Shown here one piece after another: positions 1-47,833 of a DNA stretch of 47,833 nucleotides; the stretch's first letter is position 1, and the number at the start of each line of letters is the position of its first letter. Origin of the DNA: Dehalococcoidia bacterium (GTDB lineage Bacteria > Chloroflexota > Dehalococcoidia > CAUJGQ01); NCBI GenBank assembly GCA_035310145.1, contig DATGEL010000130.1, forward strand, positions 1 through 47,833, given 5' to 3'. A program made the position numbers and the translations under genes. The notes beneath the pieces were generated by a model. The model did no database searches. It was not told the DNA's origin and saw nothing but the letters and a program-made list of their open reading frames with translations.

Positions 1-131
1 GCCACCGACCCCACCCGCGATCCCGACGGCTGCCTGGATCAATCCGCCGTTCCCGCTGCCTGAGGAGGTGACGACGATGCCAGAGTGAATCCTCCGCTAA
101 TTTTCCCAACGGGTGGTCTCAACAAGGTTGA

Positions 132-449
132 CAGGTTCCGCCGGAGTTCCGTGACCATGCGAGAGCGTATGCGAACGGTACTACCGTCCTGCATATGAGT
201 AGCAAGGCATTGCCTCAGTACGAACTGGTGCTACCCCCGACCAACAGTCCGCTGCTTGGCCGATACGGGTTCCACACCGAGCCAATCCTTGAGCTGGGTG
301 ATTCGAACGCAAGCGAGTCAGCCACGCTCGCGGCCGTCCGCGACGCGCTGCTACCGAAGCTGCTGTCGGGCGAGTTGCGAGTGGGCGAGGCCGCCGGGCT
401 CGTCGGAATGCCGCCAGCCTCGACCGCTGCGGGCAGGAGGCCATCATGA
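132..449 (+). pseudogene. hsdS: hsdS C-terminal remnant (type I restriction specificity subunit)
   Basis: The frame is open from just after a TGA at 129-131 to a stop at 447-449. It reads as the end of an HsdS subunit: a target-recognition-domain-like stretch (HARAYANGTTVLHMSSKAL, then YELVLPP) followed by the family's C-terminal signature (TLAAVRDALLPKLLSGELRV). Intact HsdS proteins are about 400 residues with two target recognition domains; only about 105 residues remain here and no start codon with a ribosome site precedes them. An ATG at 195 could start an 84-aa peptide, but it lies inside the conserved part. HsdS would direct DNA recognition by the HsdM2S and HsdR2M2S complexes. No upstream portion was found in any frame of bases 1-131, so the gene is truncated or recombined. 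Assignment is from motif memory and fairly secure; the loss of function is inferred. Confidence 0.72.
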
Positions 450-575
450 GGCCACCAACCTGACAATGCAGCGGCGAATGAGGCGACGCGAGCGTCGTTG
501 GCCGGCATGAGGTCCATTCCATTGTCTGCAATCAACACAGCGGCGACCGGCCGAGTCGGGCGATAGCAAGCAGGA

Positions 576-581
576 TATACT
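576..581 (+). promoter_or_regulatory. Candidate -10 element with near-leaderless start for the TIGR04255 gene
   Basis: TATACT lies 7 bases before the ATG at 589, so transcription would start at or next to the start codon. No Shine-Dalgarno sequence stands at normal spacing before this ATG, which fits leaderless translation. No good -35 hexamer is visible about 17 bases upstream. Confidence 0.35.
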
Positions 582-588
582 GAACTCG

Positions 589-1329
589 ATGGTCGATAAA
601 AGGCGATATCCGCGGCCGCCGATTCGAGAGGCGTTGCTCGACCTGCGGGTCGAGTTGCCCGCTGATACGCCACTCGATGCCCTGGCGGCCTTGCAGGAAG
701 GCGAAGAGCACAGATACCCGGCTCTCAACTCGCGCATGCAGATGCACGGCCGCTTTACGGTGGGGGCTCAGGTCGCGGCTGAAGCGCTCTCAACGCCAGT
801 CGGGTACACCTTCACGAGCGAGGACGAACGACAGATTTTCCAGGCACGGTTGGACGGCTTTACCTTCCATCGACTGGCGCCCTACAGCCAGTGGCCCGAC
901 TTTCGCCAGGAGGCGCACCGGCTCTGGACGGTCTACCGCGAGCGGCTGCATCCGATAACCGTCACAAGGATCGCTCTCCGCTACGTGAACCGTCTTGACC
1001 TGCCCGAGACGATCCGAGACTTGAAGGAGTACCTGCGCACCGTGCCGGAGGTGTCGCCTGATTTGCCGCATGGGCTGACGGGGTATCTGATGCAGTTGCA
1101 GATGCCACAGGACAATGCAGGCACGATGCTCATTTTGAACGAAGCAATTGTGTCGCCTCCGCGGCCGAACGTGACCTCAGTGCTGCTCGATCTGGAACTT
1201 ATGCGCCCACTCCAGAGCACACCGGACGAGGCACAGCTCTGGCAGATGATCGAGGAACTGCACGACCTGATGTACGTAGGGTTCGAGGCGTCGATCACCG
1301 ATCGGACAAGAAATGAGGTAATGACCTGA
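589..1329 (+). CDS. TIGR04255 family protein
   Basis: A 246-residue soluble protein matching the TIGR04255 pattern. The N-terminus has a PRPPIREALLDLR motif (family form 'sPpI.EalcefR'), the centre has VTRIALRYVNRLDLP, and the C-terminus has LHDLMYVGFEASITD. No signal peptide or membrane segment is seen. The family is full length here but its biochemical role is not established; members are common in defence islands and near restriction systems. It starts a three-gene unit whose members overlap as TGATG, so they are probably translated from one mRNA. The cassette sits between a broken hsdS and an intact hsdR, the position where type I loci often carry extra defence genes. The family call is from recognised motifs; a defence role is inference. 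Confidence 0.72.
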   Translation: MVDKRRYPRPPIREALLDLRVELPADTPLDALAALQEGEEHRYPALNSRMQMHGRFTVGAQVAAEALSTPVGYTFTSEDERQIFQARLDGFTFHRLAPYSQWPDFRQEAHRLWTVYRERLHPITVTRIALRYVNRLDLPETIRDLKEYLRTVPEVSPDLPHGLTGYLMQLQMPQDNAGTMLILNEAIVSPPRPNVTSVLLDLELMRPLQSTPDEAQLWQMIEELHDLMYVGFEASITDRTRNEVMT

Positions 1330-1631
1330 TGCCTGCATTATTAGAAAAGCGCTCACTGGTCGGCTGGCCTGTCATTCAGCGGCCGCTCCAGTCCGATGAC
1401 AGTGCGGCTCCGCAGAGCGTGGACGGCCGCGAATTGGCGGCGCGGATCGACCAGGCACAGGCTCAACTAGCCGAGCCCGCCGAGGCGTGGGGCGAACTGG
1501 CAGACGAAATCGACGACTTTGACTATCGGCCAATGCCACCGAAGCGATTCTTTACCATGAGGGTCAGGATGCGCCGCCCGGAACGCGGCCGCCCGATGCC
1601 GTTCGTCTTTGATGACGACGATATCGACTGA
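1329..1631 (+). CDS. Hypothetical 100-aa protein, middle gene of TIGR04255 cassette
   Basis: The start codon overlaps the previous stop (TGATG at 1327-1331) and its own stop overlaps the next start in the same way, which strongly supports it as a real, translationally coupled gene. The protein is about 100 residues with a likely helical central segment (ELAARIDQAQAQLAEPAEAW), a basic patch (RVRMRRPERGRP) and a very acidic C-terminus ending DDDDID. I do not recognise a family. The helical segment and small size would fit an adaptor or antitoxin-like partner of the flanking proteins, but nothing in the sequence proves this. Confidence 0.6.
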   Translation: MPALLEKRSLVGWPVIQRPLQSDDSAAPQSVDGRELAARIDQAQAQLAEPAEAWGELADEIDDFDYRPMPPKRFFTMRVRMRRPERGRPMPFVFDDDDID

Positions 1632-2164
1632 TGATCCAGCCATGGTGGGAGCGCATCGGTGGACCGGGCTTGGCTCAAGGGGATCTGCTGCCCGACTGTA
1701 TCGTCCCCATAATGCCGCCCGATTACGAGCCACCTCTGCTGGATGACGAAGGGGACTACACTTTTGGTGGAGCAGTCTTCGACCTAATCATCATCACTCA
1801 GAGCTGTGATCTGGAGAACGACAAGGCGCCGCTGGTTGCAACCTGTCCGATTTTCACGATCGCTGACTACGAACGGGAAAATGAGGCGTTCAAGCGAAAG
1901 GGACGCTGGGAGCAGGTGCGCAAGGGCCAGATTGAAGGACTGTATCTGTTGGCATCGCCGGATGAACCGGACGACAACCGCAAAGCTCAGGTCGCGGACT
2001 TCCACCAGATCTACAGCCTACCGGTTGGCTATCTCATTAACCATACCGCCCGCTTGGGAAGCCGCTGGCGGCTGCGCTCGCCATACCTTGAGCACTATTC
2101 GCAAGCCTTTGCTCGCTTCTTTATGCGAGTCGGGCTGCCGTCGGATCTGCCGCCGTTCAGGTAG
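1631..2164 (+). CDS. Hypothetical protein, third gene of TIGR04255 cassette
   Basis: A 177-residue soluble protein whose ATG overlaps the preceding TGA. The most distinctive stretch is a hydrophobic strand leading into a Cys-Asp motif (FDLIIITQSCDLEND, about residues 50-65), followed by VATCPIF. The 'ITQSCDLE' pattern recurs, as I recall, in uncharacterised proteins next to TIGR04255 genes; I cannot name a domain with confidence. There is no signal peptide or membrane segment. The aromatic-rich C-terminus (YLEHYSQAFARFFMRVGLP) looks like an amphipathic helix. It ends 39 bases before hsdR. The coding DNA looks less GC-rich than hsdR, suggesting the cassette was acquired as a unit. Confidence 0.6.
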   Translation: MIQPWWERIGGPGLAQGDLLPDCIVPIMPPDYEPPLLDDEGDYTFGGAVFDLIIITQSCDLENDKAPLVATCPIFTIADYERENEAFKRKGRWEQVRKGQIEGLYLLASPDEPDDNRKAQVADFHQIYSLPVGYLINHTARLGSRWRLRSPYLEHYSQAFARFFMRVGLPSDLPPFR

Positions 2165-2203
2165 GCAACGCGGCGTTGATAGAGCAAGATCGGCCAACAG
2201 CCG

Positions 2204-5275
<3,072 letters not shown>

Positions 5276-5412
5276 CACCCTATCGGACGTTGCTTCCCTC
5301 CGCTGGCGGCCTCGCTGCGGCTTCGCGGCGTGCGTGATCACTTCGTCCGTGCCGAGATTGTGGTGTTGGGTCACCTGCTGCGCGACACGCGGTGCCCCAT
5401 CGACCTTGTGGT

Positions 5413-5877
5413 TCAGCCACGCCGCCGGTGGTCCTTCAGCACCTCCTCGGCGATGGCGAGGGCCTCGGCCTCGGACAGACCATACTTATCGGCTTCTCGC
5501 CGGGCGATGGTGTACAGCTCTTCCTTGACATTGACCGTCTTCGCACCGTCCAGGCCAAAGAGATCGGCTTCCCGGTGCATGAGGCTGATGATACGGTCGA
5601 TGCTGAACAGCTTGCCCTTCATCGCCTCCGGCCAGAGCACGCCGATCAGCCGATCGATGCGCGCGGCCATGATCTGCCGCCGCTCCTCGACCTCATCGGA
5701 CGGGTGGCGTGCCAGCGACCGCTTGACCGCTTTGCGGGCTCCGGAAGCGTCGCAGTAGTGCAGCTCGCGGGCGATCTGCTTGTAGCCCATGCCCTCGATG
5801 CGGAGCACGGCCGCGCAGTCCTCTTTGTCCCAGCGCAGGCGCAGTTTGTCCTCGTTTGTCAGCGCACCTTCGTTCAT
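5413..5877 (-). CDS. Phage-type HTH protein, terminase small subunit-like
   Basis: About 154 residues from the ATG at 5877 (a GTG at 5898 would add seven residues; an AGAGAGG stretch precedes the ATG). The N-terminal half looks like a helix-turn-helix (GYKQIARELHYCD, then GARKAVKRSL), and the C-terminal half resembles the family with RIDRLIGVLWPEAMKG and LMHREADLFGLDG. These are typical of phage-associated proteins often placed as small terminase or packaging/regulatory proteins. The last segment (LSEAEALAIAEEVLKDHRRR) is a charged helix. It lies downstream of the primase gene on the same strand, 200 bases apart, which supports a mobile-element origin. No large terminase, portal or capsid gene is present, so packaging function is unproven; a simple DNA-binding regulator is an alternative. 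Confidence 0.55.
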   Translation of the reverse strand: MNEGALTNEDKLRLRWDKEDCAAVLRIEGMGYKQIARELHYCDASGARKAVKRSLARHPSDEVEERRQIMAARIDRLIGVLWPEAMKGKLFSIDRIISLMHREADLFGLDGAKTVNVKEELYTIARREADKYGLSEAEALAIAEEVLKDHRRRG

Positions 5878-6077
5878 GGTCTTCACCGCCTCTCTCACTC
5901 ATGACGCCCTAAGCGCGTCCCACTGCGTCATCTTCCCGCCCGCGGCCGGCTTCCTTGCCCTGCGCCCGATCTGCCCCAACGGCTCGTCCATCCGTGCACT
6001 GGCTTCAAGCCGGTGCGCGGGTTGCTGTCTTGGCCGGTTCAGAACGTGATGCCGTTCAGGATGTGTCCTCCCCATCG

Positions 6078-8885
6078 CTATGCTGCCAGCGCCTCACGTG
6101 CATTGGCGGCAACCCGGCGCGGCCGGCAGCGTACCGGACAGACCACACGCAGCACACTGCCCGTTGACTCGCCGCAATCGGCGCACCAACGCAAGTCGCA
6201 GAGGTAGCAGACAGCGCCCGGTGCGACGACGACTCCGTGCGGGCAGGCCGAGTCGGCGGTGTCGGCCGCCTGCGGTTCATCCCTCGCGGGGGCAGCGTAA
6301 TTCGAAGAGTCGGCGGAACGATCGTCAGCGTCGTCAGCACCGTCAGCCGGCTCGATTTCACGCCTGCGTTCGCCGCCGCTGCTGACGATCCCCTGGATAC
6401 TGCTGACAATCCCCTGTGCGCCATCGTAAGCGGGATCGTTAGCGTTGTGGCCGCGCTGCACGCCTGCTTGCGCCGCTGCCGACGGTGCTGACGATGCGGA
6501 CGGTGGGTCCGCCGCCTTCTCCACCAGGCTCAGGTGAATCGTCCGGGCACCGGCGTGCCCCTTTCGCGCGAACTGCACGCCGATCCCGATCGTGAGCAGG
6601 TTGGGTTCCAGCCGCTTGAGCGCATTGGAGAGCGCGTTGGCTGCGGCGGGCCAACCGCGCGGCGAGCGTTGCCGCTCTGCTTCGGGCAGACGTACCCGCA
6701 GCTCGTCCAGCAGATCCCGCGCCGTGCCCTGCCAGCCGTCGGCCCCGGCCGCCTGCACAAGCGCCTGAAGCGGCACAACCAGGGGCGACGCTTCGAGAGG
6801 CAGGGCGGCGCCTTCGTCGCGGTTGTCACCGTAAGCGTTCTCGAAGTCGTTCCCGGTCCAGCCGAGCGCGGGGGCCACGGCCACGCCCCAGTGAGCGAAG
6901 TCCGCCATGCGGAATGGCCGGGACACTGAGACAGCGGACGCATTCCGCAGCCCGATAGCAACCGCGTCGAACAGCGCGCCGAGGATGCTGGGCTGCCCTC
7001 GCGCGAAGTCCAACCAGAACTCCCGCTCCGGCGTGACCTGCTCAAGCCGGGGCGGCTCGATGAAAATGCTGCGATCGAGCAGGTCGCTGCGCTCCACGAA
7101 GTCTGTGATCCCGGTCATGAGCAGGGGGCGCACGGCGTCGAAGACCTGCTCTTCGTCATCGGTGTAGAGGGCGCGCACCCCCAGCCCGCCGCCTGTGCTG
7201 AGCCGGCAGAGGCCATCCGAGAGCCAACCGGGCAGGTGGCTGAAGTTGTCGAAGACGAGGAGGTGCGAGCCACGCGCGACCACCGCAAGATCGCGGAGTT
7301 CGCGCGGCTCCGCCCGCAGCGTGAGCGTCGCCGGGTCGGTCAACTCCTTCGCCACGCGGGCGGTGGTGCTCTTGGCGCGACCCTGGCCACCACGCAGTAC
7401 CAGCACGGGATACGGTCCCTGCCCCAGCAGGGCGTAGCTCAACCAGGTGACGAAGAGCCGGAAGCTCGCGTCCTCGCCGACGTTGACGAACCGGCGCAAG
7501 GCGGCGATGGCCCCGCCCGTCACCGGCTCTGGCAGCGCCCGCAGTGTGGGCGACCGCCAGAAGCGGACCGGCGTGTCCGCGATCGAAACCAGCCGCCAGC
7601 CGGTCCTGTCGATCTCGGCGCAGCGCCAGCGGGCGTCGCCGAGATCAAGGAAGACCTTCCCATCGCAGGATGCCACCCGGAGGAAGACGGCGCGCTCTGG
7701 GCCATCGTGGAGCGCACGGCCTTCCAGAACGCCGAGCGTGTCCTGCACGGCCTGGGCACGCGGACTCGTGCCTTCGGTTTTGTAGCAGAGCGCGGCGAGC
7801 CAGGTACGAAACCCCTTCGACCGCAGCGGCTGCGTCTCCGTGTGGTCATCACGGCGGAAGCTGGCAAAGGCCCGCCCGTCTGGCGTATGGAACAGCTCGA
7901 CCTGCATCTGCTCGGCGAGTTGCACCAGGCGCGTCGCCTGCGATGGGGGGCGCGCGGCGGCTGCTCCCGGCGCAGGCCCGGATGCCGCCGCCGTTCCCGG
8001 CTCCCGGTCACTGGCGAAGCTCGCGACCCAGTCTGTCCAGGTCGGCGCCGCCGCCATCGCCGCGCGCACGTCCTCGGCGGTGTGTCCGTCCGCCAGGTAG
8101 TCCGCGATGTCGCCCTTTTCCTTCACGTCTGGCAACTCCACCACGCGCACTTCGGCGGCGATGCCGGTGAGCGCCGCGCCGACGTGCTGCATCAGACCAC
8201 GACCGGGCGCATCATTGTCGGGGAAAAGGTAGACGCGGCGGCCGCACAGCGGTTCAAGCGCCATGCCGAAGTCGCGCTGCTCTGCGCCACCACCCAGCGA
8301 GACGGCGACGAAGCCTGCGCCTCGTGCGGCATCGGCGCACTTTTCTCCTTCATGGAGTTGCACGTCGGCTCCAGCGGGAGCAGCAAGCAGCTCCAGCAGG
8401 CGGTACAGCGGCAAGCCGCTGATCGTCACCGGCTGGCCGTTCACTCCCTCCCACGGCATGGTCTTGCCGCCGTCCGGCTTGACAATACGCGCATGGGTGG
8501 CACGGAGTGCGCCATCTGCAGCGCGGTACTCGTGGCGCGTGGCGTCGGTTGCGAGCGCGGGTGTGCGCGAAGTCGGCACCCTCACCTTCTGCAGCTTCCG
8601 GCGCTGGCCGGTATAGCGTCCGACTGGCCAGTAGCCCCGCGCGCGCAGTACGTCGATCACTGATTGCTGAAGACAGCCGGCGTGGCAGCGCACGAGCACC
8701 CGCCCATCCCGCTCGGTCACGCTCAAGCTGGGATGCGTATCCTGGTGCTTCGGACAATGGGCCTTCTGGCCAGCCGGACGTTGGCAATCGCAGCGGGCAC
8801 GCTCGCAGCGCAGTGCCGCGCGAATCGTTGGTGCATCCGGGCGGTTGGTCGGGTTATTGTCGAAGGGTTGGAATTGTGCAACCAT
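6078..8885 (-). CDS. Mobile-element DNA primase/replicative helicase with Toprim and AAA-type ATPase
   Basis: A 935-residue multidomain protein with a well-placed start: GGAGA stands shortly before the ATG at 8885. Domains in order: a Cys/His zinc-binding module like that of DnaG primases (residues about 26-75, ending RCHAGC); a Toprim fold with EGEKCADA and DNDAPGRG (about 175-240), the acidic residues used for metal-dependent primer synthesis; then an ATPase with the unusual P-loop GGQGRAKST (about 495), in which Ala replaces the usual Gly before Lys, a form seen in element-encoded primase-helicases. The C-terminal tail holds two CxxC pairs and further Cys residues (about 883-925), a second zinc finger. 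Such proteins initiate replication of phages and integrative plasmid-like elements. It is the longest gene of the element block and appears intact. Confidence 0.75.
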   Translation of the reverse strand: MVAQFQPFDNNPTNRPDAPTIRAALRCERARCDCQRPAGQKAHCPKHQDTHPSLSVTERDGRVLVRCHAGCLQQSVIDVLRARGYWPVGRYTGQRRKLQKVRVPTSRTPALATDATRHEYRAADGALRATHARIVKPDGGKTMPWEGVNGQPVTISGLPLYRLLELLAAPAGADVQLHEGEKCADAARGAGFVAVSLGGGAEQRDFGMALEPLCGRRVYLFPDNDAPGRGLMQHVGAALTGIAAEVRVVELPDVKEKGDIADYLADGHTAEDVRAAMAAAPTWTDWVASFASDREPGTAAASGPAPGAAAARPPSQATRLVQLAEQMQVELFHTPDGRAFASFRRDDHTETQPLRSKGFRTWLAALCYKTEGTSPRAQAVQDTLGVLEGRALHDGPERAVFLRVASCDGKVFLDLGDARWRCAEIDRTGWRLVSIADTPVRFWRSPTLRALPEPVTGGAIAALRRFVNVGEDASFRLFVTWLSYALLGQGPYPVLVLRGGQGRAKSTTARVAKELTDPATLTLRAEPRELRDLAVVARGSHLLVFDNFSHLPGWLSDGLCRLSTGGGLGVRALYTDDEEQVFDAVRPLLMTGITDFVERSDLLDRSIFIEPPRLEQVTPEREFWLDFARGQPSILGALFDAVAIGLRNASAVSVSRPFRMADFAHWGVAVAPALGWTGNDFENAYGDNRDEGAALPLEASPLVVPLQALVQAAGADGWQGTARDLLDELRVRLPEAERQRSPRGWPAAANALSNALKRLEPNLLTIGIGVQFARKGHAGARTIHLSLVEKAADPPSASSAPSAAAQAGVQRGHNANDPAYDGAQGIVSSIQGIVSSGGERRREIEPADGADDADDRSADSSNYAAPARDEPQAADTADSACPHGVVVAPGAVCYLCDLRWCADCGESTGSVLRVVCPVRCRPRRVAANAREALAA

Positions 8886-8986
8886 ATGATCAGTCTCCTT
8901 TCGCCCGCTTCGCGCGGCGGTAGCGAATGCAGCGCGAAGCGGGCATGAGATTCAGCGCCGGCCAGGTGTGGCCGGCGTTTGCGCAC

Positions 8987-9214
8987 TTAAGTGCCTCGCG
9001 CGGCGACGCGCTGCTGCTCGACCCAGGCGCGCAGCGCCTCGACCGGGATCAACCGGATGCCGCGATCGGCGCGGAACGACTCAATCGCGCCGCTCGCTAG
9101 GTACTCGTAGAGGCGCGAGCGCGAAACGCCAATCATGCGTGCTGCATCCCCCGCCCGTACCGCCAACGGTTCAAGCCGAATGGCGCAACCGTCCGGCTCG
9201 GCAACAGTGCTCAT
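8987..9214 (-). CDS. Excisionase-family HTH DNA-binding protein
   Basis: A 75-residue protein (ATG at 9214; a GTG at 9223 is also possible) with one MerR/excisionase-like winged HTH: VRAGDAARMIGVSRSRLYEY, then a short wing and IRLIPVEALRAWVEQ. This is the 'DNA-binding domain, excisionase family' pattern of AlpA/Xis-like regulators, which bend DNA at attachment sites or control element genes. It lies upstream of the primase on the same strand and is divergent from the zinc-finger gene at 9333. The shared intergenic region has repeated CAGTCG half-sites that it may bind. No integrase gene accompanies it in the window. Confidence 0.75.
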   Translation of the reverse strand: MSTVAEPDGCAIRLEPLAVRAGDAARMIGVSRSRLYEYLASGAIESFRADRGIRLIPVEALRAWVEQQRVAARGT

Positions 9215-9240
9215 CGGTCCCACCCCCGTCCATCTGTGTC

Positions 9241-9310
9241 CAGTCGCTATGCATTCATGCTAAGTTGGAGGCGAACAGTCGTTCTATGCGTTATCTGTGA
9301 CTTACGACTG
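9241..9310. promoter_or_regulatory. Candidate operator: repeated CAGTCG half-sites in divergent intergenic region
   Basis: CAGTCGCTATGC (9241-9252) recurs as CAGTCGTTCTATGC (9276-9289), 35 bases apart. An inverted copy, ACGACTG, is at 9304-9310, so 9275-9310 also forms a CAGTCGT...ACGACTG dyad. The array lies exactly between the excisionase-like HTH gene and the divergent gene at 9333, where an autoregulatory operator would be expected. Which protein binds is inference. Confidence 0.4.
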
Positions 9311-9332
9311 ACACCCGGAGGACCGAGCGCGT

Positions 9333-10484
9333 ATGGCGAATCGCATCCTCTCCGACCCGGACGGCGAGCTGCCGCACATCACCAACGAGTCCGGCTGGCT
9401 GGTGCCCGCCGCCCGGCCTGAGCTGGTCCCGGTCGCGCCCAACGGCACCACCGCTGAGGGCGCTTGGCTCCGCTGGCCGGCATCAGAACAACAGAGACGT
9501 GTCATCGCGCCCAAGGGGCTGCTGTTCGCCTTCGCGGCGCTTGTGGCGAAGCCGGCGAGCGCGATCCGCACCTTCGCCGCACGCTACGGGCCGCTGTGCC
9601 TCTGCCTGCATCGGCCGCTGCGTGCCAGCTACCTGCCGTTTGGCGTCGGCTTCGTGGAGTACGCCCCGGATGGCAGCATCATCGCCGCTCACCCCGACGG
9701 CCCGCTCGTCTTCCGCGACCGCGACCCGGACATGCGCTGGTGCGAAGACCGCCACCGGCCGGGCATCTGCAACAACGACAGGCGCAACGACGGCAGCCTG
9801 TGGGAGTCCGCCGCCGTGTGGACGTTGCTTGCTGAGCAGGCGGGCGCGATCTTGCGTTGCGCCACGGCGGTCGGCATGGGACAGGCCGGCGACGCCGCAG
9901 ACTGGGCCGTGATTCGCCGGATGCTCGGCGCCCAGCAGAGGCCGATGCCGGCGAGCATCGATCCTGCCGTCCTGCGCGCCGTCGCCGAAGCCGTCGCGCG
10001 GTCCGAGGCTGCCGCTCTCGGCGACGTGGACGCTTGGCACGAGTTGGCGCAGACTTCCCTGCACGCCGGGGAAGCGTGGCGGTGCCGGCCAGACGATCCG
10101 CTATCGCTCGTGGCCGCGCAGGCGACGCTCTGCCTAGCGGTGTCGCTGTGGCTTGACCGCGGCGGCGTGCGTCCGGTGCTGGTGCTGCCGCTCGGCAACG
10201 TGGACCAGCCTCTGCGGGACACGCCGCGTGCGCTGCCGCGGCAGCCGGCCGTGCGCTACGGCGCCACCAACCTGATCGGCGCCGTGGCGCTTCAGCTCGC
10301 CCTGGCGCTCGCTGATGTTTCGGCCGCGCCCAGTTGCGTCATCTGCGGCGAACCGTACGGGGTGACGCGGCGGCCGCGGGCGAACAGCATGAACATCTGC
10401 GGCAAGGCCGCTTGCACGCGCGAGCGCGACCGGCTCAACCAGCAGCACGCGCGGGCGCGGCGGCGGCTCAGCCGAGTCTCTTAA
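9333..10484 (+). CDS. Hypothetical protein with C-terminal zinc finger
   Basis: A 383-residue protein; GGAGG stands 11 bases before the ATG. The last 50 residues contain a CxxC...C-x4-C zinc-finger arrangement (CVICGEPYGV, then ICGKAACTRERD) followed by an Arg-rich helix, similar in layout to the C-terminal zinc fingers of CGNR/ABATE-like regulators, although the CGNR signature itself is absent. The central part includes WESAAVWTLLAEQAGAIL, an apparent helical segment. No signal peptide or membrane helix is seen. It is the gene nearest the island edge and is divergent from the HTH/primase genes. DNA or RNA binding is suggested by the zinc finger and basic tail; the function is otherwise unknown. 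Confidence 0.6.
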   Translation: MANRILSDPDGELPHITNESGWLVPAARPELVPVAPNGTTAEGAWLRWPASEQQRRVIAPKGLLFAFAALVAKPASAIRTFAARYGPLCLCLHRPLRASYLPFGVGFVEYAPDGSIIAAHPDGPLVFRDRDPDMRWCEDRHRPGICNNDRRNDGSLWESAAVWTLLAEQAGAILRCATAVGMGQAGDAADWAVIRRMLGAQQRPMPASIDPAVLRAVAEAVARSEAAALGDVDAWHELAQTSLHAGEAWRCRPDDPLSLVAAQATLCLAVSLWLDRGGVRPVLVLPLGNVDQPLRDTPRALPRQPAVRYGATNLIGAVALQLALALADVSAAPSCVICGEPYGVTRRPRANSMNICGKAACTRERDRLNQQHARARRRLSRVS

Positions 10485-10511
10485 CCGATTCGCAATCTAC
10501 TGACACAGTTC

Positions 10512-10617
10512 GTACATCAACTGTACATCAACGCGCGTGGAAAACACTGGACGGACATGGAGCTGTGACGGGTGACGTAGACGGAAGTTAGGCGTGAAAT
10601 CGGTCCAATACCGTCCA
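10512..10617. repeat. Short direct and inverted repeats beside the tRNA scar
   Basis: GTACATCAAC occurs twice in tandem with an 11-bp period (10512-10521, 10523-10532). TGGACGG at 10548-10554 faces its inverse CCGTCCA at 10611-10617. Clusters of such short repeats next to a tRNA gene resemble the arm-type sites bound by tyrosine recombinases and excisionases. No integrase is encoded nearby, so this role is inferred only from position. Confidence 0.3.
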
Positions 10618-10639
10618 CAAAAGACAAGAAAAACGGTAG

Positions 10640-10686
10640 AGCGACTGGTTAAGAGTCAACTGCTCTGCCAATTGAGCTACGGAGGC
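10640..10686 (-). pseudogene. tRNA-Lys(CTT) 5' half without recognisable 3' half
   Basis: On the minus strand the sequence reads as a tRNA from its 5' end: acceptor strand GCCTCCG (10686-10680), TA, D-stem GCTC...GAGC with loop AATTGGCA, then GTTGA and the anticodon loop CTCTTAA (10655-10649, anticodon CTT at 10653-10651). The 3' anticodon strand is poor (CCAGT, with an A-C mismatch and wobbles). The following bases (CGCTCTACCGTTTTTC) contain no T-arm, and no CGGAGGC acceptor complement was found within several hundred bases. It is therefore a broken tRNA, most simply the chromosomal half of a tRNA gene split by integration of the element to its left. The 5' half is clear; its origin is inference. 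Confidence 0.55.
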
Positions 10687-10732
10687 TCGACGGGCACACG
10701 AACCCGCTGCAAATACCTTAGCGAACAGCGGC

Positions 10733-11746
10733 TCAGCTTTCAAGCCGCGGGGCCGGCCGGGATCCCGACCCATTCAGAAGCATATAGAGCAACGCGCCCG
10801 CGACCAGGTACTTCATTCGTGCCTGGGTGAACGCATACAGTCGCGGGTCGTCGCTGAAGCGTTCCGGCAGCTCCTCCGGCACGCCCTGCCCCGCGCCGAT
10901 GTTGCGCGGCAGCGGATGCATGATCGCCGCGTCTGCCCGCACCGACGCGGCAACTTCGTCGGTGAGCACAAACACTCCCGGCTCCTCGCCGGCGGGCAGG
11001 TACCGTTCGGCCATGCCCAGGTGCAGGTTGTTCGCCTGCGCGAAGTAGATCACGTCGGCGCTCGGCGCTACCAAACGCAGATCGTTGACCAGCGCCAGGT
11101 CGACGCCGGTTGCCGCCAGCGAAGCGCGCAACTCCTCGAACAGCGCGGTCAGCGCCGGACGCACGACGAGGCTCAGCCGCAATCCCTGGCACACGCGCCC
11201 AAGCAGCATCGCCAGCGACTGCACAATCACCAGCGAGGCGCCGTCGCCCGGCACGACCGCGACATGAAGTTGGTCGATGCGGCCCAGCGCCCGCCGAATC
11301 GTGACCAGGTCCGCCAGTGCCTGTGTCGGGTGCTGGGCGCTGCCGAGCGCCGCCCGATGCGCCGGCTCACCCGCGTTGATCACCGGCACGCGAGAAACGG
11401 CGGCGGCTCGCTCTGCTCCGCCCGCCGCCGCGGCGCGCACGACGATCGCCGCATAATCGAGACCGTTGAGAATGCGCACCTCGTCTTCGATGCTCTGCCG
11501 GCGACCTTCGGCGGTGAACGCGTCCTCGAAGTCAGCCTGCTCGTGGCCACCGCCCAGCCGCTTGATCGCGCGGGAAAAGGCGAGCCGCGTGAGAAAGCTT
11601 GGCTGTTGAAAGAGGTGGAAAATCTCCGTTCCGCTCAGCGCCGTTGCCGGCCAACCCTGTTCGAAGCGGGCAACCGTCGGCAGCAACTCCCCGAGGATCC
11701 AGGACCGCTCGAACTGCTCGACCGCCAGCACGTGCCGCATCTGCAT
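10733..11746 (-). CDS. Aspartate/ornithine carbamoyltransferase-like protein, probable pseudoenzyme
   Basis: About 337 residues from the ATG at 11746, which follows AGGAGGAGG; the longer TTG-initiated frame lacks such a site. The overall fold signature is that of aspartate carbamoyltransferase: the carbamoyl-phosphate-site region FQQPSFLTRLAF, HPTQALAD, a GDG-containing second domain and MHPLPRN near the C-terminus. However, the catalytic loop normally reads PSTRTR and here reads PSFLTR, replacing the Arg that holds carbamoyl phosphate. The 80s-loop region that should contain KGES reads EGRRQS. The aspartate-domain motifs are better kept. True PyrB would make carbamoyl aspartate for pyrimidine synthesis; this copy more likely has another substrate or is regulatory. 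It is the first gene of the chromosomal side next to the tRNA scar. Confidence 0.7.
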   Translation of the reverse strand: MQMRHVLAVEQFERSWILGELLPTVARFEQGWPATALSGTEIFHLFQQPSFLTRLAFSRAIKRLGGGHEQADFEDAFTAEGRRQSIEDEVRILNGLDYAAIVVRAAAAGGAERAAAVSRVPVINAGEPAHRAALGSAQHPTQALADLVTIRRALGRIDQLHVAVVPGDGASLVIVQSLAMLLGRVCQGLRLSLVVRPALTALFEELRASLAATGVDLALVNDLRLVAPSADVIYFAQANNLHLGMAERYLPAGEEPGVFVLTDEVAASVRADAAIMHPLPRNIGAGQGVPEELPERFSDDPRLYAFTQARMKYLVAGALLYMLLNGSGSRPAPRLES

Positions 11747-11790
11747 GCCCCCTCCTCCTCTGCCGCCTCGTCCCTCGTCGCTCAAGCGAA

Positions 11791-11812
11791 GGGGCGGCCG
11801 CGTGGCCGCCCC
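11791..11812 (-). terminator. GC-rich hairpin downstream of acyl-CoA dehydrogenase
   Basis: A perfect 9-bp stem, GGGGCGGCC / GGCCGCCCC, with a GCGT loop lies between the acyl-CoA dehydrogenase stop (11843) and the next gene's start (11746), both on the minus strand. No clear U-tract follows on that strand. Confidence 0.45.
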
Positions 11813-11842
11813 ATGCTCAAGCTCGCCTCCCCCGTCTCGCGC

Positions 11843-13027
11843 CTAGCCCCGCGGCAGGCCCAGGCCACGCGTGGCGATCAGGTTGCGCTGGATCTCGTTG
11901 GTGCCGGAGAAAATGCTCGTCGGCACCGAGGTCAGGTAGCCCTCCGGCAGCTCGCCGGAAAACGGCGCCCGCGGCTCTTCCGGCACGAGCTGGCCGGGCA
12001 GCCCCACCATGTTCACGCCGTAGCGGTAGATGCGCTGCCCCAGCTCCGACTGGAAGATCTTGATCACCGAGGCTTCGTAGTTGGGGTGGCGGCCCTTCGC
12101 CTGCATGTCGCCGATGCGATAGCCCAGATACTTCGCCACGTTGTTCTCGATCACCAGGTTTGCCAGGCCGAGCCGGTGCCGCTCGCGCTTCTCCACCGGC
12201 TGGTCCTTCAGCCAGGCGCTCAGCTTCTCCAGCGTGCGCCGCTGCGCCGCCGTGCCGCCGATACCGGAGCGCTCGAAGTCAAGCAGCGTCATGCCGACGT
12301 ACCAGCCGCGATTCTCCTCGCCCACGAGGTTCCTGCGCGGAATGCGCACGTCCTCGAAGAACACCTCGTTGAAGTGATGCCGGTTCGCCATGTTGATCAG
12401 CGGGCGCACCTGCACGCCGGGCGTGTGCTTGATGTCGAGCAAGAGAAACGAGATGCCGCGGTGCTTGGGCGCGTCCGGGTCCGTGCGCGCCAGCATGAAC
12501 ATCCAATTGGCGCGGTGGCCGCCGGAGGTCCAGATCTTCTGGCCGTTGACGACGTAGTCGTCGCCGTCGCGCACCGCGCGCGTCTGCAACGACGCCAGGT
12601 CCGAGCCGGCGCCCGGCTCAGAGTAGCCCTGGCACCAGATCGCCTCGCCGCTGGTGATGCGCGGCAGGTGCTCCTTTTTCTGCTCCTCGGAGCCGTGGAT
12701 GATCAGCGTGGGGCCGATCATGCCGACGCCAAAGCCGCGTGTGCCGGTGTCCGGCGCGCCGGCGTAGCCGAACTCCTCGTTGAAGACCATCTGCTCGTAG
12801 ATCGAGGCGCCGAGACCCCCGTACTCTCTCGGCCAGGCCGGCGCGATCCAGCCGCGCTTGCCCAGCTCGGTGTTGAAGCGTTGCGCCGCGGCGAACGCCT
12901 CATCGTTGCGGGCGCCCATCGAGCCGCCGTTCTCGAGATCCCTGGGCAGGTGCTGTGCGAGGAAGCTGCGCACCTCCGCGCGCAGCGCCTCCTCCTTTTC
13001 GCCGAACTGCAGTTCCACGCGATCCAT
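11843..13027 (-). CDS. Acyl-CoA dehydrogenase
   Basis: About 394 residues if started at the ATG at 13027 (MDRVELQFGEKEEALRAEVR), the position expected for the family; an ATG at 13054 is an alternative, and neither has a good ribosome site. It carries the FAD/substrate signature WCQGYSEPGAGSDLASL, the central beta-domain, and the C-terminal GTNEIQRNLIATRGLGLPRG that closes the flavin site. The enzyme would introduce a trans double bond into an acyl-CoA and pass electrons to ETF. The sequence type resembles the broad CaiA/FadE group that includes steroid side-chain enzymes, so the exact acyl chain cannot be named. It stands alone, divergent from the serine hydrolase gene at 13229. Confidence 0.9.
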   Translation of the reverse strand: MDRVELQFGEKEEALRAEVRSFLAQHLPRDLENGGSMGARNDEAFAAAQRFNTELGKRGWIAPAWPREYGGLGASIYEQMVFNEEFGYAGAPDTGTRGFGVGMIGPTLIIHGSEEQKKEHLPRITSGEAIWCQGYSEPGAGSDLASLQTRAVRDGDDYVVNGQKIWTSGGHRANWMFMLARTDPDAPKHRGISFLLLDIKHTPGVQVRPLINMANRHHFNEVFFEDVRIPRRNLVGEENRGWYVGMTLLDFERSGIGGTAAQRRTLEKLSAWLKDQPVEKRERHRLGLANLVIENNVAKYLGYRIGDMQAKGRHPNYEASVIKIFQSELGQRIYRYGVNMVGLPGQLVPEEPRAPFSGELPEGYLTSVPTSIFSGTNEIQRNLIATRGLGLPRG

Positions 13028-13228
13028 CCTTAGCGAAGGGTGCAAATCGGGCATGCTCGCGGCGGAGAACGCACAACGGCGGCGCCGCGATCGGGTTTTG
13101 CGGTCTCGTTCCGCTGAGCACGCAGGCACGAAACGCCCGAGGCGGCGGTACGCGGCGCGCGTTGGCCGCCGCACTGCTCCACGGTTACCATACGTTTGCG
13201 CAGGGCAAACGAACAAGCGGAGGTCGCG

Positions 13229-14179
13229 ATGACCGCGGTCGCCTCGCTGGAAGCCGGACTACGCCGTCTGGCGGATGCCGCCGCGGCCGACGGCGTTGAG
13301 GCCGGCCTGGCCGCCCTGCAGATCGAGCGTGGTGAGCGGGTCAGAGTCGATGCGGATCGTCCGTTTGCGTCGTGCAGCGTCTTCAAGGTGCCGGTGCTGG
13401 TCGAGGCCTTCCGCCGGGCCGCGGCCGGCGAATTCTCGCTGCTCAACCGCTGGCAGCTCAGCGAGGACGACAAGACGGTGGGCAGCGGCGTGCTGCAACT
13501 GCTCGACGCGCACCTGGCGCCCACCGTGCATGACCTGCTGACGCTGATGATCGTGATCAGCGATAACACCGCCGCCGACATCCTCGTGCGCCGGCTCGGC
13601 GCCGAGCGCGTTACGGCCACGATGCGCGAGTTGGGGCTGCGCCACACCTGGGTCAGCGCCACCTGCCGCCGCCTGTTCGAGCTGATGGATCTGCCGCGCG
13701 ACCACCGCCTCGCACCATCCGAGCGGGCGCGGCAGTGGAAGCAACACCCAACCGATCCAGACAGCCCCGCCTACCACGCCTCCGCCGAAAACGACGTGAC
13801 CAGCGCCGACGATATGGTCGATCTCTTCGCCGCGATTCAGAGCGGCGCGGGCATGGAGCGCATCGGCCTGGGTCGCGCCGAGTGTGAGCCGATGCTTGCC
13901 ATCCTGTTGCGGCAGCAGTTGAACGACCGACTGCCGCGCTACCTGCCCGGCACGCTCGACTTCGCCCACAAGACCGGCTCGCTCAGCGGCGCCTGGGAGA
14001 TTCACAACGACGCGGGCGTGTTGACCCTGGAGAACGGCGAGCATCTCGCGATCGCGGCCTTCACCCGCGCCCGCGTGCCCGAGGGCGCCGGCCCGCGTGA
14101 ACTCTCCGCCCTGCGCCGCCGCCTCGACGACCTGATCGCCGAAGCCGCCCGCGCGGCCTACGAGCACTGGCGCTCGTAG
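13229..14179 (+). CDS. Class A beta-lactamase-like serine hydrolase
   Basis: About 316 residues from the ATG at 13229, chosen because GGAGG ends 7 bases upstream. The three active-site motifs of the penicillin-binding/beta-lactamase fold are present: SVFK (Ser near residue 50), SDN (near 110) and KTG (near 248). No ExxLN motif is seen in the region where the class A omega loop would supply the deacylating Glu166. It also has no signal peptide, while true class A enzymes are exported. It therefore looks like the beta-lactamase2 (PF13354-type) serine hydrolase group rather than a resistance enzyme. A second member of the fold is at 19918, membrane-anchored. Substrate unknown. Confidence 0.75.
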   Translation: MTAVASLEAGLRRLADAAAADGVEAGLAALQIERGERVRVDADRPFASCSVFKVPVLVEAFRRAAAGEFSLLNRWQLSEDDKTVGSGVLQLLDAHLAPTVHDLLTLMIVISDNTAADILVRRLGAERVTATMRELGLRHTWVSATCRRLFELMDLPRDHRLAPSERARQWKQHPTDPDSPAYHASAENDVTSADDMVDLFAAIQSGAGMERIGLGRAECEPMLAILLRQQLNDRLPRYLPGTLDFAHKTGSLSGAWEIHNDAGVLTLENGEHLAIAAFTRARVPEGAGPRELSALRRRLDDLIAEAARAAYEHWRS

Positions 14180-14191
14180 CGGGCCGCACGG

Positions 14192-14214
14192 CGGCGGGCG
14201 GAACCGGCCCGCCG
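14192..14214. terminator. GC-rich hairpin between convergent genes
   Basis: CGGCGGGC (14192-14199) pairs with GCCCGCCG (14207-14214) around a 7-base loop, lying between the stops of the serine hydrolase (plus) and the zinc-finger gene (minus). It could end transcription from both sides; no U-tract is present. Confidence 0.4.
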
Positions 14215-14244
14215 GCGGCGCGCGGCGCGTCATGGGCCGGCGTC

Positions 14245-14556
14245 CTACTCTTGCGCCGCCGCCGCGACCAGGATCTCGACCTCCGCCAGACACTCGCCGC
14301 ACCCCTGCAGATGGCCCGTTACCGCCTCGGCCTCCGCGGCCGCCAGCTCGCCTATCACATAGGCCAGCAGCGTGTCGGCGGCCGGGCAGGAGCGACGGTA
14401 ATAGACCCGGAGCAGCAGATGCGCCACGCGTCGGTACTGTGCCAGCGCGGCGCGGCAGGCGGCGCAGCGCAACAGATGGCGCAGGACCGGCGCGTCGGGA
14501 GTCTCTCGATAGATGAAAGCGATGAGCTGCTCCCCCTTCAGTTCACCGGGCGCCAT
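14245..14556 (-). CDS. Zinc-finger protein with two HxxxCxxC motifs (anti-sigma-like)
   Basis: About 103 residues from the ATG at 14556; the frame is open upstream to 14637 and no good ribosome site fixes the start. It contains two copies of the zinc-binding anti-sigma motif, HLLRCAAC and HLQGCGEC, each followed by a helix. A DTLLAYVIGELAAAEAEAV segment matches the usual first helix of putative zinc-finger (zf-HC2) domains. There is no transmembrane segment and no sigma factor gene beside it, so it may be a soluble anti-sigma or a zinc-finger relative used in protein interaction. The two half-units look like an internal duplication. Confidence 0.6.
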   Translation of the reverse strand: MAPGELKGEQLIAFIYRETPDAPVLRHLLRCAACRAALAQYRRVAHLLLRVYYRRSCPAADTLLAYVIGELAAAEAEAVTGHLQGCGECLAEVEILVAAAAQE

Positions 14557-14828
14557 ACAGCCGGGGGGCACGTCGTTCGTAGCGCGGGCCTCCGGCGAAA
14601 GATCAGGGCGGCAGCATCGCCACTGCACCCGCGGCACCCGTTGTAAGTAAACGGTCGAGCACCGCCGATTCGCGCATCAGTTTCCTGAAACTTGTGCGGC
14701 CCTGCGGATCTCCTTCTGATGTCTGAGAAGCGGGCGACGCCGTTCCGGCATACGATGAGAGCAACACGAGAGCAAACTTGTTCATGGGACGCGGGACGCG
14801 GGACGAGGCTGCGGAGGGTAGCCGGCGC

Positions 14829-16544
14829 ATGAGTCAGCGGCGCATTGAGACCAACCAGGACCTGGCCGAGCTGCTGAGCGACGTTGCGGTCGCCTACAAG
14901 ATTCGCGGCCGCAACCGCTTCGAGGCCCAGGCCTATGAGAGCGCCGCCGCCGGCGTCGAACACGCCACGCGCAACGCCCGTGAGCTGTGGCAGCAGGGCA
15001 CGCTCACCGAGATTCCCGGCATCGGTAAGGGCATCGCCGGCTACCTGGAGGAGCTGTTCCGCAGCGGCCATGTGCGCCACTTCGAGGAGGTGTTCGCGGG
15101 CATTCCCGAGGCGGTCTTCGACCTGGTGAAGATCCCCGGTGTCGGCCCGGCGACAGCGCAGAAGCTGGCCGGCGCCGGGGTCGAAGACTTGCGCGACCTC
15201 GAGATGAAGATCACCAGCGGCGGTCTCGCCGGCAAAGGCTTCTCGGCGAAGGCGCTGGAGAAGCTCGGCAGCGGCCTGGGGGAGCTGCAGCGCCGCTCCG
15301 GCCGCCTGTTGCTGCCGGCGGCCGAGCGGCTGGCTGCCGAGCTGCTGGTCCACTTGCGCGGGTCGGGCCTCGTGGTCGCGGCCGAGGCGGCGGGCAGCCT
15401 GCGGCGGCGCGTCGCGACGATCGGCGATCTCGACCTCGCCGCCGCCAGCGAGCGCCCCGCCGATTTGATCGCCCATTTTGCGACTGCGCCCGGCGTGGCT
15501 CGCCTGATCGAATCCGGTCCCTCTGCCGCCAGCGTCACGTTGCACAGCGGGGTGCGTGTCGATCTGCTTACCGCCCCGCCGCACAACTACGGCGCTCTGC
15601 TGCACCACTTCACCGGCTCCAAACAGCACAACATTCACCTCCGGGCGATCGCGCGCCAGCGTGGTCTCTCCATCTCTGAGCTGGGCGTGCTGCGCCTGGC
15701 GGACGGCGTTGTGCTGCCCGCCGCCACGGAAGATGAAGTCTACGACCTGCTGGAGATGCAGACGCCCCCGCCGGAGCTGCGCGAAGACTCGGGCGAGATC
15801 GAGGCGGCGCTGGCGCACACGCTGCCGCAGCTGATCGAAGCGGCGGCGATCCGCGGCGACTGCCACACGCACACGCGCTGGAGCGACGGCGCTAACAGCA
15901 TGGCCGAGATGGTCGCTGCCTGCGGCGCCCTGGGCCGTTCCTACATGGTGATCACCGATCATTCGTATCCCAACCTCGATTTCGCCGCCCGCTCGCGCGA
16001 GTTGGACGCGCTGCGGGCCTCGAATCGCGGCATCCGCCTGATCGACGGGCTGGAAGTGAACATCACCTCCGAGGGCGGCCTGCAGGTGCCCGACGCGATC
16101 TTGAGCCGCCACGAGTACTGCATCGGCTCGATCCACAGCAGCTTCCGCCAGCCACGGGAGGAGATGACCGCGCGCCTGCTCTCTGCCCTGGCGAATCCGA
16201 ACATCAACGGCATCGCCCACCCCACCGGCCGGCTGATCAACCAGCGCGAAGGCATCGACGCCGACTGGGGCGCCGTGATGGCCGCGTGCCTGCGTCATGA
16301 CAAGTTCTTGGAGATCGATGGCTGGCCGGACCGCCTCGACCTGCCGGACGGGCTGGTGCGCGAGGCGGTGCGCCGCGGCGTGAAGCTCGTGATCGACAGC
16401 GACGCCCACGCCACCGATCAGTTGCCGGCGCTGCGCTACGGGGTCGAGGTGGCGCGGCGTGGCTGGGCCGGCGCCGCGAACGTGCTCAATACCCTGCCCT
16501 ACGAGCAGTTTGTGCAAGAGGCCCATGTGCGCCTGCGCGACTGA
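14829..16544 (+). CDS. polX: DNA polymerase/3'-5' exonuclease PolX
   Basis: About 571 residues from the ATG at 14829, with GGAGG 11 bases upstream; an in-frame ATG at 14778 is less likely. Domain order is typical of bacterial PolX: an N-terminal 8-kDa/HhH region with two helix-hairpin-helix motifs (IPGIGKGIA and IPGVGPATA), a polymerase X palm with GSLRRR...GDLD (about residues 188-202) and VDLL as the third catalytic Asp strand, then a C-terminal PHP domain beginning GDCHTHTRWSDG (about 343) with metal-binding His and Asp residues (ITDHS, IGSIHSSF, DSDAHAT). It fills gaps in base excision repair and trims 3' ends with the PHP exonuclease. Full length and apparently intact. Confidence 0.93.
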   Translation: MSQRRIETNQDLAELLSDVAVAYKIRGRNRFEAQAYESAAAGVEHATRNARELWQQGTLTEIPGIGKGIAGYLEELFRSGHVRHFEEVFAGIPEAVFDLVKIPGVGPATAQKLAGAGVEDLRDLEMKITSGGLAGKGFSAKALEKLGSGLGELQRRSGRLLLPAAERLAAELLVHLRGSGLVVAAEAAGSLRRRVATIGDLDLAAASERPADLIAHFATAPGVARLIESGPSAASVTLHSGVRVDLLTAPPHNYGALLHHFTGSKQHNIHLRAIARQRGLSISELGVLRLADGVVLPAATEDEVYDLLEMQTPPPELREDSGEIEAALAHTLPQLIEAAAIRGDCHTHTRWSDGANSMAEMVAACGALGRSYMVITDHSYPNLDFAARSRELDALRASNRGIRLIDGLEVNITSEGGLQVPDAILSRHEYCIGSIHSSFRQPREEMTARLLSALANPNINGIAHPTGRLINQREGIDADWGAVMAACLRHDKFLEIDGWPDRLDLPDGLVREAVRRGVKLVIDSDAHATDQLPALRYGVEVARRGWAGAANVLNTLPYEQFVQEAHVRLRD

Positions 16545-16562
16545 GACGCTGTCATGCAGCCG

Positions 16563-16923
16563 TTAGCCCTCCCGCTGGTGGGTGAGATCGACCAGAGAGC
16601 GGGGCGCGCCGCGACGCTCCGCCGCCCAGAGTATGGCGGCCGTGCGCAGCTTGTCGGCCTTCGTGGTGGCGGCTCGCCGGCTGAACACGTCGTAACCGTT
16701 GCGCTCGATTCGCTCCAGGATCGCGCGTAGAGCCACCCAGCCGGCCGCACGGGATAGAGGGCGAACTTCGGCAAGGAGGGGATCCCCGTCTCGGCGGGGC
16801 GGTAGATCGCGCGGTTGAGGTCGATTTCTTGGTGAACTGCATGGCGAGACCGAGGTCGGCGGCATAAGGCAGTGCGGCGGGACCACCCAGGCCCACGATC
16901 GCGCAGATCATCAGGCCGATCAC
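16563..16923 (-). pseudogene. Phytoene/squalene synthase pseudogene
   Basis: Read on the minus strand from 16923, one frame gives VIGLMICAIVGLGG then AADLGLAMQFT, the family motif that precedes NILRD. After QFT the expected NILRDxxED is missing and the homology continues in a second frame (RAIYRPAE, then GIPSLPKFALYPV). It then moves to a third frame that gives RAILERIERNGYDVFSRR and KADKLRTAAIL, the C-terminal signature of phytoene synthases. The first half of the gene, including the first Asp-rich motif, is absent. At least one deletion and one frameshift make it nonfunctional. It would have joined two geranylgeranyl diphosphates to phytoene for carotenoids. A decaying UbiA prenyltransferase of carotenoid type lies 1.4 kb away. 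Confidence 0.65.
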
Positions 16924-17044
16924 CGAGGGAGGCAGCGCGGCCGAGCGGGCGCACGCCGATGCCTACATCGCCAAGCCCTTCAATCTGGTGGATCTGGAGG
17001 AGCTGGTGCGGCGCTGGTTGCCCTCCGGCGACGGGACCGGGTAG
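16922..17044 (+). pseudogene. Response-regulator receiver domain fossil (C-terminal end)
   Basis: The frame ending at TAG 17042-17044 reads ADAYIAKPFNLVDLEELVRR, the beta5-alpha5 end of a CheY-like receiver with its conserved Lys-Pro. The Asp pocket, phosphoacceptor strand and start codon are missing. The homology begins exactly where the phytoene-synthase homology on the other strand stops, so a rearrangement joined two broken genes. From 17045 to 17180 I see no gene. Confidence 0.55.
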
Positions 17045-17181
17045 CGGCCGGAGCAACGGCGTGGGCAGCGCGGCCCCTACCTGCCGGGTGAAGGTGCTCG
17101 CATCATCCTAGCGACGAAAGAATTATGACAAACCGCTCTGGCTACTGTCGTCGGTACTGGCGGGGAAGGCGCCGCACGCGC

Positions 17182-17227
17182 ACGCTGGAAGAATCCCCCG
17201 TCCGACCCCCGCACGGGACCGTGAGCA
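17182..17227 (+). promoter_or_regulatory. Conserved 46-nt leader of small paralogue 1
   Basis: The 46 bases before the ATG at 17228 align without gaps to the 46 bases before the ATG at 17727, with 29 identical positions by hand count. Shared blocks are ACGCT, CCCCGTCCG and GGAC-GTGAG immediately before the start. The conservation suggests that regulatory or translation signals were duplicated with the gene. Confidence 0.45.
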
Positions 17228-17470
17228 ATGCTGGAACATGACCGGACCACCGATCGCTTCATCGGCGCCCGCTATGCCGTGTCGGCGCCACACTTTCTGC
17301 AGCGCATGCGCGAGCTCTTGATCGCGGGCTGGGAGATGGGTCCCGCGCTCGAACACCTGTTGGACGAGGCTGTGTGGTCCCCGGCAATGGCCGGCGTCGA
17401 GCCGCTGCTGACGGCGGACGACGTACTCGCCGAAGCCCAGCGCATCCTGCATGAGCATTATGTCGGCTGA
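17228..17470 (+). CDS. Small 80-aa protein, tandem paralogue 1
   Basis: An 80-residue protein with no family I recognise. It is a clear paralogue of the 80-residue product at 17727: a gap-free alignment gives about 34 identical residues. The conserved core is LQR...L..AGWEM (residues 24-37) and the C-terminal block V.PL.T...VLAEA..ILHE.YV (57-79). The C-terminal part looks like an amphipathic helix ending in a His/Tyr-rich tail. There is no signal peptide and no Cys pair. Its own ATG follows GTGAGC, with only a weak ribosome site, as in the sister copy. Conservation across a duplication is the best evidence that both are real genes. Confidence 0.62.
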   Translation: MLEHDRTTDRFIGARYAVSAPHFLQRMRELLIAGWEMGPALEHLLDEAVWSPAMAGVEPLLTADDVLAEAQRILHEHYVG

Positions 17471-17532
17471 GGCCGCGGCTCAGCCAGGCTGAGCGGTGTA
17501 CATCAGCCAATCGATCCGCCTCTTTCTAAGAC

Positions 17533-17604
17533 ATGGTTTCAAAACCGGCTGGAGTTCCCGCTTGCAGAGATGCGATCGCACGTGAACGCCGGTTTTGAAA
17601 CCAT
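17533..17604. repeat. 17-bp perfect inverted repeat, 38-bp spacer
   Basis: ATGGTTTCAAAACCGGC (17533-17549) is repeated in perfect inverse at 17588-17604, giving a 72-bp unit between the two small paralogues. The spacer contains the palindrome TGCGATCGCA. It could be a miniature inverted-repeat element, a large transcription-stop hairpin or a cruciform. The arms are much richer in AT than the neighbouring DNA. No target-site duplication is evident. Confidence 0.6.
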
Positions 17605-17680
17605 CTGTAAAGGCTAAAGGCCGGACAGCGCCGCGCTTGTTTACCGCCGGGGGTGCTGGCGGGCGTTGCACGGGCTGCAT

Positions 17681-17726
17681 ACGCTAAGGATGCACCCCGT
17701 CCGGCGCCTGAACAGGACGGTGAGTG
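17681..17726 (+). promoter_or_regulatory. Conserved 46-nt leader of small paralogue 2
   Basis: Gap-free counterpart of the leader at 17182-17227, sharing ACGCT, CCCCGTCCG and GGAC-GTGAG just before the ATG at 17727. Confidence 0.45.
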
Positions 17727-17969
17727 ATGAACGATCGCGAGTGGCCAACGGATCAAGCAGCCGACGCGCAGCCTGCCGGGCCCGCGCCAGGCGTGCTGCA
17801 ACGTCTGTGCCAGCATCTGGCCGCCGGCTGGGAGATGGTTCATTCGCGGATGCGCGGCCTGTTCAAGGTGATCTCGCGCCCGGCGCGGCCGCTGGTGGAT
17901 CCGCTGCCCACGGTCGAAGCGGTGCTCGCCGAAGCCGAGTGCATCCTGCACGAGCGCTACGTGCGCTGA
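17727..17969 (+). CDS. Small 80-aa protein, tandem paralogue 2
   Basis: The sister of the gene at 17228, of identical length (80 residues) when started at the ATG at 17727 rather than the GTG three bases earlier. The conserved features are LQR, AGWEM and the C-terminal VLAEA.CILHERYV. The middle is more basic than in copy 1 (SRMRGLFKVISRPARP), so the two may have diverged in partner or ligand. Its 3' end overlaps by 13 bases the convergent UbiA gene, and the stop lies in the loop of the hairpin GTGCGC-TGAA-GCGCAC (17961-17976). Function unknown. Confidence 0.62.
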   Translation: MNDREWPTDQAADAQPAGPAPGVLQRLCQHLAAGWEMVHSRMRGLFKVISRPARPLVDPLPTVEAVLAEAECILHERYVR

Positions 17970-18871
17970 AGCGCACCCCGCCCGCAGCAAGCGATCGCCT
18001 GGCCCGCCCTCTGCACCGACGCGGCCGCTCGGCCCCACGGCGATGAACGCACATGCAGGATGAACGCCCGGGTGATGATCATGCCGGCGATGAGAGTGAG
18101 GTAGAGGAAGAAGCGCCAGTGGCGGTGCTCTGAAGCCTCAGGTGGCGCCCGAAGGAACCAGAGCACGTACGCCGGATAGAGCAGGAACGCGGCCACCACG
18201 CACAGATACACCAGCGACTGTTGCGCGGCGAGCAGCAGCGCCACGGCGAGCAGAGAGAGCGAAAGCGAGAACCAGGCCGTACGCCGCAGGCCGAGATAGG
18301 TCGCGACGGGGGCCAGGCCCGCGGTGCGATCGGGCGTGGGGTCCTGGATTGCGCCGAACGCCTGCGAGGCCATCGCCCACAGGGTGAAGGCGATCACTTC
18401 CAGCCAGGCAAACACGCCGGCGTGACCGTACAGCAGGCCGAAGACGAGCGGCGTGACGAACTGCGTGGCGGAGGTGAACGAGTCGAGAAACGGGACTTCT
18501 TTGAAGCGCAGCGGCGGCGCGCTGTAGGCGATGCTGGTAAACAGCAGAAACGCCAGCGCCGCCGCGGGTGCGCTGCTGGTGGCGAACAGCATGGCCAGCA
18601 GGCGTAGGTTCGTGACGATGATCGCGTTGATCAGCGCCCGGAAATACCGCGGCCGGATCACGGCGCCCTCGATCGAGCGCTTGCGCGGGTTGAGCCGGTC
18701 TGAGGCGAAGGCGAAGACGTCGTTCAGTCCGTAGAGCAGACGATTGTACGGGAAGAGGAAATAGAGTCCGCCGGCCGCCCACCGCCCCCGGAACACCCGC
18801 CAGCGGCCGCTCGCCACGGCGGCCCGCTCTGCGCCGCGGCCGAACCGCTGCAGGAGCTGTGCCAGATCCAC
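17957..18871 (-). CDS. UbiA-family prenyltransferase (lycopene-elongase-like), possibly decaying
   Basis: About 304 residues if started at the GTG at 18871; the frame is open further upstream but would then overlap ThyX. It has several membrane helices and the lycopene-elongase style first motif NDVFAFASDRLNPRK. In the usual form (ND-x2-D-x3-D) the middle Asp is present; here Ala replaces it, a single-base change. The second motif, QDPTPDR, is intact. The N-terminal region before NDVF is short and polar, lacking the normal first membrane helix. Relatives attach a prenyl group to carotenoid or quinone rings. With the phytoene-synthase pseudogene nearby, this may be the remains of a carotenoid locus; the substrate is not provable. 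Confidence 0.65.
   Translation of the reverse strand: MDLAQLLQRFGRGAERAAVASGRWRVFRGRWAAGGLYFLFPYNRLLYGLNDVFAFASDRLNPRKRSIEGAVIRPRYFRALINAIIVTNLRLLAMLFATSSAPAAALAFLLFTSIAYSAPPLRFKEVPFLDSFTSATQFVTPLVFGLLYGHAGVFAWLEVIAFTLWAMASQAFGAIQDPTPDRTAGLAPVATYLGLRRTAWFSLSLSLLAVALLLAAQQSLVYLCVVAAFLLYPAYVLWFLRAPPEASEHRHWRFFLYLTLIAGMIITRAFILHVRSSPWGRAAASVQRAGQAIACCGRGALQRT
17961..17976. terminator. Hairpin with stop codon in the loop, convergent gene ends
   Basis: GTGCGC and GCGCAC form a 6-bp stem around the loop TGAA, which contains the TGA stop of the small gene. It sits where two convergent genes overlap. No U-tract is present. Confidence 0.35.
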
Positions 18872-18909
18872 TGGCGCCGCCGAATGTGCCGCGCGCTCAC
18901 CGGCCAGCC

Positions 18910-19767
18910 TCAGGCCTCGGTATAGGTCTCGATCACCTGGAAATCCCCGGCGTCCAGCGGCGCGAGGCCGCTCTCCGGCGCGTCGGCCGCGGCGAAGGCC
19001 GCGGCCTCGTCGCCCCGCTGGAAGGCGTTGAACAGATCGAACAGCCGCGTCTTGTGCGGCCGCTTGCGGCCGATCGGGCAGCGTTCCCAGGCTTCCAGCG
19101 ATTCGTCGCAGTAACCCATGCGCCGCTCGCCGCACTTCGGCTGCAGTTGTCGCGCCAGCTCCGGATAGACGCGGAAGATTTCGGCCCGCATCAGCGAGAC
19201 CACGCGGCGGAACTCCCACTGCGCGCGCGTGCAGAGGCGTAGATCGGCCAGGTGCAGCAGGGCCGCGAAATTGATCGTCACCTTGAAGTTGGTATTGGTC
19301 GCGTTGGGCAGGACAAAGCGCGCGTCTTCCCCCGGTACGCCCGCCGCCACCAGTTCTTCGTAGAACGAGCCGATCTCGGCCATCAACGTTGCAAAGCGGT
19401 CGCCCATACCCGCGCGCTGCACCGTGTCGGGCACGCTGAAGGGGAAGCGCCCCTGCTTGTACACGACGTAGCGCTGGCTCTGCTGCTCGAAGGAGATGCC
19501 TACGCGGTGCCGTACGAACTGGTGCGAGAAGGCGCGGCTGATCCCGGCGATCGCGAACTCGAACCAGACCTGCTCCAGCGGAGAGACGTGGCCAGTCCGC
19601 ATTCGTTCGTCTACGAATATCAGCATCTGCTCACGCGTGATACGCTCGTCCGCGATGCGCGCCGCTACCTGCTGCGGCGTCAAGGCCGAGTAGCACGTGC
19701 GGTAGGCCATGTAGAGCGAGCGGATGGGGTCGTGGGAGTGGTCGAGCAGCCGCACGTCGATCGCCAT
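18910..19767 (-). CDS. thyX: FAD-dependent thymidylate synthase ThyX
   Basis: A 285-residue protein with the ThyX signature: RHRVGISFEQQSQRY (the RHRx7-8S motif that binds FAD and dUMP, about residues 83-97). Further conserved parts are HVSPLEQVWFEF, LPNATNTNF and LRLCTRAQWEFR. It methylates dUMP to dTMP using methylene-tetrahydrofolate and NADPH. The protein is slightly longer than the usual 220-270 residues, the extra length being at the C-terminus. It ends just before the UbiA gene on the same strand, and they may share a message. The divergent gene at 19918 is 150 bases away. Confidence 0.95.
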   Translation of the reverse strand: MAIDVRLLDHSHDPIRSLYMAYRTCYSALTPQQVAARIADERITREQMLIFVDERMRTGHVSPLEQVWFEFAIAGISRAFSHQFVRHRVGISFEQQSQRYVVYKQGRFPFSVPDTVQRAGMGDRFATLMAEIGSFYEELVAAGVPGEDARFVLPNATNTNFKVTINFAALLHLADLRLCTRAQWEFRRVVSLMRAEIFRVYPELARQLQPKCGERRMGYCDESLEAWERCPIGRKRPHKTRLFDLFNAFQRGDEAAAFAAADAPESGLAPLDAGDFQVIETYTEA

Positions 19768-19917
19768 TACGTCGAACCCTCGATTCCGTGGTCAACGAAG
19801 CCTGTGATAGGATAACAGCCAGTCGGCTGCCTGGCGAGGGTCGCCGGCGATCGAATCTCGGGAGCCTCGCCGCGCGTCTCCGCTCCGCCGGCCGCAGCGC
19901 TCAGGAGCCAGCAGCCC

Positions 19918-21042
19918 GTGGCCAACCGTCGCGATCGCGGCCTTGACCGCTTCATCAACCCACCCGCCCCCGATCGCTCCAGCCACCGGGCCGGCCGCGT
20001 CCTGGCGCCCAGCGCCCGCGCGACAGCCCTGCGACCGGTCGCGGAGCCGCGCACCACCCGGCACGCGGCACGCCCGCCGGCAACGTCCCATCCGCTGCCG
20101 CTGCGCGTCTATCTGCTGCTGGCGATCACGTTCGGCGCGGCGGTACTGGGCGTGCGCGCCCTCGGCCGCCGCCCCCACGGCGGCAGCTCGGAAGCGGCGA
20201 GCGCGGGGGCCGTGGCCGCCCAGGGCGCGGCGGCAGCCTCCGCGCCGGCGAGCTGGGTCGATCCCGCCGTCGTGCAGCGCTATCAGGCGCAGCTCAGCGG
20301 CCTGCTCGCCGGGCGCGACGGCAAGTACGGCTTCGTGGCCCTCGATCTCACGACGGGTGTCGCCCTGCTCAACGATGCGGATACGCAGTACCGCGCCGCG
20401 AGCGTGAACAAGCTGCCGATCGTGATCGACCTCTACCGTCGGGCCGCGGCGGGCCAGATCGATCTCGACGCGACCACGGCGATCGCCGACGACGAGATCC
20501 AGCATTACGGCACCGGCACAATCCAGTCGCAGGGCTCCGGCCAGGTCTACTCCTACCGCGACCTGGCGAAGCTCGCGATCGAGGAGAGCGACAACACCGC
20601 CGCCTTCGTGCTCGGCAAGCGCCTCGGCCTCGACAGCGTGCAGGCCGACCTGCAGTCGTGGGGGCTCAAGGCCACCTCGCTGGTGGACAACCTGACCACC
20701 GCCCGCGATGCCGCCGTGCTGCTCAGCCTGCTGCAGCAGCACAAGCTGCTGTCCGCGGCCGCCACGAACGAGGTGCTCGCGTTCATGCAAAACACGGTCT
20801 GGACTGACCGCCTGCAGTCCGGCGTCCCGGCCACGATCCCCGTCGCCCACAAGATCGGCACCGATGTTGATGTCTTCAACGACGCGGCGATCTTCCTCGC
20901 GCCCGTGCATCCCTACATCGCCGTGGCCCTGGGCTCCGGCGTCGGCGAGGACGACGGCAACGCGACGTTGACCGCCCTCTCACGCCTCGTCTACCAGTTC
21001 GAAGCCGCGCTGCCCGCGGCCACGCACCAGACGCATCATTAG
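19918..21042 (+). CDS. Membrane-anchored serine hydrolase of the beta-lactamase class A fold
   Basis: A 374-residue protein with a GTG start; AGGAG lies upstream at suitable spacing. An N-terminal basic region precedes one membrane helix (about residues 60-82, VYLLLAITFGAAVLGVRAL), then an Ala-rich linker and an extracellular hydrolase. Active-site motifs are SVNK (162-165), SDN (224-226) and KIGT (312-315, with Ile in place of the Thr of KTG). No ExxLN omega-loop motif is found. This points to a beta-lactamase2-type hydrolase or peptidoglycan-related enzyme acting outside the membrane rather than a penicillinase. A cytoplasmic relative is at 13229, but the two share only motifs. Confidence 0.75.
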   Translation: MANRRDRGLDRFINPPAPDRSSHRAGRVLAPSARATALRPVAEPRTTRHAARPPATSHPLPLRVYLLLAITFGAAVLGVRALGRRPHGGSSEAASAGAVAAQGAAAASAPASWVDPAVVQRYQAQLSGLLAGRDGKYGFVALDLTTGVALLNDADTQYRAASVNKLPIVIDLYRRAAAGQIDLDATTAIADDEIQHYGTGTIQSQGSGQVYSYRDLAKLAIEESDNTAAFVLGKRLGLDSVQADLQSWGLKATSLVDNLTTARDAAVLLSLLQQHKLLSAAATNEVLAFMQNTVWTDRLQSGVPATIPVAHKIGTDVDVFNDAAIFLAPVHPYIAVALGSGVGEDDGNATLTALSRLVYQFEAALPAATHQTHH

Positions 21043-21058
21043 CCGGACACCAGCGGAG

Positions 21059-21433
21059 TTAGACCTCGGCCGCTTCGGCCTCGCCGGCCGGCGGGCCTTC
21101 GAGATGCGACTGCAAGTTGGCCAGGCCGACCGCCAGTGCGTCCAGGTAGCCACGATCTACCGCGCCGAACGAGAGCAAGCGCTTGAGCAGGTAGCGCGGG
21201 CCGGACGGCTCGATCGCGGCGATCACGGCCGTATCCTCCGGTCCCAGCACGTCCAACCGATAGTCGAGAGCGAAGCGCTCGCCGGCGCCGGCAGCTACCA
21301 CCAGCCGCAGCGCCTCGGCCGGCTGTTCGACCAGGACTTCCACATGCCCACCACGTTTTGCCAGGTCGCCGGCCAGCGCCCGCCAGACCGCGTCGCGCGA
21401 GGCCGCCACCTCTACCGTTAGTTCCTGCCGCAT
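21059..21433 (-). CDS. Small SRPBCC-like protein
   Basis: About 124 residues from the ATG at 21433 (MRQELTVEVAASRDAVWRAL), the N-terminus typical of SRPBCC/polyketide-cyclase-like domains: a first beta strand followed by the short helix with ASRDAVWRAL. The rest alternates strands and ends in a long helix (RGYLDALAVGLANLQSHLEG), which closes the hydrophobic pocket in this fold. The C-terminus is Glu/Ala-rich. It converges with the serine hydrolase at a distance of 16 bases and is divergent from the alcohol dehydrogenase. Ligand and function are unknown. Confidence 0.6.
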   Translation of the reverse strand: MRQELTVEVAASRDAVWRALAGDLAKRGGHVEVLVEQPAEALRLVVAAGAGERFALDYRLDVLGPEDTAVIAAIEPSGPRYLLKRLLSFGAVDRGYLDALAVGLANLQSHLEGPPAGEAEAAEV

Positions 21434-21539
21434 TGCGCCTTGCCGTCTACCGTTGCCGCAGCTTCCCCTCCACCCTATCATGCGGAACGCGGAGAACCGC
21501 GCCGGGGGCCGCACCGCGTACCCGGATCAAGGAGCAACG

Positions 21540-22580
21540 ATGCGAGCGGCGGTCTATAAGGGCCAGGGCAGGATCGAACTGGAGGAGCGGCCGCTGCCGC
21601 TGCCCGGCGAGGGCGAGGTGCTGCTGCGCGTCGAGTTCTGTGGCATCTGCGGCACCGATCTGCACGAATACGAGTCCGGCCGGCTCTTCTACGGCCCGGA
21701 ACGGCCAGCAGAGACGATCTTCGGGCACGAGTTCTCCGCGCGCGTCATGGCGCTCGGCCCGGGCGCGGAAGGCATGGCGCCCGGCGACCTCGTCACCGTC
21801 AATCCGGCGGAGAATTGCCAGGAGTGCAGCTTCTGCCTCGCCGGTGACGAGCAACTTTGTCAGCGTTCCCGCGGCGCCCTCGGCTACGCAAAACCCGGCG
21901 GCCTCGCGGAGTACACGGTTGCCGCGGCGCGCCGCTGTGTCGTCCTGCCGCCCGGTACGGCGCCCGACCGTGCGGCTCTGAGCGAGCCGCTGGCCGTCGC
22001 CCTGCACGCCGTCAACCGTGCTGCGCCGGCGCCGGAAGACGTGGTGCTGGTCGCGGGCGCCGGGCCGATCGGCCAGCTCGTCATCCTGGCGCTGCGCCAG
22101 CACGGCATCGAGCGGATCTTCCTCTCGGAGCCGGCGGCCGGCCGCCGTGGTCGCGCTCAGGCGCTCGGCGTCGAACGCGCCCTGGACCCCGTGAATGAGA
22201 ACGTTGGCGCGGCGCTGAAAGAGCTGACGGACGGCCGCGGCGCCGACGTCAGCTTCGAGTGCGTGGGCCTCGCCGCCCCGCTCGACGACTGTTTCGCGGC
22301 CACGCGGCGTGGCGGCAGGATTGCGATTGCCGGAGTCTTCCAGCAGCCCTATCCCGTCAACTTCGCGCGCTTCACGCTTGCCGAGCACACGCTGATCGGC
22401 TCCCTCGGCTACCGCGAGGAGTTCGCCCAGGCTGCGGCGCTGATCGGCTTCGGCACGCTCGACGTTTCCCCGCTGATCTCGCACCGTATCCCGCTGGCGT
22501 GGGTGCCCGAAGCCTTCGCCACGATCGTCGCCGACCGCGGCGCGCATGAGAAGGTGCTGGTGCAACCCTCCCGTCGCTGA
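21540..22580 (+). CDS. Zinc-dependent alcohol dehydrogenase (medium-chain)
   Basis: About 346 residues; GGAG stands just before the ATG at 21540, where the usual MRAAVYKGQG N-terminus begins. The catalytic zinc ligands are in CGICGTDLHEY and GHEF, and the structural zinc site is intact (ENCQECSFCLAGDEQLC). A Rossmann nucleotide-binding motif (VAGAGPIGQLVILAL) follows at about residue 165-180. The protein resembles 2,3-butanediol or sorbitol dehydrogenases (L-threonine-dehydrogenase-like group), oxidising a secondary alcohol with NAD(P)+. The substrate cannot be fixed. It is followed after 100 bases by the phosphatase-kinase-glutamine synthetase genes. Confidence 0.88.
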   Translation: MRAAVYKGQGRIELEERPLPLPGEGEVLLRVEFCGICGTDLHEYESGRLFYGPERPAETIFGHEFSARVMALGPGAEGMAPGDLVTVNPAENCQECSFCLAGDEQLCQRSRGALGYAKPGGLAEYTVAAARRCVVLPPGTAPDRAALSEPLAVALHAVNRAAPAPEDVVLVAGAGPIGQLVILALRQHGIERIFLSEPAAGRRGRAQALGVERALDPVNENVGAALKELTDGRGADVSFECVGLAAPLDDCFAATRRGGRIAIAGVFQQPYPVNFARFTLAEHTLIGSLGYREEFAQAAALIGFGTLDVSPLISHRIPLAWVPEAFATIVADRGAHEKVLVQPSRR

Positions 22581-22682
22581 ACGCGACGAAACGCGGGAGA
22601 AACGCGCCGGCAACAGCGCCGAAAAGCGCCGGTCACAGGCCCGAAACGCGATCCCGCCATACTGGCGCGGGGAGGAGGGCCG

Positions 22683-23486
22683 ATGCTGGTGCAGACGCCG
22701 CCGCAGGTCGAGCTGCACACGCGCACCGACACCGGCCCCGTGCGCGACGGCAACGAAGACTACTGCGCCGCCCTCGGCCTGGAGTCAGACGCCGCCCGCA
22801 GCTTTCTGCTGATCGTTGCGGACGGCCTCGGCGGCCACCGCGCCGGCGAGGTCGCCAGCAAAATGGCGGTCGAGACGCTGATCGACGAGGCGCGGCAGGA
22901 AGGGGCGCCGCTGGGCGATCGCTTCTTCAGCCGGGCGCTGCAACAGGCGAACCTGGCGATCTTCAACCACGGCCACGATCACCCCGACTGCTTCAACATG
23001 CAGTCCACCATGTCCGCCATCGCCATCCAGTTCGACCGTCTGCTGCTGGCGCACGTGGGAGACTGCCGCGTCTTCCGCCTGCGCGGCGGCGCCATCCAGC
23101 AACTCACGACCGATCACACCCGCGTTACTGAGATGCTGCGCATGCGGCTGATCACGCCGGAGCAGGCCCTGCGCCACCCCGCGCGCAGTATGCTCACGCG
23201 CTCGCTCGGCGCGGACCTGATCTTGCAGGTCGATACGCTGCGCGAGCGCGTGCAGGCCGGCGATGCCTACGTCGTCTGCACGGACGGCCTCTGGAACGAG
23301 GTCAGCAGCGAAGAGATCCGCCGCACCGTTGCCGAGCTGCCGGGCGACGAGGCCTGCGAGCGGCTGCTGCAGCTTGGCTCCGATCGTGGCGCCGCGGATA
23401 ATATGACCATCGGCCTCGCCCGGGTGCATGCGGTCGAGGCCACTCCGCCGGCGGCGCCGCGCTGGAAGTCCTGGTTCGGCCGGTGA
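22683..23486 (+). CDS. PP2C-family Ser/Thr protein phosphatase
   Basis: A 267-residue soluble phosphatase with a GGAGGAGGG ribosome site. Metal-binding motifs of the PPM/PP2C family are clear: RDGNEDY near the N-terminus, VADGLGGHRAGE (about residues 40-51; Leu replaces the usual Met), HVGDCRVFRL, and VVCTDGLWNEVS with DRGAADNMTIGLA near the end. It uses two Mn/Mg ions to remove phosphate from Ser/Thr. The next gene, 58 bases on, is a eukaryotic-type Ser/Thr kinase, the classic antagonist pairing, so they likely set the phosphorylation state of a shared target. Glutamine synthetase is encoded next. Confidence 0.92.
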   Translation: MLVQTPPQVELHTRTDTGPVRDGNEDYCAALGLESDAARSFLLIVADGLGGHRAGEVASKMAVETLIDEARQEGAPLGDRFFSRALQQANLAIFNHGHDHPDCFNMQSTMSAIAIQFDRLLLAHVGDCRVFRLRGGAIQQLTTDHTRVTEMLRMRLITPEQALRHPARSMLTRSLGADLILQVDTLRERVQAGDAYVVCTDGLWNEVSSEEIRRTVAELPGDEACERLLQLGSDRGAADNMTIGLARVHAVEATPPAAPRWKSWFGR

Positions 23487-23544
23487 CGGGGCCGCGCGAG
23501 GGCACGATCCGGCCGGGCAAAGCCACGGCGCGGAGCAGGTGGCC

Positions 23545-24495
23545 ATGAGCGCACCAGAGCTGCAAAGCCTAAGCGCGGAACGGCGGCCGGGCGATCGTAT
23601 CGATCAGTTCGAGATCGTGCGTTTGCTCGGACATGGGCTGTATGCCGCCTCGTATCTCGCCGTCGACCGCGGCAGCGGCGAGCGGGTCGTGCTCAAGCTT
23701 CCCATCCCCGCGACCATCGCCGATCCCAGCAGTGCGGCCCGCTTCCGCCGCGAAGCGTCGATCGTGCAGCGCCTGCGCCACGCGAACATCCAGGGCGCGG
23801 CGCATGCGGATCTGCCGCGGGACGCGGGCTACATTGCGCTGGAATACGTCGACGGCCGCCCCTTGCGCGACTGGCTGGAATCGGATGCGCCGCCCACCGT
23901 GGCCGAAGCCGTGAACATCGCGGTCCAGGTCGCCCTCGCCCTGCAATACGCGCACGAGCACGGCGTCGTGCACCGCGACCTGAAGCCGGAGAACATCCTC
24001 GTCTTGCCGAACGGCCGGGTGAAGCTGATCGACTTCGGCAACGCGCGGCTGCAGGGCATGCGCCGCCTCACCTGGCGGGTGCGCGGCGACGCGGCGGGCA
24101 CGCCCGACTACATGGCGCCGGAGCAGGTGGAGGGCGCACGCGGCGACCCGCGCACCGACCTCTACGCCCTGGGTGTGCTGCTCTTCGAGCTGCTCAGCGG
24201 CCGAGTGCCCTTCGACGGCGACAACGCCAACGCCGTCATGTACCAGCAGGTGCACAGCGATCCCCCGAGCCTGGACCGCTTTCGCCCGGGCATTCCCCCG
24301 GTCTTGCAGGCGATCGTGAGCCGCGCCTTGCGCAAGCGCCCCGACGATCGCTACCAGCACGCCGCCGACTTTGCCCGCGATCTGCTCAACTATGACGGGC
24401 CCGCCGAGGCAGGCCGCCGCGCCGCCGCCGATGGGGCGCCCGCGACCTGGCTTCGGCGCATCGCGCGGCGGCTGCCGCTGAGGATCCGCAAGTGA
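23545..24495 (+). CDS. Soluble Ser/Thr protein kinase (Hanks type)
   Basis: About 316 residues from the ATG at 23545. Kinase motifs: Gly-rich loop LLGHGLYAASY (Gly-x-Gly, third Gly replaced by Ala), catalytic loop VVHRDLKPEN (about 141-150), DFGNARL (about 163), GTPDYMAPEQ activation segment end (about 185-195). All catalytic residues are kept. Unlike PknB relatives it has no transmembrane helix or PASTA sensor; the protein ends soon after the kinase domain in an Arg-rich tail (RRIARRLPLRIRK). The stop overlaps the next gene's start (GTGA at 24492), so kinase and glutamine synthetase are translationally coupled. Confidence 0.93.
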   Translation: MSAPELQSLSAERRPGDRIDQFEIVRLLGHGLYAASYLAVDRGSGERVVLKLPIPATIADPSSAARFRREASIVQRLRHANIQGAAHADLPRDAGYIALEYVDGRPLRDWLESDAPPTVAEAVNIAVQVALALQYAHEHGVVHRDLKPENILVLPNGRVKLIDFGNARLQGMRRLTWRVRGDAAGTPDYMAPEQVEGARGDPRTDLYALGVLLFELLSGRVPFDGDNANAVMYQQVHSDPPSLDRFRPGIPPVLQAIVSRALRKRPDDRYQHAADFARDLLNYDGPAEAGRRAAADGAPATWLRRIARRLPLRIRK

Positions 24496-25835
24496 ACGCT
24501 GCAGAACCGGCCGCTGCCTTCGAGCTGATCGAACGCGAGCGCGTGCGCTTTGTGAATCTGCAGTTCGTGGACGTCCTCGGCGCGGTGAAGAGCGTGACGA
24601 TCCCCGCGCACCGCTTCCGCCACTGCGTCGAGCACGGCGAATGGTTCGACGGCTCGTCGCTAGAGGGCTTCGCCCGCGTCTCCGAGAGCGATCGCTATCT
24701 GCAGCCGGACCTCTCGACGCTGGCGGTCGTGCCGTGGGAGCGCGGCGAAAACACCACGGCGCGCGTGATCTGCGACATCTTCTCTACCGACGGCGAGCCC
24801 TTTCAGGGAGACTCACGCTACGTGCTGCGCAGCGCCCTCGACGAGGCGGCGCAGCAGGGCTTCAACTTCATCGCCGGGCCGGAGATCGAGTTCTTCCTGT
24901 TCAAGCCCGACGGCGACGGCACGCCGCGCGCCACACCGCACGACACGGCCAGCTACTTCGACCTCTCGACCGATCTCGCCTACCAGGTGCGCAAAGAGAT
25001 GGTCAACGCCCTGGAGGCGATCGGCATCGTCGTGGAGAACAGCCACCATGAGGTGGCCACCGGCCAGCACGAGATCGACTTCACCTACCGCGAGGCGCTG
25101 CAGGCCGCCGACGACACCGTGACGTTCAAGTACACCGTCCGCGCAATCGCGCAGGCGCACGGCCTGATCGCCAGCTTCCTGCCGAAGCCGATCTATGGCG
25201 TCAATGGCTCAGGCATGCACGTGCACCAGGCGCTGCGCGACATCGAGACGGGTGAGAACCTGTTCTTCGACGCCGAGGATCCGTATCGGCTCTCGCCAAT
25301 CGCGCGGCACTTCATCGCCGGTCTATTGGAGCATGCCCGGGGCATGTGCGCGATCCTGGCGCCGTTGGTGAACTCCTACAAGCGGCTGATCCCGGGCTTC
25401 GAGGCGCCCGCCTACGTCGGCTGGGCGCACACGAACCGCTCGGCCTTGATCCGCGTGCCGCGCACCAGCCGCCTGGACACCGCCGTCACCCGGCTGGAGC
25501 TGCGCTGCCCGGACCCAAGCTGCAATCCGTATCTTGCCTTCGCCGTGATGCTGCGCGCCGGGCTGGACGGCATCGAGCGCCGCTTGCCGCTTGTTGATCC
25601 CGTCGAAGAGAACGTCTCCGGCTTCGAGCCCGCGCTGCTCGCCGAATACAACCTCAAGTCGTTGCCCGCGAGCCTCGAAGACGCGCTGAGCGAACTGCGG
25701 CGCGACGAGGTGATCTGCGAGGCGCTGGGCCCGCAGGTGCTGGAACGATTCCTCGAAGCCAAAGAGATCGAGTGGGAAGAGTACCGGAAGCAGGTCACCC
25801 CATGGGAGCTGCAACGCTATCTCGCCGAGTATTAG
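24492..25835 (+). CDS. glnA: Type I glutamine synthetase
   Basis: A 447-residue protein whose GTG start overlaps the kinase stop. The family motifs are DGSSLEGFARVSESD, GPEIEFFLF (metal-binding Glu), ENSHHEVATGQHEID, NGSGMHVHQAL and HTNRSALIRVPR. Length and the C-terminal end (EEYRKQVTPWELQRYL) match the GSI-alpha group of thermophiles and Gram-positives. I do not see the Tyr adenylylation site of the GSI-beta group, so covalent control by GlnE is unlikely. It makes glutamine from glutamate, ammonia and ATP. The coupling to a kinase-phosphatase pair raises the possibility that phosphorylation takes over its regulation; that is inference from gene order. Confidence 0.93.
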   Translation: MNAAEPAAAFELIERERVRFVNLQFVDVLGAVKSVTIPAHRFRHCVEHGEWFDGSSLEGFARVSESDRYLQPDLSTLAVVPWERGENTTARVICDIFSTDGEPFQGDSRYVLRSALDEAAQQGFNFIAGPEIEFFLFKPDGDGTPRATPHDTASYFDLSTDLAYQVRKEMVNALEAIGIVVENSHHEVATGQHEIDFTYREALQAADDTVTFKYTVRAIAQAHGLIASFLPKPIYGVNGSGMHVHQALRDIETGENLFFDAEDPYRLSPIARHFIAGLLEHARGMCAILAPLVNSYKRLIPGFEAPAYVGWAHTNRSALIRVPRTSRLDTAVTRLELRCPDPSCNPYLAFAVMLRAGLDGIERRLPLVDPVEENVSGFEPALLAEYNLKSLPASLEDALSELRRDEVICEALGPQVLERFLEAKEIEWEEYRKQVTPWELQRYLAEY

Positions 25836-25856
25836 ACGCCGCGCCGGGGCCGCAGC

Positions 25857-25890
25857 AACGGCGGGCGGTGGATCTGCACCGCCCGCCGTT
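25857..25890. terminator. Bidirectional terminator hairpin
   Basis: A perfect 14-bp stem (AACGGCGGGCGGTG and its complement) around the loop GATCTG lies between the convergent stops of glutamine synthetase and the zinc-ribbon gene. The AA/TT outer ends give a short A/U edge on each strand. Confidence 0.7.
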
Positions 25891-25907
25891 CAGCGCCTGA
25901 CATCGTC

Positions 25908-26309
25908 TCAGTCCAGCAACGTGTAGCGCTCGTCCTCGCCGAAATGCTTGTCGCGCACGAACTGGCCGGGCGTCGAGAGCGCGCCGTGCGCCCGCGCGAC
26001 CTCGTATTCGGTGGCGCAGCCGTTGCACAGCGCATAGCGGCCGTAACGGATCACGCCGGCCGCCGGTCGCGGCCGCTGACAGGCGTCGCAGTAGACGCGG
26101 TCCGTTTGGCGCACGCCGCGCGCCAGGTCGTCGTCGATGAACAGGCGCATTGCCGAGCGGATTGCCTCGATCTGGCCGCGTGAAAGCGATCGGGTGGCGG
26201 TCTCCGCCGCGGGAAGCGTGATCAGCGGCGCGACCGACTGCGCGCCGGTGGCGAGCGAAGAGGGGAGAGGCGTCCGGCTCGCCGGCAGACCGCCCCCGAG
26301 GCTTACCAT
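25908..26309 (-). CDS. Small zinc-ribbon protein, unknown function
   Basis: About 133 residues from the ATG at 26309, which has AAGGAG eight bases upstream. The N-terminal 45 residues are low in order (Ser/Pro/Gly). The middle has a helix (SRGQIEAIRSAMRLFIDDDL), and the C-terminal half has a zinc ribbon, YCDACQRPRP and ALCNGCATEYEVAR, with two CxxC pairs 17 residues apart. Such ribbons bind nucleic acid or protein partners. No family is recognised. The gene converges with glutamine synthetase and lies 150 bases before the response-regulator gene on the same strand. Confidence 0.55.
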   Translation of the reverse strand: MVSLGGGLPASRTPLPSSLATGAQSVAPLITLPAAETATRSLSRGQIEAIRSAMRLFIDDDLARGVRQTDRVYCDACQRPRPAAGVIRYGRYALCNGCATEYEVARAHGALSTPGQFVRDKHFGEDERYTLLD

Positions 26310-26470
26310 ACTGTGGCTCCTTGTCACCGCAGACCAGCACACACGTGCGATCCACGGCAAGGCCAGTGTACGGGCGGCGGCCTGCGGCCGCATAATTCCG
26401 CCGGGGTAGATCGTATCGCCGGTGTTTCGCCGCGGGGACTAGGAGAGGCGGCAGCGGCGCAAGGCCGCCG

Positions 26471-27193
26471 TCAGCTCGCGGCCTGCGTCGGGCTTGCGCT
26501 GTTCGCCTCCAGGATGTAGCCGATGCCCTGCACGGTGCGGATGTAGCGCGGCTCGGCCGGGTTCTTCTCCAGCTTCTGGCGCAAGCGGCTCACCCAGACG
26601 CGCAGGTACTGCAAGTCGTCGCGGTACTCCGGCCCCCAGGTGCGGGTGAGCAGATCCTCGTGCAGCATCACGCGCCCGGCGTTCGAACAGAGTTGCTGCA
26701 AGAGCTGCCACTCGGTGCGGCTGAGCACGACCGGCTTCTCTTCCACAAACACGGTGCGGCGCGCAAGGTCGATGACGATGTCGCCGCACTGCAGGCGATT
26801 ACCGGTGGTGGGCGCCTCGCGCACCTGCGAACGGCGCAGCACCGCGCGCACACGCGCCGTCAGCTCTTCCGGATTGAACGGCTTGGGCAGATAGTCGTCG
26901 GCGCCCAGCTCCAGGCCCATGATCTTGTCCGAGTCGGTGCCCTTGGCCGTGAGCAGGATCACCGGCACGCCGGACGACTCACGAATCTTCTTCAAGACCT
27001 GCAGCCCGTCCATGCCCGGCATGATGATATCCAGTACGACCAGCTCCGGACGGATGCGAGGAATCGCCTGCAACGCCTCCTCGCCGCGCTCGGCCATGCT
27101 CACGCCGAAGCCCTGCGCGGTCAGCTCGATGCGTACCAGACGCAAGATCTTGTGATCGTCGTCGACGACCAGCACCAGCGGCTTGTTCATCAT
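26471..27193 (-). CDS. OmpR/PhoB-family response regulator
   Basis: A 240-residue two-domain regulator. The receiver has the acidic pocket VVDDD, phosphoacceptor Asp in LVVLDIIMPGMDG (near residue 55), Thr in LLTAKG and Lys in LPKPFNPEEL. The C-terminal winged helix ends with the recognition-helix region YLRVWVSRLRQKLEKNP and IRTVQGIGYIL, typical of OmpR/KdpE types. It would bind tandem DNA sites when phosphorylated. No histidine kinase gene is adjacent, so its partner is elsewhere. The gene is divergent from the Cys-rich gene at 27361. Confidence 0.92.
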   Translation of the reverse strand: MMNKPLVLVVDDDHKILRLVRIELTAQGFGVSMAERGEEALQAIPRIRPELVVLDIIMPGMDGLQVLKKIRESSGVPVILLTAKGTDSDKIMGLELGADDYLPKPFNPEELTARVRAVLRRSQVREAPTTGNRLQCGDIVIDLARRTVFVEEKPVVLSRTEWQLLQQLCSNAGRVMLHEDLLTRTWGPEYRDDLQYLRVWVSRLRQKLEKNPAEPRYIRTVQGIGYILEANSASPTQAAS

Positions 27194-27302
27194 CCCGTGC
27201 CTTGCAAAACTGTGAAGCTTTCACCACTCACCATATCATGGGTGCGCAAGGGGTGGAACGCTCGGAAACCCGCCCGTGGCGCGCTTTGTCAGGATTTCGC
27301 GG

Positions 27303-27308
27303 TACAAT
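27303..27308 (+). promoter_or_regulatory. Candidate -10 element for the 27361 operon
   Basis: TACAAT stands 52 bases before the ATG at 27361 in the divergent intergenic region. A TTGTCA at 27286-27291 is too close (11 bp) to be its -35 partner, so the assignment is tentative. Confidence 0.3.
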
Positions 27309-27360
27309 GGTTGTGGCCCGGCGCCGCACGCGAGCGCGCCGGCCGACGGCAGGTGAATCG

Positions 27361-27906
27361 ATGCGCATCGACTGGGATAAGACCATCAACGAGATCTTCA
27401 GCGAGAAAGTGGCCTGCCTGCGCTGCGGCCGGCTGAGTCCCGAGATCGTGGTGGGCTACTCCCGCTCACCCGGCGTCGCTGCGTTCTCTCCGCGGCGCCA
27501 CGAATGCCCCCACGCCGATGACTGCGACGCCCGCCGTCTCGTCGTCGTCTGCGAGAGCTGTGCCCGCGACCTGCGCCTGCGCGCCCGCAAGGTCGACGAA
27601 GAGACGATGATGGGCATGATCCTCAACGAGTGCCGGCGCGAGCTGGACGAGGGTCTCGACTACCTGGCCGACTATTGGCAGGAAGACCTCGATATCGGCC
27701 CCGAAGAGATGGACAAGCGCCTGGAAGAGGTCGACGCCGAGGTCTTTGAGGAAGAGAACGGACGCCGAGATAAGCTCGAAGATGAGTATCTCAGCCTGCA
27801 CAAGTGGTTCCGCGAGCACGGCCGGCCCATTCCCGACCCTGGCTGGCGGTCCGAATACGTCGAAGAGATCATCGCCCTCGGCTACAGCACCAGGCTCGGC
27901 GACTAA
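27361..27906 (+). CDS. Cys-rich hypothetical protein
   Basis: About 181 residues from the ATG at 27361, which has AGGTGA upstream. The N-terminal third carries several potential metal ligands: CLRCGR, HECPHADDC and CESCARDL, that is CxxC, a Cys/His cluster and CxxC, suggesting one or two zinc sites. The rest is strongly acidic and helical (EEMDKRLEEVDAEVFEEENG) and ends in a short conserved-looking segment (IPDPGWRSEYVEEIIALGYS). No family is recognised and no export signal is present. It is the first gene of a plus-strand run with the flavodoxin-like gene 9 bases downstream, so the two are probably cotranscribed. Confidence 0.6.
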   Translation: MRIDWDKTINEIFSEKVACLRCGRLSPEIVVGYSRSPGVAAFSPRRHECPHADDCDARRLVVVCESCARDLRLRARKVDEETMMGMILNECRRELDEGLDYLADYWQEDLDIGPEEMDKRLEEVDAEVFEEENGRRDKLEDEYLSLHKWFREHGRPIPDPGWRSEYVEEIIALGYSTRLGD

Positions 27907-27915
27907 CAGCTCGCC

Positions 27916-28446
27916 ATGACCTCGTTGCCCCGCCTGCTGCTGCTCTACGACAGCCGTGGCGGCCTCGTCGAACAACTTGCCGAGGCCGTGGCCACGGGCG
28001 TGAAGGCGGCGGGCGGGGTCGAGCTGGCCCGGCTGCGCGTGGACGACGCCGATCCAGCCGAGTTGACGCTCTGCGACGCGCTGATCGTTGGCTCGCCCAA
28101 CTGGAGCGGCATGACCGGCAAGCTCAAAGAGTGGTTCGACCACTCCGGCGACCTTTGGGAGACGGGCGAGCTGGCCGGCAAGCCCGGCGCCTGTTTCACC
28201 GCCGGCTACTCGCGCTCAGGCGGCACCGAAGCAACCTTGCTGCAACTGATGCATCTGCTGCTCTCGCACGGTATGCTGTTCGTCGGCCTGCCCTGGACGG
28301 CGCGCATGCGCGTGGCCGGCTCCTACTACGGCGCAACCGCGCACGGCGCCGTCACCGAGGAAGACCGGCTGCAGGCGCGGACGTTGGGTGATCGCGTCGC
28401 GCGGCTTACCGCCGTGCTTGCCGCGGCGGCTGACGAGCCGGGCTGA
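27916..28446 (+). CDS. Flavodoxin-like NAD(P)H:quinone oxidoreductase (WrbA-like)
   Basis: A 176-residue flavodoxin-fold protein. The N-terminal FMN phosphate loop is LLLYDSRGGLVEQLAEAV, and the region DALIVGSPNWSGMTGKLKEWFD matches the WrbA/NAD(P)H-dependent FMN reductase pattern, where the family usually has SPtyxGxMsgqlK. GYSRSGGTEATLLQLMHLLLSHGM follows at the expected place. It likely binds FMN and reduces quinones or related acceptors by two electrons. The length is slightly shorter than WrbA (about 200). It sits between the Cys-rich gene and the ThDP-enzyme subunits, which may share an operon. Confidence 0.8.
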   Translation: MTSLPRLLLLYDSRGGLVEQLAEAVATGVKAAGGVELARLRVDDADPAELTLCDALIVGSPNWSGMTGKLKEWFDHSGDLWETGELAGKPGACFTAGYSRSGGTEATLLQLMHLLLSHGMLFVGLPWTARMRVAGSYYGATAHGAVTEEDRLQARTLGDRVARLTAVLAAAADEPG

Positions 28447-28485
28447 GCCTGCGATCGAGCATCCGTGCGCCCCGGAGTGATCGCT

Positions 28486-28998
28486 ATGCCGCTGCCGGCC
28501 GAGTCGGTTCCGGCGCAGACCTTGCTCGACGCCCTCAGACGGTGCGGCGTCAAGTTCATCGTCTCCGTGCCCGATACGCACCAGAAGTCGTTGCTGGCGC
28601 TGTTGGACACGGTGCACGACATTCGCGTGATCACCTGCTGCACCGAGGACGAGGCCGTCTGCGTAGCGATGGGCCTCTGGATCGGCGGCGCGCCGGTGGC
28701 AATGATGATCCAGCATGCCGGGCTCTACGCCTGCGTCAACCATCTGCGCGGCGTCGGCCTCGATCTGAAGGCACCGCTGTTCATGCTGATCGGCCTGCTG
28801 GGCCGCGACGTGAACAAGGCGCCGCGCGACAATACCGGCTCCATGGTGCGCCTGGCCGAGCCGCTGCTCGACACGCTGGGCATCAAGCACTATCTCGTGG
28901 ATGGCCCCGAGGACGTGCGGCTGATCGAGCCGGCGTACCGCGAGGCATTGAACCGTGAGGCGCCGGTCGCCGTGCTGATCGGCGCCCAGACCGCCTGA
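28486..28998 (+). CDS. ThDP-dependent decarboxylase alpha subunit (ComD/sulfopyruvate decarboxylase-like)
   Basis: About 170 residues from the ATG at 28486 (GGAG upstream). It is the pyrimidine-binding half of a thiamine-diphosphate enzyme: VKFIVSVPDTHQKSLL, TCCTEDEAVCVAMGLWIGG, with the Glu that activates ThDP, then MMIQHAGLYACVNHLRG. The fold and length fit the alpha subunit of sulfopyruvate decarboxylase (ComD) or phosphonopyruvate decarboxylase. The partner half is encoded 37 bases downstream. The enzyme would decarboxylate a 3-substituted pyruvate to an aldehyde. No coenzyme M or phosphonate genes are seen in the window, so the substrate is undecided. Confidence 0.82.
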   Translation: MPLPAESVPAQTLLDALRRCGVKFIVSVPDTHQKSLLALLDTVHDIRVITCCTEDEAVCVAMGLWIGGAPVAMMIQHAGLYACVNHLRGVGLDLKAPLFMLIGLLGRDVNKAPRDNTGSMVRLAEPLLDTLGIKHYLVDGPEDVRLIEPAYREALNREAPVAVLIGAQTA

Positions 28999-29035
28999 CT
29001 TCCGCTGGCCGCCGGCGCTTGAGGAGCAGACGCAG

Positions 29036-29611
29036 ATGACGATCTCCCGCGGCGACGCCCTGCGCGCGATCGCCCAGCACCGCGATCAGCGTATCGTCGT
29101 CTCCACGATGCAGGTGCTGCGCCCGTGGCACGCGCTCTCGCCCAGCGAGTTAAATCTCTCATGTATCGGCTTCATGGGCGGCGCCAGCACGCTCGGCCTT
29201 GGCGTGGCGCTGGCCCAGCCCGAGCGCCGCGTCGTGATCCTCGATGGCGACGGCAGCCTGCTGATGCAGCTTGGCTCGATCGCCACGATCGCCGGCGCCG
29301 CGCCGGCCAACTTCTGCCACATCCTCTTCCAGAACGGTGTGTACGAGACCTCCGGCAGCCAGCCGATCGCCTCGGCCGAGGCGATCGATTTCGCGCAGAT
29401 GGCGAAGGGCGCCGGCTACAAGGCCGCCTACAGCTTTGACGACGTCGGCCGCTTCCGCGAAGAGGTCGCCGGTATCCTCGACGAGGACGGTCCGGTCTTC
29501 GTCGTGCTCAAGATCGACCAGCGCGACGAGATGGCCGACTGGGACGCGCCCAGCCCCTCGCCCCTGGCCGAGACGCGCACCGTCCGCAAATCGCTGACCG
29601 GCGACAAGTAG
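29036..29611 (+). CDS. ThDP-dependent decarboxylase beta subunit (ComE-like)
   Basis: A 191-residue protein with a GAGGAG ribosome site. It is the pyrophosphate-binding half of the same split enzyme: MGGASTLGLGVALAQP followed by the ThDP/Mg motif beginning ILDGDGSLLMQLGS and ending at LFQNGVYETSG. The family's usual NN is QN here, which still keeps the second Asn. Together with the upstream gene it forms an alpha-beta enzyme of the sulfopyruvate/phosphonopyruvate decarboxylase type. The C-terminal tail (PSPSPLAETRTVRKSL) is short and polar. Confidence 0.82.
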   Translation: MTISRGDALRAIAQHRDQRIVVSTMQVLRPWHALSPSELNLSCIGFMGGASTLGLGVALAQPERRVVILDGDGSLLMQLGSIATIAGAAPANFCHILFQNGVYETSGSQPIASAEAIDFAQMAKGAGYKAAYSFDDVGRFREEVAGILDEDGPVFVVLKIDQRDEMADWDAPSPSPLAETRTVRKSLTGDK

Positions 29612-29646
29612 CACGAGGCTGGCTGTCCGGGCTCGGGCGCCGAGAC

Positions 29647-29662
29647 GGCGGCTTTAGCCGCC
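29647..29662. terminator. Small hairpin at convergent gene ends
   Basis: GGCGGC-TTTA-GCCGCC lies between the ThDP-enzyme gene and the convergent DUF6081-like gene, whose TAA stop is in the loop. A short stem without a U-tract; weak terminator at best. Confidence 0.35.
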
Positions 29663-30451
29663 AGCGGGACCCTGCCGCACCGTCACGCGCGTCGCGCTCC
29701 ACTCGCCGCTCAAGCCCTGCCCGTGCAACGAGGTGCTGCCGCCGGGGCCGAGATCCTTCTCCGTCATCAGGCCCATCGCGGCGGTGAAGCCGTCGATCTT
29801 GTCGGGCACCGCCTCTTCGCGATTCACCAGTTCCCCGTCGATGAACCATTCCACCGTGTCGGCGGCGCGGTCGTAGACGATGCGGTAATCGTGGCGCTGG
29901 CCGGGCTGCGTCGGCAGCTCCAGCTCCTTGAACAGGCAGAAGTGCCGAATCGGGCCGGTGTCCGGAACGGTCACGCCGGGAAACGGCAGCCGTCCGTAGA
30001 CGGTGGCGATCACGTCGTTGCTGACGAAGAAGTCGATCGCCCAGCCCGTGTTGAAGTCGAGCAGGTTGTACGAAACGAAGCCGTCGTACAGATCGCGCGG
30101 CGCCGTGCCCAGCCCACGCGCCGCGATGCTCAGCTCGAAGCTGATCGAGCCGTGCTCGGGCACGCTGAACCGCTCCTTCGAGAACCACATCTGCTTGGCG
30201 TTGTCCAGAAACTGGATGCGGTCGTGTGTGCGCGTCAGCGGAGAAACCGTGCACTGCAAGCGTCCGTTGCGCACCAGCACGGTGGCGTTCGGCTCGCGAT
30301 ACTGCCAGAAGCCGCCGTCCGGCAGCGGAAAGCCGCCGAACTGCCAGAGTGAGGACGGCTTCAGCAGGTCGGCAAAGCCGCCGTACTCGCGTTCGGTCGC
30401 GTGGTCTTCGAGCGAACCGGCGGCCGGCGCGTCACGTTCGAAAGTCGTCAT
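29654..30451 (-). CDS. DUF6081-like protein
   Basis: About 265 residues from the ATG at 30451; an upstream ATG at 30517 is possible and neither has a strong ribosome site. The sequence is rich in beta strands and aromatic residues, for example GGFWQYREPNATVLVRNGRL, DNAKQMWFSKERF, GWAIDFFVSND and HDYRIVYDRAADTVEWFIDG. The last is typical of concanavalin-like jelly-roll proteins that bind sugars. I recall this pattern as DUF6081, seen in Actinobacteria and Chloroflexi; function is not known. There is no signal peptide, so it should be cytoplasmic. It lies downstream of hflX on the same strand. Confidence 0.65.
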   Translation of the reverse strand: MTTFERDAPAAGSLEDHATEREYGGFADLLKPSSLWQFGGFPLPDGGFWQYREPNATVLVRNGRLQCTVSPLTRTHDRIQFLDNAKQMWFSKERFSVPEHGSISFELSIAARGLGTAPRDLYDGFVSYNLLDFNTGWAIDFFVSNDVIATVYGRLPFPGVTVPDTGPIRHFCLFKELELPTQPGQRHDYRIVYDRAADTVEWFIDGELVNREEAVPDKIDGFTAAMGLMTEKDLGPGGSTSLHGQGLSGEWSATRVTVRQGPAGG

Positions 30452-30570
30452 CGTCGCATCGATCCCCGGTCGGTGCCCGGCGTCGGCTCCCAGCGCATCC
30501 GGCGCCGTGTGCTCCACTTCATCGTTGCACGGTGCTCGCGCAGGCGGGAGTCAGCCGCGCCACATTTCGG

Positions 30571-31842
30571 TCAGCCCGCAGCGCGGCTGCCGCGGACTGG
30601 CATGGCCGGCTCCCCTCCGGCTCGTGCTGGTTCGAGCCCGGTGTCGCTCGCCAGCGTTCCGGCGAAGGCGGCGGCCATCGCCTCGCGCAGCTCGTCCAGG
30701 CCCCAGCGCCGCTCGGCAGATATCAGCACCACATCCGCTCGCGGCTCCAGCTCGCTGCCGGTCTTGCGCACATCGTCCAGGCTCGTGACTGGCTCGCCGT
30801 CCGCGGCGCACAGCCGATCGACCTTGTTCAGTACGGTAATGCGCGGCTTCTCCGCCACATCCAGCGCGCCAAGCGTCTCATCGACGGCATCGGCTTGGTC
30901 CGCCGCGTTGGCGTCGGTGATGTCCACCACGTGCAGCAGCACACCGGCGTCGCTCAGCTCTTCCAGCGTGGCGCGAAAGGCGGCCACCAGCGCCGTCGGC
31001 AGCTTCTGGATGAAGCCGACGGTGTCGGTGAGCAGCGCCGGCCGGCCGTCGAGCAGGTGAATGCGCCGCGTCACCGGATCGAGCGTGGCGAAGAGCCGAT
31101 CTTCGGCCAGCACACCCGCGCCGGAGAGCGCGTTCATCAGCGTGCTCTTGCCGGCGTTGGTATAGCCGACCAGCGCGGCCACGCGCGCCCCCTGCCGCGC
31201 CCTGCGGCGGCGGTAGAGCGCCCGGTGCGTGCGCACATCCTCGATCTGTGTGCGCAGCCGCCCGATGCGGTCGCGGATCAGGCGGCGGTCGGTTTCGATC
31301 TGCGTCTCGCCCGGGCCGCGCGTGCCGATGCCGCCGCCCAGCCGTTCCAGGTGCGACCACTGCCCCGCCAGGCGCGGCAGCAGGTAGTCGAGCTGCGCCA
31401 GCTCGACCTGCAGGCGGCCCTCACGCGTCTGCGCGCGGCGGGCAAAGATGTCGAGGATCAGGGCCGTGCGGTCGATCACCTTGACCTTGAGCAGATCTTC
31501 CAGGTTGCGCTGCTGCGAGGGCGTCAGCTCATCGTCGAAGATCACCAGGGTGTAGCCGCAGGCCGAACGCTCGTCGACGACCTCCTGCACCTTGCCTTTG
31601 CCGATATACGTGGCGGAGTTCGGCTGATCGAGACGCTGGATCGCGCGGCCCACGACTTCGGCGCCCGCGGTCTCCGCGAGCAGCGCCAGCTCGTCCAGGG
31701 AACTTTGCGTCGACCAGCCGGCGCGGCCCTTCACCTCGGCCGCGACCAGGAACGCCCGCTCCTGCTGCGGCGCGGTGTCGTGCAGCCGCTCCAGCCGGTT
31801 GGCCCGCTCGCCCAAAATCCTGCGGACTCGTGCCGTCGTCAT
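30571..31842 (-). CDS. hflX: Ribosome-associated GTPase HflX
   Basis: A 423-residue protein with the HflX N-terminal domain (ATYIGKGKVQEV, VIFDDELTPSQQRNLE), the glycine-rich linker GGGIGTRGPGETQIETDRR and a G domain with G1 GYTNAGKSTLMNAL, G3 DTVGFI and G4 NKVD. HflX splits stalled 70S ribosomes into subunits under stress. The C-terminal domain is short. It follows dapL by 24 bases and may be transcribed with the dapF-dapL genes. Confidence 0.95.
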   Translation of the reverse strand: MTTARVRRILGERANRLERLHDTAPQQERAFLVAAEVKGRAGWSTQSSLDELALLAETAGAEVVGRAIQRLDQPNSATYIGKGKVQEVVDERSACGYTLVIFDDELTPSQQRNLEDLLKVKVIDRTALILDIFARRAQTREGRLQVELAQLDYLLPRLAGQWSHLERLGGGIGTRGPGETQIETDRRLIRDRIGRLRTQIEDVRTHRALYRRRRARQGARVAALVGYTNAGKSTLMNALSGAGVLAEDRLFATLDPVTRRIHLLDGRPALLTDTVGFIQKLPTALVAAFRATLEELSDAGVLLHVVDITDANAADQADAVDETLGALDVAEKPRITVLNKVDRLCAADGEPVTSLDDVRKTGSELEPRADVVLISAERRWGLDELREAMAAAFAGTLASDTGLEPARAGGEPAMPVRGSRAAG

Positions 31843-31866
31843 TCCGCCTCCGCGTCGTCTGCTCGT

Positions 31867-33042
31867 CTACGCCTTCGCGGCCTCGCTGCGCCAGGCCGCG
31901 AGCCGGCGCAAGCCTTCGTCGATTGCGGTATCCGGTGTGGTCAGCGAAAGGCGTACGTAACCCTCGCCCTGCTCGCCGTAGCCGATGCCCGGCGTCACCA
32001 CGACGCCGGTGTCGTCCAGCAGGCGGCCGGCAAAGCCGATGCTCGTCTCGCCGGCCGGAATCTGTGCCCAGACATAAAGGCTCGCCCGCGGGGGCGTACA
32101 GCGCAGCCCGATCTGCCGCATCGCCGTCACGACCCGATCGCGCCGCGCCTGATAGACCGCATTGTGCTCGGCCACCGCGTCCTGCGGGCCGCGCAACGCA
32201 GCGATGCCCATCTGCTGGATCGCCTGCGGAATGCCGGAATCGAGGTTCGACTTGACGCGCATCAGCGCATCGATCATTCCCGCGTTGCCCACGGCCGTGC
32301 CCAGGCGCCAGCCGGTCATGTTGTAGGTCTTGGACAGTGAGCTGAACTCGATGCCGACCTCCCTCGCTCCCTTCGCCTGCATGAACGACGGCGCGTCGTA
32401 GCCGTCGTAGGTCACGTCGCTGTAGGCGAGGTCGTGCAGCACGGCGATGTCGTACTTGCGCGCGAAGGCTACCGCCCGCTCGAAGAATTCCCGATCCGCC
32501 ACGGCGCCGGTCGGGTTGTTGGGGTAGTTCAGCCAGAGCACGCGGGCGCGGTGCGCCACGTCCGCCGGCACGGCCTCCAGATCGGGCAGCCAGCCGCCTT
32601 CTTCGTCCAGCGGCAGCGTGTACGTATGGCCGCAGGCGAACATCGTGCCCACGGCGTAGACCGGGTAGGCCGGGTCGGGTTGCAGCGCCGTGTCGCCCGG
32701 ATCGATGAAGCACAGCGCGACGTGGCCGATGCCCTCTTTCGAGCCGATCAGCGGCAGCACCTCTTTAGCCGGGTCGAAGGAGAGGCCGTAGCGGCGCTCG
32801 TACCAGTCGGCCATCGCCTGGCGTAGCTCAGGCAGCCCTTCGGTTTCCGGATAGCGGTGATTGGCCGGTTCCTCGGCCGCCCGCTGCAAGGCCGCGATGA
32901 TGTGCGGCGGCGTGGGCAGATCGGGGTCGCCGATGCCGAAACTGACGACTTCGATGCCCTGGGCGCGCTTGGCCGCGATCTTGCGGCTGATCTCGGCGAA
33001 CAGGTATGGCGGCAGTTCCTGAACGCGGCGGGCAAACTCCAT
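31867..33042 (-). CDS. dapL: LL-diaminopimelate aminotransferase
   Basis: About 391 residues from the ATG at 33042, which follows AGGAG; the TTG 18 bases earlier is less likely. It is a fold-type I PLP aminotransferase: SFGIGDPDLPTPPHI, YPETEGLPELRQAM, and the PLP-Lys in SLSKTYNMTGWRLG. The pattern and the neighbouring diaminopimelate epimerase gene point to DapL, which makes LL-diaminopimelate directly from tetrahydrodipicolinate, skipping the acylated intermediates. Other class I aminotransferases cannot be fully excluded by sequence alone, but the context is strong. Confidence 0.88.
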   Translation of the reverse strand: MEFARRVQELPPYLFAEISRKIAAKRAQGIEVVSFGIGDPDLPTPPHIIAALQRAAEEPANHRYPETEGLPELRQAMADWYERRYGLSFDPAKEVLPLIGSKEGIGHVALCFIDPGDTALQPDPAYPVYAVGTMFACGHTYTLPLDEEGGWLPDLEAVPADVAHRARVLWLNYPNNPTGAVADREFFERAVAFARKYDIAVLHDLAYSDVTYDGYDAPSFMQAKGAREVGIEFSSLSKTYNMTGWRLGTAVGNAGMIDALMRVKSNLDSGIPQAIQQMGIAALRGPQDAVAEHNAVYQARRDRVVTAMRQIGLRCTPPRASLYVWAQIPAGETSIGFAGRLLDDTGVVVTPGIGYGEQGEGYVRLSLTTPDTAIDEGLRRLAAWRSEAAKA

Positions 33043-33145
33043 CACCTGCTCCTGCTGCAAGACGGCTCAGACCTTCGCCCGGCCGCGGGGCAACTCGACC
33101 GGGCTTCCCGGGCTTCAATGTCGCTGAACTCGCATGGGCGCGGAA

Positions 33146-33985
33146 TCAACCCGGCCACTCGCCCTCGAACACGGCAGCGGCCGGGCCGCTCAGGTAGAGA
33201 TCGCCGGCGCCGTTCCACTCGATGCGCAGCGTACCGCCCGGCAGGGCGACGTCGGTCGCGTCGCCGGTGAGGCCGTTGAGCCGCGCCGCCACGTGCACCG
33301 CGCAGGCGCCGGTGCCGCAAGCCAGCGTCAGGCCGGCGCCCCGCTCCCAGACGCGGGCGCGAGCCACGCCGGGCCGCTCGATGTTGACGATCTCGAAGTT
33401 GACCCGTCGCGGGAAGGCGGGATGCCGCTCGACCAGCGGCCCAAACTCGCGCAGCGGGAACTCGGCGACCACTTCGTCGGTGAACCAGACGGCGTGCGGG
33501 TTCCCCATCGACACGCAGGTCACGGCGAACTCGCGCCCGCCGGCGCGCACGGGCAAGCCGATCACCGGCGGCGCCTGCTCGGCCAGCACCGGAATCGCGC
33601 GCGGATCGAGCTGCGGCGCCCCCATGCTCACGCGCACCACCGTGACCGCGCCACGCTCGCGGCGCAGCTCGCAGGTGAGATCGCCGGCCAGCGTCTCCAC
33701 CAGCAGGCTCTCCCTGCTGCTGGCTACAAGCCCCTGTTCCACGGCGTACTTCGCCAGGCAACGGATGCCGTTGCCGCACATCTCGGCCTCGGAGCCGTCC
33801 GGGTTGAACATGCGCATGCGCAGATCGGCGCGGTCGGAAGGCAGCGCCACGATCAGCCCGTCGCCGCCGACGCCGAAGTGGCGGTCGTTCATCGGCACCG
33901 CGAGGGCGGACCAGTCGGCGGCGGCCCTGCGGCCGTCGAGCACCACGAAGTCGTTACCCGTCCCGTGCATCTTCGTGAAGCGCAT
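33146..33985 (-). CDS. dapF: Diaminopimelate epimerase
   Basis: About 279 residues from the ATG at 33985 (MRFTKMHGTGNDFVVLDG), the conserved N-terminus of DapF. Both catalytic cysteines are visible: MCGNGIRCLAKY and ACGTGACAVHVAA. It converts LL- to meso-diaminopimelate for lysine and peptidoglycan. Its first 32 bases overlap the end of miaA, so the two are probably translated together, and dapL follows after about 100 bases. Normal length, no oddity. Confidence 0.95.
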   Translation of the reverse strand: MRFTKMHGTGNDFVVLDGRRAAADWSALAVPMNDRHFGVGGDGLIVALPSDRADLRMRMFNPDGSEAEMCGNGIRCLAKYAVEQGLVASSRESLLVETLAGDLTCELRRERGAVTVVRVSMGAPQLDPRAIPVLAEQAPPVIGLPVRAGGREFAVTCVSMGNPHAVWFTDEVVAEFPLREFGPLVERHPAFPRRVNFEIVNIERPGVARARVWERGAGLTLACGTGACAVHVAARLNGLTGDATDVALPGGTLRIEWNGAGDLYLSGPAAAVFEGEWPG

Positions 33986-34937
33986 CGGTCTCCTCGGTTG
34001 GTTCCACTGCTGAACGCCGGCGTCGAATGTGCGCAAGCGCCGCCTCGCGCAGATCCGCACGGTCTGCGCGCAGCCAGTGAATGCCCAGCGCCGCCCGCCG
34101 GAACCAGGTGAGCTGCTGCCGCGCCAGGCGGTGCGTCGCCAGTTGCGTGCGGCGGATCGCCTCCGCGGCGCTCACCTCCCCGCGCGACACGGCCCACGCT
34201 TCAGGATACCCGATACCGGCCATACTCGGCAGCGTGCTGCCGAAGCCGTCGCGCTCAAGCTGCCGCACCTCGTCCAGCAGCCCGGCCGCGTACATCGCCT
34301 CCACGCGCCGGTCGATGCGTTCGTAGAGCAGCTCGCGCGGCAGTTCGAGGCCGAGCACGGTCGCCCGTTCTTGGCCGCCGCTTCCTCGCTGCACCGAGAA
34401 GGGCCGGCCGCTGTGCTCGATCACTTCGAGCGCACGAATCACGCGGCGCAGGTTGTGCGGATGGATGCCCGCGGCCGCATCGGGATCGAGCGTGGCAAGC
34501 CGCTGATGCAGCGCCTCCCGTCCGTCACGTTCGGCCTGGGCCGCCAGCGCGGCGCGGAAGGCCGCGTGCGGCGGCACGCGCGGCACGTTCCAGCCCTCGA
34601 TCAGCGCCGCAAGGTATTGCCCGGTGCCGCCCGCGAGGATGGGCACGCGTCCGCGCGCCCAAATGCCTGCGATCGCCTCGCGCGCCGAATCGAGATAGAT
34701 CGCCAATCCGAACGGCGCGTCGGGCGGCAGAAAACCTACCAGGTGGTGCGGCACGGCGGCCTGCAGCTCCAGCCCCGGCTGCGCCGTGCCGATCGCCATG
34801 CCCTGGTACACCTGGCGCGAGTCGGCTCCGATCACTTCGCCGCCGAGAACCTGGGCCAGGACAACGGCGAGCTCGCTCTTGCCGGTAGCCGTCGGGCCGA
34901 CGACGGCGATCAGCGGCTCCGGCGCCGCGCGCGACAT
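33954..34937 (-). CDS. miaA: tRNA dimethylallyltransferase MiaA
   Basis: About 327 residues from the ATG at 34937, two bases after the tpiA stop. The P-loop is VVGPTATGKSELAV, followed by ADSRQVYQGMAIGTAQP and GGTGQYLAALIEG, all MiaA signatures. It adds a dimethylallyl group to A37 of tRNAs that read UNN codons. The prenyl donor comes from the isoprenoid pathway, and dxs lies upstream in the same long gene run. The C-terminus overlaps dapF by 32 bases. Confidence 0.95.
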   Translation of the reverse strand: MSRAAPEPLIAVVGPTATGKSELAVVLAQVLGGEVIGADSRQVYQGMAIGTAQPGLELQAAVPHHLVGFLPPDAPFGLAIYLDSAREAIAGIWARGRVPILAGGTGQYLAALIEGWNVPRVPPHAAFRAALAAQAERDGREALHQRLATLDPDAAAGIHPHNLRRVIRALEVIEHSGRPFSVQRGSGGQERATVLGLELPRELLYERIDRRVEAMYAAGLLDEVRQLERDGFGSTLPSMAGIGYPEAWAVSRGEVSAAEAIRRTQLATHRLARQQLTWFRRAALGIHWLRADRADLREAALAHIRRRRSAVEPTEETDALHEDARDG

Positions 34938-34939
34938 GA

Positions 34940-35725
34940 TCAGCCCGGGCGGGCGGCGGCGATCTGCCGGGCGATGCTGGCGAACGCCTCGGCATTCAGG
35001 CTGGCGCCGCCGACGAGGGCGCCGTCGATCTCCGGCTGCGTCATGATCTCGGCCACGTTCTTGTCCGCGACGCTGCCGCCGTAGAGGATGCGCATCCGTC
35101 CGGCGATCTCCTGCCCGTGCAGCCCGGCCAGCACGCGACGGATGTGGCCCATCGCCTCGTTCGCCTGCTCCGGCGTCGCCGCCCGGCCGGTGCCGATCGC
35201 CCATACCGGCTCGTAGGCAAACTGAAGCGACGAAGCAGGCCCGAAGCCGGCCGGGAACTCGATGCCGTCCAGCGCGCCGCGGACCTGCCGCTCGAGCACC
35301 GCCTCGACTTGCCCCGCATCGCGCTCCGCCAACGACTCGCCGACGCAGACGATCGGCATGAGCCTGCCCAGCACGGCGCGCAGCTTCTTGTTCACCGTCT
35401 CGTCCGTCTCGCAGAAATACTGCCGCCGCTCCGAATGTCCGATCAGCGTCCAGCCCACGCCGGCCGGCAGCATGGCGGCGCTCACTTCACCGGTGAACGC
35501 CCCCTTCTCCTCCCAGTGCAGGTTCTGCGCTCCCAAGCCCAGCCTCGTTCCTGCCAATCGCTGAGCAACTGCATGGAGAAACGGGAGGGGAGGAAAGACG
35601 ACGAGATCGGCGCCGGTAAGCGCGACCAGCTCCACGGCAAGCGTCGACGCCAGGTCGCTTGCCTCGACCTGGCTCGCCGGGTTCATCTTCCAATTGCCGG
35701 CCGCAATCGGCCTGCGCTGCGCCAT
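34940..35725 (-). CDS. tpiA: Triosephosphate isomerase
   Basis: About 261 residues from the ATG at 35725 (AAGGAG four bases upstream; N-terminus AQRRPIAAGNWKMN). Catalytic residues are present: Lys in NWKM, His in IGHSERRQYF and Glu in YEPVWAIGTG; the phosphate loop ends YGGSV. It interconverts dihydroxyacetone phosphate and glyceraldehyde 3-phosphate. The gene closes a pgk-apgM-tpiA set of glycolytic genes on the minus strand. It is read through into miaA with a two-base gap. Confidence 0.96.
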   Translation of the reverse strand: MAQRRPIAAGNWKMNPASQVEASDLASTLAVELVALTGADLVVFPPLPFLHAVAQRLAGTRLGLGAQNLHWEEKGAFTGEVSAAMLPAGVGWTLIGHSERRQYFCETDETVNKKLRAVLGRLMPIVCVGESLAERDAGQVEAVLERQVRGALDGIEFPAGFGPASSLQFAYEPVWAIGTGRAATPEQANEAMGHIRRVLAGLHGQEIAGRMRILYGGSVADKNVAEIMTQPEIDGALVGGASLNAEAFASIARQIAAARPG

Positions 35726-35771
35726 CGGCTCCTTGCCTCGCACGTACGTTATGTCGCTTTGGATTGTTGCC

Positions 35772-36980
35772 TCATGCGCCGAACTTGGTGAAGCGGCCCG
35801 CATGCGCCAGCGCCAGTTGCAGCGCCTCGCGCGCGGGGAAGGTGCCCAGCGCACCCTTCTGGCACGACGGCTCGTTGAACGCGTCCGCTTCATCCGCCCG
35901 TGTCAGCCTCGCGTGCAGCAGGAACGGCACGGGATGCCAGCTATGCGCCGCCATGATCGCCGGCGTCGAGTGGTCGCCGGCCACCATCAGCACGTCGGGC
36001 TGCAGGTCGAGCACTTTGGGCAGTTGTGCGTCGAACTCCTGCAGCGCGTGGACCTTGCGCATGAAATCGCCGTCCTCGCCGGCCGCGTCCGTCTTCTTGT
36101 AATGGATAAAGAAGAAGTCGAACTCGTCCCAGCGCTCGCGCAGCGTGGCGATCTCGTCCTCGAAGCTACTGCCGGTCTTCAGGATCTGCATGCCCGCCAG
36201 CTTCGCCAGGCCGCGGTACATCGGGTAGACCGCGATCGCGGCCGGGTTCAGCCCGAAACGCTCCTTCATCGGCGGCAGATCGGGATATTTCGCGAAGCCG
36301 CGCACCAGCACAGAGTTGGCCGGATGCTGATGCTTGAGCAGTGCGTTCGCCTTGCCGATCCACTCGTTGAACAGGCGCGCCGTCGGCTCGGCCTCGGCCG
36401 ATCGCGCCTGCACCGGCAACGGCTTCAGTCCTTCGTGCTGTGGGTCGGTGCCCAGCGGCGCGAGGTCATCGGAGAGGCCTTCGCCGCGCAGCACCAGCAC
36501 GAAGCGGTGTTCGCGCACCGGCTCGATCAGGGCCACCGCGCCCGGCAGCTCGATCTCGCGCAGCATATTGCACAGCTCGACGCAGCGTTCCGTCGGGATG
36601 CGCCCCGCACGGCGATCGGTAATCAGGCCGCCTTCGTCTACCGTGCAGAAATTGCCCCGCGCCGCCACGTCGCTCGGCTCGAGCGGGAACTCGATCCCCA
36701 CCGCTTCGAGCACGCCGCGCCCGATGTTCCAGCGCACGGGGTCGTAGCCGAACAGCGCCAGGTGACCGGGGCCGCTGCCCGGCGTCACACCCGGCGCCAC
36801 CGGGATCGTCAGCCCGCAGGCACTTTCGGCGGCCAGCCGGTCCAGGTGCGGAATGTCGGCCGTCTCAAGCTCGGTCCTGCGCGTCTCCGGGTGCGGCAGG
36901 CCGCCGAGCCCGTCGAGCACCATCAGCACGATCTTGCTCTGGTTCGGCGCGACCACCTCGCGCAACACCGACTCGTCCAT
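35772..36980 (-). CDS. apgM: 2,3-bisphosphoglycerate-independent phosphoglycerate mutase, archaeal type
   Basis: A 402-residue alkaline-phosphatase-superfamily enzyme with a GGAGG ribosome site. It shows LMVLDGLGGLPHP, ELETADIPHLDRLAAES, PGSGPGHLALFGYDP, RGVLEAVGIEFPL and, near the end, FIHYKKTDAAGEDGD and VAGDHSTP, the metal-binding motifs. This is the ApgM (aPGAM) type, shorter than the 510-residue GpmI of most bacteria. In the usual form a Ser follows the GS(D) motif; here the loop is GSGPGH. It interconverts 3- and 2-phosphoglycerate and stands between pgk and tpiA. Confidence 0.92.
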   Translation of the reverse strand: MDESVLREVVAPNQSKIVLMVLDGLGGLPHPETRRTELETADIPHLDRLAAESACGLTIPVAPGVTPGSGPGHLALFGYDPVRWNIGRGVLEAVGIEFPLEPSDVAARGNFCTVDEGGLITDRRAGRIPTERCVELCNMLREIELPGAVALIEPVREHRFVLVLRGEGLSDDLAPLGTDPQHEGLKPLPVQARSAEAEPTARLFNEWIGKANALLKHQHPANSVLVRGFAKYPDLPPMKERFGLNPAAIAVYPMYRGLAKLAGMQILKTGSSFEDEIATLRERWDEFDFFFIHYKKTDAAGEDGDFMRKVHALQEFDAQLPKVLDLQPDVLMVAGDHSTPAIMAAHSWHPVPFLLHARLTRADEADAFNEPSCQKGALGTFPAREALQLALAHAGRFTKFGA

Positions 36981-37028
36981 CTCGCCTCCGTGGGACAGAA
37001 AGCATGCGACGCAGGCATTGTGCGGCGC

Positions 37029-38240
<1,212 letters not shown>

Positions 38241-38302
38241 GCGGCAAGCGTACGGTAGGCGGCGGCAGCTTGGGAACAGCCGGCTGGGAGTAGCCCGGCG
38301 CG

Positions 38303-39331
38303 CTACGCTTCCCGTTCGGCCACGAACTCGGTGAGCCGGCGCAGTTCGGTCCGCGCCGGCTCCCGCAGTTCAATGCGGTCGAGCAAGGCGATCGCCTCCG
38401 CGGCCGCGCGTCGAGCGGCGGCCTCCGCGTCGCGGCGGATGCCGTTGCGCTCGAAGATGGCCAGCACCGCGGCCACGCTCGCTTCGTCCAGTTCCGGCTG
38501 CGCGTACAGTTCCGCCAGCAAAAGCCGGTCTTCGGCCTGCGCGGCTTCCAGCGCCCGCGTGATCGGATAGGCCTTCTTCTTCGAGCGGATATCGTCGCCG
38601 CTTGGCTTGCCGGTCACGGCTTCGATCCCCCAGACGCCGAGCACGTCGTCCTGGATCTGATAGGACCGCCCCAGCAGCCGGCCGAAGCGCTCGAACAAGG
38701 CGACCGTGCCGCCGGGCCGCTCGGCCAGCACGGCGCCCAGCGCCGCCGAGGCGCCGATCAGCGCCCCCGTTTTACCGGCGATCATCGCCAGATATTCGTC
38801 CAGCGGCACCGCGGCACGCTGCTCGAAGCGCAAATCGGCGTCCTGCCCCTCGCAGAGATGTTGAGACGTGCGGTCAAAAAGCAGAAAGGCGTTGAGGATC
38901 GTCTGCGGCGCATACTCACGGGCCGCAAGCCGGTGCAGCGCCAGCCGCGCCGCGGTAAACATCGCGTCGCCGGCGTTGATCGCCAGCTCGACGCCCCACA
39001 AGTCCCACAGCGTGCGCCGGCCGTGACGGAAACGGCTGCGGTCTTCGATATCGTCGTGGATCAGCGAAAAATTGTGCAGCAACTCGAGCGCGGCGGCGCC
39101 GGGCAGGGCGCGATCCGGGTCGCCGCCCAGCGCCTCGCAGCAGAGCAGACAGAGTGCGGGGCGGAAGACCTTGCCGCTCACGCCCGTGGTCGCGCTGCCG
39201 TCCGCCTCCTCCCAACCGAGGTGGTAACGTTGCATCGCGTAGAGCGGTCCCTCGCCACCGCGCAGCGTGTCGCGCATCTCCTGCTCGACGGCGGCGCGGA
39301 AGCGGTTCAGGGCGGCCGGCGGCGCAGGCAT
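38303..39331 (-). CDS. Polyprenyl diphosphate synthase (GGPP synthase-like)
   Basis: A 342-residue all-helical trans-prenyltransferase. The first Asp-rich motif is in [16 protein letters not shown], and the second, [12 protein letters not shown], has Gly in place of the last Asp, a form common in actinobacterial and Chloroflexi GGPP synthases. [18 protein letters not shown] fits a medium-chain enzyme; product length (C15-C25) cannot be read reliably. It uses IPP and DMAPP from the dxs pathway encoded 1.7 kb upstream, with a P450 gene in between. Confidence 0.9.
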
Positions 39332-39375
39332 CGGGCGTCACCTATCCCTGCCGGCGGCGCCGGCTGTCCCTTCCC

Positions 39376-39402
39376 CTCATGGGACTCATGGGACTCATGG
39401 GA
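39376..39402. repeat. 9-bp tandem repeat, three perfect copies
   Basis: CTCATGGGA occurs three times without interruption in the gap between the prenyl synthase start (39331) and the P450 stop (39554). The rest of this 220-base gap holds no gene that I can support. The tract may vary in copy number. Confidence 0.7.
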
Positions 39403-39553
39403 GATGAGGAAGGATGGTTCGGGGGCTTCCGCAGTTCTACTAACCGCATCCCTCACGCCTCGGGCCAGAGGGCAGCGCCACGGTTGCAATTGGGCGCGCC
39501 GCACCTATGGCAGATGGAGACTTCCCATGCGGACGCGGCTTCCGGCGGCGGGG

Positions 39554-40876
39554 TCAAGCGCGCAGCCGGTAGCGAACCGGCAGCCGCTTGATCCCGCCCA
39601 CGTGCAGGCTGTGCGCGACCATCTCCGCCGGGCCGGCCAGCTCCAGGTCGGGCAGCAGCGGCAGCAGGGCGCGCAGCATCACGCGCAGCTCCCAGCGCGC
39701 CAGGTTGGCGCCCAGGCAGAAGTGCTCGCCGTAGCCCCCGAAGGCGAAGTGCGGATTCGGATCGCGGGTGATGTCGAAGCGGTACGGGTCCTCGAAGACC
39801 GCTTCGTCGCGATTGGCGGACGGATACCACATCGCCACCGTTTCGCCCTTGCGGATGCGCTGGCCGCGGATCTCCGTGTCTTCCACGCAGGTGCGCGCGA
39901 ACTGGATCACGATCGAGGTCCAGCGCAGGATCTCCTCCACGGCCGGCTCGACCAGAGAAGGGTTCTCTAGCAGCAGGCTCAACTGGTCCGGGTGCTGCAA
40001 GAGCGCCTGGACGCCGCCGGTCGTGGCATTGCGCGTGGTCTCGTTGCCGGCCGCCAGCAGCAGGTTGATGTAGTTGATCAGCTCGCGCTCGCTCAACGGC
40101 TCGCCTGCAACCTCCGCGCGCACGAGCATGCTGACCAGGTCGTCGCCGGTCGCGCCGGCATCGCGGCGCTGCTCGATCAGCGCCGAGGTGTAGGCCTTCC
40201 ATTCGCCGCTGGCTCGTCGAGCAGTGGTTTCACGGTCCTCGCCGGGGCGCTGGTACTCCGCGTCGCCCGCGCCGATCAGCACCTCGGTCCAGTGGAAGAC
40301 CTTCTCCCAGTCCTCCCGCGGGATCGCCGCCATCTCGCAGATCGCCGCCACCGGCAATTTCGCCGCCAGCTCGTGGACGAAGTCCAGCGGCTCGCCTGCC
40401 GGGTGGCTGGCCGCCAGGCCGCGTGCGAAGTCCGACACGAACTCGCCGGACATCTCGCGGAAGTGCTGCTCCAGGCCGGCCATCGCGCGCGGAGTGAAGT
40501 TCTTGCTCGTCAGGGCGCGGTATTCCCGGTGCGCCGGCGGGTCCATGAAGATGAAGTCGGGCGGATCGCTCGGGCTGCCGCCGTAGCGCCGCGCGTTGCG
40601 CTCGCGGCTGCGCTCCAGGATGTCCACACCCTCGATGCTGTCCAGGCGCAGCCGCTGCGTGTTGGAGAAGAGCTGCGGGTTGCGTGAAACGAAGCCGATA
40701 TCCGCGTGCCTCGTGATCGCCCAGAACGGCTCGAAGCCGGGGCGTTCGTACCAGAAGACCGGCGCCTCGCGCCGCAACAGGTCCCACTCGCGCCAGGGGT
40801 AGCCTCGCGCCACGTAGCGCTCGGTGTCGGTGATGTCGAGGGTGTCGAGCGTAATCCGCTGTTCGAGTACGACCAT
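39554..40876 (-). CDS. Cytochrome P450
   Basis: About 440 residues from the ATG at 40876; an upstream ATG at 40939 would add 21 residues. P450 hallmarks are present: I-helix LLLAAGNETTRNATTGG (oxygen activation Thr), K-helix EEILRW (ExxR) and the heme loop FGGYGEHFCLGANLAR with the Cys ligand. No membrane anchor is seen, as in soluble bacterial class I P450s, which need a ferredoxin and reductase encoded elsewhere. The heme-loop form resembles the CYP124/125/142-like group that oxidises steroid or isoprenoid chains; the substrate is not provable. Its place between a prenyl synthase and dxs hints at an isoprenoid substrate. Confidence 0.92.
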   Translation of the reverse strand: MVVLEQRITLDTLDITDTERYVARGYPWREWDLLRREAPVFWYERPGFEPFWAITRHADIGFVSRNPQLFSNTQRLRLDSIEGVDILERSRERNARRYGGSPSDPPDFIFMDPPAHREYRALTSKNFTPRAMAGLEQHFREMSGEFVSDFARGLAASHPAGEPLDFVHELAAKLPVAAICEMAAIPREDWEKVFHWTEVLIGAGDAEYQRPGEDRETTARRASGEWKAYTSALIEQRRDAGATGDDLVSMLVRAEVAGEPLSERELINYINLLLAAGNETTRNATTGGVQALLQHPDQLSLLLENPSLVEPAVEEILRWTSIVIQFARTCVEDTEIRGQRIRKGETVAMWYPSANRDEAVFEDPYRFDITRDPNPHFAFGGYGEHFCLGANLARWELRVMLRALLPLLPDLELAGPAEMVAHSLHVGGIKRLPVRYRLRA

Positions 40877-40987
40877 GCCCTGCCGCCTTTCCGCCACCCG
40901 CGCCTCGCGGCCGGCGTCGAGGCCACTATACAACGACATCCTTCGCCGCAGCCTCGGCCGGATGACGACCCCCGAGCGAATCAGCGC

Positions 40988-42892
40988 TTAGGAGGCCGGC
41001 ACCGCCTCCGGCGTGGCGCTGAGCAACCGTTGCACGATCGCCGCGGCGGTGACGCCGTAGCGCGCCCGCTGGATCTTCTGTGAGCCGTGCTCCACGAAGC
41101 GATCGGGCATGCCGATGCACTCGAGTTTGACCTCGGCAAGCCCGGCCTTCTGCAGCTCCACGGCGACCGCGGAGCCAAGCCCGCCGCGCACCACGTTCTC
41201 CTCGATCGTCAAGAGATGACGCGCCCGCATGCGCCGCGCGTAGTCGAGCAGCAGCTCCGTATCCAGCGGCTTGACGAAGCGCGCGTTCAGCACCGCGGCC
41301 GAGACGCCGTGCTCCGCCAGTTCTTCAGCCGCGCTGAGCGCCGGCTGCACCGCCGCGCCGCAGGCGATGATCGCCACATCGTCGCCTGCGCGCAGCACCT
41401 CCCAGCTGCCGATCGGAATCGGCTGGAAGCCGGGCCGTAGCTCGACCCCCGTGCCGGCGCCGCGCGGGTAGCGCAGGGCGAAGGGACCGCTGTGCTCCAC
41501 GCCGGTGAACAGCAGGTCGCGCAGCTCCTGCTCGTCCTTTGGCACGGACACGACCATATTGGGGATGCAGGAGAGATAGGAGAGGTCGAAGGCGCCCTGG
41601 TGCGTGCGGCCGTCGTCGCCCACGAAGCCGGCGCGGTCCAGGGCAAAAACCACGTGCAGGTTCTGCACGCAGACATCGTGGATGATCTGGTCGTAGGCGC
41701 GTTGCAGGAACGTCGAATAGATCGCGACGATGGGCGTCAGACCTTGCGTCGCCATGCCCGCCGCCAGCGTGACGCCGTGCTGCTCGCAGATGCCGACGTC
41801 AAAAGTGCGGTCGGGGAACTCCTGCATCGTCTTGACGAGGCCGGTGCCGTCCGGCATGGCCGCGGTGATCGCCGTGATCGTCTTGTCCCGGCGCATCAAC
41901 TCGCTCACGGCGGCGCCGAACACATCCTGGTACTTGGGTGGACCGCCGGAGCCACCGCCGGCCGGCGAGACGCCGTGCAGCTTCACCGGGTCAGCCTCGG
42001 CCGGCGCGTAGCCGTGGCCTTTCTGCGTGATCGCGTGGATGAAGACCGGCTTGGCCTCCCACTGCAGCGCCGTCTGCAGGGCGGCGCGCAGCTCGCCGAT
42101 GTCGTGCCCGTCCACGGGGCCGATGTAGTCGAAGCCGAGCTGCTCGAACAGCATGCTCGGCATCAGCATGCCCTTCACGCTGCGCTTGACGCGGCGGCTG
42201 GCTTCCCAGGCCGTATCGCCCAGCGGCATCTTGCGCGCGATCTGGCCGAGCGATGACTTGGCGAAGTGGTAGCGGGCGTCGAGCCGGATCTTGTTGAAGA
42301 CGCGGTTGATCGCGCCCACGTTCGGCGCGATCGACATGCCGTTGTCGTTGAACACAACGATCAGCCGCTTGCCCAGGTGGCCGATGTGGTTGATCGCTTC
42401 CAGCGCCATGCCGCCGGTCAGGCCGCCGTCGCCGATCACGGCCACCACGTTGTAATCGTCGCCCTGCAGATCGCGGGCGATCGCCATGCCTGTCGCCGCC
42501 GAGAGCGACGTGCTGGCGTGGCCGGCGCCCCAGACGTCGTGCTCGCTCTCGTCGCGCTCGCAGAAGGGCGTGAGGCCCTCCCACTGGCGGATCGTCTCGA
42601 AGCGGTCGCGCCGCCCGGTGAGCAGCTTGTGCACATAGGCCTGGTGGCCGACGTCCCAGACGATCTTGTCGCGCGGGCTGTCCAGCAGCGAGTGCAACGC
42701 GATCGTCAACTCGACGGTGCCGAGGTTGGAGGCGAGGTGGCCGCCGGTCTCGAAGACGACGCGGACCAGCTCGGCGCGGATCTCTTCCGCCAGCGCCTCC
42801 AGTTCGCCGTGCGTCATCGCGTGCAGATCCTGCGGGCGCTGCACGCGGTCGAGCAGCGGCGTCGATGAAAGGGCGGTGGTTTCGTCGGTCAT
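40988..42892 (-). CDS. dxs: 1-deoxy-D-xylulose-5-phosphate synthase
   Basis: About 634 residues from the ATG at 42892, preceded by AGGAAAGG. Motifs: GGHLASNLGTVELTIALH, VWDVGHQAYVHKLLTGR, the ThDP motif beginning GDGGLTGGMALEA, and in the second half YSTFLQRAYDQIIHDV and LDRAGFVGDDGRTHQG. It joins pyruvate and glyceraldehyde 3-phosphate, the first step of the MEP isoprenoid pathway. Nearby tpiA, miaA and the polyprenyl synthase fit the flux around it. Full length. Confidence 0.96.
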   Translation of the reverse strand: MTDETTALSSTPLLDRVQRPQDLHAMTHGELEALAEEIRAELVRVVFETGGHLASNLGTVELTIALHSLLDSPRDKIVWDVGHQAYVHKLLTGRRDRFETIRQWEGLTPFCERDESEHDVWGAGHASTSLSAATGMAIARDLQGDDYNVVAVIGDGGLTGGMALEAINHIGHLGKRLIVVFNDNGMSIAPNVGAINRVFNKIRLDARYHFAKSSLGQIARKMPLGDTAWEASRRVKRSVKGMLMPSMLFEQLGFDYIGPVDGHDIGELRAALQTALQWEAKPVFIHAITQKGHGYAPAEADPVKLHGVSPAGGGSGGPPKYQDVFGAAVSELMRRDKTITAITAAMPDGTGLVKTMQEFPDRTFDVGICEQHGVTLAAGMATQGLTPIVAIYSTFLQRAYDQIIHDVCVQNLHVVFALDRAGFVGDDGRTHQGAFDLSYLSCIPNMVVSVPKDEQELRDLLFTGVEHSGPFALRYPRGAGTGVELRPGFQPIPIGSWEVLRAGDDVAIIACGAAVQPALSAAEELAEHGVSAAVLNARFVKPLDTELLLDYARRMRARHLLTIEENVVRGGLGSAVAVELQKAGLAEVKLECIGMPDRFVEHGSQKIQRARYGVTAAAIVQRLLSATPEAVPAS

Positions 42893-42997
42893 TCGCCTTT
42901 CCTGCGCAGCACTTGGCTCAGGGCGCCGGGCTGCCGTCTGCAGAGCATGGGGCGTGAGCACCCCCGGCAGCATACACTCACGCGCTTATCGGCCGCC

Positions 42998-44062
42998 TCA
43001 TCCGGCCGTCACCTTTGTCAGCGCCGCGTCGATCTCCTCCAGCGTGGTCGGCCCCTCGAACTTCGCGGCGACATTCCCGTTCTTGTCCACGACGAAGAAC
43101 CAGGGCTCCGTCTGCAGGCGCCACTCCTCCACCGCGGGCATCAGCTCCTTGGTCTGGGGATTCTTGTAGATCTCGATGTGGATGAAGTCTGCCTTGCCCT
43201 GGTACTTCGGCTCCAGCTTGCGCGCCAATTCCAGCTCCGGCCCGCAGAGGCGGCTGGTGCAGTAGCCCGGCGTGGCGAACAGCACGAGCGTCGGGTGGTG
43301 CTGCGCGATCGCCTCGGCCACCGTTTCCGTGTGCATGTCGGCCGAGGGGTGCGCGGAGGTGTCGATCAGCTTGAACTGCGGATCGTCCTTCACCGTCAGG
43401 TTCTGACTGCGCGGCGCCGGCGAGCCGATCGCCGGGGTCGTGCTCTGCGCCAGCACCGTGAACGGCGTGCGCACCACGCCGCTGTGCACGGCGTCGGCGC
43501 CCGTCACGTCCGCCTCCACGCCCCAGTTGCCCGCCTTGTCGAAGGCGACCTGCGCCTCGTAGATGCCCACGTCGTCACCGCCGCTGGCCACGGAGATGCG
43601 CGTACCGTCGGGCCGCGTCACGGTCTCCACGGCGGGCAGGCCGGCCTCGCGGCCCGGTGAGCGGAAGGTCGCGTCGGCCTCGAAGCGAAGGGTGCCCTGT
43701 GCCTGGTTGCCCTGCGCCTGCCCGACCAGCTCGAAGAACTTGAGGTGGACCTTCGCATCCGGTATCGGCGTGCACTGGCGGTCGAGGATGCCGATCGTGA
43801 AGCGGTTCGGTCCTGTCACCAGCTCCGATGAGGCGATCACCGGCCGCAGGCTGCCGCCCGGCGGGCAGGCAGGGCCGGCGAGGTCGGGTGTGGCCGCGGC
43901 CGCCTGCGTCGCTGCCGGCGCCTTGGCCGGTGCTTTGGCACCGGCGGCGGTGTTGTTCTTGCCGCCGCCGCAGGCGAGCAACGCCAGAGAGCCGCAGAGG
44001 ACCGCCGCCAGCGGCCACCTTCCCGCCGCTGCAAACCGACCCGTTGCCCCGAGCCGTATCAC
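42998..44062 (-). CDS. Lipoprotein with thioredoxin-like C-terminal domain
   Basis: About 354 residues from the GTG at 44062, which follows GGAGG. A short basic start, a hydrophobic segment and the lipobox SLALLAC predict a lipid-anchored exported protein, followed by an Ala/Pro-rich linker. Residues about 80-200 are an Ig-like beta domain (DAKVHLKFFELVG, YEAQVAFDKAGNWGVEADV). The C-terminal part is thioredoxin-like (LVLFATPGYCTSRLCGPELE, then EPWFFVVDKNGNVAAKFEGP). The redox Cys pair is C-x4-C instead of CxxC, unusual for TlpA or ResA proteins. It lies 73 bases after a cupredoxin lipoprotein gene, suggesting a joint extracytoplasmic copper or redox function. Confidence 0.75.
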   Translation of the reverse strand: MIRLGATGRFAAAGRWPLAAVLCGSLALLACGGGKNNTAAGAKAPAKAPAATQAAAATPDLAGPACPPGGSLRPVIASSELVTGPNRFTIGILDRQCTPIPDAKVHLKFFELVGQAQGNQAQGTLRFEADATFRSPGREAGLPAVETVTRPDGTRISVASGGDDVGIYEAQVAFDKAGNWGVEADVTGADAVHSGVVRTPFTVLAQSTTPAIGSPAPRSQNLTVKDDPQFKLIDTSAHPSADMHTETVAEAIAQHHPTLVLFATPGYCTSRLCGPELELARKLEPKYQGKADFIHIEIYKNPQTKELMPAVEEWRLQTEPWFFVVDKNGNVAAKFEGPTTLEEIDAALTKVTAG

Positions 44063-44135
44063 CGCACACCTCCGCCCAGCAGACCCGGCCACCAGTGATA
44101 CGCTGCCGCGGCCCCCGCCGATCTTAGCCGACTGC

Positions 44136-44651
44136 CTACTGCACAACCAATGTGCCCGTCATCTCCGTCGGATGCACGTCGCAGTGGAAGTTGTAGGTGC
44201 CGGGCTTGCTGATCGTGAAGGTCACCGAGCTGCTCTTGCCGCCGTTGGTCAGATCGGTCTTGATCTCCTTGCCGCTGTCGTCCTTCATGTCGAGCAGGTG
44301 CCAGTTGTGGATCGCCTGGCCGTGATTCTCGATGGTCAGGGTCGCCGGCACGCCGGCCTTCACCGTGTACTTGGTCTCGGAGAACTTATTGTCGGTGGCG
44401 ACTTCCGTGAGCGCGGTCGCCGCGGCCGCGGGCGACCCCGCACTGGGGGCTGCGACGGTGCCGGCCGGCTTCGTCACGGACACCCCAGCGGCGGGCGAAG
44501 ATACCACCGACGCCACGGGCGCGGCGCTATTGGTCGTGCCGCTGTTCGCCGCCGTGTTGCCGTTGTTGTTGCTGCTGCCGCAGGCCGCCGTGCCCACCAG
44601 CGCCACCGCAAGACCGGCGGGCAGCAGGATTCGAACAAGACCAGACCGCAT
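44136..44651 (-). CDS. Cupredoxin-like copper lipoprotein
   Basis: A 171-residue exported protein: signal segment ending LVGTAAC (lipobox), a long Asn/Thr/Ala/Pro-rich linker, then a cupredoxin barrel. Type 1 copper ligands are visible: His in AIHNWHLLD and the Cys-His-Met cluster in YNFHCDVHPTEMTG. It is probably a small electron carrier or copper-binding protein at the outer face of the membrane. It is followed by the thioredoxin-like lipoprotein gene and preceded by a palindromic AT-rich site at 44702-44719. Confidence 0.85.
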   Translation of the reverse strand: MRSGLVRILLPAGLAVALVGTAACGSSNNNGNTAANSGTTNSAAPVASVVSSPAAGVSVTKPAGTVAAPSAGSPAAAATALTEVATDNKFSETKYTVKAGVPATLTIENHGQAIHNWHLLDMKDDSGKEIKTDLTNGGKSSSVTFTISKPGTYNFHCDVHPTEMTGTLVVQ

Positions 44652-44701
44652 CGAGGCTCTCTCCTGAGGTCCGGCGAGGTGTGCCGGAGCCGTGTCCCGG
44701 T

Positions 44702-44719
44702 TTGTACATTATTGCACAA
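44702..44719 (-). promoter_or_regulatory. AT-rich near-palindrome upstream of the cupredoxin gene
   Basis: TTGTACATTATTGCACAA forms an imperfect dyad (seven of nine pairs by hand count) about 50 bases before the cupredoxin start. It is one of few AT-rich spots in this GC-rich gap and includes a possible -10 (AATAAT on the minus strand). An operator for a metal or redox regulator is a reasonable guess. Confidence 0.35.
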
Positions 44720-44866
44720 TCGGCCGCGGCGCCGCTCGACCTCAGGCGCCGATGTCGCCGCGGTCCGTGATATAGCCAACCCCTGAGCAGCGATCCGTCG
44801 CGGAGCCAACGATCGCGCCGCACCGCACGGTTCACACTCTGCAAGCAAACTGCACGCAGATCGGTC

Positions 44867-44895
44867 TTGACACGATATGCGGGGGGGGGTAGGCT
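44867..44895 (+). promoter_or_regulatory. Promoter with nine-G tract in its spacer
   Basis: A perfect -35, TTGACA (44867-44872), is followed by exactly 17 bases and then TAGGCT (44890-44895), which keeps the three most conserved -10 positions. The last nine spacer bases are all G (44881-44889). The start ATG is 40 bases downstream with GGAGG at 44925-44929. Confidence 0.6.
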
Positions 44896-44935
44896 TCCGA
44901 GCACCGCGCTGCTGCGCAGCGTGCGGAGGCCCGCG

Positions 44936-45340
44936 ATGCGTCTGCCCCGCCGGCGCCTCGTGCTGCTGCTCTGCCTGACCACGCTGCCGCTGGGCGCCGC
45001 CGCCGCAGTCACCACGGCGCACCAGCGTTCGGGAACCACGGCCCAGGCGGGCACCCCACCGCGCCGGGCCACGCCGCCGGCGCAGGCGCTGCACGCGCAC
45101 CCGCCGCGGCCGGACCTCACCCCCGCCGCCCGCGTGCACGGCGTGCCGCGACATCTCTCGCCAGCGCAGGTGCAGGCGCTGTCCCAGGCGAGCCTGCCGC
45201 CCTCCCGGACGCCCACGCCCTCCCCCACCGCCACCGCCAGCGCCACCCTCACGGCGACGGCCACGGCCACCGCACGCGCCACCCCTTCGCCGTCGCCCGC
45301 CCATCCGCCAACGCCCACGGCCACGCCGCGCGGTCCCTGA
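44936..45340 (+). CDS. Secreted Thr/Pro-rich low-complexity protein
   Basis: About 134 residues from the ATG at 44936 (GGAGG six bases upstream). A signal peptide is clear: basic start, LVLLLCLTTLPLGAAAA. The mature part is low in complexity: a Pro/Ala/His-rich stretch, a short helix (RHLSPAQVQALSQASLPP) and a Thr/Pro/Ala repeat tail (TPTPSPTATASATLTATATA). Such tails are often glycosylated cell-wall linkers. No family is recognised. It is followed 55 bases later by the RHS-type gene, and both probably use the promoter at 44867. Confidence 0.6.
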   Translation: MRLPRRRLVLLLCLTTLPLGAAAAVTTAHQRSGTTAQAGTPPRRATPPAQALHAHPPRPDLTPAARVHGVPRHLSPAQVQALSQASLPPSRTPTPSPTATASATLTATATATARATPSPSPAHPPTPTATPRGP

Positions 45341-45394
45341 GCGCCGGCGCGGCGCCGCCACCATGTCTCGCCACGCTCTGCCGTGAGGTGCCCG

Positions 45395-47728
45395 ATGCGC
45401 TCCCGCACCCGCCGCCTGCACCCGCTGCTCGGCCTGCTCGCCGGCCTCGTTGGTGCGCTGCTGTGCGGCGCGACGCTGGGCGCGCTGCCGGCGGCGGCGC
45501 AGACCGGCGCGCCGGGCACGCCGGCGCTGCTGGCCCCGGCCAACGGCCAGCTCGACGTGAGTCCGACCGGCACCCTGTCGTGGACGCAGCCCGCGGGCGC
45601 CAGCCCTGGCGTCACGGTCTACAGCCTCTTCCTCTCGGACTGGAACACCAACCAGAACCTGCCTACCCTGACTACGACGAGCACCAGCCTCGCCGTGCCG
45701 CAGAGCGAAGCGCTGCAGAACAGCCACCGCTACTTCTGGTCCGTCAAGGCCTGCAACGGCACGAACTGCTCGGCCCGCAGCGGCGAATGGGACTTCTTCG
45801 TGCAGGGGCCGGCCGGCGCGCCCGATTACGTCACGCTGCTGAGCGCCACGCCCGAAACCACGCCCACCTTCAGCTGGAGCCAGCCCGCGGGCGCCACGGC
45901 CGGCAGCACCGTCTACGTCGTCGGCCTCCAGGACGACGCCACCGGCGACTTCCTGCCCGACCTGCCGCCGACGACGAACCTGTACGCCACCGCGCCCACG
46001 AGCGAGAACCTGGTGCTGGGCCACACCTACGACTGGGCGGTCAACGCCTGCAACGGCGACTTTTGCTCCGGCTTCACCGACCAATGGACGTTCACCACGG
46101 CAACGGCGCCGGGCGCGGCGCTGGAGATCAGCCCGGCCAACGGCGCCAGCGTGACGCTGCCCACGGCGCAGAACCCCAACGCGCTCACGCTGAGCTGGAG
46201 CCAGCCGGCGGGCGCGATCCCCGGCACGACCTTCTACATCGTCAGCCTCTACGACCCCTACGGCGAACCGCAGGGCCACTTTTTGGGCGACCTGCACACC
46301 ACCACGAGCCTCTCCACCACCGTGCCGGCAAGCGAAGGGCTTTTGCCCGGCCAGAGCTATTCGTGGAACGTGCAGGCCTGTAACGGCGCCGGCGCCTGCG
46401 CCGGCTACAGCGCCACCTGGTGGAGCTTCACCAGCCCTTTGCCCGCGCTGGCCACGGCCAGCGGCGCCGGCGTCTCCTGGATCGTCAATCCCGACTTCGG
46501 CGGCACGCCGCAGAGCTACGGCGGCGCACCCATCGGCTGGTCGGTGGGGCCCTCCGGCCCGCCGCCCAACTACCAGTACTGGTCCACAGCGCTGAGCCTG
46601 GACTTCAGCGGCGCCTGCTCCGGCGGCGGCAGCTGTTCGAGCTTCCGCCTGGGGTATGAGCTGATCGACAACCTGCAGGCAGGCGTCAACAACGGCTCGG
46701 CCGTGCAGGTGAAGTGGTACAACAGCCAGACGGGCGTCTACACCCAGATCTACTACGACAGCCGCCCCGGCCCCACGCCGGGGAACACCTGGGTCGAGGC
46801 CGACGTGCAGGTGCCGTCCTCGCTCGGTGCGCCCGGGCAGATCGGCGTGGTGCTGATCGGCGCTGACTCGGACACGGGGGTGCACTACCCCAGCGCCGCC
46901 TACCTGGACCGGGCGGACGGCCCCACGGCCACCGGCGTGCCGGCGGCGGGCCTGGCGGCGGCGCCGCGCTTCCCCAAGGCGCTGTCGGCGGCGGCCGGCG
47001 CCGGCGTCGATACCGTGACGGGCGCGCTCAACCTCACGGCGACAGACCTCAGCGTACCCGGCGTGGCGGGCACGCTCAGCTTCACGCGCGCCTACAGCAC
47101 GCGCGCCCTCGTCGCCCCCGGCCAGACGGCGCCTTTGGGCGACCGCTGGGCGCACAACTGGCAGAGCAGCGCCCAGTGGGTGAACAACGCCACCGGCGTG
47201 GTGGCGAACACGCCCGGCGGCGGCGTCTACTACTTCACCTACCTGGGCCAGGGGCAGGGCGGCGGCGTCTTCGCCGCGCCCAAGGGCGTGAACGCGACGC
47301 TGAGCAGCGGCTCCGGCTTCTTCTACCTGACCACGGCCGACCAGCGCACCTACACCTTCTCCTGCAACGGCTGCCAGTTCGGCCAGTACCTGAGCGGGGC
47401 GCAGCCGCCCTACACCCTGAACACGATCACTGACCGCGCCGGCAACGCGATCGACCTGACGCACGACGGCAGCGGCAACATCACCCTGATCAAGGACCGC
47501 GTGAGCGGCCGCTATCTCAGTATCGCCTACCAGGGCGGGCGCATCGTCAGCGTCAACGACAACGCCGGGAGCATCGTTTTCTACGGCTACACGGGAAGCG
47601 CCCTCACCGGCGTGGGCACCGTGCTGGGCGGCACGATCGGGTACGGCTACGACGCGGCCGGCAACCACTGGCTGACGAGCGCCACCGACCCGCAGGGTGT
47701 GACAAGTTGTAATGGGTCAAGTGATTAG
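45395..47728 (+). pseudogene. Secreted RHS/YD-repeat protein, truncated by an insertion sequence
   Basis: The first 777 residues of a large secreted protein, started at the ATG at 45395 after AGGTG. A signal peptide (LLGLLAGLVGALLCGATLGALPAAA) is followed by three tandem Ig/FN3-like repeats of about 100 residues (about 37-141, 142-238, 239-348), each with LSW(T/S)QPAGA near its start and a (K/N/Q)ACNG motif near its end. A beta-rich region follows (about 362-508), then an RHS-type domain (VDTVTGALNLTATDLSVPG, SFTRAYSTRA) and the first YD-like repeats (IGYGYDAAGNHWLTSATDPQG). After this the frame runs into foreign DNA and stops at TAG 47726-47728. RHS proteins normally continue for many repeats and often end in a toxin. 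The missing 3' part lies beyond the window. Confidence 0.78.
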
Positions 47729-47833
47729 GCGGCCTGGGCGAGTTGCGTGGCGTGCTGGGCGCGGAGTGCAACCATGACCTGGCCGCCAGCATCCGACCAG
47801 CGTGCCCCGGCCCGCTTGAGCCGCTGTTGGATG
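47690..47833. mobile_element. Insertion sequence end inside the RHS gene (continues past the window)
   Basis: RHS homology stops after the TDPQG motif (about 47,697). The next bases begin GTGTGACAAGTTGTAATGGG, are not RHS-like and lead directly into the 3' end of a transposase gene on the other strand. The exact IS terminus and target duplication cannot be set because the second end is outside the window. Confidence 0.6.
47725..47833 (-). CDS. Transposase C-terminus (ISKra4-like), partial
   Basis: The minus strand reads IQQRLKRAGARWSDAGGQ, then VMVALRAQHATQLAQAA and a TAA stop at 47727-47725. The LK.AG.RWS..G.Q...ALRA pattern is the conserved C-terminal end of ISKra4-type transposases, in which it normally precedes a short tail. 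Only about 35 residues lie in the window, so family assignment is moderate and activity cannot be judged. The stop codon is about 30 bases from the RHS breakpoint, as expected for a compact insertion sequence. Confidence 0.6.
   Translation of the reverse strand, partial: IQQRLKRAGARWSDAGGQVMVALRAQHATQLAQAA

Follow-up and report, generated by a model that had tools for sequence, protein, structure and literature searches.

A conserved three-gene cassette joining TIGR04255 proteins, a small two-ended protein and a protein of predicted MazF/CcdB fold: a candidate toxin-antitoxin-like conflict module

Three short genes at positions 589 to 2,164 of the window (that is, of the whole stretch of DNA analysed here, 47,833 nucleotides long, which is one entire contig, C130, of a 5.32-Mb assembly from a Dehalococcoidia bacterium with a listed completeness of 99.8%) make up a cassette that is a real, conserved and unnamed unit. 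The interpretation favoured here, which we consider reasonably likely, is that this unit is a toxin-antitoxin-like conflict module, in which the third protein (p177) would be the effector, the small middle protein (mid) an antitoxin or adaptor, and the first, a TIGR04255 protein, an exchangeable sensor or chaperone. The order of the genes, their conservation as a unit and the exchange of the first genes are all observed directly and speak for this interpretation, as does the fold of p177, which is predicted.

All three genes lie on the forward strand. The first (589-1329) encodes a TIGR04255 family protein of 246 residues, which scores 129.6 bits against that NCBIfam model (cut-off 30; E 1.6e-37); the second (1329-1631) encodes mid, of 100 residues, and the third (1631-2164) p177, of 177 residues. 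Each junction is a TGATG with a one-base overlap, CCTGATGCC at 1327-1331 and CGACTGATGATCC at 1629-1633. The coupling and the family assignment were both as an earlier note, made from the sequence alone, had read them, as was its statement that two of the proteins have no known function; neither mid nor p177 gave a meaningful score with Pfam, NCBIfam or PADLOC. The same note had judged the cassette to be lower in GC than hsdR, and this too proved correct (60.0% against 69.3%); the value is the second lowest among 463 segments of the same size across the contig, and GC3 for the cassette genes is 0.69-0.75, as against 0.92. A search at this copy of the cassette for an operator-like palindrome or a clear promoter found none.

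As regards the setting, the cassette had been described as lying inside a restriction locus, between hsdS and hsdR. The downstream half of this description stands: an intact hsdR gene (2204-5275, forward strand; 1023 residues; TIGR00348 E 1.3e-175, and REase_I in PADLOC) starts 39 bases past the cassette. Upstream, however, there is only a C-terminal remnant of HsdS (about 131-449, forward strand; found by tblastn to plasmid records annotated as restriction endonuclease subunit S, E 6e-7), with an in-frame stop codon just before it, and the contig begins upstream of this remnant, at base 1. Profiles for HsdS (PF01420, Methylase_S) and HsdM (PF02384, N6_Mtase) found no match in the whole 5.3-Mb assembly, so that the type I system of this host is probably dead, or else its missing part fell in the gap before base 1. 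Downstream of hsdR, on the reverse strand, lie a small unnamed gene (5413-5898) and a gene for a 935-residue protein (6078-8885) that looks primase-like by eye, having a zinc-binding-like N-terminus; the two suggest an integrated element next to the restriction remnant.

A profile built from eight members of the p177 family confirmed 299 relatives in genome contigs, the best 80 of which were retained. These 80 come from Planctomycetes, Cyanobacteria, Acidobacteria, Burkholderiales, Actinobacteria, Firmicutes, Zixibacteria and Chloroflexota and, on the archaeal side, from ANME-2, other Methanosarcinales and Heimdallarchaeota. Within the phylum of the host p177 is present in 11 of 301 genomes, and TIGR04255 in 15 of 201. 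A few predicted viral contigs also carry p177, in some cases beside tail and lysin genes, as would be the case for prophage cargo; searches of GenBank phage and PLSDB plasmid records with several queries found none. When TIGR04255 was scored with a profile built from the p177 loci themselves, it was found directly upstream of p177 on the same strand in 59 of the 90 non-redundant loci that had room for it, the gap between the two always being filled by one short ORF; because these loci were picked by their similarity to p177, such figures describe the neighbourhood of p177 rather than that of TIGR04255. A mid ORF precedes p177 in 89 of the 90, overlapping it (as through the TGATG of the window) or lying close to it, and a small partner gene so placed is what the cassette has in common with type II toxin-antitoxin systems. 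Dozens of genomes from many phyla have the three families in this order, which is therefore not private to the present one, and neither the 100- nor the 177-residue protein resembles a housekeeping protein; neither of the two outcomes that the earlier note had named as fatal to its proposal was thus observed.

The middle protein has two ends with separate allegiances. A profile made from the last 50 residues of 11 mid ORFs, when applied to the 8,220 six-frame ORFs of all loci, picked out 36 at E<=1e-3 (its own 11 seeds included), every one of them directly upstream of p177 and none elsewhere; later rounds raised this to 54 matches, plus two in cases where the start of p177 had been set too far upstream. 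In the window this conserved tail, a proposed p177 binder, is DYRPMPPKRFFTMRVRMRRPERGRPMPFVFDDDDID (1521-1628, forward strand), while the consensus for the clade to which the window belongs is VPPKRsfxvrvRYxxxGrgkPlPydlDeE. The N-terminal part behaves otherwise. The form QGxEGRxL, seen in the window as QSVDGREL (1413-1436, forward strand), was matched in 25 of 36 mids beside window-type TIGR04255 proteins and in none of 53 others, and DxSSvxPxF in 13 of 23 mids beside distant, largely archaeal TIGR04255 proteins and in one of 66 others, although these regular expressions were written after the sequences had been viewed, so that the counts illustrate the pattern and do not test it. In loci lacking a first gene the N-terminus of mid differs again, and in some of these (L061 and L023, in our numbering of the loci) it resembles VapB or RHH antitoxins at E about 0.02, which is below significance. 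In one further locus of this kind (L089:6994-7968) the C-terminal tail of mid is fused to a tetratricopeptide-repeat protein with five repeats, directly upstream of p177. In these sequence comparisons the tail of mid goes with p177, and its N-terminal part changes with the first gene; the two would then be its docking segments.

That the first gene is exchanged is clear from the loci themselves. The mid-p177 pair follows a DUF6941 gene in L104:7052-8519, L109:6999-8570 and L110:7003-8564 (PF22091 is above its cut-off in L104 and L109, while L110 was assigned by similarity); L104 is from a Bacillota genome, whereas L109 and L110 are predicted prophages in which the cassette sits after a lysin gene. 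Elsewhere the pair follows a second, unnamed family of first genes (L074, L083, L086, L090) or single other genes (L017, L106), and it occurs also with no first gene at all. An hhalign comparison of TIGR04255 with the alternative first-gene family gave no support for a relation between them. On the p177 tree the state of the first gene needs at least 16 changes, of which well supported branches force only two.

The TIGR04255 protein itself gave no Pfam match. Its AlphaFold2 model (pLDDT 94.6) looks like two beta4-5-alpha repeats, that is, a duplicated alpha+beta fold, with weak matches to the catalytic C-domain of guanido kinases (Z 9.2) and to TATA-binding-protein-like folds (Z about 7); the order of the strands had raised the idea of a SecB-like protein, but SecB was not among the matches listed in the structure comparison. 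A search of PDB sequences with both the TIGR04255 and the p177 profiles found nothing significant, and a search by name for TIGR04255 and DUF6941 in one full-text library found no paper.

TIGR04255 genes also head operons of other kinds, in which the genes that follow are HEPN-like, of HTH type or small ones of another sort. In L115:1471-3316 and L124:1360-3055 the gene that follows, in one arrangement after a 204-residue gene, is HEPN-like (by PF05168 at E 0.003 in L115 and by eye in L124) and possibly encodes a toxin. A second three-gene type of operon consists of TIGR04255 and a recurrent unnamed pair, a 'WxxYxAxP' protein and an 'RRIxPxH' protein of 100-150 residues (L116:1483-3252, L117:1486-3220, L121:1489-3419, L125:979-3223 and L128:1106-2156). 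In L113:641-2265, L127:648-2313 and L122:731-2298 TIGR04255 overlaps a downstream gene of 250-290 residues, which is HTH/Xre-like in L113 and L127.

The structure of p177 was predicted from an alignment of 87 members. The AlphaFold2 model has a mean pLDDT of 93.4, and the best matches in the PDB found by Foldseek are MazF proteins (4mdx, E 7.8e-4, probability 1.00); VIA gave Z 11.4 against MazF-mt3 (5hk0; rmsd 3.0 over 107 residues) and Z 9.9 against CcdB. Among the matches listed, MazF, Kid and CcdB proteins appear almost exclusively, and the best matches in viral structure models are likewise PemK/MazF proteins, among them PemK-like proteins of phages. At the level of sequence the picture is different: the PF02452 profile hit none of the 87 members of the p177 alignment at E 0.1, and hhalign of p177 with 20 PemK proteins returned a probability of 0.85%, which is no support. 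The catalytic pair of MazF is Arg25 and Thr48 (PMC7354611); in the weak and unreliable hhalign register the p177 columns that match these are not Arg and Thr, which means that the chemistry of p177 may differ, or that it may not be a nuclease. In its model, then, p177 has the MazF/CcdB fold without detectable sequence similarity to MazF, and for these reasons it is so described and kept out of PF02452. Two further points separate it from MazEF/PemIK, with which it shares the SH3-like barrel (in the model) and a small, overlapping, acidic-tailed partner gene just upstream: it is 60-70 residues longer, with a conserved C-terminal helix, and there is often a third gene. In the same way the fold is common to CcdB, but that protein has 101 residues and poisons gyrase, and no sequence similarity between the two has been established. 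Of the 87 members, 69 match PHROG 4575, a family of unknown function.

Conservation within the p177 family could be read quite otherwise. Q16, G17, Q57, C59, D60, L148, P151, E154, R166, L169 and P170 are invariant, and D18, C72, H105 (a Y in the window protein) and H155, with others, nearly so; the C59-D60 pair, taken with C72, H105 and H155, resembles a reactive site, and this, together with the fact that the weak alignment does not keep the MazF pair, would suit a non-toxin enzyme. The tail of mid might, for instance, be recognised or processed by p177 as a cysteine-dependent hydrolase or transferase, the whole set then being a regulatory or post-translational system. We regard this as rather improbable, given that the structure matches place the MazF/CcdB fold almost only in toxins, and that a patchy distribution, carriage on prophages and decay of p177 are all a better fit for a costly effector. 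The decay in question was seen in L045:7980-8354, L066:7995-8513 and L070:3439-3984, where stops or frameshifts interrupt p177 (assembly errors being possible) while mid is intact; TIGR04255 is intact too in L045 and L066, and L070 has none. Such decay fits what would be expected of a costly effector.

Returning to the neighbourhood of the cassette, roughly 10 of about 90 loci adjoin type I restriction genes or Hma-like genes (methylase, helicase, AAA-ATPase), whereas most copies stand alone or among unrelated genes, outside restriction loci. The order HsdS tail, cassette, HsdR recurs in two Planctomycetes (L028 and L054, where HsdR is 58-60% identical to that of the window); in a cyanobacterium (L046) an HsdS tail precedes TIGR04255, L034 has a two-gene form flanked by an HsdR-like gene on one side and hsdS on the other, and next to L060, L090 and L095 there are large genes of the Hma-like kind, for methylase, helicase and ATPase. 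No recurring neighbour dominates, hsdR-type and Hma-type genes recurring in few loci. For genes no more than 2.5 kb away the number of PADLOC families matched was 193, and for genes 4.5-7.5 kb away it was 61, an excess that, being drawn from totals in which the members are not itemised, is no more than suggestive; the three cassette proteins themselves gave nothing above noise against PADLOC. A restriction locus is a recurrent but untypical home for the cassette. The earlier suggestion of a possible new defence module survives in part, in that a conflict system of some kind becomes more likely given the toxin-like fold predicted for p177, but no defence library contains the genes of the cassette, and the majority of copies stand by themselves or have unrelated neighbours.

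These same loci bear on the comparison with PrrC, which provides the precedent for an effector embedded in a restriction locus, namely that of EcoprrI, of type IC (PMC3874165). The earlier note had proposed an embedded anti-phage gene of this sort, and the position within an hsd locus, here and in L028 and L054, does match. It could be imagined that the Hsd complex, or else TIGR04255, keeps p177 silent and lets it go once restriction is blocked by a phage, the cassette acting as an abortive-infection module that guards restriction, and the arrangements in L046 and L034 would also suit this. We think it likewise rather improbable, because restriction genes are absent near most copies, an hsd locus not being the typical setting of the family, and because the cassette is intact here in an assembly that has no HsdM or HsdS hit, implying that a working type I enzyme is not needed for it to persist. 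PrrC is, moreover, a single ATP-binding anticodon nuclease, unlike a set of three unrelated small proteins found mostly outside hsd loci.

The toxin-antitoxin-like interpretation can be given a more specific form by analogy with CmdTAC, an anti-phage system in which a SecB-like chaperone holds the antitoxin until a phage capsid protein draws the chaperone off, thereby freeing an RNA-modifying toxin (PMC11618068). On this model the tail of mid would bind and restrain the p177 toxin, while its N-terminus would bind the first protein, here TIGR04255, which would stabilise mid or sense a trigger. A phage product or a stress might then draw TIGR04255 away, so that mid would fail and p177 would be freed to arrest growth, most likely through RNA or translation; where there is no first gene, mid and p177 might work by themselves as a simple toxin-antitoxin pair. 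TAC systems likewise comprise a toxin, a small antitoxin and a third protein, and they share the third protein between different types of toxin; TIGR04255, which precedes both mid-p177 pairs and the HEPN-like, HTH and other small genes mentioned above, would parallel this if those genes encode toxins. There are differences, however: the third protein here is a TIGR04255 protein, not recognised as SecB, the gene order is not the same, and TAC toxins are of the ADP-ribosyltransferase, HigB or MqsR types, where p177 would have the MazF fold.

A simpler possibility is that of a selfish addiction cassette with no role in defence, settling in islands by chance, for which the scattered distribution, the many unrelated neighbours and the low GC relative to the host could all be cited. 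Swappable first genes nevertheless look like sensor inputs, which simple addiction would not need, and for this reason we consider it unlikely, though a little less so than the two alternatives already discussed. It must be remembered that these explanations are not wholly separate: an addiction module is itself a toxin-antitoxin system, only one without input from phage or stress.

Taken further, the toxin-antitoxin-like interpretation leads to a broader proposal, which we put forward tentatively and which may well turn out otherwise: that the cassette represents an undescribed modular class, found in bacteria and archaea, in which swappable sensors (TIGR04255, DUF6941 and others) are combined with a small two-ended adaptor holding an effector that is a new member of the MazF fold, TIGR04255 acting besides as a general antiviral or stress input to several further effectors, HEPN proteins among them. 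Pfam, NCBIfam and PADLOC seem to have missed this toxin-fold family, although its bacterial and archaeal members number in the hundreds, and for TIGR04255 and DUF6941 there is now a role that can be tested. Should the first protein indeed be a sensor, its repeated exchange beside a constant effector would make the cassette a simple system for asking how immune inputs are rewired.
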